Shown here one piece after another: positions 1-64,000 of a stretch of DNA of 64,000 nucleotides (positions are counted from its first letter, which is position 1; each line of letters opens with the position of its first letter). Made by a program: the position numbers and the translations under genes. This DNA is from Halobaculum rubrum (GTDB lineage: Archaea; Halobacteriota; Halobacteria; Halobacteriales; Haloferacaceae). Under the pieces are notes generated by a model, which had not been told where the DNA came from, did no database searches, and was given only the letters and a program-made list of their open reading frames with translations. The DNA is taken from the NCBI RefSeq assembly GCF_019880225.1, contig NZ_CP082284.1, positions 2,790,001 through 2,854,000 on the forward strand, read 5' to 3'.

Positions 1-597
1 AGTGAGATTGCGGGAAGGACTGCACCTGAAAAGGATGATACTGAGTGTTGGGGTGGTGATATTCCGTGGGCCACCCCGAGTGAGATCACGTCGTTGGTGG
101 GCCAGACAATTGATGACACCGAGGAACAACTAACGGAATTGGCCTTGGATAAGGTTTCTTCCAACCTCTTGCCACCAATGTCTGTGCTGATGACAACACG
201 AGCGACAATCGGTGAGTGTGCTGTCAACACAGTCGAAATGACGACAAATCAAGGATTCAAGAATATCATCCCCGGAAAAAGGCTTGATACTTGGTACACC
301 TACTATCGCTTGGATTACGAGAAAGACTACTTAGCAAGTCTCTCAAAAGGTAGTACATTCCCTGAAGTTGGGAAGGACACCGTAGAGAACTTCGTAATTC
401 CAATTCCCCCATTAGAGGAACAACGTAAGATTGGAGAAAAACTTCGGTCTGTGGACGAGCAAATTCTGTCATATAAAGAGAACAAGTCACAGTACGAACG
501 CCTCAAACGCGGTCTAATGCAAGACCTCCTCTCGGGAACAGTCCGCACAACCGACACTAACATAGAGGTTCCCGAGGAGATCGCGCAGTATGGTTAG
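1..597 (+). CDS. hsdS: Type I restriction-modification specificity subunit HsdS, C-terminal fragment (window edge)
   Basis: The frame is open from the first base, so the gene starts outside the window and only the last 198 residues are visible. Near the edge is the target-recognition start typical of HsdS (W-G-G-D-I-P-W-A-T-P). Near the end is the conserved P-P-L-E-E-Q-R-K-I followed by a long amphipathic helix, the spacer that joins the two recognition domains. HsdS sets the DNA sequence recognised by the HsdM/HsdR complex. No hsdM is in view; it is probably upstream. Base composition is clearly poorer in GC than in the later housekeeping genes. The stop overlaps the start of the next gene. 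Confidence 0.9.
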   Translation, partial: SEIAGRTAPEKDDTECWGGDIPWATPSEITSLVGQTIDDTEEQLTELALDKVSSNLLPPMSVLMTTRATIGECAVNTVEMTTNQGFKNIIPGKRLDTWYTYYRLDYEKDYLASLSKGSTFPEVGKDTVENFVIPIPPLEEQRKIGEKLRSVDEQILSYKENKSQYERLKRGLMQDLLSGTVRTTDTNIEVPEEIAQYG

Positions 598-925
598 TGA
601 CCAAGGCCTGAGTTACGCTATTGGTAATCTCCTCGCTGGTCCGAGCCAATGGAAAAGAATGTATTCCACAGGTGCCACGGTCGCTTTCATTACCAATGTT
701 CTACTTGCGTATTTGAATGTACTACCACCACTATATTCTGATTCAAGTTCACGACTGGCTAATGCACTCGGAGTTCTTTTCTTGGAACTTGCTAACGCGA
801 TGATGCCTCTAATCGCTCTTGCACTTGATAGGCCAGGAAAAGCCGTACTAACAGCAGTACTGTACGTGATTGTTGGGCTGGCAGTTTGGACGATGAAATA
901 CGAGTCCGCAACCAGAGGGTACTAA
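590..925 (+). CDS. Small three-helix membrane protein inside the hsd operon, unknown function
   Basis: 111 residues that I do not recognise. The ATG lies 8 nt inside the end of hsdS, and the stop overlaps the hsdR start as TAATG, so translation is probably coupled to both neighbours. Three hydrophobic segments are visible at about residues 28-48, 60-82 and 86-103, with short charged ends (K-Y-E-S-A-T-R at the C terminus). No catalytic motif or signal-cleavage site is seen. Type I systems do not normally encode a membrane protein between hsdS and hsdR. It may be an accessory or anchoring subunit of this locus, or an unrelated gene caught in the operon. Codon use is AT-rich like hsdS and unlike hsdR. 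Confidence 0.7.
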   Translation: MVSDQGLSYAIGNLLAGPSQWKRMYSTGATVAFITNVLLAYLNVLPPLYSDSSSRLANALGVLFLELANAMMPLIALALDRPGKAVLTAVLYVIVGLAVWTMKYESATRGY

Positions 926-3885
926 TGGTCAGTATTCCATCCGAGGGCGGCGTCGAACGCTCGCTTCTCTCGTGGCTCGACGGCGTCGGATGGGAAACTC
1001 ACGGGCAGGACGGCGACCGTGGCGCGAACGTTCTCGATGAAGCCTACGAACGCGATAGCCACGAAGTCATCTACTGGAACCTCCTTGCCGAGCAGGTCGT
1101 CGCGCTCAACGATGCCGTCACCGAGGACAACGTCGAGAAGTTCATCTCCTCATTGAAGCGCGACCTCGATGCGGAGAACCTTATGGACGGCAACCGTGAG
1201 TTCCACCGTCTCCTCACTAAGGGCAAGACATTCTCCGTCCAACACGACGACGGGACGACCGAGACGATCTACGTTGACCTGATCGACTACGAGAACCCCG
1301 AGAACAATCGCTTCCACGCGGTGAATCAGTTCTCCGTTTCCCGCGAGACGACCATCCGGCCCGACGTGAATCTGTTCGTCAACGGGATTCCGCTCGTGAC
1401 GATGGAACTCAAGAGCCGGGCACAAGATAACGACTGGCACGACGCCGTCCGCGACCTCAAAGACTACGAGGAAGACGTTCCCCGGCTGTTCGTACCCGGT
1501 CTGTTCAACATCGCCGCCGACACGATGGAACTCCGCTACGGCGCGGTCGGCGCACCGAAGGAGTTCTACGAGCCGTGGAAGGACGCTCCCGAGGTGTACA
1601 AGGACGACAATACGATGCGGCAGGCGGTAAAGGCGATCTGCAACCCCGAGACGCTCCTCGATCTGCTGAAGCACTTCGTCTTCTACGAGCGACGGGCCGG
1701 TGGTGACGCGAAGATCGTCCCCCGGTACATGCAGTACTACGCGGTCAACGAGATTCTCAACCGCGTCGATGAGGCGGAACACAAGCGCGGACTCATCTGG
1801 CACACACAAGGGTCGGGCAAGTCCTTCACGATGCTGTACGCCGCCGAGAATCTTCTCTCACGTCCAACAGTTGCCCGTAACCCGCAGGTGTTCGTCATCG
1901 TGGACACGGACAAACTCAACAGCCAGATGCGGGACCAACTGGCGAACCTCTCGCTTGATCGGTGGACGGAAGCCGAGAGTATCGATCACCTGCAACGACT
2001 CATCGAGCAGGGGCAGAGCGAACTGGTTCTCACGACCATCCAGAAGTTCGAGAGCGTTGACCCGGACGTGCAGGGCAACGACGAGGTGATCGTCATGTCC
2101 GACGAGGCGCACCGCTTCATGGAGGCCGACCTCGGAAGCCGACTCGATGCGGCGTTGCCTGACTGTTACCACTTCGGCTTCACCGGAACTCCCGTCCGAG
2201 AGGGAGAACGCGAGAAGGACAAGAACACGTTCCGCGAGTTCTCCCCCGAGGGTGAGGACTACCTCCACCGCTACTCCGTGAAGCAAGGCATCGAGGACGG
2301 CCTGATTCTTCCCGTGTACTTCACGCTCCGTCACGAGATGGAGTGGGAGATCGATGAGGCGGGACTCGATGAGGAGTTCGAGCAGGAGTTCCGCGGCATG
2401 ACGAGCGACGAGAAGCGGGAGTTCATCCGCGACAACGTGAACGCGACGACGCTCGCGGAGATCGAACCGCGTGTTGATCGCGCCGTCGATGAGATCGACC
2501 AACACTACGACGAACACGTTGACCCCAACGGATGGAAGGGAATGGTCGTCACTCCGAGTCGGCGGTCGGCGGCGCTCTATGGGGAACGACTCATCGAGCG
2601 GCGGGGTGAGGAGGAAGTAGAAGTTCTGTACACTTCGACCAAGGACGACCCGGATCTGATACAGCAGTTCCACACCGACTCAGAGGAGCGCGACAGCATC
2701 GTGAAGGCGTTCAATCAGGAGGAGAACCCGAATCTCCTCGTTGTCCACAACATGCTCCTGACCGGCTTCGATGCGCCGGTGCTGAAAACGATGTACCTCG
2801 ACCGCAACCTGAAGAACCACAATCTCATGCAGGCCATCGCCCGGACGAACCGGCCTGCCGCCGGGAAGGAGAACGGCGAGATCGTTGACTTCCAAGGCGT
2901 GTTCGAGAACATCGATGAAGCGTTGGACTACGATGCCGAGACGAAGGCATACGCTGCCCGCGACAAGGACGAACTGTTCGACGAACTCGTAGACCAGTTG
3001 GAGTCGGTGATGAGCATCTTCGACGGAATTCCGAAGGACAACACGCAGGAAGCGACCTACGATGCGGTCAACCGCGTGAGTACCCATCCCGAACGGCGCG
3101 AGTTCAAGCAGCGGTTCCGTCGGCTCCAGAATCTCTACGAGGCAGTTGCACCGGATGGGCGGCTCGTGAAGGAAGGCATCGAGCGTGACTACAAGTGGCT
3201 GAGCCGAATCCATGTCGCGTTCAAGCGGACGACCTCCGGTGACGACGACCCTGAGGAGGATATGCGTGAGAAGACGCGCGACATTATCAGCAACAACGTC
3301 GAAATCACGGAGATCAAGCGCGACTTCCCGACGTACAAACTCGGGGAAGAGTTCCTCGAGGACGTTGAGGGGCTGGACAATCCCGGCGTGAAGGCATCAC
3401 AGATCGCTCACGCTACACGGGAACATCTTCACCCACGGGAGAATCAGAATCCCCGCTATAAGCGGTTGAGTGAGCGCGTAACCGATATTGTTGGACGGTG
3501 GCAGGGGGACGAAATGAGCGACCCCGAGGCGGTTGAGGCACTCAAATCCGTTGAGGAGGAACTACTGTCGGTCGAAGAAGACGCTGAGGAGCAAGGAATG
3601 GATGATGCGGAGTTCGCCATCTACACGCACCTCACAGAGGAAACGCCGGAGGCGGTGGATTCAGACGATCACGCCGAAGAAGTTGCTGAGGAGATCGTCT
3701 CTCAGTTCCGCGACCGAGTTGACCGCGATTACTACGGATGGAAGACCAACCAACAGACTATCGCGGAGATCGAACGCATCCTGCTGGATGTTCTGGTCGT
3801 GAACCACGACCTCGGACACCTCATCCAAGGTGACGATGAGTTCGTGGATGACGTTCGGAACTACCTCATCGAGAACGATGGCTAA
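925..3885 (+). CDS. hsdR: Type I restriction endonuclease subunit R (HsdR)
   Basis: 986 residues, normal for HsdR, the ATP-dependent translocase and nuclease of type I systems. The nuclease domain shows P-D (about residue 142) followed by M-E-L-K-S (about 157), the PD-(D/E)xK core. Helicase motifs follow in order: Q-G-S-G-K-S (about 295), D-E-A-H (about 392), F-T-G-T-P (about 418) and A-R-T-N-R (about 638). The C-terminal third is charged and helical, as expected for HsdM contact. I chose the ATG at 925 because it overlaps the preceding stop (TAATG); an in-frame ATG at 886 would overlap the upstream gene by 40 nt. The next gene starts 8 nt before this stop. Confidence 0.95.
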   Translation: MVSIPSEGGVERSLLSWLDGVGWETHGQDGDRGANVLDEAYERDSHEVIYWNLLAEQVVALNDAVTEDNVEKFISSLKRDLDAENLMDGNREFHRLLTKGKTFSVQHDDGTTETIYVDLIDYENPENNRFHAVNQFSVSRETTIRPDVNLFVNGIPLVTMELKSRAQDNDWHDAVRDLKDYEEDVPRLFVPGLFNIAADTMELRYGAVGAPKEFYEPWKDAPEVYKDDNTMRQAVKAICNPETLLDLLKHFVFYERRAGGDAKIVPRYMQYYAVNEILNRVDEAEHKRGLIWHTQGSGKSFTMLYAAENLLSRPTVARNPQVFVIVDTDKLNSQMRDQLANLSLDRWTEAESIDHLQRLIEQGQSELVLTTIQKFESVDPDVQGNDEVIVMSDEAHRFMEADLGSRLDAALPDCYHFGFTGTPVREGEREKDKNTFREFSPEGEDYLHRYSVKQGIEDGLILPVYFTLRHEMEWEIDEAGLDEEFEQEFRGMTSDEKREFIRDNVNATTLAEIEPRVDRAVDEIDQHYDEHVDPNGWKGMVVTPSRRSAALYGERLIERRGEEEVEVLYTSTKDDPDLIQQFHTDSEERDSIVKAFNQEENPNLLVVHNMLLTGFDAPVLKTMYLDRNLKNHNLMQAIARTNRPAAGKENGEIVDFQGVFENIDEALDYDAETKAYAARDKDELFDELVDQLESVMSIFDGIPKDNTQEATYDAVNRVSTHPERREFKQRFRRLQNLYEAVAPDGRLVKEGIERDYKWLSRIHVAFKRTTSGDDDPEEDMREKTRDIISNNVEITEIKRDFPTYKLGEEFLEDVEGLDNPGVKASQIAHATREHLHPRENQNPRYKRLSERVTDIVGRWQGDEMSDPEAVEALKSVEEELLSVEEDAEEQGMDDAEFAIYTHLTEETPEAVDSDDHAEEVAEEIVSQFRDRVDRDYYGWKTNQQTIAEIERILLDVLVVNHDLGHLIQGDDEFVDDVRNYLIENDG

Positions 3886-4600
3886 CTCCCCTGTCCACGA
3901 GATCGACCTGCTCGGGGAGTCCGTGGAGTACGAGGTTCGGTACAGCCCGGACGCGACGGAACCCCGCCTCGATGTGGACATTCACGGTGTGACAGTAACC
4001 CTTCCTGAGTCCACGGAATCAACTCCCACAGAACTGCTTCAGGAGAACGCTGTATGGGTGACGGAGAAGAAGCGACGGTACGACTCGTTCCGTGAGCAGA
4101 TCCCAGAGCGTCGCTTCATCGAGGGCGAGGACTTCCCATACCTCGGAGAGGATCGAGAGGTCATTGTCGAACGCCGGCCTTCCTCGGAGGTTGACGAGGA
4201 GACGTTCAGACTGGCGGAGCATCACGTCGAGGACACATCGCTGAAGCGGGCACTCGAATCGCTCTACCGAAGGAAAGCCCGTGAGAGATTTGAGAGTCGG
4301 GCAGAGTCGTTCGCTGTGGAGATGGGCGTCTCCTATGAGCAAATCGAGGTACGCAATCAGCGGACGAAGTGGGGTTCTTGTTCGACCTCTGGTACGCTCG
4401 GCCTGAACTGGCGACTGATGATGGCTCCTCCCGAGATCATCGACTACATCGTTGTTCACGAACTGGCACACCTTCGAGAATCAAGCCACGGCGACAAGTT
4501 TTGGTCACTTGTGGGCGAGTATGATCCAGAATACAAGGATCACGCTCAATGGCTGGAACAAAACAGCACGAAGTTGATGTTCTCTGAAGACGACCTATGA
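3878..4600 (+). CDS. YgjP-like (DUF45/WLM family) zinc metallopeptidase
   Basis: 240 residues. The C-terminal half carries H-E-L-A-H at about residue 193 followed by S-H-G-D-K-F-W, the zinc-binding signature of the YgjP/M48-related group. Upstream is the W-G-S-C segment (about residue 166) conserved in the same family. Its substrate is unknown. It overlaps the end of hsdR by 8 nt, so it belongs to the same transcript; genes of this family are often found next to type I hsdR, though their role there is not settled. The ATG at 3878 fits the operon; an ATG 48 nt upstream would lie deep inside hsdR. Confidence 0.88.
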   Translation: MANSPVHEIDLLGESVEYEVRYSPDATEPRLDVDIHGVTVTLPESTESTPTELLQENAVWVTEKKRRYDSFREQIPERRFIEGEDFPYLGEDREVIVERRPSSEVDEETFRLAEHHVEDTSLKRALESLYRRKARERFESRAESFAVEMGVSYEQIEVRNQRTKWGSCSTSGTLGLNWRLMMAPPEIIDYIVVHELAHLRESSHGDKFWSLVGEYDPEYKDHAQWLEQNSTKLMFSEDDL

Positions 4601-4749
4601 GGCCCATGTTCCTCTCAGAACGGAACAACGCATCGAGCGGGCGTGGATCGGCGTAGCACCGATAATCAAACATTTGTAAAATTCTCTTTTTCCGGCCCCG
4701 GCCACACGCGGGCACACGCATCGTCACACGCGCGCGGCCGCCCGCCCTG

Positions 4750-4800
4750 CTGTGCTGTTGCTGTTGCTGTGCTGTTGCTGTTGCTGTGCTGTTGCTGTAG
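4750..4800 (+). repeat. Three tandem copies of a 17-bp CTG-rich unit
   Basis: The unit CTGTGCTGTTGCTGTTG occurs at 4750-4766 and 4767-4783 exactly, and at 4784-4800 with one change near its end. It is not inside a gene. It may vary in copy number by slippage. Confidence 0.9.
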
Positions 4801-4826
4801 GTGGTAAGTGTATAGTTCGGTAAGAA

Positions 4827-4944
4827 AACACGCTCGATGTACTGTTACCGTTAAGAGATCAGTATATAGTTGATCTCAAGATATAGTAGATAATTCGTAG
4901 TGTTTCAAACACGCTCGATGCATTGTAACCTTCAGCAGATCAGT
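4827..4944 (+). repeat. Pair of imperfect 37-bp direct repeats
   Basis: Copies at 4827-4863 and 4908-4944 both begin AACACGCTCGATG and both end GATCAGT. They agree at 30 of 37 positions. The spacer is AT-rich (tatatagt...atatagtag). They could be protein-binding iterons or remnants of a duplication. Confidence 0.8.
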
Positions 4945-5554
4945 TGAAGGTCAGTACCTTGGGGTATCTCCAGAGGAGTAGTCCGTTTGAGTATGGGAAG
5001 TGAGATACCATAGATAACGGAGGGACACACAAACAACTGTAGTCCAACCCAAGGCGCTTCACGGTGGTGCAGAGACGTTTCTTATCAGATTAAGTAGTGT
5101 GTATCTCGAAAGATCAAAAACGGATTGTGAGCCATCTCTGAGGGCCTGAGTGAGAGCGGCCGAATGGCGCAGAAGAATTTTACAATTGTCCAATTAAGGA
5201 GTTGGAACATTACCCGGAATTCTGACCGCGCATATATGTAAGCCGGTGCGCGAAAATGCCGGTCTGAGACTGGGGTTTGCGGGTTGCGGGCGAAGTTTTT
5301 GGGCGTCTTGGAGGTCGAGGAATGTGCGTAAATGGAGGCTCGATGCGGTTAGACAGTAGGGCGACAAATGACCGTCAAGACAATATCGTAGATGGCGCTT
5401 TGCCGAACAGATCTATCTGGCAGCATCAGTTCTTTTCACAGAGTCGATTAAACTCAGGATCGATTTACGTTGTTCCACGTAACCGTTGGTTTTATGTGGG
5501 AATCTGAAGATAGTTGTAGGTAGAAGGCCTGTTTCGGGGACTCACCGAGGCGAA

Positions 5555-5615
5555 CCATTCAGAGTGCGCCATCTGCTTTCAAGGCAGACGCAATAGGCCA
5601 CTCTGCCACCCCACC
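5555..5615 (-). pseudogene. tRNA-Ser(UGA) 5' portion, 3' third not recognisable
   Basis: Read on the minus strand from G1 at 5615: acceptor GGTGGGG, T8-G9, a class II D arm with GCA/TGC stem, then an anticodon stem TCTGC/GCAGA around loop CTTGAAA with anticodon TGA (serine). After 5572 there should be a long variable arm, a T arm with TTCRAAT and the 3' acceptor CCCCACC. The following bases show only TTCGCCT without a pairing stem, and no matching acceptor strand. I also searched down to 4600 and found no split-off 3' half. This is therefore a truncated tRNA copy, possibly left by integration or recombination of the island to its left. Confidence 0.65.
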
Positions 5616-5702
5616 ACGGAGTCACCTTTCGCGGTCGGCGTCTAAGAGCTACCGGTCCACTGCGGAGCGACGATCCCGGACCAGCGTCGGCTTCGGCTCC
5701 GC

Positions 5703-6449
5703 TCACTCGTCGAGGACGACCGCGCCGTCGCGCACGCGCAGGCCGTGCTCGTGGACGAACGTCGCCGTGTGTTCGGGGACGACGCGCTCGGTCTCGATTC
5801 GACCCCACAGCACCGGCAGGAGGTCACGCAGGTCCGCGGCCGTGTCGACGCCGACGTGCATCGGGAGGAACTCGACGCGGTGGCCGGCGTCGTTCGCGCG
5901 GTCGACAAGCGTCTCCAGCTCCGCCGTCTCGAAGGCGGCCTCGTAGTCGACGGGGGCGGTGAAGCCCGCGTAGTACGTCCGACCGCGGGTCGAGGGCCCG
6001 AGGACGGTCTGGTTGCCGCGGAGCTTCATCGCCGCCGAGTCGATCACGGTGCGGGTGAGCAACGGCGCGGTCCCCCGCGTGACGGCGACGGAGTCGACGC
6101 CTTCCTCGCGCAGCAGGTGCGTGGCCGTGTTGCCCGCGCGCGCCGAGAGCGTCGAGCCGACCTGCGGCTCGAATCGCGCCTCGGTCACATCTTCCAGTGC
6201 GTCGCCCGCGAGCGCGCGCAGTTGGGCCTCGCTGGCGGTGTCGCTGACGTACTCGTCGGGGAGGAGGTCGTCGGGACGGAAGTTGACGAGCAGGTCGCCG
6301 CCGGAGCGCTCGACGGCGCGGAACGTGTCCTTGAGAACCGCGGCGTACAGGTCGGCCGCGTCCGCGGCCGACAGCGGCGTCGTCTCGACGAGTTCGGGCA
6401 AGGCGAGTCCGGGGCGTGGCGGGTCCGCGAGGACGGCAACGACGGTCAT
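5703..6449 (-). CDS. DUF2064-type GT-A-fold protein, possible nucleotide-sugar transferase
   Basis: 248 residues beginning M-T-V-V-A-V-L-A-D-P-P. The N terminus, the alternation of strands and helices, and the D-L-L-V-N-F segment resemble the DUF2064/GT-A superfamily, also found as 'transferase 1' proteins. The middle part has G-P-S-T-R-G-R-T-Y-Y-A-G-F where the family has the donor-site loop. The donor and acceptor are unknown. I set the start at the ATG at 6449 because the family begins right before the first beta strand; an ATG 9 nt upstream is also possible. It is divergent from the small membrane gene at 6509. Confidence 0.6.
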   Translation of the reverse strand: MTVVAVLADPPRPGLALPELVETTPLSAADAADLYAAVLKDTFRAVERSGGDLLVNFRPDDLLPDEYVSDTASEAQLRALAGDALEDVTEARFEPQVGSTLSARAGNTATHLLREEGVDSVAVTRGTAPLLTRTVIDSAAMKLRGNQTVLGPSTRGRTYYAGFTAPVDYEAAFETAELETLVDRANDAGHRVEFLPMHVGVDTAADLRDLLPVLWGRIETERVVPEHTATFVHEHGLRVRDGAVVLDE

Positions 6450-6508
6450 ACTCCGCAATCGGGCGGCACGGGCAAAGGGGTTATCACACGTCCCGACGCA
6501 GGCGAGGC

Positions 6509-6727
6509 ATGGAGTTCACCGCGTCGTTGGTCCGCATGGGGTCGCTGCTGTCGGTGCTCACCGCCGCCGCCGCCGTCGCGTTCCTGCTCGCGACCGGGGG
6601 CGCCGTGCGCGACGTTCCGACGGTCGGCCTGGTCGCGACGGCGGGGCTGCTCGTCGTCGCCACCCTCGCGGCCGTCGCGTGGGGGCGTCGGTCCGCCCGT
6701 GTTCCGTGGGAGACGCCGTACTGGTAA
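6509..6727 (+). CDS. Small two-helix membrane protein, unknown function
   Basis: 72 residues starting M-E-F-T-A-S-L-V. There are two hydrophobic stretches, about residues 12-32 and 42-62, separated by a short loop, and a basic then aromatic tail (R-R-S-A-R-V-P-W-E-T-P-Y-W). Open frame extends further upstream but that part is arginine-rich shadow sequence. No family name is recalled. It lies between two minus-strand genes, so it has its own promoter. Confidence 0.55.
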   Translation: MEFTASLVRMGSLLSVLTAAAAVAFLLATGGAVRDVPTVGLVATAGLLVVATLAAVAWGRRSARVPWETPYW

Positions 6728-6750
6728 TACGGAGAGGCGACCGGAGGTCG

Positions 6751-7383
6751 TCAGCGACTCCGGCGACCCTTGGTCTGCCGGTAGTCGCGCGAGAAGACGT
6801 TCTCGCGGACGTGCTCGAGGAACGCGTCCGCGTCGGCGTCGGTGAGGTCGTCGAGGTCCTTCATCGGGAGTAACTCGAACCCGCGACCGCGGACGGTGGT
6901 CGCGTGTTCGGCATCGGCGTCGAAAGAGTCGGGCGCGCGGGTGGTGTACTCGAGGGCCAACGCCTCCAGCGCGCGCTGGCCGACCGGGACGATCAGCTCG
7001 GGGTTGATCATCCGCACCTCGGCGTTGAGGAACGGCTCGCAGTTGCGCTCCTCCCCGTCGGTCGGGCGTCGGTCGGGGTGCCGACAGCGCGTGAGGTAGG
7101 TCGTATAGACGTTCTGGAGGTCGGGCTCGTCGGAGTCGGGCGGCGAGCGCGAGAGGCCCAACTCGCCGAGCACGCGCTGGATCCGTCGCCCCGCCCCGTC
7201 GCCGGTGAAGGGGACGCCCGTGCGCTCGGCGCTCTCGGTCGGCGCCTCCCCGAGGAACAGGATCTCCGCCTCGGCGTCGCCGTAGCCGTGGACGACGCGC
7301 TCGCGACAGTCGACGAGCGCGGGACAGTGCTGGCAGTCGGTGTCCATCCCGTAGGGGTTCGACAACTCCTCTTGATGCGGCAC
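6751..7383 (-). CDS. Uracil-DNA glycosylase, Fe-S (family IV-like)
   Basis: 210 residues. Cysteines at 17, 20, 100 and 115 match the four ligands of the [4Fe-4S] cluster of thermophile/archaeal UDGs. The active-site loop G-E-A-P-T-E (from 45) followed by T-G-V-P-F-T-G (from 55) is the family motif that holds uracil; a second loop near 168-180 is where the leucine-insertion motif normally lies. It removes uracil from DNA arising from cytosine deamination, the first step of base excision repair. The length is usual for the family. An OGG1-type glycosylase lies at 62.6 kb. Confidence 0.88.
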   Translation of the reverse strand: MPHQEELSNPYGMDTDCQHCPALVDCRERVVHGYGDAEAEILFLGEAPTESAERTGVPFTGDGAGRRIQRVLGELGLSRSPPDSDEPDLQNVYTTYLTRCRHPDRRPTDGEERNCEPFLNAEVRMINPELIVPVGQRALEALALEYTTRAPDSFDADAEHATTVRGRGFELLPMKDLDDLTDADADAFLEHVRENVFSRDYRQTKGRRSR

Positions 7384-7452
7384 TATGTCCCCATCCGATC
7401 CGGGCGAGAATAACAGTGCGGGTCGACACCGGTGGCAGTCACCCGCCCCGGC

Positions 7453-9327
7453 TCAGGCCCGCTTCTGGATCTCCTCGCGCAACACGTCGCTGACGACCTC
7501 GCCGTCGGCCTTCCCGCGCAGCGCTCCCATCGCCTCGCCCATCAGGCCCGAGAAGGCACCCATGCCCTCGGCCTCGACCTGCTCGGCGTTACGATCCACA
7601 ACCTCCGCAACCGCCTCGCGCACCTCGTCCTCGTCGACGCCCGAGAGGCCGGCCTCCTCGACGGCCTCCTCGGCGGCGAGGTCGGGCTGCTCCGCGAGCA
7701 CGGTCAACACGTCGCTGACGCCCTCCTTCGCGAGGTCGCCCCCATCGATGAGCGTGAACACTCCGCGCAGGTGGTCGTCGGTCAGCTTCTCCACGGGCAC
7801 GTCGTGGCGACTGAGTTCGGTGAGCGTGGACTCCAGCGTCGTCGCCGCGAACGTGGGATCGACGCCGTCGGCGACGACCTCCTCGAACAGCGGCATCCGG
7901 TGGCCGTAGGCGACCTGTTCTGCCAAGCCGGCGCCCAGGCCGTGTTCCTCCTGATAGCGCTCGACTTTCTCCGTGAGCAGTTCGGGCGTCTCGACCTCGC
8001 TGGGGTCCGGCTCGACCGGCGGCACGTCCGTCTCGGGGTACAGCCGCGCGGCGCCGGGGAGCGGCCGGAGGTAGCGCGTGGTGCCGTCGTCGTTGGCGCC
8101 GCGCGTCTCCTCGGGGACGCCCTCGATGGCCGTCTCCGCGCGCTCGGCGGCCGCGTCGATCGCGAGGTCGGCGGTCTCGGTGTCGTCGGCGACGAGCGCG
8201 ACCGCGTCGCCCTCGTTCGCGTCGACCGCCTCGCGGAGCGCCTCGACCTCCGCCTCGGTGACGCCGTAGGCCGGGAGTTCGTCCGTGTGGAAGATGCCGC
8301 CGGCACCGTGGCGTTTCGCGTGGTCGGACAGTTCGGTGCCGAGGCGCCGGTCGGGGGCGATCTCCGTCCCGACGAGACCGTCGAAGCCCGCCAACCGGAC
8401 CGCGCGGACGACACCGCCCGAGTCCAGCGCGCCGGCGATGACGCCCGAGTCGGTGTCCGCGAAGGTGTCGGTCACGTCGACGGGGTCGCCGACGGCGGCG
8501 TCTCGCTCGTCGAGTTCGGCGGCGATGTCGACCAGCTCCTTCTGTCTCCTGACCTCCGTCTCGACGATCTCGTCGATCTGGTCGAGCGCCTGCACGCCCT
8601 TGATCTCGACGCGCGCTCCCGCCGCGATGGAGACGTTCACGTCCTGCCGAATGGTGCCGAGGCCGCGTTTCACCGTCCCCGTGGACCGAAGCAGCATCCC
8701 GATGCGCTGGGCTGCCTCGCGAGCCTGTTCGGGCGTCGAGATGTCCGGCTTCGTGCCGATCTCGACGAGCGGGATGCCGAGTCGGTCCAGCGAGTAGCGA
8801 ACCCCCTCCTCGGTCTCGTCGACGCGCTTCGCCGACTCCTCCTCAAGCATGAGGTCCTCGATCCCGACAGGGCCGTCGTCGGTCTCGATCTCGCCCTCCT
8901 GGGCGAGCAGCGTGGAGCGCTGGAAGCCCGAGGTGTTCGACCCGTCGATGACGATCTTGCGCATCACGTGCGCCTGATCGACCACGTCCATGTCGAGCAG
9001 GTCCGCGATCTGCATCGCCACCTCGAGCGCCTCCTCGTCCAACTCGTGGGGCGGTTCGTCGTCCTCCTCGACGAGACAGGTGCTGTCGTACCCGAGGTAC
9101 TCGAAGGTCCGATCCACCTGCGACTCCTCCAGGGCCGCGTCGTCGATCTCTCCCAGCTCCGACTTCGTGGGGTGGAGATAGCGCGTGATCGTGCGCGCCG
9201 CGTCCTCGGGCTCGCGGAGCGTCGTCGGCGAATCGCAGAAGAGCTTCGTCGCCGTGTCGAGCTGCTGGTGGATCTCCAGCCCCGCGACGAGGCCGAGTTC
9301 CTCGGGGTCGAACGAGCGATCGGTCAT
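7453..9327 (-). CDS. gatE: Glutamyl-tRNA(Gln) amidotransferase subunit E
   Basis: 624 residues. The N terminus (E-E-L-G-L-V-A-G-L-E-I-H-Q-Q-L) is the GatB/GatE signature. The GatB-like kinase core is followed, roughly at residues 260-420, by the AspRS-like insert found only in archaeal GatE, and by a C-terminal YqeY-type helical tail ending G-K-A-D-G-E-V-V-S-D-V-L. With GatD it converts Glu-tRNA(Gln) to Gln-tRNA(Gln). gatD is not in the window. The ATG at 9327 (M-T-D-R-S-F) fits the family; an in-frame ATG 54 nt upstream adds a non-conserved leader. Confidence 0.95.
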   Translation of the reverse strand: MTDRSFDPEELGLVAGLEIHQQLDTATKLFCDSPTTLREPEDAARTITRYLHPTKSELGEIDDAALEESQVDRTFEYLGYDSTCLVEEDDEPPHELDEEALEVAMQIADLLDMDVVDQAHVMRKIVIDGSNTSGFQRSTLLAQEGEIETDDGPVGIEDLMLEEESAKRVDETEEGVRYSLDRLGIPLVEIGTKPDISTPEQAREAAQRIGMLLRSTGTVKRGLGTIRQDVNVSIAAGARVEIKGVQALDQIDEIVETEVRRQKELVDIAAELDERDAAVGDPVDVTDTFADTDSGVIAGALDSGGVVRAVRLAGFDGLVGTEIAPDRRLGTELSDHAKRHGAGGIFHTDELPAYGVTEAEVEALREAVDANEGDAVALVADDTETADLAIDAAAERAETAIEGVPEETRGANDDGTTRYLRPLPGAARLYPETDVPPVEPDPSEVETPELLTEKVERYQEEHGLGAGLAEQVAYGHRMPLFEEVVADGVDPTFAATTLESTLTELSRHDVPVEKLTDDHLRGVFTLIDGGDLAKEGVSDVLTVLAEQPDLAAEEAVEEAGLSGVDEDEVREAVAEVVDRNAEQVEAEGMGAFSGLMGEAMGALRGKADGEVVSDVLREEIQKRA

Positions 9328-9428
9328 TGCGCGGACCTGCGGCGGCCGGGGAGAAAAAAGGGTGTGAGTCGGTGCGGCCATCCGGCCGTCCTCACAGCCG
9401 TGGTCGCGGCGGCGGCGCGCGGGTTCCG

Positions 9429-9596
9429 CTACTCGACGCGCTTGAGGCCATCCCCGAGCCCGCTCGCGTTACAGCCCTCCTCGGGACACGCGTAGTGCCA
9501 GCCGTCCTCGGTCGCACGTCCCTCCGGGAACTCCGCCCCGCATCGTCGACACCGCAGGAGATCCCGACCGGTCGCTCGCGCTGTGAGCTGAGGCAT
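9429..9596 (-). CDS. Small haloarchaeal zinc-ribbon protein
   Basis: 55 residues starting M-P-Q-L-T-A-R-A-T-G. Two cysteine pairs, C-R-R-C at 16-19 and C-P-E-E-G-C at 36-41, fit one zinc-binding domain. The rest is charged. The function is unknown; proteins of this size and layout are common in haloarchaea. The open frame extends to 9776 but the extension is basic and unlike a protein. Confidence 0.7.
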   Translation of the reverse strand: MPQLTARATGRDLLRCRRCGAEFPEGRATEDGWHYACPEEGCNASGLGDGLKRVE

Positions 9597-9799
9597 ACCC
9601 GATATCTTCGAGCGGGAGGAATTGAACGTACCGGTCCGTTCCGGCGGTAGCCGGCCGGAAGCGGCCGTCTGGGAGATCGATAGCCGGCGCCGTGATCGCC
9701 GGCGACCCATCGTGGTCTCCCGTCGGAGACGCGCCGAGTCACGACACGGGGTTCGGTCGAGGGCGTCGTTTTTCACCGCTCCGCACGTCGGGTCGGCCG

Positions 9800-10402
9800 A
9801 TGCGCGATCTCGACGAGACCGACATGGAGATCCTTCGTATGCTCGCTGCCGACGGACGGCGGTCCTACAGCGACATCGGCGAGGCGATCGACCTCTCGGG
9901 ACCGGCGGTGTCCGACCGCGTCTCGCGGCTCCGGGAGTCCGGCGTCATCAGACAGTTCACGATCGACGTGGACCGGTCCCTGCTGCGGGCGGGTACGCCG
10001 GTGTTGCTCCGCTTCGAACTCCCGCCGGGCGGCGCCGGCGACGTTCGCGAGTCCCTGCGGGCGAGCGAGGCGGTCGAACACGTGTTCACGACCGCCGAGA
10101 GCGACGTGGTCGCGTACGCGCGGGTCGCGGACGAGGCCGTCGACGAGTGGGTCGCCGCGGTGGTCGGCGCCGACGCCGTCGACGACTACGCGGTCGAACT
10201 CGTCTCCGAGGTCGACTGGAGTCCCAGCGTCAGCGCCACGGAGTTCGCGCTGGAGTGCGCCGAGTGCGGCAACAGCGTCACCAGCGAGGGCGACGCGAGC
10301 CGCGTCGGCGGGACGCTGTACCACTTCTGTTGTCCCACCTGCGAGTCGACGTTCGCGGAGCGGTACGAGCGGATGGAGGAGGGCGCGGGCGAGTCCGACT
10401 GA
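9800..10402 (+). CDS. Lrp/AsnC-family regulator with C-terminal TRASH metal-sensing domain
   Basis: 200 residues. Residues 1-60 form the AsnC helix-turn-helix (D-E-T-D-M-E-I-L then S-G-P-A-V-S-D-R-V-S-R-L). Residues 60-145 are the RAM-like effector fold. The end is a TRASH domain with C-A-E-C-G-N-S near 153 and F-C-C-P-T-C near 178, a treble-clef metal site. The same architecture occurs in the Halobacterium regulator VNG1179C, which is linked to control of a copper efflux ATPase; a copper or other metal role here is inferred from that. No metal transporter is adjacent. Start ATG at 9800 precedes the conserved helix directly. Confidence 0.88.
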   Translation: MRDLDETDMEILRMLAADGRRSYSDIGEAIDLSGPAVSDRVSRLRESGVIRQFTIDVDRSLLRAGTPVLLRFELPPGGAGDVRESLRASEAVEHVFTTAESDVVAYARVADEAVDEWVAAVVGADAVDDYAVELVSEVDWSPSVSATEFALECAECGNSVTSEGDASRVGGTLYHFCCPTCESTFAERYERMEEGAGESD

Positions 10403-10434
10403 GGCCGACCGAGCCGTGCTCGGTCGCGGTTCCG

Positions 10435-11859
10435 TTACTCCTCGCCGAGGATGCCGCGGTGGGTCATCGCTTCCGGATCGAGCACTTCGTCGGCCTCTTC
10501 TTCTGTGAGGTACCCCTTCGCCAAGACGACCTCGCGGACCGTCTTGTCCTCCTTCAGCGCGGTCTTGGCGACTTCGCTGGCCTTGTCGTAGCCGATCGCG
10601 GGGTTGAGCGCCGTCGCCAGCGCCATCGACTGCTCGACGCGCGCTTCGGCGTACTCCTCGTTGGCCTCCAGCTTCGCGACGAAGCGCTCGCCGAACACCT
10701 CGCTGGCGTTCGCGAGCAGCTCGGCCGACTGGAGGAAGTTGTGCGCCAGCACCGGCTTGTAGAGGTTGAGGTCGATCTGGCCCTCGGCGGCGCCCGCGGA
10801 GACGGCGGCGTCGTTGCCGACCACCTGCTTGTGGACCTGGTTCACCGCCTCGGCGACGACGGGGTTGATCTTCCCCGGCATGATCGACGAGCCGGGCTGG
10901 TTCTCGGGCTGTTCGATCTCGCCGAGGCCGTTGCGCGGGCCCGACGCCAGCAGCCGGAGGTCGTTCGCGATCTTGTTGAGGCTCCCGGCGACGGTGCGGA
11001 GGGCGCCGTGTGCCTCCGACATGGCGTCGTGGGCGGCCTGCGCCTCGAAGTGGTTGTCGGCCTCGCGGAACTGCGTGTTCGTCTCCTCGGAGATGTACTC
11101 GGCGGCGAGTTCGGGGAACTCCGGGTCCGTGTTGAGCCCGGTTCCGACGGCGGTACCCCCGAGCGCCAGCTCGCGGAGGTGATACCGGGTGTCGCCGACG
11201 CGCTTGATCCCCTTCTGCACCTGGGCGCGGTAGCCGCCGAACTCCTGGCCCAGGCGGACGGGCGTCGCGTCCTGCAAGTGCGTCCGGCCGGTCTTGACGA
11301 CGCCGTCGAACTCGACCTCCTTCTCCTCTACGGCGGCGTGAAGCTCCTCAAGCGCGGGGAGGAGGTCTTTCTCGACGGCCTCCAGCGCGGCGACGTGCAT
11401 CGCCGTCGGGATCACGTCGTTGCTCGACTGCCCGAAGTTGACGTGGTCGTTCGGGTGGATGACGCGGTCGCCGATCTCTGCGCCCGAGATCTCGGCCGCG
11501 CGGTTGGCGATGACCTCGTTGGCGTTCATGTTCGAGGACGTGCCCGACCCCGTCTGGAACACGTCGACCGGGAACTGGTCGTCGTGCTCGCCGGCGATGA
11601 CCTCGTCTGCCGCCTCGACGATCGCCGCGGCGATGTCCTCTTCCAGATGGCCTAGGTCGCGGTTGGCCTGCGCGGCCGACTTCTTCACGACGCCCAGCGC
11701 GCGGACGAACCGCCGTCCGAACGTCACGCCGCTGATGGGGAAGTTCTCGACCGCCCGTTGGGTCTGTGCGCCCCAGTAGGCGTCCGCGGGAACATGCATC
11801 TCGCCGAGGCTGTCGGACTCGACACGGAACTCCTCGTCCTCGTTGGTGTCCTCGCTCAT
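10435..11859 (-). CDS. fumC: Class II fumarate hydratase
   Basis: 474 residues. The fumarase/aspartase signature G-S-S-I-M-P-G-K-I-N is present near residue 320. Also visible are T-G-S-G-T-S-S-N-M-N (about 100) and T-H-L-Q-D-A-T-P (about 190), all substrate-site segments. It interconverts fumarate and malate in the citric acid cycle. The start at 11859 (M-S-E-D-T-N-E-D-E-E-F-R-V-E) gives an acidic leader typical of haloarchaea; an ATG 36 nt upstream is less likely. It is convergent with the TRASH regulator. Confidence 0.95.
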   Translation of the reverse strand: MSEDTNEDEEFRVESDSLGEMHVPADAYWGAQTQRAVENFPISGVTFGRRFVRALGVVKKSAAQANRDLGHLEEDIAAAIVEAADEVIAGEHDDQFPVDVFQTGSGTSSNMNANEVIANRAAEISGAEIGDRVIHPNDHVNFGQSSNDVIPTAMHVAALEAVEKDLLPALEELHAAVEEKEVEFDGVVKTGRTHLQDATPVRLGQEFGGYRAQVQKGIKRVGDTRYHLRELALGGTAVGTGLNTDPEFPELAAEYISEETNTQFREADNHFEAQAAHDAMSEAHGALRTVAGSLNKIANDLRLLASGPRNGLGEIEQPENQPGSSIMPGKINPVVAEAVNQVHKQVVGNDAAVSAGAAEGQIDLNLYKPVLAHNFLQSAELLANASEVFGERFVAKLEANEEYAEARVEQSMALATALNPAIGYDKASEVAKTALKEDKTVREVVLAKGYLTEEEADEVLDPEAMTHRGILGEE

Positions 11860-11948
11860 ACGCGACGCCTCGGGGGGAACGGTCGTAAAAGCCACCGATA
11901 CCCCGCCGTCGCCGATGCGTGTTTCACCCTGCGGCCCCTGGATCGACT

Positions 11949-12434
11949 ATGTCAACCTATCGACGACGCGTCCGCGTGGCGGCACCGTTCGACGAGGTGT
12001 GGACGTTCCACGCCGAGATCGCCGGTCTCGAGGCACTGACTCCCGAGTTCATGAATCTCCGCGTCGAGGGCGTCGTCGGTCCCGACGGCGAATCGGATCC
12101 CGAAACGCTCGCCGCGGGCACCGAGATCGAGATGAGCGCGCGGCCGTTCGGCGTCGGCCCCCGCCAGTCGTGGATCTCCCGCATCGACGAACGGGAGGAG
12201 GACCTCGACGCCGGCCGCGCACGGTTCGTCGACACCATGGAGGGCGGCCCGTTCCCGATGTGGCGTCACACCCACCGGTTCTACGAGCGCGGCGACTCGA
12301 CGGTCGTCGACGACGAGGTCCAGTACGAACTTCCGGGCGGCGCCCTCGGACGGACGGCGTCGCCGCTCGGCTGGATCGGCTTCGAGCCGATGTTTCGGTA
12401 TCGACACCGAGAGACGCGCGAGCTGTTGGAGTAG
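11949..12434 (+). CDS. SRPBCC (START-like) domain protein
   Basis: 161 residues. The opening strand-helix (R-V-R-V-A-A-P-F-D-E-V-W-T-F-H) and the later beta strands (T-E-I-E-M-S-A-R-P-F, T-V-V-D-D-E-V-Q-Y-E-L) fit the SRPBCC ligand-binding fold, also annotated as cyclase/dehydrase-like. The ligand is unknown. The length is usual for a single domain. The ATG at 11949 is next to the first strand. Confidence 0.8.
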   Translation: MSTYRRRVRVAAPFDEVWTFHAEIAGLEALTPEFMNLRVEGVVGPDGESDPETLAAGTEIEMSARPFGVGPRQSWISRIDEREEDLDAGRARFVDTMEGGPFPMWRHTHRFYERGDSTVVDDEVQYELPGGALGRTASPLGWIGFEPMFRYRHRETRELLE

Positions 12435-12478
12435 CGGTCGCTCCGGGCGGGTCAACGCGATTGCGAACCGGACCGCCG

Positions 12479-13402
12479 TTATGCGCCCCGAGCGCGAGCC
12501 GTCGTGATCACGCCGGCGAGCACGACGCTCCCGCCGACGAGCGTCACGAGCGAAGGGAACTCCGCGAGCAGCACCATCGCGAGGATCGTGCTACCGACGG
12601 GCTCGCCGAGCAACGAGACCGAGACGACGCTGGACTCGACGTGTGCGAGCGCCCAGTTGATCACCGTGTGGCCGAACACGCCGGGTCCGGCGGCCATCGC
12701 GAGGAAGAGTATCCACTCGTCGGTGCCGTAGCCGAACAGCGGGTGGCCGCGAGCGAGCGTCGCCGCCAGCAACGCGAGCGCGCACGTCGCGTACACGACG
12801 ACGACGTACGGGAGCAGCGGCAGCCGCTGTCGGAGGGACCGACCGAGAAGCACGTACGCGGCGGCCGTCGCCGCGCCCAGCACCGCCAGCGCGTTCCCGT
12901 AGAGCGGGTCCGGACCGGTGACCGCCGGTGCGGCCCCCAACAGCGCGTCGCCGACGCTCATCACGGCCATCCCGACGAGCGCGACGGCGATACCGGCGAT
13001 CGTCCTCGGGCCGACCCGCTCGTCGAGGAGCGCCCACGCGCCGGCGACGACGAACAGCGGTTGGGCCTGCACGAGCGTCACGCTCGCGGCGACGCTCGTC
13101 CACCGGAGGCTCTCGAACCACGACGCGAAGTGGACCGCGAGCGCGACCCCCGAAAGCACCGCCAGCAGGAGATCTCGGGTCCCGATCTTCCCGAATGCGG
13201 CCCGGTCGCGCGGGCGGGCGAGCGTGATCGGGAGCAACAGCGCGATCGTGAACACGACCCGGTACAGCGCCTTCACGAGGCTCGGGGCACCGCTCCACTC
13301 GACGAGGATGGCACTCGTCGAGACGGCGACGACGGCGACGGCGAGGCCAACGATCGGGGGAACGCGCTCCTCCAGCGCGTCGATAGCGGCGAGCGTCGAC
13401 AC
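12479..13402 (-). CDS. EamA/DMT-family transporter
   Basis: 307 residues with ten hydrophobic segments in two five-helix halves, the EamA duplication (first half about 15-150, second half about 165-300). Conserved points are E near residue 35 after the first helix and W-A-L-L-D-E-R-V before the sixth, E-P-V-G near the ninth. These carriers export metabolites or drugs; the substrate cannot be read from sequence. A monocistronic gene. Confidence 0.88.
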   Translation of the reverse strand: MSTLAAIDALEERVPPIVGLAVAVVAVSTSAILVEWSGAPSLVKALYRVVFTIALLLPITLARPRDRAAFGKIGTRDLLLAVLSGVALAVHFASWFESLRWTSVAASVTLVQAQPLFVVAGAWALLDERVGPRTIAGIAVALVGMAVMSVGDALLGAAPAVTGPDPLYGNALAVLGAATAAAYVLLGRSLRQRLPLLPYVVVVYATCALALLAATLARGHPLFGYGTDEWILFLAMAAGPGVFGHTVINWALAHVESSVVSVSLLGEPVGSTILAMVLLAEFPSLVTLVGGSVVLAGVITTARARGA

Positions 13403-13686
13403 ACCCGGTGCTACGTGGGTGCGTGGGTAGCGCTTGCGGTTCCGGCCCGGGCGGCCGGAACCGGTCCGCCGCTCGCGGTCGAGTCGGGGGCCCGTCGATG
13501 TGGCGAACTGGCGACGCGGAAGTGCGTCCGTCGGCGGCCGGAGGTCCGACGGCAGGGTCCGCGGGCGTCGCGTCGCGCGACCGCTGTACGCCCGCGGGCG
13601 GGAAGTCAGGTCACGAGGGTGGTGGTCCCGCCATCACCCAAGAAGGTTCGCGGGGTCGCCCGTTCGTTCATTCGGCAGTGGTAGCG

Positions 13687-14457
13687 CTACGACTCCCCGG
13701 GTGTGTCCGCCTCGTCGATGTAGTCCGGACGGGTCTCGTACTCGATCGGGTCCTCGACCCCGAGTCGCTGAAACGCCTGCAGGCGGAACGCACAGGCGTC
13801 GCAGGTGCCGCATGCGGGCGCCTCCTCGCGGTAGCAGCTCCACGTCAGCTCGTAGGGAACGCCGAGTTCGGCGCCGCGAGCGGCGATATCCGTCTTCGAG
13901 TCCTCGACGAACGGGACGACAATCCCGATGTCGGTCTCCGGCTTCGTACCCACGTCCACCACCCGCTCGAACGCCTCGAAGAACTCGGGGCGGCAGTCGG
14001 GGTAGCCCGAGTAGTCCTCCGAGTGGGCGCCGACGAACACGGCCTCGCAGTCGTTCGCCTCGGCGTACGAGACGGCCATCGAGAGGAGGTTCGCGTTGCG
14101 GAACGGCACGTACGAGGAAGGGACCTCGTCGGCGTCGAGGTCGGCGTCCTCGACCTCCATCGACACATCGGTGAGCGAGGACGCGCCGATGCGCGCGAGA
14201 TGGTCCGTCTCGATGTGGAGGAACTGATCGGCCGGTACGGCCAACGCCTCGCACAGCGCTTCGGCGCACTCCCGCTCCTTCGTCTCGGTGGTTTGGCCGT
14301 ATGAGGTGTGCAGGAAGTGGAGGTCGTAGCCGCGCTCGCGGGCCTCGTAGGCGGTCGTCGCGGAGTCCATCCCGCCCGAAACGAGGACGACCGCGTCGGG
14401 ACGATCGGACAGATCCTCGTTCGATGCTGCGGTGTCGGTGGGGTCGTTGGTCGGCAT
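13687..14457 (-). CDS. queC: 7-cyano-7-deazaguanine synthase (archaeosine pathway)
   Basis: 256 residues. The PP-loop S-G-G-M-D-S (about residue 28) binds ATP. The end has C, then C-G-x-C-x-x-C (W-S-C-Y-R-E-E-A-P-A-C-G-T-C-D-A-C), the zinc site of QueC. It makes preQ0 from 7-carboxy-7-deazaguanine; in archaea preQ0 is put into tRNA position 15 to become archaeosine. The ATG at 14457 is preferred; a GTG 12 nt upstream is in frame. No other archaeosine gene is beside it. Confidence 0.92.
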   Translation of the reverse strand: MPTNDPTDTAASNEDLSDRPDAVVLVSGGMDSATTAYEARERGYDLHFLHTSYGQTTETKERECAEALCEALAVPADQFLHIETDHLARIGASSLTDVSMEVEDADLDADEVPSSYVPFRNANLLSMAVSYAEANDCEAVFVGAHSEDYSGYPDCRPEFFEAFERVVDVGTKPETDIGIVVPFVEDSKTDIAARGAELGVPYELTWSCYREEAPACGTCDACAFRLQAFQRLGVEDPIEYETRPDYIDEADTPGES

Positions 14458-14642
14458 GGGTTCAGACACCGGGGGCGTCGGGGTCGATTCGTCGGTTGTC
14501 CTCCGCGGGTTCCCGTTCGGTCACGTCCGAAGGATACCGAGTACAGAAGAAATAGCTGTTCGAGTTGGACGCGACACGGTGTCGGGGAGCGGTCGGAGGC
14601 GACGCGGCGACGGTTTTTGTTCGTCCCGGTCGAAGAACGCCT

Positions 14643-15017
14643 GTGAGGCTTGACGGCGAGGCTGCCGATTCCCCGAGCCGCGTTCCGGTTCGGGTCCGCC
14701 ACGACGACGGCGAGGTGACGCTTCACGTCGAGCGCGGCGCGAGGCTCCGGGACGCGCTGCTCGCCGCCGACAGCGACACCGACGCGGATCTGGATCTCTC
14801 GCCGTACGCGAACGCGACGGAGCGCCTCAACTGCGGCGGGCGCGGGCTCTGTGCCACCTGCGGCGTCCGCGTCATCGACGGCCCCGAGGCGTCCCACTGG
14901 CACGACTCCCTCGCCGAACGGTTCGGCTACCCGCGGCTCTCGTGTCAGATCGTCGTCTCGGAGCCGATGACGGTCGAACTCCTCACGGAGAAACGGGTGT
15001 GGGGCGGCCGCGAGTAG
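14643..15017 (+). CDS. [2Fe-2S] ferredoxin-type protein
   Basis: 124 residues from a GTG at 14643. The cluster loop reads C-G-G-R-G-L-C-A-T-C (about 67-76) with the fourth cysteine in R-L-S-C-Q near 106, the plant-type [2Fe-2S] arrangement with x5 rather than the usual x4 between the first two. It is probably a one-electron carrier; the partner is unknown. The GTG was chosen because no ATG lies between it and the first strand; an ATG at 14565 would add a non-conserved basic leader. It is divergent from queC. Confidence 0.75.
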   Translation: MRLDGEAADSPSRVPVRVRHDDGEVTLHVERGARLRDALLAADSDTDADLDLSPYANATERLNCGGRGLCATCGVRVIDGPEASHWHDSLAERFGYPRLSCQIVVSEPMTVELLTEKRVWGGRE

Positions 15018-15115
15018 CGCTCGCTTCGCGGGCTGTGACTCGTCTCTTCAGATCGTGTTACGCAGGAGTTCACACGGCTCGCTCACTTCGTTCGCTCGCG
15101 ACGTGCCGCGAGAAA

Positions 15116-15189
15116 TCCGGGTTCCCCGATTTGAACGGGGGGCAAGCCGATCTACAGTCGGCTGCTCTACCAGGCTGAGCTAAACCCGG
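15116..15189 (-). tRNA. tRNA-Tyr(GUA)
   Basis: Minus strand: acceptor CCGGGTT pairs with AACCCGG, giving the archaeal tyrosine C1-G72 pair, with A73. The D arm follows TAGCTCAG. The anticodon stem GCCGA/TCGGC encloses CTGTAGA with anticodon GTA. The T arm is CCCCG-TTCAAAT-CGGGG. All arms are intact and no intron is seen. 74 nt. Confidence 0.97.
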
Positions 15190-15306
15190 ATACATCAACA
15201 GATACCCGCCGATTCGGACTTAAGGGTTCTCATTCGCCCCCGCCCGGTCACGTCGATTCGCGGTTCCGTCGCGGGGTTTATCGCCCGCGGCGAACACCGC
15301 GCGGAC

Positions 15307-16083
15307 ATGGCCGACGACGAGAGCAGACAGGCGACGTTCGGCGCCGGCGGCGAACTCTCCGAGCGCGACCCGGACGCCGACGGTGCGAACGACTTCGGCG
15401 AGCCGAAGGGAGCCGACGAGACCGACGGCGGGTACAACCGGTATGCGGTGTCGAGTCTGCTTCAGAAGGCGGTTCGCCGCTCGGACGAGGAGGTCGCCGC
15501 GTGGGCCGCCTGGGAACTCGCGCGCTCGGGGTTCGCGTGGAACCTCTGGGATCGGCTCCACCTGTACGTCGTCGAGGACCTCCGGGCCGGCCAGGCAGTC
15601 GCGCTGCTCGTCGAGCGCTACGAGCAACTCGCGACCGAGCGCTGGGAGCCCGGCGAGTGGCGCGGCCGGATCTGTGCGGTCCACGCCGCCCTCGCGTGCG
15701 CCCGGGCGACCTCCTCGCGGGAGTCGCCGAACGCCGACGAGTTCTTCCGCAACGCCGCGGAGGCGAGAGCGGAGGCCCGCGACCGCGGTGAGGAGCCGCA
15801 GATCGACTTCCCGGTCGGCGAGTTCGAGCCCGGCAGCGAGTACGACGTCGCCTTCGACAAACACACCGGCGAGGGCAGCCGCTTGGGCCGCGGCGGCGAG
15901 TTCTTCAAAACCCACGGCGCCCGGGTCGGTCCGGAGGGCGAGGACGAACTGAGCGCCCGCTGGCAGCGGCTGAACATGGCGCTCCACGAGGCTGAGTTCT
16001 CCGAGGAGCAGATCGAGCACGCCCTTGACCCGGTGGACCCAGACGGGAAATGGGAGGAACCGTCGTTCGACACGGAGAACTGA
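15307..16083 (+). CDS. Conserved protein resembling the C-terminal domain of MgsA/RarA ATPases
   Basis: 258 residues, acidic. Residues 40-140 form a helical block (Y-A-V-S-S-L-L-Q-K-A-V-R-R-S-D-E-E-V-A-A-W then H-L-Y-V-V-E-D-L) similar to the C-terminal helical domain of the replication-associated ATPase RarA/MgsA, where 'LQKSIRRSD' is conserved. No Walker motifs are present, so it is not an ATPase. The C-terminal 70 residues contain a D-K-H-T-G-E-G-S-R-L-G-R-G segment. The function is unknown; a role at replication forks would be speculation from the resemblance. Confidence 0.6.
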   Translation: MADDESRQATFGAGGELSERDPDADGANDFGEPKGADETDGGYNRYAVSSLLQKAVRRSDEEVAAWAAWELARSGFAWNLWDRLHLYVVEDLRAGQAVALLVERYEQLATERWEPGEWRGRICAVHAALACARATSSRESPNADEFFRNAAEARAEARDRGEEPQIDFPVGEFEPGSEYDVAFDKHTGEGSRLGRGGEFFKTHGARVGPEGEDELSARWQRLNMALHEAEFSEEQIEHALDPVDPDGKWEEPSFDTEN

Positions 16084-16114
16084 CCGCGCCGGGTTCCCGT
16101 CGGTGACGGGTCGG

Positions 16115-18076
16115 CTACTCGACGGTGCGCTCGTGGACGCGGACGCCCTTCTCCGCGAGGTGGTTCATCTGCCGCTGGGCGAAGTCCTCCTCGCTGGTCC
16201 CGCGCGTGGCGAGCACGTACACCAACGCGGAGCCGGTGGGGCGCATCGTCCGGCCGGCGCGTTGGGCGCCCTGGCGGCGGCTTCCGCCGAGCCCGGACGC
16301 GACGATCGCGAGCCCGACGTTCGGCAGGTCGATCCCCTCGTCGGCGATCCGCGAGACGACGAGGGTGTCGCGCTCGCCCTGCCGGAACTCCTCGAACAGG
16401 CGCTGCCGGACGTGATGGCGCGTTTCCCCGGAGACGAACGGGACGCCAAGCGCCGCCGCGAGCGCCTCGCCTTGGTCGAGGTAGTCGACGAACACGAGTG
16501 CCCTCGCGTCGCCGTGGCGCTCGCGGAGGCGACGCACCTCCTCGATCTTCGCTGGGTTGCGGGCGGCGGCCATGTGTCGCTCGCGGCCGTCCGCGCTGGC
16601 CCACTCGTTTTGCGCCTCGTCGTCGCGCCAGGGAACGTACCGGATCTCCACCTCGGGCTCCTGCACGAACCCGGCGTCGAACAGCGCGCCCCAGTCGGTG
16701 CCGATCGGCGGGCCGATCAGCGTGAATATCTCCTCCTCGTTGTCGTCCTCCCGTATCGGGGTCGCCGACAGTCCGAGACGGTGTTTGCTCTGGAGATCGG
16801 CGGCCCGACGGAATATCGGCGCGGGAATGTGGTGTGCTTCGTCCGTGATCACGAGCCCCCACTCGCGGGAGTCGAACAGCGACCGGTGGCGGTCCATCCC
16901 CGCGGTCTGGTACGTCGCGATCGTCACCGGGGCGATCTCCTTCTCGCCGCCGTGGTACTCGCCGATCTGTGATTCGTCGAGGTCGGTGTGTTCCAGCAGT
17001 TCGGCGCGCCACTGGCCCGCGAGTTCCCGCGAGGGGACGAGGATCAGCGTCTCGCCGCCGACCGCCTCCAAGACGCCGAGCGCGGCGACGGTCTTGCCCG
17101 ACCCGGGCGGCGAGACGAACACCCCCGCCCGCTGCTCGATGAACCGGTCGACCCAGTCCGTCTGGTACGCCCGAAGCTCCGTCTCCAGCGTCACGTCGAG
17201 CGGCTCCCCGGACTCCAGGTCGCGCTCGTCGATCACGGGGTAGCCCGCCTCGTACAGCACGCGCTTCACGTGGCCGATCTCCTCGTCGTTCACCCACGAC
17301 TCGGTGTCCGAGAGGTCCGCCTGCAACGCCGCCCCGTCGAGCTTCTGTCGGGCGACGTTGCCCATCAGCTCCTCTCGGTCGGCCTCCAGCACCACGTAGC
17401 CGTCCTCGTGGGTCCGCAGGCGGAACTGGCGGGCGCGCTTCCACTGGTTCTCGGCCCACTCCTCCAGGTGCGGCGAGCGGCGCGGCAGCACCGACCGCAT
17501 CCGCGCGAGCAACCCCGAGAACTCCTCGAACGGCGCGGCCCAGATGTCCTCCTGGCGGATCTCGTAGAGGTAGCCGCGGGTTCCCGGCTCCGTCCCCGTG
17601 GAGTCGACGAGGTGCGCGAAGTCGGCGAGCATCGCACGAGTGTACTGCGTCGGCTGATCGACCACGATCTGGCGCCGCGTGGGGAACATGACCACCCGTT
17701 CGCGCTCGGCGAGGTCGCCCCACGAGGTCGGGTAGTACACCACCGGGTCCGACTCCACGTCGACGCGCTCGACGGTACCCTCCTCCGCGAGCGCGTCGAG
17801 ATGATCGCGCGCCTCCGCCTGCGTTCGGTCGGTTTCGCGGGCGACCTGTGTGGCTGTGAGCACCGGTCGCTGGGCCGCCTCGACGGCGTCGTAGAAGCGA
17901 TCGATAGTGAGGTCGGCGGCGGTCTCGTCGGAAGCACTCTCGTCGAAAGCATGCTCTCCGGGAGCGGCCTCGTTGTCGTCGCTAGTGGCGACGCGGTCGT
18001 CGACGATGTCGCCGTCCGTACCGGTGCTACCGCCGTCACCGCTTACGGGCGACTCGTCGCCGTCGTCAGTCATCAC
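16115..18076 (-). CDS. XPB/Rad25-like DNA repair helicase (SF2)
   Basis: 653 residues. The N terminus has an acidic leader (1-55), then a winged-helix-like segment (T-A-T-Q-V-A-R-E-T-D). The SF2 core shows P-P-G-S-G-K-T-V (about 322), T-D-E-A-H-H (about 415), G-L-S-A-T-P (about 445) and Q-R-A-G-R-T-M-R-P (about 605). The order and the DEAH box fit archaeal XPB homologues, which unwind DNA in repair together with Bax1 nuclease; no Bax1 gene is beside it here. The length is somewhat above the archaeal norm because of the N-terminal extension. Confidence 0.88.
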   Translation of the reverse strand: MMTDDGDESPVSGDGGSTGTDGDIVDDRVATSDDNEAAPGEHAFDESASDETAADLTIDRFYDAVEAAQRPVLTATQVARETDRTQAEARDHLDALAEEGTVERVDVESDPVVYYPTSWGDLAERERVVMFPTRRQIVVDQPTQYTRAMLADFAHLVDSTGTEPGTRGYLYEIRQEDIWAAPFEEFSGLLARMRSVLPRRSPHLEEWAENQWKRARQFRLRTHEDGYVVLEADREELMGNVARQKLDGAALQADLSDTESWVNDEEIGHVKRVLYEAGYPVIDERDLESGEPLDVTLETELRAYQTDWVDRFIEQRAGVFVSPPGSGKTVAALGVLEAVGGETLILVPSRELAGQWRAELLEHTDLDESQIGEYHGGEKEIAPVTIATYQTAGMDRHRSLFDSREWGLVITDEAHHIPAPIFRRAADLQSKHRLGLSATPIREDDNEEEIFTLIGPPIGTDWGALFDAGFVQEPEVEIRYVPWRDDEAQNEWASADGRERHMAAARNPAKIEEVRRLRERHGDARALVFVDYLDQGEALAAALGVPFVSGETRHHVRQRLFEEFRQGERDTLVVSRIADEGIDLPNVGLAIVASGLGGSRRQGAQRAGRTMRPTGSALVYVLATRGTSEEDFAQRQMNHLAEKGVRVHERTVE

Positions 18077-18159
18077 TCGCGGTACGTCGCCGGCCCCTAA
18101 AGGGACCGCGCTCGGCGACCGGCTCGGGAGGGGAGCCGAAAAGTGGGTGCTCCCCGCGG

Positions 18160-18792
18160 TCAGCGCGCGTCGCAGGGAAGCTCACACAGCTCGCGCTTCG
18201 AGCGGAAGCGCGCGCCGCACTCGACACACTCGACGTACCCGTCGCCGGCGGCGGTGCGGACGCGGTGGCCCCCGACCGCGAACGGGCGGGTGACGACACG
18301 CGGGCGGATCCGACCGGGGATCTGTCGCTCCTTGTGTTCGGAGAGGTCCGCGCGCAGCTGGATCGTGTTGACGTCGGCCTCGTCCCAGCGGTCGGACGCC
18401 GTCGCGGCCTCCCAGTCGGCGATCGTCGTCCAGCCGGTGACCAGCACGGGAGAGGGCGTGTCCGTGTCGCCGATGACGATCACGAACCTGACGCCGTCGC
18501 GGACGAGCGCGAACCGCCAGCCGTCCGTGGAGTTCCAGCGGAGCTGGCCGTTCTGGATGGCGTCGCCGGCGACGGGAAGGGTTATGTAGCGACCCTGCTG
18601 GCGCAGCCGATGTCGAAAGTGGTCCGTCTGCGCATACTGTCCGGGGTCGCGTTCGGGCGGAGCCGAGACGTCACGCGCCCGGTCAGGGGTGTCGGGCGTG
18701 CGGGTTCGTGCCCGGGTGTTCGTGGACGAGCCGCCGCGACCGGTGTGCGCCGACGCCGCGCGGGCGTCGGCGGCGCCCTGTCGGGAAGCCAC
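18160..18792 (-). CDS. Haloarchaeal hypothetical protein with C-terminal zinc finger
   Basis: 210 residues if it starts at the GTG at 18792. The body (from Y-A-Q-T-D-H-F-R-H-R-L-R-Q-Q-G) is predicted alpha/beta, and the end has C-V-E-C-G then C-E-L-P-C, a likely zinc knuckle. I chose the GTG because a TATA box (TATATACC region, about 18817-18832) ends about 25 nt before it, as in leaderless haloarchaeal genes. An ATG at 18867 would lie upstream of that TATA box. The first 60 residues are low-complexity and may not be translated. No function is recognised. Confidence 0.6.
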   Translation of the reverse strand: MASRQGAADARAASAHTGRGGSSTNTRARTRTPDTPDRARDVSAPPERDPGQYAQTDHFRHRLRQQGRYITLPVAGDAIQNGQLRWNSTDGWRFALVRDGVRFVIVIGDTDTPSPVLVTGWTTIADWEAATASDRWDEADVNTIQLRADLSEHKERQIPGRIRPRVVTRPFAVGGHRVRTAAGDGYVECVECGARFRSKRELCELPCDAR

Positions 18793-18816
18793 TGTGTCGG
18801 GGACTGTGCGCTCCGG

Positions 18817-18832
18817 GTATATACCTATTTCC
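18817..18832 (-). promoter_or_regulatory. TATA box for the 18160-18792 gene
   Basis: Minus strand AAATAGGTATATACCC, the clearest TATA element near the gene. Its centre is about 32 nt from the proposed GTG, which argues for a leaderless or near-leaderless message starting there. Confidence 0.55.
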
Positions 18833-18924
18833 CCGATAACGCGGCGTTCGGACGCCGGTCTCGGCACGGACGGATCGGTCTGTGGTCGCGACTCGTGAGA
18901 ACGGGAACCGGTGGGGTGGCGGCG

Positions 18925-19485
18925 TTAGCCGAGGAGGCCGAGCGCCTCGATGCGGTCGACGATCTCCTCGACCGCCTCCTCGGCGTCGTCGGTGCGCTTG
19001 CCGCCGGTGATGACGATCTTCCCCGAGCCGAACAGGAGGATCACCACGTCCGGCTCGTCCATCCGGTAGACGAGGCCGGGGAACTGCTCGGGCTCGTACT
19101 CGACGTCCTCGAGCCCGAGGCCGATCGCGAGGGCGTTGAGGTTGAGCTGGTGGCCCAGGTCGGCCGACGAGACGATGTTCTGGACGGTGATGTCCGGGTC
19201 CTCCTCGACCGGGATCTTCAGCCCGCGGAGCTTCTCGAAGATGATCCCGAGGGCCTCGTGCACGTCGTCGATGCTCTTGGCGCCCGTACAGACGATCTTC
19301 CCGGACCGGAAGATCAGCGCGGCCGCCTTCGGCTCCTGCGTTCGGTACACCAGCCCGGGGAAGTTGTCCGGGTTGAAATCCGCGCCCGGAAGGTCCTCGG
19401 CTAGGGCTTCGAGGTCGAGCTCCTGCCCGATCCCCGTCGATGCTACAACGTTTTGAATCTCGATGGATTCTGCCGGGTCCGTCAT
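18925..19485 (-). CDS. tbp: TATA-box-binding protein
   Basis: 186 residues made of two direct repeats of about 90 residues. Each half has the conserved strand set: F-P-G-L-V-Y-R (about 42 and 133) then S-G-K-I-V-C-T-G-A-K and S-G-K-I-V-I-T-G-G-K. These form the saddle that bends TATA DNA and recruits TFB and RNA polymerase. Haloarchaea often carry several tbp genes; this one has the ordinary full length and an acidic surface. Two TATA elements lie just upstream. Confidence 0.97.
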   Translation of the reverse strand: MTDPAESIEIQNVVASTGIGQELDLEALAEDLPGADFNPDNFPGLVYRTQEPKAAALIFRSGKIVCTGAKSIDDVHEALGIIFEKLRGLKIPVEEDPDITVQNIVSSADLGHQLNLNALAIGLGLEDVEYEPEQFPGLVYRMDEPDVVILLFGSGKIVITGGKRTDDAEEAVEEIVDRIEALGLLG

Positions 19486-19504
19486 GCGTCGTCGTTCCTC
19501 TGGA

Positions 19505-19534
19505 TTCCTTTATAAACCGTGGGGTTATAAAGCC
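19505..19534 (-). promoter_or_regulatory. Double TATA element upstream of tbp
   Basis: Minus strand shows CTTTATAACC at about 19522-19533 and GTTTATAAAGG at about 19505-19515. The proximal one is centred about 25 nt from the ATG, giving a leaderless start; the distal one would give a transcript about 15 nt longer. TBP may bind its own promoter at both. Confidence 0.65.
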
Positions 19535-19562
19535 GGGTGTCTCTGCGGTCGCCGCCTTCCGG

Positions 19563-19754
19563 TCAGTAGTCGCTCGGAGGGTCGTTCGCCGAGTTGCCCG
19601 CGCCGCCACGTTCGACGAGCGCCTGTCGGACCGCCGATACCCCACAGCCCGCGAGCGATGCGGCGAACGCCGGGGACAGATCGAATCGCTCGCAGGCGAC
19701 GGCGGCGTTCTGTACGGCCGCGACCGGTCGGTCCGGATCGCGCTCGCGGCTCAT
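19563..19754 (-). CDS. Small acidic helical protein, unknown
   Basis: 63 residues starting M-S-R-E-R-D-P-D-R-P. A central helical part with two cysteines (A-C-E-R-F and G-C-G-V-S) and a hydrophilic tail. It has no known motif. It is included because codon bias and the start next to a divergent TATA-bearing gap look gene-like, but it is short and may be spurious. Confidence 0.4.
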   Translation of the reverse strand: MSRERDPDRPVAAVQNAAVACERFDLSPAFAASLAGCGVSAVRQALVERGGAGNSANDPPSDY

Positions 19755-19849
19755 CGCTCGCGTCCGGCGGGAGGTTCGACGACGTGTGACATCAGTTCCG
19801 ATGTCGTTCCCGTAAATTTATGTCTGGTGCGTGTGCCGTAGACGGTAGT

Positions 19850-20722
19850 ATGTCCGGCGAGGTGACCGAGCGGTCCGTCGGCGCTATCCACGCCGACGAG
19901 GCGTCGGTCGCGAGCGCGGTCGCCGCCGTCGGCGGCGTTCACGTCGCGCTCCTCGCCGACCGCTCGGTCGACGGGTGGCACCGCGCAGTCGAGGCGGCGG
20001 GGCCGTCCTCGCCCGGACGATCGTCGCTTATCAGCGTCGACGAGACGGTCCGCGGCGGTGCAGTCTCCGCCTCGCCGGCGTCCGGCGGGCAACCCGTCGG
20101 CGACGGAGTCACCGTCGCCACCGTCGAGGCACCCCTCTTTGAGCCGAGCCAGTATCTCGAGACGGTGCTGGCCGACCTCGGCGACGACCTCGGCGACGAC
20201 GGAACGGTCGTCGTCGACGACGTCGGCGCGCTCGTCCCCGCCGACGCCGACGTCGACTCGATCGTCCCGGGTCTCGTCGAGGCGGCCGCGGCGTCCGGGT
20301 TGGAGTTTCACACGTCGGTCACGACCAACGACGACGCCGTGCTCTCGGCACTGTCCCGCCGGGTTCCGGCCGACGACGACGCCGAGCGGCCGCTCACGGA
20401 GCGGCTGATCGCGCACCTTCGGCGCAGCGACCCGACCAACTTCGGATACCTCCGGCACCACTGGCGCGAGGCGCGCCGGGGACTGACCGCCGTGGAGATG
20501 AGCTACCCGCAGTCGAAACAGATCCACGCGAGCATCCCCGACCCGGAGACGACGCCCCGAACGCTCGGGGCGGCGCTGCAGGCGCTCGTCACGCTCGGCG
20601 CGCTCGACGTGTGGGGCGACACCGTCGCGGCCAATCGGTACGACCTCACCCGGTACGACCCGGCCCGCGTCGACACGATCGGATCGATTCTCACGAGGTC
20701 CGCCGAATCGCCAGCCGGCTGA
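19850..20722 (+). CDS. Haloarchaeal RecA/KaiC-like protein lacking a P-loop, with C-terminal winged helix
   Basis: 290 residues. The N-terminal 180 residues alternate strands and helices with a Walker-B-like strand (G-T-V-V-V-D-D-V-G-A-L-V, about 123-134) but no GxxxxGKT. Residues 195-280 read as a winged helix (N-F-G-Y-L-R-H-H-W-R-E-A, S-Y-P-Q-S-K-Q-I-H). Such degenerate ATPase-fold proteins are widespread in haloarchaea with unknown role. The ATG at 19850 follows a TATA-like AAATTTATG at about 19814-19822. It is divergent from the small gene at 19754. Confidence 0.65.
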   Translation: MSGEVTERSVGAIHADEASVASAVAAVGGVHVALLADRSVDGWHRAVEAAGPSSPGRSSLISVDETVRGGAVSASPASGGQPVGDGVTVATVEAPLFEPSQYLETVLADLGDDLGDDGTVVVDDVGALVPADADVDSIVPGLVEAAAASGLEFHTSVTTNDDAVLSALSRRVPADDDAERPLTERLIAHLRRSDPTNFGYLRHHWREARRGLTAVEMSYPQSKQIHASIPDPETTPRTLGAALQALVTLGALDVWGDTVAANRYDLTRYDPARVDTIGSILTRSAESPAG

Positions 20723-20759
20723 CCCGGCTCGCGACCGCACACCGGCGAGTTCCGTCGAG

Positions 20760-21098
20760 TCACTCCCCAGGCGGGGCGAGCGAGTGATCGATGACGTCGC
20801 CGCCGGGACGCATCGTCACCGTGCCCAGCGTCACCGTCTCTCCCTCCGCGGTCGTCCGTGCGACCGCGCGAAGCGTCTCCGGTCGGTCGAGTCGGTCCCA
20901 GGTAGCCACCTCGATCAGCCGCTGGAACTCGTCGGGGTCGCGCCACCCGGAGTCGATGTCGGAGGGGACGTGGACGACGAACCGGAACTCGTCGCTGGTC
21001 ACGTGGATGCCGACGCCGAAGGTGTCGCCCTCGTCGTCGGCGGACTCCGCGGTTTCGGGGGCGGTCGGGTCGGCGTCGCCGGCGCCGTCGTCGCTCAT
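20760..21098 (-). CDS. Small haloarchaeal conserved protein, unknown
   Basis: 112 residues. The first 25 are acidic and disordered; the rest has strands F-G-V-G-I-H-V-T and E-F-R-F-V-V-H-V-P, a helix (D-P-D-E-F-Q-R-L-I-E-V-A-T-W), then a final strand pair ending S-L-A-P-P-G-E. I do not recall a name for it. It sits back-to-back with the ubiquitin-like gene at 21230. Confidence 0.65.
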   Translation of the reverse strand: MSDDGAGDADPTAPETAESADDEGDTFGVGIHVTSDEFRFVVHVPSDIDSGWRDPDEFQRLIEVATWDRLDRPETLRAVARTTAEGETVTLGTVTMRPGGDVIDHSLAPPGE

Positions 21099-21229
21099 CC
21101 ATCCGTAGTTCTCGGCGGGGCCGCAAGAGTCCGTCGGGTGGGCTGGGACGCGTCCGAACGGCGAGGCGTCTGCAGCGACGGCGGCGACGCGTCCGAAGCT
21201 ACATACCCGCTCGCGACCGACGCCGGAGT

Positions 21230-21517
21230 ATGGCGATCGAAGTCGAGTGTCGGCTGTTCGGCCCCTTCCGCGAGGACGCCGGCGTCGAGGCGGTCGTCCG
21301 TGAGACGGACGCTGCCACCGTCGGCGACCTCCTCCGGGAGGTCGAGCGGAGCTACCCGGAACTCGGAGGACGGCTGGTCGACGAGAGTGGGGAGACGATC
21401 GCCGGATCGACGGTGGTGACGAAGGCGAAGAAGGACGTCCGCCACCTCGACGGCGTCGACACCGCGCTCGACGACGGCGACGTGATCCGGCTGGTTCCGT
21501 CGGTGTACGGCGGCTGA
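21230..21517 (+). CDS. Ubiquitin-like small archaeal modifier / MoaD-ThiS family protein
   Basis: 95 residues with a beta-grasp pattern and a C-terminal G-G (V-P-S-V-Y-G-G), the residue pair that is adenylated by UbaA. The opening E-V-E-C-R-L-F-G-P-F-R-E-D-A-G is typical of MoaD/SAMP proteins. Haloarchaeal SAMPs act both as protein modifiers and as sulfur carriers for molybdopterin/tungstopterin and tRNA thiolation. Its neighbour is a tungstopterin enzyme (convergent, 59 nt away), so a sulfur-carrier role is plausible. A TATA-like TACATACC lies about 28 nt upstream. I cannot say which numbered SAMP it matches. Confidence 0.85.
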   Translation: MAIEVECRLFGPFREDAGVEAVVRETDAATVGDLLREVERSYPELGGRLVDESGETIAGSTVVTKAKKDVRHLDGVDTALDDGDVIRLVPSVYGG

Positions 21518-21576
21518 CGCGGACGGTGTCGCCGCGGCGACTCGATCTCGCCGGCGCCGCAGCCGTCCGCGCCGCC

Positions 21577-23283
21577 TCAGTCGTCGGCGACGGCCTGGAC
21601 CCCGACGGCGGTGTCCGCGGGCGAGTCGAGCGCGTTCTCCGGAACGGTGCCGTCCGCGTTCCACCCGCGGGCCTCGTAGTACTCCGCGATCGCGGCGTCG
21701 AGGTCGGGCACCTCGTCGGCGTACGGAAGGCCGTCGTCCGCGGCGTCCGTCCCGCGCCGGTTGTTGAAGTGGCGCTCGCGGGCGACGACGCGGGCACCGA
21801 TCTCCAGCAGGCGCTCGTAGTCGGTTTCCAGCAGCGCGGCGAGACGCTCGTCGGTGACGTAGTCGCCGGCGAACGCGCAGACGATACCCGAGTCGCGGAC
21901 GACGTTTCGGTTCTCCTCGTGGACCAGTCGTTCGGCCTTCCCGAGGGTGCCCTCGGGGTCGAGTTCGCCCGAGTATTCCAACCCGAGCATCCCCCCGTAC
22001 ATGTGGTCGGCGCCGCGGTTCGCGACGGCGTACGAGAGTCCCTGTCCGTGGAGGACGCGGCCGTCGTGGGCGGCGAACTCCATCCCCTTCACCGTGTAGT
22101 CGGCCACGCCCAACTCCTCGTGGGCTCGGTGGACGCCCTCCGCCAGGAGGTCGCCGCGGTCGGTCTCGCGGGTCGCGATCTCCCGCAGCACCTCCCGCGC
22201 CAACTCGGCGTCCCCGAACGCCTCCTCGCTCTTGAGGTAGGCGGCGACCGTGACGCCCGCGGAGATGGTGTCCATCCCGAGTTCGTCACACAGCTCGTTG
22301 GCCTCCATCACGTCGACGATGTCGCCGACGCCCTGACACGAGCCGAACGCGTAGACGGTCTCGAACTCCGGCCCCTCGGTCTCGACGCCGCGCTCCTCGT
22401 CGCGGGTCGGAAGCTTACACGCGTACGCACACTGCGAGCAGGCGCCCTTCCTGTACTTCTTCTCCTCGACGGCGTTCCCGCCGATGCCCGCCGCGGACTC
22501 GAACTCGTACTCGTCGAAGTAGCGCGTCGGGAGCGCGAAGTTGTCGTTGATGAACTCCGTCCCCCCGGTCGTCCCCTGGCGCTTCATCCGGTCGTCCGAG
22601 GTCGCGGCCTCCCGGTGAACGTCCATCGCGGGCGGATCCGACACCTCGATGTCGGGGCGGGCGTTGCCGTCGCCGGCGAACGTCACGCACTTGACGTTCT
22701 TGCTCCCGAGGACGGCGCCGAGGCCGCCGCGACCGAACGCCCGGGAGTCGAACGTCATCACCGAGGCGAACCGCACGAGGTTCTCGCCGGCCGGCCCGAT
22801 CGTGATGCAGTGCTCGGGGCCGAGGTCGTGCTCGTCGGCCATGTACTCGGACACTGCCGAGACCGCAGCGCCCGCCAACTCGGGCACGCTCTCGAAGGAG
22901 ACGCCGTCGTCGCGGACGTGGACCGCGAGCGGCTCGTCGCTCGCGCCGACGAACTCGACGACCGAGTAGCCCGTGTCCGCGACGTTGCGCGAGAGGTAGC
23001 CGCCGGCGTTCGTCGACGCGAGCCCGTCCGTCAGCGGCGACAGCCCCGTCATGTTCATGCGGCCGGTGAAGCTCATCCGGCTCAGTTGGAGCGGTCCCGT
23101 CGAGAGGTACGCGCGGTTCTCGGGGCCGAACGGGTCGGCGTCGGCGGGGATACGCTCGTGTGCCAGCGCCGTCGCGGCCGCGCGGCCGCCGATGAACTCC
23201 GAGAGCGTCCCCGAGATGTCCGTCTCCTCGACAGCGCGCTCGGTTACGTCGACCGTCAAAAGCGGTCCCTTCGCGGTGAGCAT
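21577..23283 (-). CDS. aor: Aldehyde:ferredoxin oxidoreductase family, tungstopterin enzyme
   Basis: 568 residues, near the family norm. The N domain has the strand S-T-G-P-L and the pterin-binding N-M-T-G-L-S-P-L region. The [4Fe-4S] ligands are C-S-Q-C-A-Y-A-C (about 288-295) and a fourth C in G-I-V-C-A-F-A-G-D (about 473). It oxidises aldehydes to acids with ferredoxin as acceptor and contains a tungsten bis-pterin cofactor. The exact aldehyde is unknown. The ATG at 23283 (M-L-T-A-K-G-P-L-L) fits the family start; one 27 nt upstream is possible. Confidence 0.93.
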   Translation of the reverse strand: MLTAKGPLLTVDVTERAVEETDISGTLSEFIGGRAAATALAHERIPADADPFGPENRAYLSTGPLQLSRMSFTGRMNMTGLSPLTDGLASTNAGGYLSRNVADTGYSVVEFVGASDEPLAVHVRDDGVSFESVPELAGAAVSAVSEYMADEHDLGPEHCITIGPAGENLVRFASVMTFDSRAFGRGGLGAVLGSKNVKCVTFAGDGNARPDIEVSDPPAMDVHREAATSDDRMKRQGTTGGTEFINDNFALPTRYFDEYEFESAAGIGGNAVEEKKYRKGACSQCAYACKLPTRDEERGVETEGPEFETVYAFGSCQGVGDIVDVMEANELCDELGMDTISAGVTVAAYLKSEEAFGDAELAREVLREIATRETDRGDLLAEGVHRAHEELGVADYTVKGMEFAAHDGRVLHGQGLSYAVANRGADHMYGGMLGLEYSGELDPEGTLGKAERLVHEENRNVVRDSGIVCAFAGDYVTDERLAALLETDYERLLEIGARVVARERHFNNRRGTDAADDGLPYADEVPDLDAAIAEYYEARGWNADGTVPENALDSPADTAVGVQAVADD

Positions 23284-23343
23284 ACGACCCGGTTTCGGCG
23301 CTCGGAACAAAACGGTACCTCCGCCGGCGGAACGAGCGGCGCC

Positions 23344-23643
23344 TCAGACGGTGTCGTCGGGGTCGTGGGTGTCCGCCATTCGATCGGCCTCCGCGGCGTA
23401 GCGCTCGCGGTCCGCCTCGTCGGTCCGACCGAGATCGTCCGCGGAGACGGTCTGCGACACCGGCGTCTCGCGCTCGTCGGTGAAACTCGTCAGCGCGCGC
23501 TCCTTGCGGAAGTAGCGCTCGCCCGTCTCGTCGGCGTACACGAGGATGACGATGTTCAGTTCGTCGTCGCCGTACGTCCGCTCGACGAGCCACACGCGAA
23601 CGGAGTCGCTGTCGCCGGTCTCGCTCGAGTCTACGGTGCTCAT
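23344..23643 (-). CDS. Small haloarchaeal conserved protein, unknown
   Basis: 99 residues, acidic. Strands V-R-V-W-L-V-E-R-T-Y and L-N-I-V-I-L-V-Y-A-D are followed by E-R-Y-F-R-K-E-R-A-L-T-S-F and a charged tail. It ends 60 nt before the AOR start on the same strand, so the two may be co-transcribed. The function is unknown. Confidence 0.7.
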   Translation of the reverse strand: MSTVDSSETGDSDSVRVWLVERTYGDDELNIVILVYADETGERYFRKERALTSFTDERETPVSQTVSADDLGRTDEADRERYAAEADRMADTHDPDDTV

Positions 23644-23823
23644 ACCGGTAGCTAGCATGAGCGTGAGTAAAGCGCCCACGGTGATTCCCGGTCGGCGCGC
23701 GCACCCGCGTCCGGTATGGTTGACCGGTACTGCGTCGCGTCGTCGCCCGACACCGAGTCACCGCCGTGGCCCGCGCAGCCCGAAGTTCCCCCACCGGAGC
23801 GCCGTACCCGGGGCAGGAAGCCG

Positions 23824-25305
23824 TCAGTCGTCGGTCGGTGCGACGGTCGCGTCCGAGCGATCCTCGTCCTCGTCGTCGTCGCCGACGGGCACCTCGCCGC
23901 GGGGGTCGGCGTCGCGCCAGGTGCCGCGCCGGTACCAGAGGTACGCGATGATCGCGCCGGCGGTGTTCGAGACCGCGAACGCCATCCAGATCCCGGTCGA
24001 CCCGAACGCGGGCAGCGGGAGGCCGAGGATGTCGGGTCTCGCCAGCCCCAGCGCCACCGGCAGCCGGATGAACCCGAGCATCAGGATGGAGATGGCGGCG
24101 GCGGTCATGGTCTTGCCAGCACCCCGGAAGCTGCCGGTGTAGGCGCGCATCACGCCGATGAAGCCGAACGTCGGCGCGACCCAGCGGAGGAAGTCGGCGG
24201 TCACGGCGATGACGGCGGGGTCGTCCGTGAACACCGCCGCGATCGGCCGGGCCGTGAGGATCACCACGATCCCGAGACCACCGAGGATCGCCAACATCGT
24301 CTTGGCGGCGATCCCGGCGGCCGTCGCCGCACGGTCGGGCTTCTCGGCGCCGATGTTCTGTCCCGTCATCGTCTCGACCCCGCGAGCGACGGCGATCGCC
24401 GGGAGGAAGATGACCGAGAACACGCGGACGCCGATCCCGTAGCCGGCGACGACCGTCGTCGGGAACAGCCCGACGATGACGAGCATCAGGTTCACCGACA
24501 GCGACCGGCCGGTTCCCTCGATCGAGGCGGGAACGCCGATGCGGACGATCTTCTTCGCGTACGTGAGATTCGGCACCATGTCCGCGGGGGTGATCTGCAC
24601 GCCGCGCGTGCCCCGGAGCATGATCGCCATGCCGACGACGAACGCTAAGGCCCGAGAGAAGATGGTCGCGTAGGCGGCGCCGGCGACGCCGAGTTCGGGG
24701 AAGATCCACCACCCGAAGATGAGGAACGGGTCGATGACGATGTTCACGACGACCGTGAGAAGCATCACCAGCATCGGCGTGATCGTGTCCCCGTAGCCGC
24801 GCATCAGCGCGGTGAACACGAAGAACCCGAACATGAACACCAGCCCGGAGGAGATGACCCGCATGTAGTCCGTCGCGAGCGGGAGCACCTCCGGCGACGC
24901 GCCGAGCAGGCCGAGCAGATCCCCGACGACGAGGTAGCCGACGCCGCCGAGGACGAGCGAGACGATGATCGCAAAGGAGACCGTCTGAGAGGCGGCGTAC
25001 TTCGCCTCCTCCTCCTCGTCCGCGCCGATGTGTTGTGCCACCAGCACCGATCCAGCGACGGTGACTCCCATCCCGAGCGAGAACAGGAGAAACACCATCG
25101 GGAACGCGAACGAGATGGCCGCCAGCGCCTCGGTGCTGTAGCGACCCAGCCACAGCGTGTCGGCGAGGTTGTACGCCGTCTGCAGGAGGTTGGTGACGAC
25201 GATCGGCAACGAGAGGTAAAACAGCGGCTTGCCGATGCTCCCGTCGGTGAGGTCGAACTCGTCTCGCCCCTTGAACACAGACGAGAGGCGGTCCGGAACC
25301 GTCAT
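23824..25305 (-). CDS. MATE-family multidrug/metabolite exporter
   Basis: 493 residues with twelve hydrophobic segments in two halves (first about 30-230, second about 250-460). The first helix region shows S-L-P-I-V-V-T-N-L-L-Q-T-A-Y-N-L-A-D, the conserved MATE start, and an acidic hydrophilic tail. It exports drugs or toxic compounds with Na+ or H+. Its ATG overlaps the stop of the upstream TetR gene by 4 nt, so they form one operon. Confidence 0.92.
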   Translation of the reverse strand: MTVPDRLSSVFKGRDEFDLTDGSIGKPLFYLSLPIVVTNLLQTAYNLADTLWLGRYSTEALAAISFAFPMVFLLFSLGMGVTVAGSVLVAQHIGADEEEEAKYAASQTVSFAIIVSLVLGGVGYLVVGDLLGLLGASPEVLPLATDYMRVISSGLVFMFGFFVFTALMRGYGDTITPMLVMLLTVVVNIVIDPFLIFGWWIFPELGVAGAAYATIFSRALAFVVGMAIMLRGTRGVQITPADMVPNLTYAKKIVRIGVPASIEGTGRSLSVNLMLVIVGLFPTTVVAGYGIGVRVFSVIFLPAIAVARGVETMTGQNIGAEKPDRAATAAGIAAKTMLAILGGLGIVVILTARPIAAVFTDDPAVIAVTADFLRWVAPTFGFIGVMRAYTGSFRGAGKTMTAAAISILMLGFIRLPVALGLARPDILGLPLPAFGSTGIWMAFAVSNTAGAIIAYLWYRRGTWRDADPRGEVPVGDDDEDEDRSDATVAPTDD

Positions 25306-25991
25306 CCGGATCCCACCACGTCGTCCGATCCGTCACCCGTGATCGCGTCGCCGTCGCCCGTCGCGGTCGCCTGCTCGTCGGTCGCCTCGACGCTTATAGG
25401 AACGGTCGCGTCGTCGACGAGCAGGTCGAGCAGGTCCTCGACGAGGTGCTCGCGCATCGTCACCACGTCGGCGCCGATGGCGGCTGCGCGCGTCCACGTC
25501 CCGTGGATATACGTGAGGACGTGTTCGGCGACGGCTTCGGGGTCCGTCCCGTCGTCGTACTGTCCGTCCTCGATCGCCTTCCGCACCAGGTCGGCGACCT
25601 CGGTTCGGAGATCGGCGTCGAATCGGCGCAGTATCTCGCGGTAGCCGTCGCGGTACGGCGCCTGCGCTTTGATCTCCATGAACGCCGTATTGAACTGATG
25701 TTGGGACCCCTCGTCAACGGGGTCGAGCACCCGGCGAACGAGCGCGACCAACCGCTCGACCGGGGTTCCGTCGGGGTGATCGGCGATCTTCTCGGCGAAG
25801 CCGTCGTGGAGGTACGCGAGGAACTCCCGAAAGAGGTCGTCCTTCCCGTCGAAGTGGTAGTGGAGGGCCGCCTTGCTCTTGTCCGTCTCGTCGGCGATGT
25901 CCTGCATGGTGAGGTCGGCGTACCCGTGCGTACACAGCGCGCGGTACGTCGCCTCCATGAACGCCGTCTGGGTGTCATGCTCCTGACTCAT
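25302..25991 (-). CDS. TetR-family repressor controlling the MATE exporter
   Basis: 229 residues. The N-terminal helix-turn-helix reads H-G-Y-A-D-L-T-M-Q-D-I-A (about 21-32) then S-K-A-A-L-H-Y-H-F (about 38-46), the TetR signature. The C-terminal domain is helical, with an acidic, glycine-rich tail. It overlaps the MATE gene by 4 nt. A perfect-centred palindrome lies 58 nt upstream. Start alternatives are the ATG at 25991 and one at 26012; neither has a clear ribosome site. The effector is unknown, probably the compound exported by its partner. Confidence 0.9.
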   Translation of the reverse strand: MSQEHDTQTAFMEATYRALCTHGYADLTMQDIADETDKSKAALHYHFDGKDDLFREFLAYLHDGFAEKIADHPDGTPVERLVALVRRVLDPVDEGSQHQFNTAFMEIKAQAPYRDGYREILRRFDADLRTEVADLVRKAIEDGQYDDGTDPEAVAEHVLTYIHGTWTRAAAIGADVVTMREHLVEDLLDLLVDDATVPISVEATDEQATATGDGDAITGDGSDDVVGSG

Positions 25992-26048
25992 CGTGTGATC
26001 CGGGTGCGGCATGTTGGTCCCGACGGACCGGTCGCCGCGTCTATCTTA

Positions 26049-26066
26049 ACTAACTGGCCAGTCAGT
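26049..26066. promoter_or_regulatory. Palindromic operator, probable TetR site
   Basis: ACTAACTGG-CCAGTCAGT is an inverted repeat of 9-bp half-sites with one mismatch, centred at 26057/26058. It lies in the promoter of the tetR-MATE operon, just downstream of a T-rich TATA-like tract (minus strand, about 26067-26073). Binding would block the operon's own promoter. Confidence 0.7.
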
Positions 26067-26206
26067 CAAAAATGGTTCGGGTTCGGAGCGGTTCGAGGTA
26101 CGGTGGCACGCGTCGTCTTCTCGCCCTCTTCCCGTGGATTGGAACCGTCGACATCGCATGTGAGGCGTGGCGCCGGCTATAACTCCGTTCGTGTCGCTGT
26201 AGCGGT

Positions 26207-27520
26207 ATGGACGAGCACAGGTTCCTGTTCGTATCCGCCGACGCGGCGTTGATCACCGACCTCGCGTGGCAGGTACACCGCGAAGGCCACGCGGTGAAGT
26301 ACTACATCGAGGCCGAGAGCGACGCGGAGATCGGCGATGGGTTCGTCCCGAAGACCGACGATTGGCGCGCGGAGGTCGAATGGGCCGATGTCATCATTTT
26401 CGACGACATCTGGGTTGGATCGGAGATCGGGACGGGCAAACTCGCTCAGGAACTCCGTGAGCAAGGAAACGCCGTCGTCGGCGGCACGCCGAACACCGAT
26501 CTCCTCGAAGAAGATCGCGGCTACGCGATGGAGATCCTCGAAGAGCACGGTGTCAACACCGTCGAACACCACATCTTCCACGATTTCGACGCGGGCATCC
26601 AGCACGTCCAAGCGAACCCAGCGCCGTACGTGATCAAGCCGCTCGGGGAGGTGCAGAACGTCAAACGACTGCTCTACGTCGGCAACGAGGACGACGGCAG
26701 CGACGTGGTCGACGTGCTCCGAGCGTACAAGAAGGCGTGGGGCCACCGAATGAAGGGGTTCCAGCTGCAGCGGAAAGTCGAGGGCGTCGAGATCGCTATC
26801 TGCGGGTTCTTCGACGGCAACGGATTCTGTGACCACGTCAACTTCAACTTCGAGCACAAGAAGCTGTTCCCGGGGAACATCGGGCCGTCGACGGGTGAGA
26901 TGGGCACGTCGATGTTCTGGGCCGGACAGAACAGGTTGTTCGAAGCGACGCTCGGCAAGGTCGAAGAGTGGCTCGCCGATGAGGGTTACGTCGGGAGCAT
27001 CGACATCAACTGCATCGTCAACGAGACCGGGATCTATCCCCTGGAGTTCACGCCGCGGTTCGGATACCCGACGATCGCCTTGCAGGAGGAGTCCATCGAG
27101 TCGTCCACCGGCGAGTTCTTCTACGACCTCGCCCACGGCAACGACCCCGATCCGGCGGTTCACAACGGCTACCAGATCGCCGTTCGGGTCGTCCTCCCGC
27201 CGTTCCCGTTCGACGACGAGAAGACGTACGACGAGAACTCCCGGAACGCGGCCGTGGTGTTCGAGACGGACAGCCGCGAGGGGATCCACCTCGAGGACGC
27301 GAAGCAGGTCGACGGCCAGTGGCGCGCGGCTGGCGACAACGGCATGCCCATCGTCGTGACCGGCACGGGCGACACGATGCAGGCCGCTCGTAAACAAGCA
27401 TACGACCGGATCGACGACATCGTGATGCCCAACATGTACTACCGCGACGACATCGGCGAGCGCTGGATCGACGGCGACGGCGACCGGCTGCAGGCGTGGG
27501 GATACCTCGGGCCGGCGTAG
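26207..27520 (+). CDS. PurD-like ATP-grasp ligase, substrate uncertain
   Basis: 437 residues. Domains follow PurD: an N-terminal Rossmann-like part (1-105), an ATP-grasp core with V-I-K-P-L-G-E (about 145) and V-E-G-V-E-I-A-I-C (about 190), G-P-S-T-G-E-M-G-T (about 224-232, PurD has GPNTGGMG), and a C-terminal barrel. In purine synthesis PurD joins phosphoribosylamine and glycine. Some loops differ from canonical PurD, and no purine gene is adjacent, so it may be a paralogue acting on another amine. A TATA element at about 26178-26184 lies 25 nt before the ATG (leaderless). Confidence 0.75.
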   Translation: MDEHRFLFVSADAALITDLAWQVHREGHAVKYYIEAESDAEIGDGFVPKTDDWRAEVEWADVIIFDDIWVGSEIGTGKLAQELREQGNAVVGGTPNTDLLEEDRGYAMEILEEHGVNTVEHHIFHDFDAGIQHVQANPAPYVIKPLGEVQNVKRLLYVGNEDDGSDVVDVLRAYKKAWGHRMKGFQLQRKVEGVEIAICGFFDGNGFCDHVNFNFEHKKLFPGNIGPSTGEMGTSMFWAGQNRLFEATLGKVEEWLADEGYVGSIDINCIVNETGIYPLEFTPRFGYPTIALQEESIESSTGEFFYDLAHGNDPDPAVHNGYQIAVRVVLPPFPFDDEKTYDENSRNAAVVFETDSREGIHLEDAKQVDGQWRAAGDNGMPIVVTGTGDTMQAARKQAYDRIDDIVMPNMYYRDDIGERWIDGDGDRLQAWGYLGPA

Positions 27521-27621
27521 GCCGTTCCGCGAGTACCGCTCCCGCCGCTGCGGAGGGTCGGTGCCGTCGCGGGGGGTTGGCGCCGCCGCGACTATACCGA
27601 CGGGCGACGTCACGGCGACGT

Positions 27622-28482
27622 ATGAGCGAGACACCCGACGCGGCGGCCGCGGGGACGTTCGATCTGGACGGCGAGACGACGGTGAACCGGCTCGGATTCG
27701 GCGCGATGCGTCTGTGCGGTGACGACATCATCGGCGCCCCCGACGACGAGGAGAACGCCCGCGAGGTCGCCCGCAACGCCGTCGAACTCGGCGTCGACTT
27801 CGTCGACACCGCCGATTCCTACGGACCGGGCACCTCCGAGCGCCTGCTTCGGGAGGCCGGGATCGTCGACGAGGCGGTCGTCGCCACGAAAGCGGGGTTG
27901 CTCCGGGAGGCCGGCGGTGACTGGCTCCCCCATGGCGACCCCGACTACATCCGCAACCAGGTGCTCGTCAGCAAGGACCGCCTCGGCGTCGAGACGATCG
28001 ACCTGTACCAGTTCCACCGCCCGGACCCGGACACGCCGTTCGCCGACAGCGTGGCCGCGTTCGCCGAGCTGAAAGACGAGGGCCACGTCAAGCACGTCGG
28101 TCTCTCGAACGTCACGGTCGAGCAGTTGGACGAGGCGCGCGAGCACGTCGAGATCGCGACCGTCCAGAACCAGTACAACGTGGCCAACCGGGAGGACGAG
28201 GCGGTCCTGGAGGCGTGCGAGGACGCGGAGATCGGCTTCGTCCCGTGGTTCCCGCTCGCCGCCGGCGACCTGGGCGCCGTCGGCGACGCGCTCGATTCGG
28301 TCGCCGCGGCACACGACGCGACCCGGAGGCAGGTCGCGCTCGCGTGGCTGCTCGCCCACTCGGACGTGACGATCCCGATCCCGGGCACCTCAAGCGTCGA
28401 CCACCTGCGGGAGAACGTGGCCGCGGCGTCGCTGTCGCTGTCGGACGAGGAGGTCGCCCGGCTCACCGACGCCGGAGAGTAA
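27622..28482 (+). CDS. Aldo/keto reductase
   Basis: 286 residues. The (beta/alpha)8 enzyme has the catalytic tetrad: D and Y in D-T-A-D-S-Y, K in V-A-T-K-A-G and H in Y-Q-F-H-R-P-D. NADPH-binding segments near the end include I-P-I-P-G-T-S-S-V-D-H-L. It reduces aldehydes or ketones; the substrate is unknown. A TATA element (ACTATACC, about 27591-27598) is 27 nt before the ATG, which supports 27622 over an ATG at 27496. Confidence 0.9.
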   Translation: MSETPDAAAAGTFDLDGETTVNRLGFGAMRLCGDDIIGAPDDEENAREVARNAVELGVDFVDTADSYGPGTSERLLREAGIVDEAVVATKAGLLREAGGDWLPHGDPDYIRNQVLVSKDRLGVETIDLYQFHRPDPDTPFADSVAAFAELKDEGHVKHVGLSNVTVEQLDEAREHVEIATVQNQYNVANREDEAVLEACEDAEIGFVPWFPLAAGDLGAVGDALDSVAAAHDATRRQVALAWLLAHSDVTIPIPGTSSVDHLRENVAAASLSLSDEEVARLTDAGE

Positions 28483-28542
28483 CTGTCGCGATCGGTCCGA
28501 TCGGCGGGGTCGATCGGTTCGGCGGGGTCGATGCGTCCCGTG

Positions 28543-28737
28543 TTACGCGGTCCGCCACGACCGAAGGTCGAGGACGATGACCGCCGTGACCGCCGCGAGC
28601 GCGACGACCGCGCCGGCGGTCAGGGCCATGCTCGGCGCGAACACGAGCCCGTAGATGAGCATCAGGAGGGCCGTCGCGGCGACGACCATCACGACCAGAT
28701 ACCGGATCAGCCAGTCCTCAGCCTCGCGTTCACTCAT
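28543..28737 (-). CDS. Small two-helix membrane protein
   Basis: 64 residues beginning M-S-E-R-E-A-E-D-W-L. There are two helices at about 12-32 and 38-57, then D-L-R-S-W-R. Its stop is convergent with the aldo/keto reductase. The function is unknown. The biotin-transport EcfT gene starts to end 95 nt upstream, on the same strand, so read-through from that operon is possible. Confidence 0.6.
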   Translation of the reverse strand: MSEREAEDWLIRYLVVMVVAATALLMLIYGLVFAPSMALTAGAVVALAAVTAVIVLDLRSWRTA

Positions 28738-28831
28738 CGTTGTGGGAGGTTGCTTCGCGATCCGGTAAAAGCGCGTCGGCATGAGCCGGGTCGATCGGCG
28801 CGGTCGGGACCTCGTCGCGAGCACGACGCCG

Positions 28832-29560
28832 CTACCACGACGCCGCAGTCACGGTCGGCCACAGCGCCCACCCCACAAGCGACGCTGCCAGCGCCAGCGC
28901 CAGGACGTCGTCCCGCCCGAACGTCGCCTCCGGCGGCGTGGGGTCCCACGAGAGGCACCGCGCGCGCAACGCGACGGCCAGCCGGTCCGTGCGGGAGAGC
29001 ACGCGATTCAGTCCCGCGGTCGCGACGAGCCGCACGCGGTCGCGCAGCGGACGCTGGTCGCCGAGTCGTGCCGCCATCGCCTCCCGAGTACGGGCTAGAT
29101 CCGCCTGCAGCACCGGAAGAAACCGGAACACGAGCCCGACGCCGAGGCCGAGGAGTCGGCCGGGCTTGCCGGGGACGAGGCGCGCGACGGCGGCCTCCGA
29201 CTCGCGAACCGGCGTCGTTCGGACGTACGCCGCGACGAGCGCGAGCAGGAGGAGCGTGCGGTACGCCGCCAGCGCCGGATCGACGGCTGCGGCGGGGTCG
29301 ATCCAGGGGGCTCCCAACCGCAGGGATTCGATCGCCGGGGCCGCCGCCAGAAACGGGAGGATCCCGCGGTACTCCGCGAGAACGACTCCCGGCGTCGTCG
29401 ACGCGAGCGCGATCAGGACCGCCGTGACCCCGGTGAGTACGGCTAGACCGATCGGATCGGTGTGTCCGAACGCCGCCGCCGCGAACGCCGCCTGCAACAG
29501 CAGCTTGCTCCGCGCGTCGAGGCGATGTCCCAGGGAGTCTCCCGGCTCGTACGTCAGCAT
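28832..29560 (-). CDS. ecfT: Energy-coupling factor transporter transmembrane subunit
   Basis: 242 residues, hydrophobic, with R-L-D-A-R-S-K-L at the start (family D-x-R-x-K) and two cytoplasmic coupling helices. The latter of these carries V-A-L-R-A-R (about 202), close to the A-R-G motif that transmits ATP-site motion. With EcfA and BioY it forms a biotin importer. Its start overlaps the EcfA stop by 7 nt. Confidence 0.88.
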   Translation of the reverse strand: MLTYEPGDSLGHRLDARSKLLLQAAFAAAAFGHTDPIGLAVLTGVTAVLIALASTTPGVVLAEYRGILPFLAAAPAIESLRLGAPWIDPAAAVDPALAAYRTLLLLALVAAYVRTTPVRESEAAVARLVPGKPGRLLGLGVGLVFRFLPVLQADLARTREAMAARLGDQRPLRDRVRLVATAGLNRVLSRTDRLAVALRARCLSWDPTPPEATFGRDDVLALALAASLVGWALWPTVTAASW

Positions 29561-30324
29561 CGCTCGGGGCGACGAACCGGGAGGTCCTCGAGGGCGTCGA
29601 GTCCGGCGGAGGGGGGCGCGTCGACCGCGACCTCGCCGTCCGCGAGGACGACGAGCCGATCTGCGTGTTCGAGCACGTCCCGCAGGTCGTGCGTCACGAG
29701 CACGATCCCGGTGCCGTCGCGGTTGAGTTCGAGGAGGTGAGCGAGCACCGACTCGCGTGCCGACTCGTCGAGGCCGGTGAACGGCTCGTCGAGGACGAGA
29801 TGCGACGGCTCCATCGCGAGCGCGCCGGCGACGGCGACCCGCTCCTGTTCGCCCCCCGAGAGCCTGTCGATGCGCTCGTCGCCGCGGTCGGTCATGTTCA
29901 CGGCCACGAGCGCGCGGTCGACACGGCGATCGATCTCCTCGCGGGGCAACCCGAGGTTCTCCGGCCCGAACGCCACGTCGCGGGCGACCGTCGCGGCGAC
30001 GAAGCAGTCGCGCGGCTCCTGGAACACCATCCCGACCCGTGTGCGAGCGGCGACGAGGTCGTCGCTCACGGGGGTTCCGTCGACGAGCACCTCGCCCTCG
30101 TCGGGCGTGAGCAGGCCGTTGAACTGTCGAACGAGCGTCGACTTCCCGGAGCCGTTGGCGCCCGCGAGCACGAGGAACTCCCCGTCGGGGATCCGAAGCG
30201 ACACGTCGCGGAGCGCGATCGATCCGCCGGCGTCACCGTCCGAAACGGAGCCGTCGGCGCCGCCGGAGTCGGCTCCGGCCTCCCCGCCGCCGTAGCGGTG
30301 TGTGAGATCGCGAACCTCGATCAC
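29554..30324 (-). CDS. ecfA: Energy-coupling factor transporter ATPase
   Basis: 256 residues. ABC motifs: Walker A G-A-N-G-S-G-K-S-T (about 54-62), Q-loop V-F-Q-E-P, signature L-S-G-G-E-Q (about 156-161), Walker B L-V-L-D-E-P (about 177-182) and H in V-T-H-D. An acidic Gly/Ser/Asp-rich insert (about 13-35) sits after the first strand and is unusual in the family; it may be a haloarchaeal surface loop. It lies 9 nt after bioY and overlaps ecfT. Confidence 0.92.
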   Translation of the reverse strand: MIEVRDLTHRYGGGEAGADSGGADGSVSDGDAGGSIALRDVSLRIPDGEFLVLAGANGSGKSTLVRQFNGLLTPDEGEVLVDGTPVSDDLVAARTRVGMVFQEPRDCFVAATVARDVAFGPENLGLPREEIDRRVDRALVAVNMTDRGDERIDRLSGGEQERVAVAGALAMEPSHLVLDEPFTGLDESARESVLAHLLELNRDGTGIVLVTHDLRDVLEHADRLVVLADGEVAVDAPPSAGLDALEDLPVRRPERC

Positions 30325-30333
30325 GGCTCGACG

Positions 30334-30915
30334 TTACCGCGCGACGACGGCGTCGCTGCGGACGATCGCCACCGTCGCTGCTGCCTTGATCGCCTCCGCG
30401 GGGACGAACGGAACCGCCGCGGCCAGCACCGCGGTCGCGAGACTCACCTCGCCGACGAGCGCGTAGCCGACGGTTCCGAACGCGTAGATCACGAGGGTCC
30501 CGGCGGTCATCGCGGCGATCAGGCGACCGAGACCCACCGAACCCGGGTCGACCAGATCGCCCGCGCCGTGGACGCCCGCGCCGACGACGGCGGCGGCGAA
30601 CGGGTACGACCACAGGTACCCGCCCCACTGCCCGAACAGCGACCCGAGGCCGGCGGAGCCGTAGGCGAACACCGGCGCGCCCACGGCCCCGGCGACGACG
30701 TAGATGACCATCGACGCGGCGCCCCACACGGGCCCGAGGAACACCCCCGCGAGGAACACGCCCAACACCTGCAGGGTGAACGGGACCGAGGTCACCGGAA
30801 GCTGGAACGACACGTACGCGAACACGCCGGTCAGCGCCGCGAACAGCGCGGCGCGCGCCACGTTGGCGACGATCTCCTCGCCGACGAGGTCGACGTCCTC
30901 CGTTGCGGTACTCAT
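30334..30915 (-). CDS. bioY: Biotin-binding S component of ECF transporter
   Basis: 193 residues, six hydrophobic segments. The segment V-P-F-T-L-Q-V-L-G-V-F-L-A-G (about 45-58) and the glycine-rich loop with Y-G-S-A-G-L-G-S-L-F-G-Q-W-G-G-Y are BioY hallmarks. It captures biotin and delivers it through EcfT/EcfA. It is first in the operon; a BirA-type inverted repeat lies directly upstream. Confidence 0.92.
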   Translation of the reverse strand: MSTATEDVDLVGEEIVANVARAALFAALTGVFAYVSFQLPVTSVPFTLQVLGVFLAGVFLGPVWGAASMVIYVVAGAVGAPVFAYGSAGLGSLFGQWGGYLWSYPFAAAVVGAGVHGAGDLVDPGSVGLGRLIAAMTAGTLVIYAFGTVGYALVGEVSLATAVLAAAVPFVPAEAIKAAATVAIVRSDAVVAR

Positions 30916-30921
30916 GTGTCC

Positions 30922-30955
30922 CTCGTAAACCGAGACGGCTGTTAGACTTTACGAG
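30922..30955. promoter_or_regulatory. BirA-like biotin operator upstream of bioY
   Basis: CTCGTAAAC, 16 nt, CTTTACGAG: arms of 9 bp with one mismatch (8 bp perfect, CTCGTAAA/TTTACGAG). The known BirA operator is TTGTAAACC with a 14-16 nt gap, and BirA sites have been described in archaea. Position 7 nt before the bioY start fits repression by biotin-loaded BirA. Confidence 0.7.
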
Positions 30956-31064
30956 ATGGCCCGGGGAGGTCTCGGTGCCGCCGAGCGTCGAAGACGGCCC
31001 TCGTTCCCGACGCTCGTCGGTTGAGAGGAAGGACGGACCACCGCTCCCACGTGTACGCGGATCA

Positions 31065-31121
31065 CGCCGCGAGCGTGTCGAACCCGATCAGTAGCGCGCC
31101 GCGAGCGTGTCGAACCGATCG
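31065..31121. repeat. Partial tandem duplication at the end of the lactonase-like gene
   Basis: CGCCGCGAGCGTGTCGAACC is repeated at 31065 and 31097, 32 nt apart. The second copy is the coding end of the hydrolase at 31088, and the first lies beyond its stop. It looks like a recent short duplication. Confidence 0.75.
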
Positions 31122-31876
31122 AGGTCGTGGCCGTACAGCACGTCGGCGTCGGTCCGCCGCTCCAGTTCGCGGAGCGTCTCGAGGCTCTCGTGCCAGTCCC
31201 GCTCGCTCCACAGCAGTCCCGGTCCCAGCGGCGCGCCCTCCGCGTAGTTCGCGTCGACGTAACACTCGTCGCCGGCGACGAGGAGGGTTCCGTGGGGCGT
31301 TTCGATCCGTGCGCCGAGAAGGCCCGGGGTGTGCCCCGGCAGGTGGAGCAACTCGAACCCGTCCGCGAGCGTGTGGCGATGGCGGTGGACCACGCGCCAG
31401 TTCAGGTCGCCATCGAAGTCCGACGCGAGGTACGCGATCGACCCCTCGTCGGTGTGCGCCGAGTAGAAAGCGAACGGCAACTCGTCGCGATGGACGTACA
31501 CCGGGGTGTCGGTGCCGGCGAACGCGTCGAGTTCCCCCGCGTGATCGAGGTGGAGGTGGCTCATCACCACCGCGTCGACGTCGTCGAACTCGTACCCCGC
31601 GTCCGCGAGATCGCCCTCTAGGGAGTGCTCGCTCGCGTCGTGCGCCTCGAACGCGCCGTACAGCGGATCGGGCCAGTACTCCGCGGCGTCGGTGGGCACG
31701 CCGGTGTCCCACAGATACGTCCGCCCGCCGGCCTCGATCACGGCGTTCCAGACGACGAACTCGATGCGGGTGTGCTCGGGATCCGGTTCCGCCGCGCTGG
31801 CCATCGACGCGCCGTCGACGACGTACGCCTGGTCCGCGCGGACGCGACCGCGATCGACGAGAGTGACCTCGGGCAT
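31088..31876 (-). CDS. Metallo-beta-lactamase hydrolase of the N-acyl-homoserine-lactonase type
   Basis: 262 residues. The zinc motif S-H-L-H-L-D-H-A-G (about 101-109), a later H in L-P-G-H-T-P-G, D in V-A-G-D-E, and the final Y-G-H-D are the ligands of the AttM/AiiA branch. Members hydrolyse lactone rings; whether this one acts on quorum signals is not known. I set the start at 31876 (M-P-E-V-T-L-V-D-R-G), the usual position; an ATG at 31963 adds an unconserved leader. Confidence 0.82.
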   Translation of the reverse strand: MPEVTLVDRGRVRADQAYVVDGASMASAAEPDPEHTRIEFVVWNAVIEAGGRTYLWDTGVPTDAAEYWPDPLYGAFEAHDASEHSLEGDLADAGYEFDDVDAVVMSHLHLDHAGELDAFAGTDTPVYVHRDELPFAFYSAHTDEGSIAYLASDFDGDLNWRVVHRHRHTLADGFELLHLPGHTPGLLGARIETPHGTLLVAGDECYVDANYAEGAPLGPGLLWSERDWHESLETLRELERRTDADVLYGHDLDRFDTLAARY

Positions 31877-31975
31877 GCCCGTGCACACGACCGCCGGGGG
31901 CTTCAACGTACGCCCGGCGTCGGGCGTCCGCTCCACGCCGAGGCCGTGTTCTCGGGGTCTCATCTCGCGCCGATC

Positions 31976-33124
31976 TCACATCATCGCGTCCGGCGTCACC
32001 TCGGGATGGTCGCGAACGTACGCCACGAGGGTCTCGACGTACGACTCGAACGCCGGCGGCTCGATCCCGGTTCCGACGAGCGCGGCTCGCGTCGCACCGT
32101 CGGCGTACTCGGTCGGGTGCGTGAGGTACGGCACGGTCTCCGATTCCAACCCAAGGATGTCGCCGATGATCGGCGCCTCGCAGGCCGCCTTCGCCACGCG
32201 CGCCGTGGTCGGGACCGGCACGATCCGGCGCCCGGTCGCGCGCCCGAACGCCCGATACAGCCCCGCGATCGTCGGGGGGTTCGGATCGCACAGCTGGTAG
32301 GTGCCGCCGACGGTGTCGGGCATCCCGCTGAGCGCGTCGATCGCGTCGACGGCGTAGTCACGGGGAACGAGGTTCAGCGTCGTCGCCCGCGGGTCGCCGA
32401 TCCGCGGGACGAACGCGACCCGTCGCTGCCGGCGTACCAGATCGAGCAGGTAGTAGGGGCCGTCGTACTTCTGCGTCTCCCCGGTCGTCGAGTCGCCGAC
32501 GGCGATGGCCGGCCGGTACACCGTCGCCGGGAGGTCGCGTTCGGTCAGTGCCTCGCGGACCAGCACCTCCGCGCGGTGTTTCGTCGCCTCGTAGTGGTTG
32601 TTGAACGGGCCCGCCTCCGCGAGCATCTCCCCCGTGAAGGTCCCCTCGTATCGGCCGCTGACGTAGCAGGTGCTCACGTAGTGGAGTCGATCAAAGCCTC
32701 CGGCTTCGCGCGCGTCAGCGCAGAAGTCGAGCACGTGGCGGGTGCCGTACACGTTGACTGCCTCCGCGAGTTCGCGCTCGACGCCCAGGTCGTACACGGC
32801 CGCGAGATGGTACACGAGGTCCGTCCGGGCGGCGAGCGCGTCGCGTCGGTTGTCGCCCGAGTCGCCGAGCGCGAGGTCACGCTCGGTGATATCCCCCTCG
32901 ACGAGGTCCACGCTCGGAAGATCGGGGTTCGAGTCGGGAGCGCGCTCGCGTCCGTCGGCCGCGGCAGCCGACAGCAGCGCGTCGCGGCGGCGCTCGGCCG
33001 CCTCGCGGTAGCGCGGCTGCACGAGGAGCACGAGCGCGTCGCCGTCGCCGTGGCGGTCGAGCAGTCGCTCGACGAGCGCGGAGCCGAGGAACCCCGGGAA
33101 CCCGGTGAGCAGGACGGTCGTCAT
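31976..33124 (-). CDS. Extended SDR-family oxidoreductase (fatty acyl/thioester-reductase-like)
   Basis: 382 residues. The NAD(P) loop is T-G-F-P-G-F-L-G (about 7-14). The active site shows S-T near V-S-T-C-Y-V-S-G and Y-E-A-T-K-H (Y-x3-K variant). The layout and size resemble carboxylic acid or fatty-acyl reductases. The ATG overlaps the ALDH stop by 4 nt, so the pair are one operon that could interconvert an aldehyde and its acid and alcohol; this pairing is my inference. Confidence 0.82.
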   Translation of the reverse strand: MTTVLLTGFPGFLGSALVERLLDRHGDGDALVLLVQPRYREAAERRRDALLSAAAADGRERAPDSNPDLPSVDLVEGDITERDLALGDSGDNRRDALAARTDLVYHLAAVYDLGVERELAEAVNVYGTRHVLDFCADAREAGGFDRLHYVSTCYVSGRYEGTFTGEMLAEAGPFNNHYEATKHRAEVLVREALTERDLPATVYRPAIAVGDSTTGETQKYDGPYYLLDLVRRQRRVAFVPRIGDPRATTLNLVPRDYAVDAIDALSGMPDTVGGTYQLCDPNPPTIAGLYRAFGRATGRRIVPVPTTARVAKAACEAPIIGDILGLESETVPYLTHPTEYADGATRAALVGTGIEPPAFESYVETLVAYVRDHPEVTPDAMM

Positions 33125-34824
33125 CGGGACCCTCCGCGGCCCACGAACGGCAGGCGCCGGACGGCCCGCGAGAGGCGACTCGCGCCGCGAAGGAGCGCGC
33201 TTCCGACCCGGACGGCGGGCCCGCGCCACGGCGACCCGGGGAGCGAGAGTTGGCCGGCCCGGGAGACCGCGACCGTCTGCGCGTCCGTGTACTTCAACAG
33301 GCCCTCGCGGCCGTGACGGCGGCCGACTCCGGACTCGCCCATGCCGCCCATCGGCGCGTCGACCGCGCCGTACGCCGAGACGTACGCGTCGTTCACCGAG
33401 ACCGTCCCCGTCCGGATCCGTTCGGCGACGCGCTCGCCGCGCGCGGCGTCGCGAGTCCAGACGGACGCGTGGAGCCCGTACGCGGAGTCGTTCGCCCGAT
33501 CGATCGCCTCGTCGGCGTCGGCCACGCGGTGGAGCGTCGCGACCGGGCCGAACGTCTCCTCGCGGGCGATCGCCGCGTCGTCGTCGACGCCCTCCAGCAG
33601 CGTCGGCTCGTACACGTACGGCCCCACGTCGGGACGGTGGCGTCCGCCGGTGAGCACCCGCGCGCCGTCCGCGACCGCGTCGTCGACGGCGTCGCGGACC
33701 CGGTCGAGTTGATCCGGGCCGATCAGCGAACCCACGTCCGCGTCGTACGAGAAGCCGACGCCGAGATCGAGCGCCCGGGTCGCCGCGACGAGCCGATCAC
33801 GAAACTGCTCGTAGACGGCGTCCGCGACGTAGATCCGCTCCAGAGAGACGCACAACTGGCCCGCGTTTGGGAAACAGCCGGCGACCGCGCCGTCGACGGC
33901 GTCGTCCAGGTCGGCGTCCGCGAGCACGACCATCGGGTTCTTGCCGCCGAGTTCCAGCGAGGCGCCGACGAGACGGCGTCCGGCCGAGGCGGCGACCTCC
34001 CGGCCGACCGCGGTGCTTCCGGTGAAGCCGACGAAGTCCGCACGCTCGACCAGCGCGGCGCCGGCGGTCTCGCCGGTTCCCGGAACGACGTGGACGCACT
34101 CGGGCGGTACGCCGGCGTCGATCAGGAGTTCCCGTCCCGCGAGGGCGGTGTAGGGCGTCGCCTCCGCGGGCTTGATCACGACGCTGTTGCCGGCGGCGAG
34201 CGCCGGGAGGGCGTCGGAGACGGCGAGCGTGAGCGGGTAGTTCCACGGCGTCACGAGGCCGACGACGCCGAGCGGGTGACGATGCTCGGTCGTTCGGGTC
34301 GCTCCCGGGATCGCCGCGGCGCGGCGGGTCGACGCCAGCAGTTCCGGCGCACGTTTGGCGTAGTACTCGGCGTTGGCTGCGATGTCCCACACCTCGTTCA
34401 CGGCGCCCTCCCGCTCCTTGCCGGTCTCCGATTGGACGACGTCCGCCAGCGCCGCTCGCCGGTCGAGAACCAGATCGGCCGCTCGTTCGAGGACGGTCGC
34501 TCGTGCGGACGGCGAGCGTTCGCCCCACGAGCCCTGTGCCGCCCGTGCCCGGTCGACCGCCGCGGCGACGTCGTCGACGCTCGCGGCGGGCAGCGGCCGG
34601 AGCGGCGTTCCAGTGTGGGGCGACGGCTCGCGCAGCCGTTCGCGATCCCGGCCGTCTCCGGGGGTGTCCTCGTCGACGCCACGGCTGTCGCCTGCGTCGG
34701 TGGTATCGTCGCCCCGTTCGTCGGGAGCAGCACGTGTCGCGAGGGCGCCGAGTTCGGACAAGCGCGACCGTGAGAGGCGGGATCGAAGCCGTCGAGATCG
34801 CCGGTCGGCGGCGGAGCGCGTCAT
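33121..34824 (-). CDS. Aldehyde dehydrogenase, NAD(P)-dependent
   Basis: 567 residues. A basic and acidic N-terminal leader of about 65 residues is followed by the ALDH fold. Visible sites are P-W-N-Y-P-L (catalytic N), F-T-G-S-T-A-V-G (cofactor), L-E-L-G-G-K-N-P (E) and N-A-G-Q-L-C-V-S (nucleophilic C). The C-terminal tail is basic. It oxidises an aldehyde to an acid; some members reduce activated acids. It is first of the two-gene operon with the SDR at 31976. The leader is longer than usual, so a later start is possible. Confidence 0.9.
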   Translation of the reverse strand: MTRSAADRRSRRLRSRLSRSRLSELGALATRAAPDERGDDTTDAGDSRGVDEDTPGDGRDRERLREPSPHTGTPLRPLPAASVDDVAAAVDRARAAQGSWGERSPSARATVLERAADLVLDRRAALADVVQSETGKEREGAVNEVWDIAANAEYYAKRAPELLASTRRAAAIPGATRTTEHRHPLGVVGLVTPWNYPLTLAVSDALPALAAGNSVVIKPAEATPYTALAGRELLIDAGVPPECVHVVPGTGETAGAALVERADFVGFTGSTAVGREVAASAGRRLVGASLELGGKNPMVVLADADLDDAVDGAVAGCFPNAGQLCVSLERIYVADAVYEQFRDRLVAATRALDLGVGFSYDADVGSLIGPDQLDRVRDAVDDAVADGARVLTGGRHRPDVGPYVYEPTLLEGVDDDAAIAREETFGPVATLHRVADADEAIDRANDSAYGLHASVWTRDAARGERVAERIRTGTVSVNDAYVSAYGAVDAPMGGMGESGVGRRHGREGLLKYTDAQTVAVSRAGQLSLPGSPWRGPAVRVGSALLRGASRLSRAVRRLPFVGRGGSR

Positions 34825-34889
34825 CGTCTGTGACACACGGCGAACCGTTGTAACTGCACGGGTGGTGAGGTGAGTCGGTCGATCCGCTC

Positions 34890-34979
34890 GGTCCGACGGC
34901 GGCGAAAGCGGAGGCGACGGCGGCGAAAGAGGCTTCGACAGCGGTGTCGGCGGCGACAGCGATGCCGGCGGCGACAGCC
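34890..34979. repeat. Short GC-rich tandem repeats upstream of the ALDH gene
   Basis: CGACGGCGGCGAAAG occurs at 34894-34908 and 34915-34929, and related GGCGGCGACAGC copies follow at about 34949 and 34967. They lie in the divergent gap between ALDH and the hydrolase at 35009. No clear promoter is seen in the gap. It is probably slippage DNA. Confidence 0.6.
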
Positions 34980-35008
34980 ACATACCTCCTGCGGACGCGG
35001 TCACCTCC

Positions 35009-35761
35009 ATGTCGAGAGACCCGGCTGCAACTGTGCAGCTCGTCCGCCATGCAACACTCCTAGTCACGGTCGGCGACACGACACTGCTCGTGGACCCCAT
35101 GCTCGCAGCTCAGGGTGCCGATCCGCCTGTCGAGAACACACCCAACCAACGCCGCAACCCCCTCGTCGACCTTCCGCCGGTGGACCTGGATCACGATGCG
35201 GTGCTTGTCACCCACCGCCATAACGACCATTTCGACGACGCCGCACGCGACCGACTCGACCCCGACGTGCCGTTGATCGTCCACCCTGAGCAGGTCCAGG
35301 AGTTCGAGTCGGAGGGGTTCGCCGACGTTCGTCCCCTCGACGGGGAGCTCTCGGTCGGAGACGTGCGGCTCTCGCCTACCCCCGCTCGTCATGGCCATGG
35401 AGATCTCGCGGCGGCGATGGCGCCCGTGACAGGGGCCGTCGTGTGCGGTTCGGACGCGACCCCCTCGATCTACCTCACCGGCGATACCGTCTGGTACGAC
35501 GGGGTGGCCGAGACGCTGTCGGAAACCCGACCCAGCGCCGTGATCGTGAACGCGGGCGGCGCGCGGTTCCGCGACGGCGAGCCGATAACGATGGACGGCG
35601 ACGACGTGAGGCGTGTTCGTGAGGCAACCCCGGACGACGTGACGGTCGCCGCCGTGCACATGGATGCGATCAACCACTGTCTCGTGACGCGCAGCGACCT
35701 CCGTGACGCCGTCGACGATGTCGTGACTCCCGACGACGGCGACGTGCTCCGGATCGAGTAA
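35009..35761 (+). CDS. Metallo-beta-lactamase fold hydrolase, UlaG-like
   Basis: 250 residues. The zinc site T-H-R-H-N-D-H-F-D (about 68-76), H in P-A-R-H-G-H (about 126), D in L-T-G-D-T (about 158) and a late H in A-V-H-M-D-A-I-N-H fit the UlaG-like group. The early strand V-R-H-A-T-L-L-V is typical. The substrate is unknown. The ATG at 35009 is right before the first strand. It is the last gene before the replication origin. Confidence 0.85.
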   Translation: MSRDPAATVQLVRHATLLVTVGDTTLLVDPMLAAQGADPPVENTPNQRRNPLVDLPPVDLDHDAVLVTHRHNDHFDDAARDRLDPDVPLIVHPEQVQEFESEGFADVRPLDGELSVGDVRLSPTPARHGHGDLAAAMAPVTGAVVCGSDATPSIYLTGDTVWYDGVAETLSETRPSAVIVNAGGARFRDGEPITMDGDDVRRVREATPDDVTVAAVHMDAINHCLVTRSDLRDAVDDVVTPDDGDVLRIE

Positions 35762-35836
35762 TCCGGTCGGATTCTGCAGGCGTCCGCTGACAACCGGAAC
35801 CCGACAGCGACCTCTCGGCAGTGGCGTCGCTCGAAA

Positions 35837-35948
35837 GCACTCGAAACACGGTGTGGGCGGTCGCAAACGCGGCGATGCTGTGAACAGCCGCTACCGCCGA
35901 CGCCGGCCCGATCGGTACCCCTCTGTGAAGCACTCGCAAAGTGGTGTG
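35837..35948 (+). repeat. ORB-like repeats 1 and 2, left of the AT-rich tract
   Basis: Copies at 35837-35855 (GCACTCGAAACACGGTGTG) and 35930-35948 (GCACTCGCAAAGTGGTGTG). They point the same way as the copies on the other side of the AT-rich tract. Confidence 0.85.
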
Positions 35949-36027
35949 GAACGGAGACTCCCTGACACCAGTTTTCGTGTGCTTTTCCCACGACAGGGAG
36001 GGGTGGAGGCGAGGCGAGACGCTCTCG

Positions 36028-36156
36028 CGTTTATTATATCGTTATCGATCCTAGCTAGAAGAAGAAGAAGAGTACCTGTGTACTCGTTGGATTCGGCAGT
36101 CTCGTGGAACACGAAATGATAAGCTAGTTACAACACGACACCATTTATATGTCCCA
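36028..36156. other. AT-rich tract, probable DNA-unwinding element
   Basis: Runs such as TTTATTATATCGTTATC and CCATTTATATGTC stand out against GC-rich surroundings. It lies between ORB-like copies, the usual place of the duplex-unwinding element. Confidence 0.7.
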
Positions 36157-36207
36157 TTCCACCGATTCGTGGTCGGGGGAGACCGAACCCACCTACGACC
36201 GACCCAA

Positions 36208-36667
36208 GCACTCGAAATACGGTGTGAGGGAGGTGGCCGAACCAGTCCGCCAGGCATGTCGTATTTGTTACTATCCTCGAGACGGTTGTCATCCGGAACT
36301 CCGTCTCCCAGGCCGAACACGCCAGATCTGAGGGATACCCCCGACTCATGCGAGTTTCGAGCGAGGAGAGCACACGAAATCCGGTGTCGCACTCCTCGGT
36401 CGCCGGGTGACTCGACACCTCGTTCGTGCGCCGACCTGAAAGCACTCGAAAACCGGTGTGTCCCCGGACGTGACTGGGATGTTCGCGGGTCCGGTGCGTT
36501 CTCGGATGTGGCCGTCCACCGCACCATCCGATCATCCCACCGAAGCACTCGAAAATCGGTGCTGCCATCCGTGTCGTCAGCCGGAACACTCGCAGTCACC
36601 CGCAGTCACTCGCAGAGCACTCGCAACCCCCCGGTGTAGCACTCGAAAGCACGCGAAAGCACTCGAA
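36208..36667 (+). repeat. ORB-like repeats 3 to 7 and short CACTCGCA cluster
   Basis: Copies at 36208-36226, 36370-36388, 36442-36460 and 36545-36563, and a degenerate copy at 36617-36638. Between 36585 and 36667 the half-motif CACTCGCAG or CACTCGAAAG recurs about seven times with varying gaps. The cluster ends about 45 nt before the orc1/cdc6 start and may also allow autoregulation. Confidence 0.85.
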
Positions 36668-36712
36668 CTTCCACAGCCTTATCACTCGGGTGGCCGCAGT
36701 GGCTGGTGCGAC

Positions 36713-38002
36713 ATGGGGTCGAGTTCGATATTCGAAGACGACGTGGAGATCATCCGGAACGCGGACCTCTTCACGGAGGAGCATACCCCGGCGGAGATCC
36801 TCTGCCGCGACGACGTGATGCAGGACTACGTGAACGCCCTGAAACCCGTCTACAAGGGAAGACCACCGAGAAACGCCTTCCTCTACGGCGACACCGGCGT
36901 CGGAAAGACGGCGGCGACGAAGTACCTACTTCAGGAACTCGACGCCGACATCGACTCGCGCAACGCCGACGCGCCCGGCGACGAGCGGGGGTTCACCTAC
37001 GTCCGCGTCAACTGCCAGAACCTCGCGCCGGCCGACGGGACCGCCTCCTCGTATCAGGTCGCCATCGCGCTGGTGAACGAGCTGCGCGACGGCGAGACCG
37101 TCTCGTCGACGGGGTACGCCGCCCGGGAGGTGTACGAGATGCTGTACGACGAGCTCGACGCCATCGGCGGCACCGTGCTCATCGTGCTCGACGAGGTCGA
37201 CCGCGTCGGCGAGTCCGATACGTTGCTGTACGACCTTCCGCGTGCGCGCGATATCGGCTACGTGGAGAACACGCGCATCGGGCTCATCGGGATCTCGAAC
37301 GACTACACGTTCCGGTCGAACCTCTCCCCGAAGGTCCGCGACACGCTGTGCGAGACGGAGATCAAGTTCCCCGCGTACACCGCCGAGGAACTGGAGGAGA
37401 TCATCGAGGCGCGAGCCGAACGGGCGCTTCACCCCGACACGTACGGGAAAGAGGTGCTCTCGCTGTGTGCCGCACTCGCCGTTCGCAACTCCTCCGGGAG
37501 CGCGCGTCGCGCGATGGACCTCCTCAAACAGGCGGCCGAACACGCCGAGAACGAGGGCCACGTCCCGATCGAACCCGACGACGTGTACGCGGCGAAGGAG
37601 GAACTCGACTACGGGGACATGGTCGAGTCCGTCGCCGATCAGGACCAGCACAAACAGCTCATCCTCTCGGCGGTCGCGCGCCTCGACGCCGACGGCCGAA
37701 CGCCGGTGCGGACGAAGGCCATCCACGCGGCGTACCGCCGGCTCGCACAGGCCGCCGGCGACGACCCGCTCAGTCAGCGCGGGATGTACAACCACCTCAC
37801 TCGACTGGACATGCTCGGATTCCTCCACTCGTACCAGAACAACGAGGGCCTCCGCGGCGGCCAGTACAACACCTACGAGCTGTCCGAGGCGCTCACCGTC
37901 GAGCAGGTCCGGGACGCCATTGCAGAGTCGGAACTTCCACTCGACGGCGTCTCCCTCGACATCGAACGGATCCTCCGCGACGCCGGCCTCGTCGACACCT
38001 GA
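36713..38002 (+). CDS. orc1: Orc1/Cdc6-family replication initiator
   Basis: 429 residues. Walker A G-D-T-G-V-G-K-T (about 60-67), Walker B I-V-L-D-E-V-D-R (about 157-164), sensor region N-D-Y-T-F-R (about 196) and a C-terminal winged helix (about 330-410, R-G-M-Y-N-H-L-T-R-L-D) match archaeal Orc1/Cdc6. It binds the repeats at its own upstream origin and loads MCM. A TATA-like CCTTATCA at about 36677-36684 is 30 nt before the ATG at 36713. Upstream in-frame ATGs lie in the repeat array and are not used. Haloarchaea have many orc paralogues; which number this is cannot be said. Confidence 0.95.
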   Translation: MGSSSIFEDDVEIIRNADLFTEEHTPAEILCRDDVMQDYVNALKPVYKGRPPRNAFLYGDTGVGKTAATKYLLQELDADIDSRNADAPGDERGFTYVRVNCQNLAPADGTASSYQVAIALVNELRDGETVSSTGYAAREVYEMLYDELDAIGGTVLIVLDEVDRVGESDTLLYDLPRARDIGYVENTRIGLIGISNDYTFRSNLSPKVRDTLCETEIKFPAYTAEELEEIIEARAERALHPDTYGKEVLSLCAALAVRNSSGSARRAMDLLKQAAEHAENEGHVPIEPDDVYAAKEELDYGDMVESVADQDQHKQLILSAVARLDADGRTPVRTKAIHAAYRRLAQAAGDDPLSQRGMYNHLTRLDMLGFLHSYQNNEGLRGGQYNTYELSEALTVEQVRDAIAESELPLDGVSLDIERILRDAGLVDT

Positions 38003-38068
38003 GACCTCCTCGTCCGGCGGTTCGATCCTGCCTGGCTCTCGTCATCCTGTTCGGTTGCTCCCCACTCC

Positions 38069-38087
38069 AACACCGGTTTTCGAGTGC
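38069..38087 (-). repeat. Inverted ORB-like repeat downstream of orc1/cdc6
   Basis: On the minus strand it reads GCACTCGAAAACCGGTGTT, matching copy 36442 almost exactly but in the opposite orientation. It lies 66 nt after the orc1/cdc6 stop, so the initiator gene is bracketed by inverted boxes. Confidence 0.85.
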
Positions 38088-38155
38088 TCTCGGCGTGATA
38101 TGACGGAGACGCTCAGATCGAACATACTCTCTCGTCTGGCGTCCGCCCGTCCGCT

Positions 38156-38218
38156 AGCACCGATACCCACCCGGTCAGCACCGATACCCACCCGGTCAGC
38201 ACCGATACCCACCCGGCC
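38156..38218 (+). repeat. Three tandem 21-bp units
   Basis: AGCACCGATACCCACCCGGTC at 38156, 38177 and 38198; the third ends GGCC. It lies between orc1/cdc6 and the HTTM pseudogene, in a non-coding gap. Confidence 0.9.
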
Positions 38219-38259
38219 AGTATCCGACATCCCTCGATCAGTCTTCGACAGTTACCCGA

Positions 38260-39906
38260 TTAGCAGGTATGCGTTCGCACCCGAACCTCCTCTACCGGCT
38301 CAGTTGTGTTCAACCGAGTCGGCTGAGACAGTACGTGTATGGTGTGTGTTTCGACGTGCGTTCGATGGGTCGCGTTCCACCGCGTACACAGCGCGGACGC
38401 GAACCGTTCGCGTAGTGCATCGTCGCCGGTCCAGCGGACGACCTCCAGGTACTTGCGCCAGCGTGCGCTGGGGTAGGTACTCCACCGACGATCCGACCGC
38501 TGTAGACTCGGGTCACCGCCGTGGATCACGTCCACTTTCTCCCCGGATTCGAGCCTCCCGACGGCGACGTACCACACGTCCTCGGTCGGCGGCGACGGGG
38601 CGAACATGTCCCATCTGGTCTCCTGCGGACTCACCCCGATCGCGTCCGTCTCGGGGACGTCGACATACCCCAACGCGGCAGCGTTCCACAGCACGACGAC
38701 GACCAACAGCGCCGTCGCGACGCTTCGGCCCGTGCGTTCGACGGCCGCGGCGATCCACGTGCGATCGACGGGGCCGAGGAGCGATCTCGCTTTTCGACGT
38801 GTATCACCGGACTCGACCCGACCCGGAACAACTCCGCCTAACGCCGATAGAGCCGGGTCGAGTGCCGCGAGGTCCGCTCGCACGCCGGCACTGAGTCGGC
38901 GTCTGAGCCGCCGGCCCGATCGGATCATCCGGCCCGTCGGAGTCCTTCCGATAGTCGATTCCGGTTCGACCGCCCGAGTCGTCCCGACGGCCCAACCCGC
39001 CCAGCCGTCAAACCGCTCTCCGCCGTCCGAACGACCCGATTCCACCGCCTTTCGATCGACTCCCACACGGCCGGGGGAAGATACGGGAGCAACGCGGCGA
39101 GACTGACGAGCGGGAACAACCCGACCCCGAGTGTGAACGCCATCCCCGTGTGCGCGGCCGCGAACACGGCGACGACGGCTGTTCGTCTCTGGCCCGTGGT
39201 GAGCACGAACAGCGGCGAACAGCACAATAGGACCACCCATGCGGTACCGAGTCCGGCAAGCAGACCCGGATACGCCGCGAGTCGCTCTCCGAGGAGGACA
39301 GTCAGCGAGTCGATACTGAACACCAGTCCGTATCGCCCGTCCGCTCGGCCAGGCGTCTCCCCGCAGCTTGATCACTGCGTTGACCAGGTAGAGAATCAAC
39401 AGGGCGACGGCGGCCGGATGCCGGCACCGTGTCCGATCGTCGAGAACCAGCCCCGAGCCGAGCGGAACGAAGAGACTCCACAGTAGGGTTCGTCGCAGCA
39501 GCGAGTCGCCGCCGTTCAACACGAGCGGATTGCGTGCGTGAAGCGAGACGAGGAGGACCAGCGAACAGACCGCCGCTGCCTTGGTACGATAGCCGAACAC
39601 GAGCGCGAGGGCGGCGACACCGGCGGCCACAAGCAGGAGCGTAACCCACCAGGGATCTCCGAACCAGGTGTGCACCGAGAGCGTCGCCGTGATCGGGTAG
39701 CGGATGAACAGTATCGACCGCGGAAGCGCGCCCGCATCCGCGTAGAAGAACGTCAACGACCGTGCGCGCAACAGGAGATCCGCGAGCAACAACGCCCCCA
39801 GCGAGACCCTGAGGGCGACGAGCGCCCGCCGGTCGACGAACAGCCGGCGCGCGAGCACGGACCGGACGCCCCGATAGACGGCTGTGAGCTGCGTTCGGAG
39901 GGCCAC
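38260..39906 (-). pseudogene. HTTM (vitamin-K-carboxylase-like) membrane protein gene, frameshifted twice
   Basis: The minus frame from 39906 encodes an HTTM N terminus (L-F-V-D-R-R-A-L-V-A-L-R-V-S-L-G, S-L-T-F-F-Y-A-D-A-G, L-V-L-N-G-G-D-S-L-L-R, then V-I-K-L-R-G-D-A-W-P-S-G-R-A-I). Near 39345 the frame is lost: the expected continuation F-S-I-D-S-L-T-V-L-L-G-E-R-L-A-A-Y-P is found in another frame from 39323 down to about 38990. The original frame then resumes with a sensible C terminus (R-W-D-M-F-A-P-S-P-P, Y-L-E-V-V-R-W). The simplest reading is two compensating indels in a gene for an HTTM protein. The middle part, as read through in the first frame, is nonsense. A sequencing error is possible. 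Function of the family in archaea is unknown. Confidence 0.7.
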
Positions 39907-40231
39907 GTGGCCGAGATTCAGTCAGCAAGTTGAATAGTTTGTGACGGACTGGCCGCCGGTACCGTCTCGGTTGGGCGAAGGCTGTGAGATACGTACCCAC
40001 GTGGTGCAGTACCTCGCCGACCCCGAGACGACGGGCTTATACGTACCACTGCCGTTCGATGTGATGTGAAGCGCGCCGCGGTCGGCGCGGCGACACGCTA
40101 TGAGGATTCCGCCCCTGCGGTCCGCCGCAAGACGGTATCTGATGTGAGCCCCGATAGTTCGGTGACATCTGGTCGGTTCCACGATGTCGCCACGATATGA
40201 CCCGCCACCCCCTCCCTTCGCGGGGAGGAAC
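39907..40231 (+). promoter_or_regulatory. rRNA operon promoter and leader region
   Basis: The gap of 325 nt before 16S has no gene. A TATA element (GCTTATACGT, about 40035-40044) would start the transcript near 40070. Downstream are the left arm of the 16S processing stem (40169-40195) and a short hairpin (CTCCCTTCGCGGGGAG) right before 16S. A second, weaker AT-rich box lies near 39932. Confidence 0.6.
40169..40195 (+). other. Left arm of the 16S processing stem
   Basis: CGCCACGA (40188-40195) pairs perfectly with TCGTGGCG (41747-41754). CTGGTCGGTTCCACG (40169-40183) pairs with CGTGGTTGCGACCAG (41757-41771) with an internal bulge. This is a bulged helix of the type cut by archaeal splicing endonuclease. 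Confidence 0.75.
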
Positions 40232-41702
<1,471 letters not shown>

Positions 41703-41746
41703 ACAGAACGGGACCAGGCCGACGCGCCTGGCCCACCTAGAGGTCT

Positions 41747-41771
41747 TCGTGGCGTCCGTGGTTGCGACCAG
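41747..41771 (+). other. Right arm of the 16S processing stem
   Basis: Pairs with 40169-40195 in front of 16S, as described there. Cutting here releases pre-16S. Confidence 0.75.
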
Positions 41772-41788
41772 ACACCTTCGAACTATCG

Positions 41789-41845
41789 GGGCTCACACTC
41801 AGACCTCGTTGGTACCTCGACAGGGTTCGATTCCCTGTGGGTCAC
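41789..41845 (+). pseudogene. tRNA-Ala-like remnant in the 16S-23S spacer, no anticodon arm
   Basis: 57 nt instead of about 72. A T arm is clear: CAGGG-TTCGATT-CCCTG (41821-41837). Acceptor strands GGGCTCA (41789-41795) and TGGGTCA (41838-41844) pair at positions 7-66, 6-67, 5-68 (wobble), 4-69, 3-70 and 2-71. The 3-70 pair is G.U, the alanine identity pair. No anticodon stem or TGC anticodon exists between. Haloarchaeal rRNA spacers nearly always carry intact tRNA-Ala; this one appears to be what is left of it. A direct repeat ACCTCG (41803 and 41814) marks the middle. Confidence 0.55.
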
Positions 41846-41855
41846 TCTCGTACCG

Positions 41856-41867
41856 CGATTCGAATCG
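41856..41867. repeat. Perfect 12-bp palindrome in the rRNA spacer
   Basis: CGATTCGAATCG. The core TTCGAAT resembles a T loop, but the stem pairing is only the palindrome itself. It may be a protein or nuclease site or a second tRNA fragment. Confidence 0.6.
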
Positions 41868-41992
41868 TGCCCCTTAACTGTGGCACGAGGAGATGAACTG
41901 GTACACACGACCGATGCACCATCCCGCGAGAGCGGGGATGGGAAGGGTTGAGCACGCTCGCGTGACACCCACGTGACGTGCGATGACGACCG

Positions 41993-42032
41993 TATGTACG
42001 TGCAATCCAGACACCCACTGAACCCGATTCAT
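41993..42032 (+). other. Left arm of the 23S processing stem
   Basis: TATGTACGTGCAATCCAG (41993-42010) pairs with 45029-45046 at all 18 positions. TGAACCCGATTCAT (42019-42032) pairs with 45007-45020 at 13 of 14. The unpaired part between them gives the bulge-helix-bulge cleaved during maturation. Confidence 0.88.
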
Positions 42033-42057
42033 CGGGTCCATTGGGTTCCACTCAGTA

Positions 42058-44979
<2,922 letters not shown>

Positions 44980-45006
44980 ACTCATATACTGGAGCCCGAT
45001 GTTCCG

Positions 45007-45046
45007 TTGAATCGGGTTCAGGTGTTACCTGGATTGCACGTACATA
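45007..45046 (+). other. Right arm of the 23S processing stem
   Basis: Complementary to 41993-42032 (see there): 18 of 18 bp plus 13 of 14 bp. Confidence 0.88.
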
Positions 45047-45098
45047 TTGGTCGGAGACCGACGCAGGCACACATCGGATCGTTCCCGATGGTCGGCCT

Positions 45099-45220
45099 TC
45101 GGGCGGCCACAGCGGCGGGGCACCACCCGTACCCATCCCGAACACGGAAGTTAAGCCCGCCAGCGTTCCGGTAAGTCCTGGAGTGCGAGAGCCTCTGGAA
45201 ACACCGGTTCGCCGCCCACC
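45099..45220 (+). rRNA. 5S ribosomal RNA
   Basis: About 120 nt. The terminal helix GGGCGGC/GCCGCCC (45101-45107 with 45211-45217) and the core CCCGTACCCATCCCGAACACGG are archaeal 5S. No tRNA-Cys follows within 500 nt, where many haloarchaea have one. Confidence 0.95.
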
Positions 45221-45237
45221 ACTCATACAGTTTCACG

Positions 45238-45267
45238 CCCACCAGCACCGCGCTGGTGGGCTTTTTC
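45238..45267 (+). terminator. Terminator-like hairpin after 5S
   Basis: CCCACCAGC and GCTGGTGGG form a 9-bp stem followed by CTTTTTCC. A T-run ends archaeal transcripts; the hairpin resembles a bacterial terminator. Confidence 0.7.
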
Positions 45268-45742
45268 CATTTTCACACGCCGTCGAAGCCGAACAGTCAC
45301 AACGCCCGCCGACGAAGCCTCCCCGCGACCAGCGGGTTCCCGAACTAATCGCGATCCGAACCACCACAGAGACGATCGCGAGGACGACGGAGACGGCCAC
45401 GAGCTACTTCGCGATCGTCATGCTCATCCCAGCGATCCCTCTCGCAGTGATTACAGCCGCGACGAGCGCCAGCGCGAAGAACACGATCGCAGACCGAAGG
45501 AACCCGGCGCTAAAGAACTGAAGTGACGGGCCGACCGACAGCGGATCGAGTCCGACTTCTCCACCCGTTAGCGACAGGTGTATCGACCCACACACTGCAA
45601 ACGCATCGGTACGACGGACGTACGGGGTGACTCGTCGCTGAGTAGGAACGGTACCTGTCATCCGACCGGACAGACGCTGCTCGGAGTGAACACGCGAGAA
45701 ACTGAACGAACCGGGTCGGTACCGAGCGAAGGAAAATGGGAG
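45268..45742. other. Gap between rRNA operon and tRNA-Glu, holding only a decayed gene
   Basis: About 475 nt. The only coding trace is the DUF1328 pseudogene (45340-45523, minus). No tRNA-Cys and no other RNA gene was found on either strand. Confidence 0.6.
45340..45523 (-). pseudogene. DUF1328 (UPF0391) small membrane protein, inactivated
   Basis: Minus strand from 45523 reads L-Q-F-F-S-A-G-F-L-R-S-A-I-V-F-F-A-L-A-L, then A-R-G-I-A-G-M-S-M-T-I-A-K, the DUF1328 pattern. Where the family has W after I-A-K there is TAG (45404-45406), one base from TGG. The second helix (L-V-A-V-S-V-V-L-A-I-V-S-V-V-V) continues in frame after it. There is also no start codon in front of L-Q-F-F. Both defects indicate a dead copy. 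Confidence 0.75.
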
Positions 45743-45817
45743 TGCTCCGGCAGGGATTTGAACCCTGGTCATTGCCGTGAGAGGGCAATATGATTGGCCG
45801 GACTACACCACCGGAGC
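45743..45817 (-). tRNA. tRNA-Glu(CUC)
   Basis: Minus strand: acceptor GCTCCGG pairs with CCGGAGC, A73. Anticodon stem TTGCC/GGCAA around CTCTCAC with anticodon CTC. T arm CAGGG-TTCAAAT-CCCTG. Complete, 75 nt, no intron. Confidence 0.97.
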
Positions 45818-45920
45818 GCGGTGATGCACTACGTCTGTGCAACTCTGCGTATGCCTGTGGACTGTAAAACGGTGTCGGTTCGCCACCGCCGTGTGTGGGT
45901 TTGGCGTGCTGGCTGTCGGG

Positions 45921-47261
45921 TTAGACGGCGTCTCCGACGACGCCGGCGATCTCGTCCGCCAACGCGACCAGCCGTTCGTCCGCACCGAATCCCGTGGCGA
46001 CTTGCACGCCGACGGGGAGCCCGTCCACGTCGCCGGCGGGGAGACCGATCGTCGGGAGCCCGGCGTGCGTCCACGGGAGGTTCATCACCGGGTCCCCGGT
46101 GTCGTCGATCCCCTCGGGCGCGGGCCCGAGCGCGGCCGGCGCGATCCACGCGTCGATACCGTGGTCCTCTACCGTCGACGCGAGCGAGTCGCGCAGCGCG
46201 TCCCGCCCGCGTCGACCGCGGACGAGCGCCGACACCGGCGCGGACCGCCCGTCCTCGATCAGCTCGCGGGTCGCGTCGGCGTAGCGGTCGGCGTATCGGT
46301 CGTACCACTCCCCGTGTGCGAGCGCGGCTTCGGCGGCGACGAGCGTGTTGTGTCGATCGTTCACGTCGTCGATATCGGAAATCGCCTCGACACCGACGAG
46401 TTCATAGCCCGCGTCGGCAAGCGCGTCCAGCGCTTGTTCGAACGCCTCACGCCCTATATCGGACACTTGGTCGAGATACCGACCGCTCGGAACGCCGAGC
46501 GTCGGCTTGCCGGTTGGCCCCTGCCCGTCCCAGTCGTCCCAGCCGTCGAGAAGGACGGACGCCGCGAGGGCCGCGCCGGCGACGTCACGCGTGAAGGTGC
46601 CGACGTGATCGACCGACGCCGCTAACGGGATCACTCCGTCGGTCGGAACCCGACCGCGGGTGGGTTTGAACCCGACGACGCCGCAGAACGCCGCGGGTCG
46701 GATGACCGACCCGACGGTTTGTGTGCCGAGCGCGAGCGGAGTCGTTCCGCTCGCGACCGCGGCCGCGGATCCGCTCGACGACCCTCCGGGCGTGTGGTCG
46801 AGGTCGTGTGGATTTCGCGTCGGCGCGGGGGCGAAATACGCGAACTCCGTCGTGTGTGTCTTCCCAGCGACGGTCGCTCCCGCCGCGCGGAGCCGTCGGA
46901 CGGCGGTCGACTCCTGTCCGGCGAGCGCGTCCGGGGGAAGCTCGGAGCGCGCGCGCGTCGCCAGCCCGTCGACGTGGAAGATGTCTTTCACGCCGACTGG
47001 AACGCCGAACAACGGCGGCCGGTTCGTCCCGTCGCTCGCGTCGCTCTCCGACTCGGTTCGGGAATGTCGCGCGCGAAGGGCGTCCGTTTCGTCGGTCAGC
47101 CACGCGCGGGATTTCGCTCCGTCGACCCACGCCCGTATCTCCGGGTCGCGGGTTTCGATCCGATCGCAAAGCGTGTTCGCGTACGCCGTCGGGTCCCGAT
47201 CGCCGGTCCGGAACGCGGCGGCGAGCGGTGCGAGCGCCTCGCCGGTTCGATCGTTGTCCAT
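45921..47261 (-). CDS. Amidase-signature family hydrolase
   Basis: 446 residues. The Ser-cisSer-Lys triad is visible: K in V-G-V-K-D-I-F (about 93), cis-Ser in G-G-S-S-S-G-S-A-A-A (about 158-167) and nucleophile S in T-V-G-S-V-I-R-P (about 187). The loop near the nucleophile (G-T-Q-T-V-G-S) departs a little from the usual GTDTGGS. It hydrolyses an amide; it is not GatA, since this lineage uses GatDE as well as a possible GatABC set elsewhere and no partner is adjacent. Substrate unknown. Confidence 0.88.
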   Translation of the reverse strand: MDNDRTGEALAPLAAAFRTGDRDPTAYANTLCDRIETRDPEIRAWVDGAKSRAWLTDETDALRARHSRTESESDASDGTNRPPLFGVPVGVKDIFHVDGLATRARSELPPDALAGQESTAVRRLRAAGATVAGKTHTTEFAYFAPAPTRNPHDLDHTPGGSSSGSAAAVASGTTPLALGTQTVGSVIRPAAFCGVVGFKPTRGRVPTDGVIPLAASVDHVGTFTRDVAGAALAASVLLDGWDDWDGQGPTGKPTLGVPSGRYLDQVSDIGREAFEQALDALADAGYELVGVEAISDIDDVNDRHNTLVAAEAALAHGEWYDRYADRYADATRELIEDGRSAPVSALVRGRRGRDALRDSLASTVEDHGIDAWIAPAALGPAPEGIDDTGDPVMNLPWTHAGLPTIGLPAGDVDGLPVGVQVATGFGADERLVALADEIAGVVGDAV

Positions 47262-47362
47262 GTGAACGGATTCTGTGGGGCTCGGTAGTAGTTCTTCGGA
47301 GCCGGTTCCTCGATCGCCGCTCGCGTCTGGACCGCGAGCGGCGGCTTGACGATCGATCCGGA

Positions 47363-47518
47363 TCAGGTCCGCTTCGACCGGGCCTCGCGTACGTCAGCCC
47401 CGTCTCGAAGCTTGTCCTCGCAGTTCGGACACACGCGCACGGTCTCCCGTTCGCCGGGCGCGAACACCCGAACGTACCTCTCGGTTACGAATCCGCCACA
47501 GTTTGCACACTCCGGCAT
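47363..47518 (-). CDS. 51-residue zinc-ribbon protein (DUF7563-like)
   Basis: M-P-E-C-A-N-C-G-G-F-V-T-E-R-Y-V-R-V-F-A at the start, then C-P-N-C at 30-33, giving two CxxC pairs 23 residues apart for one zinc. The end is basic (E-A-R-S-K-R-T). I recognise a short haloarchaeal family with the same pattern, which I believe is DUF7563. It is too short for most gene finders. Function unknown; probably nucleic-acid or protein binding. Confidence 0.78.
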   Translation of the reverse strand: MPECANCGGFVTERYVRVFAPGERETVRVCPNCEDKLRDGADVREARSKRT

Positions 47519-47653
47519 CGAGCGGACCAATTCGTTTGATCGCTAAAAAGGCACCCCCGAATACGTCGTTCACCCGTCGGATACCGGATGCGACGGGGAT
47601 ACTCGACGACGATCGCAGAACCCCCGGCCGACATGGGGCGCCGCGGACGCCGG

Positions 47654-48802
47654 TTACGCGACGCGGTCGCCGCCGGCGAACACCGCGGCGGGGTCCTGCC
47701 ACGCGTCGGCGTCCGCGGCGGGGTTGTCGTCGAGGACGACCAGATCCGCCCGGTAGCTTTCGGCGACGCGACCGACGTCGTCGAGTCCACACAGCTCCGC
47801 GGCGGTGACGGTCGCGGCCTCCAGCGCAGCCTCGGGGCTCATGCCGAACTCGACCATGTACGCCAGCTCGTCGGCGATGTCGTCGAAGTGGTTGAACGGC
47901 GTACCGGCGTCGGTGCCCATCGCGATGTCGACGCCGGCGGCCTCGGCGTGCTCGAAGGAGGAGGCGAACGCCTCGCTGGCCTCGACAGCCTTGTCCATCG
48001 CCGATTCGGGGATCCCGGCGTCGGGGTTCTCGACGATGTTCTTCAGGGCGGCCGCGGTCGGGACCCAGTAGGTCCCCTCGGCGGCCATCGCCTCCGCCGC
48101 CTCCCGGTCCATGAACGTGCCGTGCTCGATGCTCGTGATGCCGGCGTCGACGGCGTTGAGCAGTCCCTCCTTCCCGTGGGCGTGTGCGGCCGTCGGGACG
48201 CCCTTGGCGCTCGCGGCGTCGACGAGCGCCGCCAGTTCCTCGGCGGTGAGCTCCGGCGCGCCGGTCTGGGCGCCCTCCGTGAGCACGCCGCCGGTCGCCA
48301 TGCACTTGATCACGTCCGCGCCGCGTTTGAGCTGTTCGCGGGCGGCCCTGCGGACCTCGTCGGGGCCGTCGGCCTCGCGGCCGAACCAGTGGCCGTGGCC
48401 GCCGGTCATCACGACGTTCTCCCCGCACGCGAGCACTCGCGGGCCGACGAGTCGCCCCTCGGCGACCGCGCGGCCGGCGTCGAGCGCCAGCGCCCCAGTG
48501 GCGCCCAGGTCGCGGACGGTGGTGACACCCGCCTCTACGGCCTTTCGGAGGTTCGCAGCGGCGATGTACGCGTGGTCGAAGTCGCTCTCGTTCTGGGCGG
48601 TCGCGACGTCCGGACGCCCGTCCATCATCAGGTGAACGTGCGAGTCGATCAGACCCGGCGAGACGAACTGGCCGCTCACGTCCGTCTCGGAGTCGCCGCG
48701 GCCGATGTCGCCGACGGCGACGATCTCGCCGTCCGCGATCGCCACGTCCGCCTCGCGGGCGCCGTCCGCGTCGACGACGGTCCCACCGTTGAGTACGTGC
48801 AT
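47654..48802 (-). CDS. Metal-dependent amidohydrolase (imidazolonepropionase/prolidase-like)
   Basis: 382 residues. The family metal motif H-V-H (S-H-V-H-L, about 55-59), K in V-I-K-C-M-A-T-G-G (about 163), H in H-A-H-G-K (about 205), H in I-E-H-G-T (about 225) and D in G-T-D-A-G-T (about 296) form the binuclear site. It probably hydrolyses a cyclic amide or dipeptide. The ATG at 48802 (M-H-V-L-N-G-G-T) is the family start; an ATG 15 nt upstream is in frame. Confidence 0.87.
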   Translation of the reverse strand: MHVLNGGTVVDADGAREADVAIADGEIVAVGDIGRGDSETDVSGQFVSPGLIDSHVHLMMDGRPDVATAQNESDFDHAYIAAANLRKAVEAGVTTVRDLGATGALALDAGRAVAEGRLVGPRVLACGENVVMTGGHGHWFGREADGPDEVRRAAREQLKRGADVIKCMATGGVLTEGAQTGAPELTAEELAALVDAASAKGVPTAAHAHGKEGLLNAVDAGITSIEHGTFMDREAAEAMAAEGTYWVPTAAALKNIVENPDAGIPESAMDKAVEASEAFASSFEHAEAAGVDIAMGTDAGTPFNHFDDIADELAYMVEFGMSPEAALEAATVTAAELCGLDDVGRVAESYRADLVVLDDNPAADADAWQDPAAVFAGGDRVA

Positions 48803-48954
48803 ACGGTTCCGTATCACGGAGAGCGCCTAAAGGCGGTGGTCCCGGCGGCCGAGGGGGAGTTCTCCGGCGGCGTTCGAGAGCGGAACCGTTCGGGACGCGC
48901 GCGGCCAGTCGAAAAACGGGGGATCGGCTCGCTCCTCGGGGCTCCGGCGGTCGG

Positions 48955-50286
48955 TTACGCCTTGAAGTCGATCGTGTCGAGCTGCTCGATGTTCCCCTCC
49001 ACGTCGGTGTTGAACGTGAAGTACTCGTAGCTGACGGCGGTCATGTCGCCGTTCTCGTCGAAGTCGACCGACGAGGACGCGCCGGAGTAGTACACCTGTT
49101 CGCCGTTGAGTGCGGCCCGCATCCCCTCCGCGAGGTTCTCCGGGGTGACCTCCATCCCGTCGTTCGGGTTGGCGACCGCGGTCATGTTCTCTTTGATCGC
49201 CTGGCCGTCGTTCTCGCCGGTGACGGCGTTGGCGAGCAGACAGACCGCGGAGGCGTCGTACGCCTGCGCGTTGAACGCGCCCGGAGCGCGGTCGTACTCC
49301 TCCTCGTACAGCGAGGTGAACGCCTCCTGGCCCGGACCGGTCGCCAGCGGCGCGGTGCCGTAGACGTTGGACATGTCGTAGCCGACCTCGTCCGGGAGCG
49401 TTGAGTCGCGCAGCCCGTCGGTCACCATGATGTCGGTGTCGTTGCCGTACTCCGCGTAGAAGTCGCGGAAGATCTGGATCCCCGAGGCAGGGTAGCCGAT
49501 CACGACCAGCAGGCTCGGCGAGTCGTTCATCGCCGAGGACAGCGGCGAGGAGTAGCTGGACTGCTCCTTCTCGAAGGCGATGGACTCCTGGACGCTCCCG
49601 GAGTGCTCCTCGGTGAAGGAGCTCGCGAACACCTCCGCCAGCTTCTGCCCGTAGTCGTTGTTGACGTACATGATCGACGCCGACGAGTCGCCGAGGTTGT
49701 TCGCGGCGACGTCGGCCATCACCTGCCCCTGCAGCGCGTCCGAGGGGGCCGTCCGGAAGATCAGTCCGTCGTCGTCGAGGTCGGTGACCGCCGGCGACGT
49801 CGACGAGGGGGAGACGCCGACCATCCCGTTGGGGATGAACACCTGTTGGGAGACCTGCAGGTTCACGCCCGAGGAGGCCGGTCCGCACACGGTCGGGTAG
49901 CCGGCGTTCGCGAGGCCGTTCGCCGCCTGAATCCCCGCCTGCGGGTCGGTCTGTGTGTCCTCGACCGTCTGGTCGAACTCCGCGGGGACGTCGCCCGCGG
50001 CCTCCAACTGCTTGACCGGAAGCGTGCCGCCGTCGCGGATCGGCCCGCCGAGCGACGCCAGATCGCCGGTGAGCGGCATCAGCACGGAGTGCTGGATCGT
50101 CCGCGCCGACCCGGAGTCGTCGGACGCCTCGGTGGTCTCCCCGCCGGCGTCGGTCTCCCCGCCGTCACCGCCGCCGTTGCCACCGTCGCCGCCCGAATCG
50201 TTCTGGGTGATACATCCCGCGAGTCCGACGACGCCTGCCGTTCCGGCGCCCTTCAGGACGTCACGGCGATCGATATTGCGTGCCAT
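48955..50286 (-). CDS. Branched-chain amino acid ABC transporter substrate-binding lipoprotein (orphan)
   Basis: 443 residues. The N terminus shows a Tat motif (D-R-R-D-V-L-K-G) and a lipobox (G-L-A-G-C, Cys 25), followed by a Gly/Asp/Thr-rich linker to about 60, then a type I periplasmic-binding fold of the LivK class (S-V-L-M-P-L-T-G-D-L-A, Y-V-N-N-D-Y-G). It is Tat-exported and tethered to the outer face of the membrane. No permease or ATPase gene is within the window, so it relies on components elsewhere. A TATAAA element is 27 nt before the ATG. Confidence 0.92.
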   Translation of the reverse strand: MARNIDRRDVLKGAGTAGVVGLAGCITQNDSGGDGGNGGGDGGETDAGGETTEASDDSGSARTIQHSVLMPLTGDLASLGGPIRDGGTLPVKQLEAAGDVPAEFDQTVEDTQTDPQAGIQAANGLANAGYPTVCGPASSGVNLQVSQQVFIPNGMVGVSPSSTSPAVTDLDDDGLIFRTAPSDALQGQVMADVAANNLGDSSASIMYVNNDYGQKLAEVFASSFTEEHSGSVQESIAFEKEQSSYSSPLSSAMNDSPSLLVVIGYPASGIQIFRDFYAEYGNDTDIMVTDGLRDSTLPDEVGYDMSNVYGTAPLATGPGQEAFTSLYEEEYDRAPGAFNAQAYDASAVCLLANAVTGENDGQAIKENMTAVANPNDGMEVTPENLAEGMRAALNGEQVYYSGASSSVDFDENGDMTAVSYEYFTFNTDVEGNIEQLDTIDFKA

Positions 50287-50307
50287 GTGAGAGCCAATGC
50301 CGTAGCA

Positions 50308-50319
50308 GTTTATAAATTT
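50308..50319 (-). promoter_or_regulatory. TATA box for the substrate-binding lipoprotein
   Basis: Minus strand AATTTATAAACT, centred 27 nt upstream of the ATG at 50286, giving a leaderless transcript. Confidence 0.6.
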
Positions 50320-50403
50320 GACCGAACGCGAGCGACACGCGGCGGTTCGTGTGAGACCGGCGGACCGACACGCCCAAGCCGTCCCGCGGGGGACGACTAT
50401 CAA

Positions 50404-51081
50404 ATGACGTACCCCTCGTTCGTCGTCGGCATCGCCGGGGGGACCGGCGCTGGAAAGACGACGGTCACCCGGCTGATCACCGAACGCGTCGCCGACTCGG
50501 TGACGCGGATCCCGGTCGACAACTACTACCGGGACCTCTCGCATCTCGATCTCGAGGAACGCGCGGAGGTGAACTACGACCACCCGGACGCCTTCGAGTG
50601 GTCGCTCCTTCGCGACCATCTCGAGACGCTGCTGTCGGGCAACAGCGTCGAGATGCCGCAGTACGACTTCGAGATCCACAACCGAAAGGGGGAGACGGAG
50701 ACCGTCGAGCCGACCGACGTGATCGTCGTCGAGGGGATCCTCGCGCTGTACGACGAGGATATCAACGACATGTTGGATCTCCGCCTGTACGTCGAGACCG
50801 ACGCGGACGTGCGCATCCTCCGGCGCATCGAGCGCGACGTGGTCGAACGCGGCCGCGACCTGGAGGGCGTGATCGAGCAGTACCTCTCGACGGTGAAGCC
50901 GATGCACGAGCAGTTCATCGAACCCACGAAGAAGCACGCCGACCTGATCATCCCCGAGGGGGCCAACCGGATGGCGATCAATCTGCTCGAGGAGAAGCTC
51001 CAAAACGAGGTCGAGGGCGAGGGGACGCGCACGTGGGAGCGCGAGGACTTCGAGCGCGAGATCGGCGGACGAACGCGCTGA
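50404..51081 (+). CDS. udk: Uridine kinase
   Basis: 225 residues. Walker A G-G-T-G-A-G-K-T-T (about 11-19), D-N-Y-Y-R-D-L (about 39, substrate), N-Y-D-H-P-D-A-F (about 58) and R-D-V-V-E-R-G-R-D (about 145) are the udk landmarks. It phosphorylates uridine and cytidine in salvage. The tail is charged and ends G-G-R-T-R. Independent of its neighbours. Confidence 0.93.
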   Translation: MTYPSFVVGIAGGTGAGKTTVTRLITERVADSVTRIPVDNYYRDLSHLDLEERAEVNYDHPDAFEWSLLRDHLETLLSGNSVEMPQYDFEIHNRKGETETVEPTDVIVVEGILALYDEDINDMLDLRLYVETDADVRILRRIERDVVERGRDLEGVIEQYLSTVKPMHEQFIEPTKKHADLIIPEGANRMAINLLEEKLQNEVEGEGTRTWEREDFEREIGGRTR

Positions 51082-51129
51082 ACGCGCGGGCGGCGAGATC
51101 CGACCCCGGCGAGCCGCCCTGTCGGCTCG

Positions 51130-51200
51130 ATCGGCGTCCGCGCGACGGCCGGCCGGGATCGATCGGACGCCCCCGATCGGCCGGGATCGATCGGCGGGCT
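51130..51200. repeat. Short direct repeats after udk
   Basis: CGGCCGGGATCGATCGG occurs twice (about 51149 and 51178) between the udk stop and the DUF5785 stop. It could form alternative hairpins in the 3' end of the udk message. Confidence 0.6.
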
Positions 51201-51261
51201 ACGCGATGGCTCGGTCGGACGCTCGACGAGAAACCGCTGCGATCGGTCGACTCGACGCGGG

Positions 51262-51591
51262 CTACCCGCGGGTACGGGTGAACGCGTCGGCGCCCTCGTA
51301 CGTCCAGAGGTCGTTGGCGCGCATCGTCTCGCCGACGGCCTTGTGGAAGGCGACGATGTCCTCGAACTCCGTGTCGTCGTCGATATCTTGGAAGACGTCG
51401 TCGACGGAGACGACGGTGTCCGCGTCGAGCCGCACCGGATGGTCGGCGAACTCCTCGCGGTAGTCGCCCGCGCGCAGCGGGAAGTCGTCCTCCTCGTCGA
51501 CCTTCTTCACTAGCACCGCGTGCCCGTACTTTCGGCGCCCCTCGCTTCCCTGTTCGCCGTCGGGGTCGTGGGGCCAATCGTGCGCACTCAT
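51262..51591 (-). CDS. DUF5785 haloarchaeal protein
   Basis: 109 residues. The pattern D-W-P-H-D-P-D-G-E-Q-G-S-E-G and then K-K-V-D-E-E-D-D-F-P-L, with A-F-H-K-A-V-G near the end, is the family I know as DUF5785. Function unknown. A single-domain acidic protein. Confidence 0.82.
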   Translation of the reverse strand: MSAHDWPHDPDGEQGSEGRRKYGHAVLVKKVDEEDDFPLRAGDYREEFADHPVRLDADTVVSVDDVFQDIDDDTEFEDIVAFHKAVGETMRANDLWTYEGADAFTRTRG

Positions 51592-51714
51592 TACACGGCG
51601 GTAGTCGCGGGGGGCGATTAGTCGTTTCGTTCCCCGCACCGCTCCTCGGTGGGCGCCGGTCCCGAAGCAGTCCGTGGCGATCCCACGGCGGTCCGTGCCG
51701 ACACCGACGCGTAC

Positions 51715-53049
51715 ATGGCGTCGGAGCAGTCTCGTTCGCGTGTGAACCGGAACGACAGATCGATCGTCGGGCTCACGATGCTGGCCCACGGGATGGTCCA
51801 CACCTACGAGCTGTCCATCCCGATCTTCATCCCCATCTGGCTGGCGGAGTTCGACGTCGTGGCGCTGGGCCCGGTCGAGGTCGCGGTCACCTCCGCGACG
51901 CTCGGCCTGCTGGTGACGGTCGGATACGGCCTGTTCGGCCTGGGCGCGCTCCCGGGCGGCGTGCTCGTCGACCGCGTGGGATCGAGCCGTCTCATCACCG
52001 CCTGTCTCGTCGGGATGGCGGCCGCGTTCGTTTTGCTCGGGGCCGCGCCCGGACTCGTGGCGATAACCCTCGCGATGGTCGTGTGGGGCGTCTCCGCGTC
52101 GGTGTATCACCCCGCGGGGCTGGCGCTGCTCTCGAAGGGCGTCGAGGAGCGCGGCACCGGCTTCGCGTACCACGGCATCGCAGGCAACCTCGGGATCGGT
52201 CTCGGGCCGCTGCTCACGACGCTCCTGCTGTTGGTCCTCGACTGGCAGACGGTCGCCGTGATCCTCGCGGCGCCGGCGCTGTTGGCGGCGCTGTACGCGG
52301 TCCGCGCGAGCTTCGACGAGACCGCGGCCGTCGAGACCGCCGCCGACGGCGGCGAGGACGCGGGCGACTCGAAGGCCGACGCCGGCGTCGAGTCGCTCAC
52401 GGAGTTCGTCGCCGAGTCGCGCGTGTTGTTCTCGGGGGGATTCGCGCTCGTGTTCCTCGTCGTGATGATGTCCGGGCTGTACTACCGCGGCGTGCTCACG
52501 TTCATGCCGGAACTGCTCGACGGCCTCCCCGGATTCGAGCCGGTGGTCGTCGGGTCGCTGTTGCCCGGCGGGATCGCCGACTCCCTCGGCGGGCTCGTGG
52601 CTCGGGAGGTGTCGCCCGCGAACTACGTCTACTCCGGGCTGCTCATGATCGGCGTCGTCGGCCAGTACGTCGGCGGGAAGCTCACCGACCGCATCCCCGT
52701 CGAGCGCGGCATCGCGCTCAGCTTCGGGCTGCTCGGCGTGCTGGCGCTGTTGTTCCTCCCGGTCGCGAACCTCGGGTTCGGTCCGTTCCTCGTGTTCGGG
52801 GCCGTGCTCGGGATGGCGCTGTTCGTGGTGCAGCCGTTCTATCAGGCGACCGTCGCCGAGTACACCCCCGCGGGCACCCGCGGGCTGTCGTACGGCTACA
52901 CCTACCTCGGCGTCTTCGGCGTCGGCGCGCTCGGCGGCGCCGTCGCCGGCACCGTGTTGACCTACGCGAACCCGCCGACGCTGTTCGGCGTGCTCGCTGG
53001 CTTCGGGTTCGTCGCGTCCGCGACGGGCGTGGTGCTGGCCCGGAGGTAG
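51715..53049 (+). CDS. Major facilitator superfamily transporter
   Basis: 444 residues with twelve hydrophobic segments in two halves. The cytoplasmic loop G-V-L-V-D-R-V-G-S-S-R (helix 2-3) is the MFS D-R-x-G motif; a hydrophilic acidic loop (about 203-235) separates the halves. Substrate unknown. The ATG at 51715 (M-A-S-E-Q-S-R) gives a sensible short cytoplasmic tail; an ATG at 51649 is possible. Confidence 0.88.
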   Translation: MASEQSRSRVNRNDRSIVGLTMLAHGMVHTYELSIPIFIPIWLAEFDVVALGPVEVAVTSATLGLLVTVGYGLFGLGALPGGVLVDRVGSSRLITACLVGMAAAFVLLGAAPGLVAITLAMVVWGVSASVYHPAGLALLSKGVEERGTGFAYHGIAGNLGIGLGPLLTTLLLLVLDWQTVAVILAAPALLAALYAVRASFDETAAVETAADGGEDAGDSKADAGVESLTEFVAESRVLFSGGFALVFLVVMMSGLYYRGVLTFMPELLDGLPGFEPVVVGSLLPGGIADSLGGLVAREVSPANYVYSGLLMIGVVGQYVGGKLTDRIPVERGIALSFGLLGVLALLFLPVANLGFGPFLVFGAVLGMALFVVQPFYQATVAEYTPAGTRGLSYGYTYLGVFGVGALGGAVAGTVLTYANPPTLFGVLAGFGFVASATGVVLARR

Positions 53050-53153
53050 GCGCGGGAGGGCCGCGGCGACGCGACCACTTCCGACGGGCGGACCGGGGCG
53101 ATGCGCGTCCCGCAACGCCCAAACATCCGCCCGGAGTATACGTAGCCAATCAG

Positions 53154-55268
53154 ATGGACCCGAAAACCGAGATGACGAGCGTCGACCTCGCGGCCCTCGC
53201 CGGGGAGCTCTCCCGGTACGAGGGAGCGAAGGTGGACAAGGTCTACCTCTACGGCGACGATCTCGTCCGCTTCAAGCTCCGCGACTACGACCGCGGGCGG
53301 GTCGAGCTCCTCGTCGAGACGGGCGACGTGAAGCGGTGTCACGTCGCCGATCCCGCGAACGTCCCGGACGCGCCCGGCCGCCCGCCGGAGTTCGCCAAGA
53401 CCCTCCGCTCGCGGCTGGCGGGCGGCGAGATCGTGGACGTGGCGCAGTACGAGTTCGACCGCATCCTCACGTTCGACTTCGAGCGGCCCGACGCGAACAC
53501 GCGCGTCGTCGCCGAACTGTTCGGCGAGGGGAACGTCGCCGTCCTCGACGAGACCGGCGAGGTCCAGCGCAGTCTGGAGACGGTCCGGCTCAAGTCGCGG
53601 ACCGTCGCGCCCGGCAGCCAGTACGAGTACCCGCAGTCGCGGATCAACCCCTTCGACGTGCGCTACGAGGTGCTCGAGGCCCGGATGGAGGAGTCCGACA
53701 CCGACGTCGTCCGTACGCTCGCCACGCAGCTCAACATGGGCGGCCTCTACGCCGAGGAGTTCTGTACCCGCGCGGGCGTCGAGAAGACGCTCGATATCGC
53801 CGACGCCGGCGAGGAGCAGTACCGCGCGATCTACGACGTGATCCAGCGCATGGGCGAGCGCCTCCGCTCCGGGGGTCTCGACCCTCGCCTGTATCTGGAG
53901 GACGACGCCGTCGTCGACGTGACCCCGTTCCCGCTGGAGGAGCGGGAGGGCATGGAGGCGGAGGCGTACGACGACTTCAACGCGGCGCTGGACGAGTACT
54001 TCTACCGGCTCGATCTCACCGAGGACGAGGAGGTCGACGACGCCCCCGACTTCGAGGCGGAGATCGCCAAGAAGCAGCGCATCATCGACCAACAGGAGGG
54101 CGCGATCGACGACTTCGACGAGCGCGCGGCCGCCGAGCGCGAGAAGGCGGAGGCCGTGTACGCCAACTACGACCTCGTCGCGGACGTGCTCTCGACGATC
54201 CAGTCCGCCCGCGAGGAGGGGCGAGGCTGGGCGGAGATCGACGAGACGTTCCTCGAGGGCGCCGACCGCGGCATCCCCGAGGCGGAGGCCGTCCGCGGCG
54301 TCGACGGCTCGGAGGGGACCGTCGACGTCGACCTCGACGGCACGGTCGTCACCCTCGACGCCGGCACCGGGCCGGAGAAGAACGCCGACCGGCTGTACAC
54401 GGAGGCCAAGCGGATCGAGGAGAAGAAGGAGGGCGCGCTCGCGGCGATCGAGAACACCCGCGAGGAGCTGGAGGCCGTGAAACAGCGCAAGGAACAGTGG
54501 GAGCGCGACGACGGCGACGACGGCGACGCCGCCGACGATGGCGACGGCGACGAAGACGTCGACGAGCACGCGGATGTCGACTGGCTCACCCGCCAGTCGA
54601 TCCCCGTCAGACAGCAGGACTACTGGTACGACCGCTTCCGGTGGTTCGAGACCAGCGACGGGTTCCTCGTCATCGGCGGGCGCAACGCCGACCAGAACGA
54701 GGAACTCGTGAAGAACTACATGGAGGGCCGGGACCTGTTCTGTCACGCGCAGGCCCACGGCGGCCCGGTCACGCTGATCAAGGCGACCGACCCCTCGGAG
54801 GCCGCCCGCGACGTGACGATCCCCGAGCAGTCACGGAAGGAGGCCGCCCAGTTCGCCGTCTCGTACTCCTCGGTGTGGAAGGACGGCCGCGGCGCCGGCG
54901 ACGCGTACGTCGTCACCCCGGACCAGGTGTCGAAGACGCCCGAGTCGGGCGAGTACATCGAGAAGGGAGGGTTCGTGATCCGCGGGGAGCGCGACTACTA
55001 CCGCGACATGCCCGCGGAGGTCGCGGTGGGCGTACAGGTCGAACCCGAGACGCGGGTGATCGGCGGCCCGCCGAGCGCGGTCGAGCCGCGCGCGGAGACG
55101 ACGATCCGGGTCACGCCCGGACGATACGCCCAGAACGACGCCGCGATGAAGTGCTACCGACGACTCAAGGAGCGGTTCGCGGACGAGGGCTTCGTCCGCA
55201 AGGTCGCCTCCGCCGACCTGATCCAGGAGTTCCTCCCCCCGGGCGAGAGCGACCTGCTCGGGGAGTAA
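53154..55268 (+). CDS. rqcH: Ribosome quality-control protein RqcH/NEMF homologue (NFACT)
   Basis: 704 residues. The NFACT-N part begins M-T-S-V-D-L-A-A-L-A-G-E-L and includes Y-P-Q-S-R-I-N-P-F; a helix-hairpin-helix region follows near 190-230, then a coiled-coil (about 300-345 and 405-450). An acidic linker of repeated D-D-G-D (about 452-475) separates it from the NFACT-R domain (Y-D-R-F-R-W-F, G-G-R-N-A-D-Q-N-E, near 490-520). It binds stalled large subunits with peptidyl-tRNA; the bacterial homologue adds an alanine tail. Nearby pelA acts in the same rescue. Confidence 0.93.
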   Translation: MDPKTEMTSVDLAALAGELSRYEGAKVDKVYLYGDDLVRFKLRDYDRGRVELLVETGDVKRCHVADPANVPDAPGRPPEFAKTLRSRLAGGEIVDVAQYEFDRILTFDFERPDANTRVVAELFGEGNVAVLDETGEVQRSLETVRLKSRTVAPGSQYEYPQSRINPFDVRYEVLEARMEESDTDVVRTLATQLNMGGLYAEEFCTRAGVEKTLDIADAGEEQYRAIYDVIQRMGERLRSGGLDPRLYLEDDAVVDVTPFPLEEREGMEAEAYDDFNAALDEYFYRLDLTEDEEVDDAPDFEAEIAKKQRIIDQQEGAIDDFDERAAAEREKAEAVYANYDLVADVLSTIQSAREEGRGWAEIDETFLEGADRGIPEAEAVRGVDGSEGTVDVDLDGTVVTLDAGTGPEKNADRLYTEAKRIEEKKEGALAAIENTREELEAVKQRKEQWERDDGDDGDAADDGDGDEDVDEHADVDWLTRQSIPVRQQDYWYDRFRWFETSDGFLVIGGRNADQNEELVKNYMEGRDLFCHAQAHGGPVTLIKATDPSEAARDVTIPEQSRKEAAQFAVSYSSVWKDGRGAGDAYVVTPDQVSKTPESGEYIEKGGFVIRGERDYYRDMPAEVAVGVQVEPETRVIGGPPSAVEPRAETTIRVTPGRYAQNDAAMKCYRRLKERFADEGFVRKVASADLIQEFLPPGESDLLGE

Positions 55269-55270
55269 GC

Positions 55271-55993
55271 GTGCTCCGGGAGGCGCTCCGGTACCCGCTC
55301 GGGGCCGCGGACGACCGCGGCGCGACCGCGGAGGCGCTCGCGACCGGCGGCGGACTCCACCTGCTCGCCGCGCTCGTCGCTCCGCTGTGGCCGCTATCGC
55401 TGCTCACACCGGTCGCGACGGTGCTCGTCGTCGGCTACCTGGTCCGGGTGTTCGGCGCGGCCGGCGAGGCGGAGGACCCCGCAACGCTTCCCTCGTTTCG
55501 CCGACCGGTCGGCCTGCTTCGCGACGGACTCGTCGCGAGCGCGCTCTCTGTCGTCGTCCTGCTGGTCCCGGTCGTCGTCCTGCTCGTCACCGTCGCCGGT
55601 GCGACGTCGGGCGGGGCCGCCGGCGGCCCGATCGACCCGACGACGCCGCTTGGATACGGGGTGACGCTCGTCGGCGGGACGGTGAGCCTGCTGCTGGCGG
55701 TCGGGGTCGCGTACCCGCTGCCGGCGATCCTCGCCGGATACGCGCGCGCGGACCCCGATTCCGCCGTTCGCGCGCGGGTCGCCGAGGGGGTCTCGGTCGG
55801 GTCCCTGCGCCGGACGGCCACGTCCGGGCGGTACTTCTACGCGTGGACCGTCGGCGCGATTCTGCTCGCGTTCGGGGCGGCGCTTGCCGGTGCCGGCTCC
55901 CGCCCCGTCAAACTCGTCGGCTTCTTCGGGCTGTTCTACCTGGAGGTCGCCGGGGTCGCGGCGTGGAGCCGGGGGATCGGTGAAAACCGTTAA
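55271..55993 (+). CDS. DUF4013 membrane protein 1
   Basis: 240 residues from a GTG two bases after the rqcH stop. It opens R-E-A-L-R-Y-P-L-G and contains several hydrophobic segments (about 22-55, 80-110, 130-160, 180-235), the DUF4013 pattern. Topology and function are unknown. It is tightly linked to rqcH and followed 24 nt later by a paralogue. Confidence 0.8.
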   Translation: MLREALRYPLGAADDRGATAEALATGGGLHLLAALVAPLWPLSLLTPVATVLVVGYLVRVFGAAGEAEDPATLPSFRRPVGLLRDGLVASALSVVVLLVPVVVLLVTVAGATSGGAAGGPIDPTTPLGYGVTLVGGTVSLLLAVGVAYPLPAILAGYARADPDSAVRARVAEGVSVGSLRRTATSGRYFYAWTVGAILLAFGAALAGAGSRPVKLVGFFGLFYLEVAGVAAWSRGIGENR

Positions 55994-56017
55994 CCACGCC
56001 GCTGGTAACGGTTCGGT

Positions 56018-56737
56018 ATGTTGGAAGACGCGCTCGGGTACCCCCTGCGAACCGACGACCGCGTCGCCACGCTGATCGTCGGCGGCGCGCTGATCGTCGC
56101 GAGCGTGTTCGTGCTCCCGGCGTTCGTGCTGCAGGGCTATCTCGTTCGAGTGCTGCGTTCGGCGGCGACGGGCGAGCGGGCCGCCCCGTCGTTCATCGAC
56201 TGGGGGGAGCTGTTCGTCGACGGGCTGAAGCTCGTCGTCGTGCAGGCGGCATACAGTCTCGTTATCTCGGTTCCGACCGTCGGGGCGGTCGTCCTCTTCG
56301 TCGTCGGCGGCGCGACCGGAAGCGAGGCGGGCGTCGCGGCGTTCGGGACGGTCAGCCTCCTCCTGCTCCTGGTCGCGACCCTGCTGTCGATCCTTGTCGC
56401 GTACGTGCTGCCGGCGGCGATGACCAACTTCGCGCTCGCGGGCGAGCTGAGCGCGGCGTTCGATGTCGAGGCGGTTCGCGAGGCTGCGCTTTCGGGACGG
56501 TACCTCGTCGGCGTCCTCTTCGGCGTCGTGCTCGGGGGCGTCATCAGTGCCGTCGTGAGTCCGGTCGCGTTGATCCTGATCGGGATCCCGGCGCTGTTCT
56601 ACGGCCAGGTCGTCGCTTACTACTGCTTCGGCCGCGGATTCGCCGAGGCGACCGACGCGACGGCCGGCGAGGACACGAGCGAACCGACCGACGTGCCCGA
56701 CAGGTCCGGACTGGAGCAGCCCCGAGTGGGCCGATGA
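56018..56737 (+). CDS. DUF4013 membrane protein 2
   Basis: 239 residues starting [14 protein letters not shown]. It shares layout with the preceding gene (the Y-P-L start, a G-Y-L-V-R-V segment, four or more helices and S-G-R-Y near the end), so the two are tandem duplicates that have diverged. Function unknown. Confidence 0.85.
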
Positions 56738-56819
56738 GTCGATCCGAACCGGGCGCACACACCCCGGCGAGAGCCGGCGTCTCGGAGGGCCTTTGTACGC
56801 GCCCGACGCACTCGTCGAT

Positions 56820-57887
56820 ATGCGAATCGACTCGCGCGGCCGCGGCGAGGAGGGGCGCGAGCGCCTGACGGTCACGCCCGAGACCACCGACGACCTGTGG
56901 CACCTCTCGCACGTCCTCGAGCCGGGCGATCACGTCGAGGCGGACACGACCCGCAGAGTCACCCGCAACGACGATCAGCTCCGGGACAAGGGCGGCGAAC
57001 GGGAGCACATGCGCGTCACCATCGAGGTCGAGGACGTGGAGTTCGCCCGCTTCGCCAACCGCCTGCGCGTCGGGGGCGTCATCGTCGGCTGCTCGCGCGA
57101 GGACGAGATCGGTCACCACCACACGCTCAACGTCGAGGAGCGCTCGGAACTCACCGTCGAGAAGCGCTTCAAGCCCGACCAGATCGAGCGCATCGAGGAG
57201 GCCGAGGCGGCCACCGGCGCGCCCGACGTGGCCATCGCCACCGTCGAGGAGGGAGCGGCGTTCATCCACACGGTCCAGCAGTACGGCACCGAGGAGTACG
57301 CGAGCTTCACCAAGCCGACCGGGAAAGGCGAGTTCTCCCGCCCGCGCGACGAGCTGTTCGACGAGCTCGGCTCGGCGCTGTCACACCTCGACCCCGAGGC
57401 GGTCATCCTCGCGGGACCGGGGTTCACCAAGAACGACGCCAACGACTACGTCGACGAACACTACCGCGACCTGAGCGACCGCGTCACGGTCGTGAACACC
57501 TCCGCCGCGGGCGACCGCGGCGTCCACGAGGTGCTCAAGCGCGGCGCCGTCGACGAGGTGCAACGCGAGACGCGTATCGCCCGCGAGGCGGAACTCATCG
57601 ACGAGCTCACCGAGCGGATGGCCGAGGGCGCGAAGGCCACCTACGGCGTGAACGAGACGATGGAGGCGGCGGAGTTCGGCGCCATCGAGACGCTGCTCAT
57701 CGTCGACGAGCGCCTGCGCGCCGAGCGGCAGGGCGAGGGCGACTGGGACATCGACGTGAACGACCTCGTCGAGACCGCCGAACAGAAGGGCGGCGACGTG
57801 GTCGTCTTCTCGGAGGAGTTCGCGCCCGGCCAGCAGCTGAAGAACCTCGGCGGCGTCGCCGCGCTCCTGCGGTACCGACTCCAGTGA
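56820..57887 (+). CDS. pelA: mRNA surveillance protein pelota (Dom34)
   Basis: 355 residues. N-terminal Sm-like domain (1-130, with the [13 protein letters not shown] start), central domain (about 135-260) with A-G-P-G-F-T-K, and an L7Ae-like C-terminal domain ([13 protein letters not shown]). Pelota enters the empty A site of stalled ribosomes and, with ABCE1, splits them. It is near rqcH on the same strand. The ATG at 56820 is the family start. Confidence 0.95.
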
Positions 57888-57889
57888 CG

Positions 57890-58471
57890 ATGGGTGACGA
57901 CCGACCGGGCCCCGACGGCGCCGACCTCGCTCCGGCCGACGCCGACTGGACCGCGACGGTCGCCGCCACCGCCCCCGACTGGGACGCGGTCGTCGATCTC
58001 CGGATGCGCGTGTTCGTCGAGGAGCAGGGCGTTCCTGCGGAGCTCGAACTCGACGAGCACGACGAGGACCCGCTGGACTCGGAGGTGGACCACCTGCTCG
58101 TGCGTGAGGGCGACGCCGCTCCCGACGCCGACGCCGAGACGACCGACACCCGAACGGGCGAGGCCGTCGCAACCGCCCGACTCCGCGTGGTCGCTGCCGA
58201 CGACTACGGCGCGATCGATGAGGCCACGGAGCGGATCGCGAAGGTCGAACGGGTCGTCGTCGCCCGCGACCGTCGCGGCCAGGGATGGGGTGCGCGCGTG
58301 ATGGCGGCCGTCGAGGACCGCGCCCGAACTCGGGGACTGAGCGAAGTGGTACTTCACGCACAGGTCCAGGCGGCCGGCTTCTACGAGCGCCTGGGGTACG
58401 CCGTCGACGACGCGGTCGGCACCTTCGACGAGGACGGGATCGAACACGTACGGATGCGGCGCAGGATCTGA
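57890..58471 (+). CDS. GNAT-family N-acetyltransferase
   Basis: 193 residues, two bases after pelA. The segment R-M-R-V-F-V-E-E-Q-G-V-P (about 38-49) and the acetyl-CoA loop R-R-G-Q-G-W-G-A (about 127-134) are typical of the ElaA-like GNATs. G-F-Y-E-R-L-G-Y near the end is also conserved. The acceptor is unknown; linkage to pelA suggests, but does not show, a ribosome or translation target. Confidence 0.88.
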   Translation: MGDDRPGPDGADLAPADADWTATVAATAPDWDAVVDLRMRVFVEEQGVPAELELDEHDEDPLDSEVDHLLVREGDAAPDADAETTDTRTGEAVATARLRVVAADDYGAIDEATERIAKVERVVVARDRRGQGWGARVMAAVEDRARTRGLSEVVLHAQVQAAGFYERLGYAVDDAVGTFDEDGIEHVRMRRRI

Positions 58472-58556
58472 GTCGCCGCGACCGATCCAGTCTCGCCGTC
58501 GATCGGATCGCCGTGGCCCGAAGCTACAAGCCTCGGTATCTAACACAGGGCACACA

Positions 58557-59888
58557 ATGGCGATCCCCCGCCGGTATCGACGCCACCTCATGTGGGCGAC
58601 GCTCGCGTTCGGCTTCCTGTTCGTCAACTTCTTCCGCAACTCGACCGCGGTGCTGTCGGGCGATCTCGCCGCAGTGTTCGACGCGACCGGTTCGGAGTTG
58701 GGACTGCTCCATTCGTCGTTCTTCTACATCTACGCGGCCGCGCAGCTCCCGTCCGGACTGCTCGTGGACCGGTACGGGCCCCGTCGGGTCGTCTCGATCG
58801 GACTCGTCGGCATGGCCGCCGGTGTCGCCGGATTCGCCGCGGCCGATTCGCTCGCGATCGGGTTCGCCGCGCGGTTTCTCGCCGGGCTGAGCGGGGCGTC
58901 TATCTACGTCGCTGTCCTTCGATTCTGCGCCAACTGGTACGCGCCCGAGGAGTTCGCGACGATGACAGGGTTCACCATCGCCGCCGCGGGGATCGGCGGC
59001 GTGCTGGCGACGACGCCGCTGGCGCTGGCGGCGGAGGCCGCCGGCTGGCGCGCGGTGCTGTACGCCGCCGCCGTGGGTGTCCTCCTCGCCGGCCTCGCCG
59101 TCGGCGCCTTCGTCCGGGACCGACCGACCGATCCGGCGGACCGTCCCGAGGGCGCCGACTCCGGAACGGAGACCGACTCGATGCGGGAGGTGTTGGCGGG
59201 CGCGCGGCGCGTGCTCGGCGATCTCGACACGTGGCTGATGGGGACGGCGCTGTTCCTCATCTTCGGGCTCAACTTCACCGTCGTCGGCCTGTGGGGGGTG
59301 CCGTACATCGTCCACCTGTACGACGTGCCCGTCTCGAGGGCCGCCCTGGCGGTGCTCGCGGCGAACATCGGCTTCGCGCTCGGCTCGCCCGCTTTCGGGG
59401 CGATCTCGGACCGGACCGGACGCCGAACCGAGGTTATCGTCGCGTCGTGTCTCGCGTTCGTGGTCGCCTACGGCGTCGTGTTCGTCACCGTGACGCCGCC
59501 GCTGTTCGTCGTCGCGCTCGCGCTGTTCGTCGGGATGGGGATCACCGGCGGGGCGTCCGTGGCCTACACCGTCGCGAAGGAGCGTCACGCCGAGGACAGC
59601 GGCGCGGCCACGGGCACGGTCAACGGGATGGCGTACCTCGGGGCGGCCGTCTTCCCCGCGGTGCTCGGCGCCGCGCTGGACGCCTACTGGACCGGGCGCG
59701 TGGTCGACGGTGCGCGCGCGTACTCCGTGGCCGGCTACCGCGTCGCGTTCGGGATCGTCGTCCTCGGCGGGGTGATCGCGACGCTGTGTGCGATCGCCCT
59801 CCACGTGCGCGTTACCAGGCGTGAACGACGGAGGAGCGCCGCCGCAGCTGCCCCCGGCGGAGCCCAGACCGAGGGCGTCGACGACTGA
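58557..59888 (+). CDS. Major facilitator superfamily transporter (NarK/phthalate-like)
   Basis: 443 residues, twelve hydrophobic segments. D-R-Y-G-P-R-R (about 71) is the loop 2-3 motif; S-D-R-T-G-R-R (about 283) is its repeat in the second half. A hydrophilic loop (about 190-215) separates them. Substrate unknown. It converges with the cyclodeaminase-like gene. Confidence 0.88.
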   Translation: MAIPRRYRRHLMWATLAFGFLFVNFFRNSTAVLSGDLAAVFDATGSELGLLHSSFFYIYAAAQLPSGLLVDRYGPRRVVSIGLVGMAAGVAGFAAADSLAIGFAARFLAGLSGASIYVAVLRFCANWYAPEEFATMTGFTIAAAGIGGVLATTPLALAAEAAGWRAVLYAAAVGVLLAGLAVGAFVRDRPTDPADRPEGADSGTETDSMREVLAGARRVLGDLDTWLMGTALFLIFGLNFTVVGLWGVPYIVHLYDVPVSRAALAVLAANIGFALGSPAFGAISDRTGRRTEVIVASCLAFVVAYGVVFVTVTPPLFVVALALFVGMGITGGASVAYTVAKERHAEDSGAATGTVNGMAYLGAAVFPAVLGAALDAYWTGRVVDGARAYSVAGYRVAFGIVVLGGVIATLCAIALHVRVTRRERRRSAAAAAPGGAQTEGVDD

Positions 59889-59889
59889 T

Positions 59890-60894
59890 CTACTCGCCGG
59901 TCAGCGCCTCGCTCGCGGGCGCGAAGTCGATGGATCGTCCGAGTCCGGCGTCGACGGCCTTCTCGTACAGTAGGTACGCCGAGGCGGCCGTCTCGATCCC
60001 GGTCCCGCCCGAGTCGAAGACGGTGATCTCGTCGTCGCTCGTGCGCCCCGGCTCGACGCCGGCGACGACCTCCCCCAACTCGGCGTGTATGTGGTCCTCG
60101 TCGACGACGCCGGCCTCCAGCGCGGAGAGGAACGATCCCGCGTCGCCGTCGGGCGCAGCGCGGGCTCGCAGATCGGGGACGTACGTCGCGCGCTCGATCG
60201 TCGCGTGGTCCAGTTCGCGTTTGTGCTCGTTGTACTGGCCCATCGCGGTGACGTGCGTCCCCGGCTCCAGCACCTCGCCGTCGAACACCGGATCGGCGGC
60301 GTTCGTCGCGGTGATCACCACGTCGGCGTCCTCGATCGCGGCGGCCGCGCTCGCCACGGCGGCGACCGCGGCGTCGATCTCCCCGTTCATGTCGCCCGCG
60401 AACGCCTCGCGGTGCTCCTTCGTCGGCGAGTACACCCACACGGTCTCCAGATCGCGAACCGTCGCGGTCGCCTTCAGTTGTCCGCGCGCCTGCGCGCCCG
60501 ACCCGATCACCGCCACGGAGCTCGCGTCCTCGCGCGCGAGCGCGTCGACGCCGACGGCGCCGGCGGCGCCCGTCTTGTAGGGATTCATCGAGGCGCCGTC
60601 GAGCAGCGCCAGCGGCTCGCCCGACTCCGCGTCGAACAGCGGCGTCATAAACCACGCGTCGCGCGCGCCGAACCCGGCGGAGTAGGTGTACCCGCCCATC
60701 ACACCGGTCTCGGGCAACACCGCGGCGTAGGTGGTGAGAAACCCCGGCGGCTCGTCGTTCACGAGCTTCGTCCGCGGCTCCGCGGGGGCGCCCTCGCCGA
60801 TCTGGCGGTAGGCGTCGCGAACCGCGTCAACGTACTCGGCGGGGTCAGCGAGCCCGGCGACTTCCTCGCTCGTCAGGAACAGCGTCTCCGTCAT
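59890..60894 (-). CDS. Ornithine cyclodeaminase/mu-crystallin family enzyme
   Basis: 334 residues. The Rossmann loop V-I-G-S-G-A-Q-A-R-G (about 130-139) and the N-terminal substrate site (P-R-T-K-L-V-N-D, Y-K-T-G-A-A-G-A-V) fit the family, which includes ornithine cyclodeaminase and archaeal alanine dehydrogenase. Which reaction it performs is not decided by sequence alone. The ATG at 60894 (M-T-E-T-L-F-L) is the usual start. It is divergent from an APC permease, possibly a linked amino acid pathway. Confidence 0.85.
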   Translation of the reverse strand: MTETLFLTSEEVAGLADPAEYVDAVRDAYRQIGEGAPAEPRTKLVNDEPPGFLTTYAAVLPETGVMGGYTYSAGFGARDAWFMTPLFDAESGEPLALLDGASMNPYKTGAAGAVGVDALAREDASSVAVIGSGAQARGQLKATATVRDLETVWVYSPTKEHREAFAGDMNGEIDAAVAAVASAAAAIEDADVVITATNAADPVFDGEVLEPGTHVTAMGQYNEHKRELDHATIERATYVPDLRARAAPDGDAGSFLSALEAGVVDEDHIHAELGEVVAGVEPGRTSDDEITVFDSGGTGIETAASAYLLYEKAVDAGLGRSIDFAPASEALTGE

Positions 60895-60998
60895 GGGCGG
60901 AGATTGGACGGCGGTGGTGAAAAGCGTGGGCGGCGACGACGCCAACGGCGCCGTCCGGCCGCCCGCGGACTTTTGCTACTCCGTGCCACAGTGCGGGC

Positions 60999-62603
60999 AT
61001 GGACTGGGGTCGACTCGGCGCGGTCGCCGCCCGGACGGCCCGCCCGGCCGGCGTCGGACTCGCGGCGACGCTCGGCGGCGGGCTGTTGTACCTTCCCGGC
61101 GGCGTCGCGGGGGGCGCCGGCCCGCAGGCGCCGCTGGCGTACCTCCTCGCGGGCGGCGGCGCCGGCTGCCTTGCGGTCGCGTTCGCGGTCGTCGCGTCGG
61201 GCCCGTTCGCCGAACGGGGCCCCGTGTACGGCGCGGTCTCGCGGGTGTGGGGCTCGCGACGCCTCGGCGCCCTCGCCGCGTGGGGTGCGCTGGCGGGCTA
61301 CGTTGCCCTGCTGGCGCTGTTGGCGGAGTGGCTCGGCCGCCTCGCGCCCCTCCCGGCGAGCACGGGCGCGTACGTCTCCGGGACCCTCGGGGCGCCGACG
61401 GGGCTCGCGGCGCTTTCGGGAGTCGGATTGCCCGGACCGCTGGTGGGCGACGCGCTCGCGGCGACCGTCTGTCTACTTGCGCTCGGCGTCCACCTCGCCG
61501 GAACGCGCCGCGCCGTCGTCGCGGCGGCCGTGCCAGCATGGGGGGTCGTTCTCGGTGTCGGCGCCCTCCTGGTCGCGGCGTTTCTCCCCGGCGTCGGGGA
61601 GTTCGTCCCCGCGAACTTCGACCCGCTGTACCCGACATCCGGCCTCCGACGGGCTCCCCTCCGGAGCCTCGTCGGCGGCGTCGGCGTCGCGCTGTTCGCG
61701 TTCCTCGGGGTCGAGGCCGCCGCCTACGCTGCCGCGGTCGACCGCGCCGAGGGTGACGGTCCCCGTACGCTCGGTCTCGCCCCGGTGGTCGCCGCCGCGG
61801 TCGCCGGCGCGCTCGTCTCGCTGACGGCGCTCGTCGCGCTCGGGGTCATCGACTGGACCCGGCTCACCCTCGCGGACATCCCCGCCGCCGCCGCGATCGC
61901 CGCCTACCTTCCGGTCGACCCGGTCACGCTGACGGTCGTCGTCTCCACGGCGGCGGGGTTCGCGGCGTTGGTCGCGCTCGGGGTGCCCGCAGCCCGCACG
62001 CTCGTCGGGCTGGCCGAACTGTACCCGCCGCTGGGTCGCGGTCCCGCGGAGCCGCCGGTCGTCGCGCTCGTCGCCGTTTACGGCGCCGCCGCCGCGCTCG
62101 CGGTCGCGGACCTCGTCGCCCCCGCGCTGTACGTCGCGGTCCCCGGCCTCGCGCTGTCGTATCTCGCGGTCGCGGCGACCGCGGCCGCGATGCCCGTTCG
62201 CCGACCCGACCTGTGGGCCGAGTGTGGGTTCCGCCCGACGGGCGCGGCCGGCCGGGTCGCGCTGGCCGGGGCCGTCGCCGTCGCGGCCGCGCTGGTCGGC
62301 GTGACGCTCGCGAGCGACCCCGCGACGACGCTCGGGCTGACGCTCCACCGGGACGCGCTCGCGGTGTTCGAGTTCGAGCTGGTGTCGGATCCGCTCGGCG
62401 GGGTCGTCCCGGCGATCGTCGCGTGGGAGCTGATCGGAGTCGGACTGCTGCTCGTGGTGCGCGACTACCGGAAGTCGCTCGGGATCGAACTCCCCGCGCT
62501 CGAAGAGCCGGGGGAGGACGACCGCCGGGAGAGGGACTCCGCCGGGGGGACCGACTCCTCCGACGCGGCCGATCCCGCCGACGAGTCCGTGCCGGAACCG
62601 TAA
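60999..62603 (+). CDS. APC-superfamily amino acid permease
   Basis: 534 residues, very hydrophobic, about twelve helices. The first helix carries G-G-G-L-L-Y-L-P-G, the unwound ligand site; G-V-E-A-A-A-Y-A (about 237) is another APC site. The C-terminal 45 residues are acidic and disordered. Substrate unknown. Divergent from the ornithine-cyclodeaminase-type gene. Confidence 0.82.
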   Translation: MDWGRLGAVAARTARPAGVGLAATLGGGLLYLPGGVAGGAGPQAPLAYLLAGGGAGCLAVAFAVVASGPFAERGPVYGAVSRVWGSRRLGALAAWGALAGYVALLALLAEWLGRLAPLPASTGAYVSGTLGAPTGLAALSGVGLPGPLVGDALAATVCLLALGVHLAGTRRAVVAAAVPAWGVVLGVGALLVAAFLPGVGEFVPANFDPLYPTSGLRRAPLRSLVGGVGVALFAFLGVEAAAYAAAVDRAEGDGPRTLGLAPVVAAAVAGALVSLTALVALGVIDWTRLTLADIPAAAAIAAYLPVDPVTLTVVVSTAAGFAALVALGVPAARTLVGLAELYPPLGRGPAEPPVVALVAVYGAAAALAVADLVAPALYVAVPGLALSYLAVAATAAAMPVRRPDLWAECGFRPTGAAGRVALAGAVAVAAALVGVTLASDPATTLGLTLHRDALAVFEFELVSDPLGGVVPAIVAWELIGVGLLLVVRDYRKSLGIELPALEEPGEDDRRERDSAGGTDSSDAADPADESVPEP

Positions 62604-62635
62604 CCCGCAACCCCGTGGCCGCCCTGGATCCGGCA

Positions 62636-63607
62636 ATGGAATCCGGGGCGATCCCCCTCGAATCGGTCGGGCCGTTCGACCTGCAGGCGACCGTCGAGAG
62701 CGGCCAGACGTATCTGTGGGACCGCACGGACGGGAACATGTACGAGACGATGTCCGCACACGGCGGCGACAGCTGGTACGAGACGGTCGTTCCCCCGATC
62801 CCGGGCGTCAGCGACGAGCGCGCGGTCGTCCGCGTTCGACAGACCGACGGGCTGCTGGAGTGGGAGTCGACGACGGACGCGGTGCCGATACTCACGCACC
62901 TCCTGCGGCTGGACGACGACCTCGACGCGATCCTCGACTCGACGCCGGATCTGCCCCTTCTGAACCGCGCGTACGAGGAGTATCGGGGGATGCGACTCGT
63001 CCGGGACCCGCCGTTTCCGTGTCTGATCTCGTTCATCTGCTCGGCGCAGATGCGCGTCAGCCGCATCCACGGGATGCAGATGCGCATGGCCGAACAGTTC
63101 GGCGACCCCGTCGAGTTCGACGACCGGACGCTTCACGCGTTCCCGACGGCCGACCAGCTCGCCGAGCGCACCGAGGCGGAACTGCGCGACCTGTCGCTGG
63201 GCTACCGCGCCCCCTACGTGCGACGGACCGCGGAGATGGTCGCCGAGGCCGAGGGTGAACGGAGTGACCCCTCGAAGCGAACGGCGAGCGACGCGAGCCG
63301 TGAGCACGGCGAGGCCCACCCCGCGGCGGCACGCGGGATGGAGTACGAAGAGGCCCGCGAGTACCTGACACGGTTCGTCGGCGTCGGCGACAAGGTGGCC
63401 GACTGTGTCCTGCTGTTCTCGCTCGACTTCCTCGAGGCGGTGCCGCTCGACACGTGGATCCGGACGGCGATCGCGGACCACTACCCCGAGTGCGACGCCG
63501 GCGGCTACGCCGAGACCAGCCGGGCGATCCGCGAGCGCTTCGGCGGAGAGTACGCCGGTTACGCGCAAACATACGTCTTCTACTACCTCCGCGCCGGCGG
63601 CGAGTGA
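62636..63607 (+). CDS. ogg: 8-oxoguanine DNA glycosylase (OGG1-type, HhH-GPD)
   Basis: 323 residues. The catalytic pair is K in G-V-G-D-K-V-A-D-C (about 250) and D in V-P-L-D-T-W-I (about 271), the OGG1/HhH-GPD arrangement. The N terminus has the TBP-like fold start (V-E-S-G-Q-T-Y-L-W). A Glu/Arg/Ser-rich low-complexity insert (about 206-235) precedes the HhH and is absent from most homologues. It excises oxidised guanine. ATG at 62636. Confidence 0.88.
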   Translation: MESGAIPLESVGPFDLQATVESGQTYLWDRTDGNMYETMSAHGGDSWYETVVPPIPGVSDERAVVRVRQTDGLLEWESTTDAVPILTHLLRLDDDLDAILDSTPDLPLLNRAYEEYRGMRLVRDPPFPCLISFICSAQMRVSRIHGMQMRMAEQFGDPVEFDDRTLHAFPTADQLAERTEAELRDLSLGYRAPYVRRTAEMVAEAEGERSDPSKRTASDASREHGEAHPAAARGMEYEEAREYLTRFVGVGDKVADCVLLFSLDFLEAVPLDTWIRTAIADHYPECDAGGYAETSRAIRERFGGEYAGYAQTYVFYYLRAGGE

Positions 63608-63698
63608 GGCGGGGGCGCCTCGGTTCGCGTGGAGGGCGGTCAGCGGGACCGAAGAACGGTGACTCGAGGACCGGGAATACGGGGATCGCCCTCCCGGC

Positions 63699-64000
63699 TC
63701 AGGGCTCGTCGACGCCGGCGGCGATCAGCACCCGATCGACCACGGTCTCGGCGGAGTCGCCGAACACGCGCGCCATCGGCTCCTTCCCGTGGGCGCCGTC
63801 GTCGACGACGGCGACCGGCGCGCGCGACCTGTCGCTCATCGACGTCGCGGCCGTCCAGTCCATCGTCCCGTCCGAGTCGGGCGGCTCCTCGCGTCGGTCC
63901 ACGCGGACCACGTCGCCGATCTCGTTGAGGCGATCGACGGCCGCGTCGGTCGGTCGGACGTTCGCCACGGCCCGCGTCGCCGGGTCCGTCTCCCGCACGC
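63699..64000 (-). CDS. ThiN-domain protein, C-terminal fragment (window edge)
   Basis: The frame is open to the window edge; the visible part is about 100 residues. V-D-R-R-E-E-P, then G-T-M-D-W near the middle, then D-D-G-A-H-G-K-E-P-M-A-R-V-F-G match ThiN, the archaeal thiamine-phosphate synthase domain. It is usually fused to ThiD or to an HTH domain (ThiR). Which fusion applies is outside the window. Confidence 0.8.
   Translation of the reverse strand, partial: VRETDPATRAVANVRPTDAAVDRLNEIGDVVRVDRREEPPDSDGTMDWTAATSMSDRSRAPVAVVDDGAHGKEPMARVFGDSAETVVDRVLIAAGVDEP

What the first reader, a model, noticed from the sequence alone, without database searches (positions are those of the whole stretch)
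5555..5615. Broken tRNA-Ser(UGA) at the border of the restriction island
The 5' two-thirds are well formed, but the T arm and 3' acceptor are unrecognisable at the point where base composition drops and the type I locus begins. This looks like a tRNA-targeted insertion scar, with an intact copy expected elsewhere.
Basis: partly seen in the sequence, partly recalled or inferred. Interest (0 to 1): 0.5.

Follow-up and report, generated by a model that had tools for sequence, protein, structure and literature searches.

The report
tRNA-displacing defence island in a haloarchaeon
The broken serine tRNA is the leftover front end of a gene that a mobile, restriction-enzyme-carrying DNA element split in two on entering the chromosome; the element brought its own copy of that front end, so the working gene is whole but now sits beside the element's DNA instead of its native promoter region.

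Summary
Observation confirmed and tightened. Window 5565-5615 (minus strand) is an exact 51-nt copy of the 5' end of tRNA-Ser(UGA). The only intact copy found lies 14.2 kb away at the other end of the low-GC island, beside a 367-aa tyrosine integrase. Ten of ten congeners searched have one full tRNA, no fragment, and the two host flanks on its two sides. So this is the attR scar of a ~14.2-kb integrative element carrying type I restriction-modification genes.

The twist: the element replaces the tRNA's 5' part, the rarer mode, which a 2021 review calls unique in archaea to pTN3-like (suicidal) integrases. This integrase is uninterrupted, PF00589, related to those of haloviruses HSTV-2 and HF2. 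Six other carriers at tRNA-Ser(UGA) show the same layout on one contig, a seventh across contigs; five of six relatives checked at tRNA-Glu, His and Gly use the 3' mode. A native promoter-like motif precedes the fragment in 6 of 8 carriers and the intact gene in none. That the element supplies a tRNA promoter is inferred. Known kind, new variant.

The parts
5565..5615 (-). attR: displaced native 5' end (nt 1-51) of tRNA-Ser(UGA)
   Evidence: 51/51 identical to the intact gene at G000:C1:2781298-2781379; absent in 10 of 10 congeners
5640..5653 (-). native promoter-like motif of tRNA-Ser(UGA), now upstream of the fragment only
   Evidence: best tRNA-promoter matrix hit of the native flank, 7.1 bits, null P 0.039; a related motif lies upstream of the tRNA in 58 of 69 parsed loci not known to carry the element
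5519..5529 (-). conserved right-end sequence GGCCTTCTACC, possible integrase arm site
   Evidence: a similar sequence at a similar place in 8 of 8 carriers; its inverted copy lies 45 nt upstream of the intact tRNA in this genome
5490..5495 (+). TATA-like TTTTAT in the element's right end, pointing across the att site
   Evidence: ATAAA at nt 111-122 from the tRNA start in 8 of 8 carriers; function untested
1..597 (+). 3' part of hsdS (447 aa in all, begins at G000:C1:2789254)
   Evidence: one open frame across the window edge; matches type I specificity subunits
886..3885 (+). hsdR, type I restriction subunit
   Evidence: PF04313, PF18766 and TIGR00348 above cut-off
3830..4600 (+). YgjP-like metallopeptidase gene of the element
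   Evidence: PF01863, E 2.3e-55
5703..6458 (-). first host gene beyond the element (weak DUF2064 match), neighbour of tRNA-Ser(UGA) in congeners
   Evidence: PF09837 at E 3e-5, just under its cut-off; flank on the 5' side of the tRNA in congeners

Best explanation
The fragment is attR of a ~14.2-kb integrative element (G000:C1:2781329-2795615, both repeat copies included) that entered the tRNA-Ser(UGA) gene through its own tyrosine integrase. The element's circular form would have carried an attP holding the first 51 nt of this tRNA next to the integrase gene. Recombination within that block left the native 5' fragment, with the native 5' flank, at the right end (window 5565-5615), and at the left end joined the element-borne 5' part to the host's 3' part: one intact gene whose 5' flank is now element DNA. 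Shown: fragment, intact copy, 51-bp direct repeat, adjacent integrase, empty site in congeners, same layout in other genera. Inferred: the circular attP, continued mobility, the exact crossover, and an element-borne promoter that keeps the apparently single-copy tRNA expressed. The cargo is a type I restriction-modification set, so the element probably acts as a mobile defence island.
For: 51/51 direct repeat, copies 14,236 bp apart. Integrase: PF00589, 367 aa, uninterrupted. GC of the island mostly 0.45-0.61 against about 0.70 outside. Congeners: 10 of 10 with one full tRNA and no fragment; the sequence 3' of our intact tRNA lies on the 3' side of theirs in 10 of 10, with about 0.6 kb of extra sequence between in two (L030, L031); the sequence right of our fragment lies on the 5' side of theirs in 9 of 10 and 1.8 kb off in the tenth, G004; in G005 that match runs to the last base before the tRNA. 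Integrase beside an intact tRNA-Ser and a 5' fragment on its far side in 7 of 7 loci examined with both ends on one contig: G000, G012, G118, G127, G105, G154, HArc-gm2; G167 has a truncated integrase match and its fragment on another contig. Native promoter-like motif upstream of the fragment in 6 of 8 carriers, of the intact gene in 0 of 8. G105, whose integrase is 52% identical, carries hsdM, hsdR and YgjP-like genes at 89, 85 and 70%.
Against: No excision or circle was observed. No clear promoter was found on the element side of the tRNA: best hit 6.0 bits, null P 0.078, shuffled P 0.27, and it overlaps the candidate arm site. The repeat is perfect in this genome, so the crossover cannot be placed here. 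G012's fragment is decayed (19 exact nt at its start) and G154's is 83% identical over 46 nt, so not every carrier is a fresh insertion. The restriction genes are found in only one (G105) of the six other carrier loci compared, so the cargo is not a fixed part of this element type.
Confidence: 0.94

Rival explanations
1. The fragment is a decayed second tRNA-Ser gene or a segmental duplication, with the island inserted nearby by coincidence.
For: It is tRNA-like and would look like this after loss of its 3' end.
Against: It is 51/51 identical and then ends sharply; it lies at the composition boundary; 10 of 10 congeners have one copy only; the flanks are split as an insertion predicts; six other tRNA-Ser carriers have a 5' fragment on the far side of their integrase on the same contig.
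Confidence: 0.02
2. Usual 3'-type integration: the element carries the 3' half, and the right-hand copy was once the functional gene, later damaged.
For: The 3' mode is the common one (Islander: 3760 islands with 3' fragments, 159 with 5'), and relatives of this integrase use it (G116, G015, G017, G108; G103).
Against: The right copy has no 3' half and is unlike a tRNA beyond nt 51; the left copy is complete and next to the host 3' flank; 7 of 7 one-contig tRNA-Ser carriers leave 5' fragments. Short 3' fragments just downstream of the intact gene in several genomes lie outside these elements.
Confidence: 0.02
3. A passive restriction island that entered by homologous recombination between tRNA copies and is no longer or never was self-mobile.
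For: Cargo shared with G105 at 85-89% while the integrases are 52% identical, so cargo moves independently of the integrase; no virus structural gene among the five element proteins scanned with PHROGs.
Against: Uninterrupted integrase beside the att site; distance of 139-148 nt between tRNA and integrase match in all ten tRNA-Ser rows (L063 duplicates L059); conserved right-end sequence in 8 of 8 carriers.
Confidence: 0.05

Closest known systems
pTN3-like integrative plasmids and proviruses of Thermococcales (IntpTN3)
   Same: attB in the 5' half of a tRNA gene; the restored tRNA is separated from its original promoter (PMC8371274 section 18 read; PMC5495485 passages)
   Different: pTN3-like integrases are suicidal, the integrase gene being disrupted on integration, and have the PF16795 domain (PMC8371274 section 9 part 1; PMC5495485 passages); here the integrase gene is uninterrupted, the att block lies outside it and the domain is PF00589
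Haloarchaeal tRNA islands and viruses with HF2/HSTV-2-type integrases (Haloquadratum GI3, tRNA-Glu islands, HF2, HSTV-2)
   Same: Related integrases: 42% identity over 98% to HSTV-2's and 35% to HF2's; integrase beside the tRNA
   Different: They carry the tRNA 3' part: GI3 ends with a 43-nt repeat of the 3' end of tRNA-His (PMC3119063 section 21 read); HF2 has a piece matching nt 16-72 of a tRNA-Thr and HSTV-2 one matching nt 18-88 of an 88-nt tRNA-Leu call, both in the sense of the integrase
CalSub-E1, at the 5'-distal region of a tRNA-Ser gene of Ca. C. subterraneum
   Same: 5' recombination in a tRNA-Ser gene of an archaeon (PMC6563490 passages)
   Different: Reported there as the single 5' case among the tRNA-targeting elements of that survey; its integrase was not compared here
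Islands with 5' tDNA fragments in the Islander database
   Same: Same signature: a 5' fragment upstream of a regenerated tDNA (159 of 3919 islands; PMC4383910 passages)
   Different: The individual entries were not seen or matched to this locus or family

Membership tests
tRNA-targeting integrative element (tyrosine integrase island) | Regenerated tRNA at one end and a displaced fragment of it at the other, in direct orientation | tested here: met
   51/51 repeat, 14,236 bp apart
tRNA-targeting integrative element (tyrosine integrase island) | Tyrosine integrase gene on board near an att site | tested here: met
   PF00589, E 3.6e-18; 367-aa open frame starting about 139 nt from the tRNA
tRNA-targeting integrative element (tyrosine integrase island) | Empty site in close relatives | tested here: met
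   10 of 10 congeners without the fragment; flanks on the two sides of one tRNA
tRNA-targeting integrative element (tyrosine integrase island) | Excision as a circle with a joined attP | not testable with these tools
   no reads or cultures
HSTV2-like integrase family (as named in PMC8371274) | At least 30% identity over at least 60% of the protein | tested here: met
   42.3% over 98% to the HSTV-2 integrase; pairwise only, the paper's clustering was not rerun
HSTV2-like integrase family (as named in PMC8371274) | PF00589 as the single Pfam domain | tested here: met
   PF00589 is the only hit above its cut-off
[quoted passage not shown]
   nt 1-51 shared
pTN3-like integrases | Suicidal: integrase gene disrupted on integration | tested here: not met
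   integrase frame intact in the integrated state, att block outside it
pTN3-like integrases | Phage_integr_3 domain (PF16795) | tested here: not met
   no PF16795 hit at E 0.01
Type I restriction-modification locus (cargo) | hsdM, hsdS and hsdR together | tested here: met
Type I restriction-modification locus (cargo) | Restriction activity | not testable with these tools
   sequence only

The most novel reading that the evidence does not exclude
Within one haloarchaeal integrase family of other domain content than pTN3's, the tRNA half captured by the element has switched between 3' and 5' at least twice and in two layouts: the tRNA flipped relative to the integrase (tRNA-Ser clade) and the tRNA block moved to the arm away from the integrase (tRNA-Arg and tRNA-Gly elements). 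In the tRNA-Ser clade the element has taken over the promoter of an apparently single-copy tRNA, so the host depends on element DNA for that tRNA, and a right-end TATA-like box may switch on the integrase only in the excised circle. Strand exchange may lie before nt 19, in the D arm, rather than in the anticodon loop.
Probability: 0.25. Interest if true: 0.62.

Novelty: new variant of a known kind. Interest (0 to 1): 0.45.

Why it matters
5'-type integration is the rare mode and has a consequence that the common 3' mode avoids: the regenerated tRNA loses its native promoter region and must be transcribed from element DNA. Here is a set of non-suicidal elements doing this repeatedly at one tRNA gene, beside close integrase relatives that use the 3' mode, so that what decides which half is captured can be studied within one family. 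It also qualifies a review's statement that in archaea the 5' half is targeted by pTN3-like integrases alone, and shows type I restriction genes shared between two such elements whose integrases are far more diverged.

Tried and rejected
Promoter on the element side: a matrix trained on 37 tRNA upstream regions of this genome (leave-one-out median 10.3 bits, null median 2.2) gave 6.0 bits at -46 for the element side and 7.1 bits for the native side (null P 0.078 and 0.039; shuffled element P 0.27); the element hit coincides with the candidate arm site, so no claim is made. Anticodon-loop crossover, my first idea: in G154, crossovers between nt 7 and 29 yield a parental tRNA identical to native ones of that genus, those from nt 30 to 41 leave 1-3 mismatches and from nt 42 one; in G118 (1 against 2 mismatches) and G127 (2 against 3 or more) a crossover before nt 19 fits better than a later one. 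Suggestive only, three loci. A likeness between the tRNA-Glu and the reversed tRNA-Ser anticodon loop was weighed by eye and dropped as not specific. Single origin of the 5' mode: the tree needs 2 changes once L066 and L068 are counted as 5', but holding the 5' rows together is not rejected (p-AU 0.111), so the number of origins is open. With L066 and L068 left unlabelled one change sufficed. The viral-contig scan found no relative. The stretches between tRNA and 5' flank in congener G004 (1.8 kb) and in G028 (2.1 kb) gave no match to this integrase or to a second tRNA fragment and were not pursued. In G165, G126, G178, G128 and G168, whose tRNA-Ser lacks the native upstream motif, no integrase and no second copy was found in the 13-40 kb read: unexplained. 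No structure was predicted.

Full report
What is there. The window is archaeal (archaeal 16S and 23S rRNA models) and lies at G000:C1:2790001-2854000 of a 3.06-Mb genome. Three named records with a relative of its integrase are two Halorubrum and one 'Halobacteria archaeon'. At 5565-5615 on the minus strand is a 51-nt sequence identical to nt 1-51 of a complete 82-nt tRNA-Ser(UGA) at C1:2781298-2781379, also on the minus strand. ARAGORN finds no tRNA at the window site, and the Rfam tRNA model gives 21.5 bits, under its gathering score of 29. A search of the genome with window 5520-5640 found these two places only; a search with the full tRNA added the 3' half of tRNA-Ser(GCT). So the partner copy is the only tRNA-Ser(UGA) gene detected in this genome, which is rated 97% complete.

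The element. Between the two copies lie 14.2 kb with GC mostly 0.45-0.61 against about 0.70 outside. Next to the intact tRNA, reading away from it, is a 367-aa tyrosine recombinase (PF00589, E 3.6e-18). Other recognised genes are a uracil-DNA-glycosylase-superfamily protein (PF03167), hsdM, a 447-aa hsdS that spans the window edge, hsdR and a YgjP-like gene; three further open frames scanned (178, 597 and 202 aa) had no Pfam match above its cut-off.

Empty site. The 10 congeners searched (G001-G010) each have one full-length tRNA-Ser(UGA) and no 5' fragment. In their ~3-kb loci the sequence 3' of our intact tRNA lies 3' of theirs in 10 of 10, with about 0.6 kb extra between in two; the sequence right of our fragment lies 5' of theirs in 9 of 10. 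In the tenth (G004) it lies 1.8 kb off. In G005 the match to the right-hand flank runs to the last base before the tRNA. The native order is therefore right flank, tRNA, left flank. The native 5' end stayed with the right flank, and the element supplied the 5' part of the gene that is intact today.

The same mode elsewhere. Of 170 genomes of the family searched with the integrase, 88 have a relative at E <= 1e-30. I examined the 30 loci returned plus three named loci, not the other matches. Among these, relatives of 60% identity or more with a visible tRNA sit beside tRNA-Ser(UGA) with the tRNA's 5' end toward the integrase, as does one of 52% (L067); L069 starts at a contig end and shows none. 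For seven loci with both ends on one contig (G000, G012, G118, G127, G105, G154, HArc-gm2) I looked for a fragment and found a 5' fragment on the far side of the integrase in 7 of 7, 3.1 to 18.2 kb away; G012's is decayed to 19 exact nt at its start. G167 has a truncated integrase match and its fragment on another contig. By contrast, of six relatives at tRNA-Glu, His or Gly examined, 3' fragments were found in five: G116 nt 19-75, G015 nt 14-75, G017 nt 40-76, G108 nt 32-74 and G103 nt 30-71, 48 kb away. In G156 none was found, its contig ending 5.5 kb past the tRNA. HF2 carries an annotated truncated tRNA-Thr matching nt 16-72, and HSTV-2 a tRNA-Leu piece matching nt 18-88, both in the 3' manner.

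A second 5' layout. L066 (G099) and L068 (G192) had no tRNA call beside the integrase. They turned out to have a 5' fragment there (tRNA-Arg nt 1-48; tRNA-Gly nt 1-39) and the intact tRNA 8.7 and 7.2 kb away on the other side. In a tree of 38 integrases the tRNA-Ser group is one supported clade (100/99), with L069 inside it. With L066 and L068 counted as 5', the tree needs two changes between 3' and 5', but a single origin is not rejected (p-AU 0.111).

Promoter. In the tRNA-Ser(UGA) loci returned (77 loci, at most 30 a call), two could not be parsed and six are carriers. Of the other 69, 58 have a motif of the form CGNYA(2-5 nt)TTA within 50 to 20 nt upstream; chance is 0.0006 per 30-nt stretch. 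The pattern was drawn up after looking at these sequences, and related loci count repeatedly. Among eight carriers it precedes the fragment in 6 and the intact gene in none. So the native promoter-like region is detached from the working gene. What replaces it is unknown: the best candidate on the element side is weak and overlaps an inverted repeat that is as likely an integrase arm site: exact repeats of 9 nt between left and right end in G000, G118 and G127, none of that length in four others; a looser left motif in 6 of 8 and right motif in 8 of 8 carriers.

Crossover. The repeat is perfect in this genome and so uninformative. In G154 the intact tRNA has G at nt 7 opposite U in the 3' strand of the acceptor stem, where native tRNAs of that genus shown have A-U or G-C, as expected of a hybrid of element 5' and host 3' parts. 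Testing all crossover points, nt 7-29 gives a parental host tRNA identical to native ones; G118 and G127 prefer a point before nt 19. This hints at the D arm rather than the anticodon loop but rests on three loci.

Cargo. Of six other carrier loci compared, only G105 has the restriction genes (hsdM 89%, hsdR 85%, YgjP-like 70% identical), although its integrase is only 52% identical; the 597-aa open frame has distant matches in G127 and HArc-gm2. Cargo and integrase thus have different histories.

Comparison with print. A 2021 review states that pTN3-like integrases are unique in archaea in using the 5' half of a tRNA gene and that the recombinant tRNA is expressed from the integrase promoter (PMC8371274, section 18 read). 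A survey of thaumarchaeal elements'-distal recombination considerably less frequent, citing five papers, and reports one case of its own, at tRNA-Ser of Ca. C. subterraneum (PMC6563490, passages). The Islander database counts 159 islands with 5' fragments and 3760 with 3' fragments (PMC4383910, passages). The Haloquadratum paper describes 3'-type islands at tRNA-His and tRNA-Glu with integrases related to HF2's (PMC3119063, section 21 read). A survey of archaeal tailed viruses lists haloarchaeal proviruses in tRNA genes with their att sites in a table that I did not see (PMC8651126, passages), so 5' cases may be hidden there. My searches listed no paper that I recognised as describing 5'-type elements of haloarchaea; most papers of subscription journals are not held, and the paper I asked for as Williams 2002 (identifier from memory) was not held. 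The locus is thus an ordinary tRNA-island scar in kind, with an uncommon and, as far as these searches go, undescribed polarity for its integrase family.

Noticed in passing
L058, L060, L091, L097 and other tRNA-Ser(UGA) loci: 22-23-nt 3'-end fragments of tRNA-Ser(UGA) lie roughly 80-400 bp downstream of the intact gene in many genomes, sometimes several in a row: probably scars of a second, 3'-type integrase that uses the same gene.
   Followed up: partly
L200 2156-2203 and L204 8876-8950 (G099); L201 2983-3021 and L207 12747-12817 (G192): Elements with a 5' tRNA fragment beside the integrase and the intact tRNA 7-9 kb away: a second 5'-type layout, at tRNA-Arg(TCG) and tRNA-Gly(CCC).
   Followed up: partly
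window 886-4600 against L096 3647-10189 (G105): hsdM, hsdR and YgjP-like genes are 89, 85 and 70% identical in an element whose integrase is only 52% identical: the cargo appears to move between elements at the same tRNA.
   Followed up: partly
window 5490-5495 and the right ends of seven other carriers: TATA-like TTTTAT at a nearly fixed place in 8 of 8 carriers, oriented to transcribe across attP into the integrase in the circular form.
   Followed up: no
L009 13321-13926 (-): Uracil-DNA-glycosylase-superfamily (Mug-like) gene within the element; role unknown.
   Followed up: no
L100-L101 (G108), joined positions 323-396, 17069-17141 and 24845-24887: Two full tRNA-His copies and a 43-nt 3' fragment in one stretch: looks like tandem integrations.
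   Followed up: no
L196 1075 and 7499 (G124): A 5' fragment of tRNA-Ser 6.4 kb from an intact copy that keeps a native-like upstream motif, with no integrase of this family in the 9 kb read: possibly another element type.
   Followed up: no

Follow-up and report, generated by a model that had tools for sequence, protein, structure and literature searches.

Does the inverted repeat in front of the biotin importer gene bioY in Halobaculum rubrum serve as an operator for the biotin protein ligase BirA? The window, by which we mean the whole stretch of DNA that was analysed, comprises 64,000 nt (NZ_CP082284.1, positions 2,790,001-2,854,000, forward strand). Read on the plus strand, positions 30922-30955 contain CTCGTAAAC-N16-CTTTACGAG (full stretch, CTCGTAAACCGAGACGGCTGTTAGACTTTACGAG), exactly the sequence and place of the original prediction; since bioY is encoded on the minus strand, the site lies upstream of it. 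The distance to the bioY ATG is 6 nt (30916-30921), not the 7 nt that had been given. In the direction of bioY the full site reads CTCGTAAAGTCTAACAGCCGTCTCGGTTTACGAG, and its arms can pair at 8 of 9 positions. Allowing up to three mismatches in the 18 arm bases, the site occurs nowhere else in the 3.06 Mb genome. A second match in the genome, with two mismatches, was found at C1:2516930 (CGTACACC...GGTGTACG); it is GC-rich, lies inside open reading frames and was judged to be due to chance. The features of the locus are collected in Table 1.

Table 1. Genes of the bioYMN operon and elements upstream of bioY, in window coordinates.
Feature	Position	Strand	Details
bioN, CbiQ-type transmembrane component	28832..29560	-	PF02361, E=1.1e-11; its start and the bioM end share 7 nt
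bioM, importer ABC ATPase	29554..30324	-	PF00005, E=6.3e-31
bioY, substrate-binding component of the ECF biotin importer, 193 aa	30334..30915	-	PF02632, E=4.2e-35
Predicted BirA-type operator	30922..30955	-	Towards bioY, CTCGTAAAG-N16-GTTTACGAG; in the usual register, CGTAAAGT-N14-GGTTTACG
Putative TATA-like hexamer TCTAAC, weak	30941..30946	-	Within the spacer of the operator, at -31 to -26 relative to the bioY ATG

The gene behind the site heads a single operon, bioY-bioM-bioN, which encodes a BioY protein, an ABC ATPase and a CbiQ-type subunit and hence a complete ECF biotin importer. BioY homologues in named haloarchaea share 59-94% identity with it, and the same three-gene importer has been described in the biotin auxotroph Natrialba magadii (BioYMN, Nmag_0886-0888), in a paper whose passages on BioYMN do not discuss a regulatory site (PMC3403918). 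A scan of the genome for the site near further biotin genes, which had been proposed along with the original prediction, detected no site with up to three mismatches near birA or near the genes for biotinyl/lipoyl-domain proteins. In relatives the site also precedes bioB. No bioB was found above the family cut-off in the H. rubrum genome, which explains why bioYMN alone carries the site here and means that its absence from other biotin genes says little against the prediction. The bioYMN operon is probably the whole BirA regulon of this genome.

A BirA able to read such a site should carry a DNA-binding domain, as the original prediction had assumed, and it does. The genome encodes two proteins of the biotin/lipoate ligase superfamily, one BirA and one lipoate-type ligase. 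The sole birA (C1:2904808-2905839) specifies an N-terminal HTH_11 domain (E=2.7e-10) followed by the ligase domain (PF03099) and BPL_C (PF02237), that is, the HTH, ligase and C-terminal domains of a Group II biotin protein ligase in one protein. It aligns over nearly its full length with E. coli BirA (1bia; residues 28-323 on 10-301), HTH included, and its alignment with S. aureus BirA likewise includes the HTH. The lipoate-type ligase (C1:855898) was considered as the regulator and ruled out, having no HTH match. Across the order, 12 of 195 genomes have no BirA match, and all 12 also lack bioY.

The arms and the gap are those of the bacterial signal. The BirA consensus is TTGTAAACC-[N14/15]-GGTTTACAA (PMC545781). 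Set in the same register, the window site presents the GTAAACC/GGTTTAC type of arm with a gap in the 14-15 bp range; its left arm reads GTAAAGT where the consensus has GTAAACC, a difference at two positions that is specific to the genus and also seen in Halobaculum gomorrense and H. saliterrae. The E. coli operator bioO, which we take to be TTGTAAACC-N16-GGTTTACAA, was found in this form with its flanks in 5360 of 5426 E. coli genomes. The claim of a bacterial operator gap thus stands in one part and not in the other: N14 fits the N14/15 consensus and is two shorter than the N16 of E. coli. Arms of the GTAAACC/GGTTTAC type and the order of the BirA domains are alike in the two species; in contrast, bioO lies between the divergent bioA and bioBFCD, whereas the window site faces an importer operon in one direction. 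BirA sites also occur before bioY in Gram-positive bacteria, at Lactococcus lactis bioY1 (PMC4861984) and B. subtilis yuiG, where binding requires biotin and ATP, that is, biotinoyl-AMP (PMC4016012). Those sites belong to bacterial promoters and bind BirA in gel shifts, whereas the window site is a predicted one at a promoter of the TATA/BRE type.

To what extent is the site conserved? We scored 101 bioY upstream regions, that of the window included, drawn from members of the order and from named records, against the pattern CGTAAACC-N14-GGTTTACG with a threshold of at least 13 of 16 positions. The threshold was reached at exactly N14 by 80 of the 101 regions and by 3 of 5050 shuffled regions. 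Given the relatedness of the species, a few of which may be represented twice, such counts overstate the number of independent cases. Other gaps were rare among the 101 (five at N13, two at N15, none at most others). The window site itself agrees at 14 of 16 positions. In a scan of the whole order allowing up to two mismatches, 159 of 195 genomes matched, against 22 for a reversed-pattern control (counted by hand from the table). The nearest named relatives of the window are H. saliterrae, H. gomorrense and H. litoreum; in the window and the first two of these the site lies 5 bp nearer the start codon than in most relatives, and genera differ by 5 bp in where it lies with respect to the start.

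The presence of the site also tends to go with the type of ligase. No HTH match was found in the ligases of three genomes, G002, G016 and G019 (families f3 and f16), and those of G015 and G030 have no HTH_11 match and match PF25213 only below the cut-off. Of these five genomes, the two that possess bioY, G019 and G015, have no operator at it; with so few cases, and with the genomes of HTH-less ligases only 59-86% complete, the correlation between site and HTH is supportive and not conclusive. The ligases of G002, G016 and G019 appear to be natural Group I forms that arose within the Group II clade. Two other genomes, G026 and G038, have a bioY without the operator and a bioB with it, and the BirA of G026 has the HTH region.

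The second recurrent target is bioB, whose upstream region reached at least 13 of 16 positions in 27 of the 30 relatives examined; the site is found at promoters of biotin genes, bioYMN here and bioB in relatives. In bioB, the GTG start codon and the right arm, GTGGTTTACGA, overlap, and the arm encodes VVYE (for example in L143, L150, L157, L163, L166 and L182-L207), so that the operator dictates how the protein begins. Directly upstream of the operator, a TATA-like element adjoins the left arm. At bioY the arrangement is another one: among 60 promoters with the common spacing, A+T content is highest between -29 and -25, counted from the start codon, and thus within the operator spacer. In Haloferax volcanii, 72% of transcripts are leaderless (PMC4983044), and the bioY promoter is probably leaderless as well.

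What the original prediction had observed is thus confirmed, and its interpretation as a BirA operator is supported by the comparisons of sequence made here. Very probably, the dyad serves as operator for a BirA of Group II which, as a dimer loaded with biotinoyl-AMP, would repress bioYMN by promoter occlusion. From the same comparisons we infer BirA binding, its dependence on biotin, the direction of the control and the occlusion itself, which could operate as follows. Once the biotin acceptor proteins are saturated, BirA would retain biotinoyl-5'-AMP and dimerise, and the two winged HTH domains of the dimer would bind the GTAAACC and GGTTTAC arms. As the 14-bp spacer contains the TATA-like element, the dimer would cover BRE and TATA, exclude TBP and TFB, and turn bioYMN off; at low biotin the corepressor would be lost and import restored. 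Since B. subtilis BirA needs biotinoyl-AMP, repression at high biotin is the most likely action.

Other readings of the same dyad have to be weighed. BirA might bind without simple TATA occlusion, acting through a short leader, at a later step or on the divergent side. The TCTAAC of the window is a weak TATA-like element, and the 5-bp shift between genera would fit such an action; yet the A+T peak of the 60 relatives falls within the spacer, and the bioB operator immediately follows a TATA-like element and extends over the start codon, both of which fit a block of initiation, and we consider this variant unlikely. It is more improbable still that the dyad serves another transcription factor of the biotin genes: BirA binding is itself a prediction, and a few genomes have an HTH-type BirA and no site at bioY, but the arms and gap match both the BirA consensus (PMC545781) and E. 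coli bioO, and the presence of the site tends to accompany an HTH-bearing BirA.

Readings that dispense with a repressor fare worse. That the palindrome arose by chance, or is a conserved core promoter and nothing else, is very improbable, given the excess of the fixed-gap dyad over shuffled regions (80/101 against 3/5050). Part of the conservation of the spacer is indeed that of a core promoter; the same dyad, however, sits elsewhere relative to TATA at bioB, and is therefore not the promoter itself. Lying between two genes of the same orientation, the inverted repeat could also be an RNA element of the bioY leader, be it a hairpin, a riboswitch or a terminator. The predicted fold, however, leaves the arms unpaired (z = +0.99 relative to shuffled sequences), the site has no Rfam match, and it probably lies upstream of the transcript start. 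On the fold and the Rfam search a hairpin or riboswitch was rejected, and we give an RNA element hardly any credence.

Returning to the BirA operator, the arms and the recognition helix of the protein show a local correspondence. In family f17 both arms read CGTCAACC in place of CGTAAACC, and the recognition helix of BirA reads SRNAVWK, not SRAAVWK; the variant residue aligns with Ala51 of the H. rubrum protein. Of 23 genomes whose left arm is of the C type, 17 have the asparagine; of 30 whose left arm is of the A type, none has it. A strict covariation across all families was rejected, since six genomes outside f17 combine CGTCAACC with SRAAVWK; these exceptions, lying in other families, reduce the pattern to a single clade-linked association, which is suggestive only. 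We lean slightly towards a broader proposal, in which haloarchaeal BirA would block core promoters in two ways, by straddling BRE/TATA at bioY and by overlapping the GTG/VVYE start at bioB, and in which helix and arm would have changed together in f17. If so, a bacterial-type repressor would control TBP/TFB promoters through one and the same operator.

A BirA regulon with its sites was reportedly predicted for bacteria and archaea by Rodionov, Mironov and Gelfand in 2002, and the present case therefore confirms that prediction with new detail without adding a new kind of control. The haloarchaeal sites resemble the 2002 signal in their arms, their N14 gap, their targets bioY and bioB, and the HTH-bearing BirA that goes with them. 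They differ in the first arm base, which is usually C (CGTAAACC), unlike the TTGTAAACC consensus of the 2002 regulon; and relative to that regulon, it is the present analysis that describes their placement over the BRE/TATA or the start codon of archaeal promoters. A literature search of limited scope turned up no experiments on repression by an archaeal BirA. For a repressor whose DNA signal was predicted to be common to bacteria and archaea, the locus offers a regulon that is firm and open to testing, in a group that includes the genetically tractable Haloferax, and it illustrates how one type of operator can be accommodated at the TATA promoters and start codons of archaea.

Outside the haloarchaea, 8 of the 11 loci of the phylum with an exact GTWAACC-N14-GGTTWAC dyad have it in front of bioY, methanogens included, bioY being identified at these loci by eye from the translation. 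In three methanogens of family f19 (L330, L331 and L332) bioY shares its ATG with the right arm, ATGGTTWAC, an overlap like that at the start of bioB in haloarchaea. In another genome (G221, family f32; L328) an exact GTAAACC-N14-GGTTTAC lies 8 nt before an open reading frame that, judged by its N-terminus, resembles archaeal-type phosphoenolpyruvate carboxylase; this dyad may be due to chance or be an extra target. In genus g17 of family f6 (L020, L027, L031, L059 and L266), the second arm at bioY is GGTAAACC, 22 bp from the first and further upstream of the start (36 nt), making a direct rather than an inverted repeat, a layout that may correspond to a different arrangement of BirA. Finally, the BirA of H. 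rubrum (L002) reads QTASRGRLDREW at the GRGRxGR ligase loop, with Ser in place of the first Gly, and several relatives read GSRGR.
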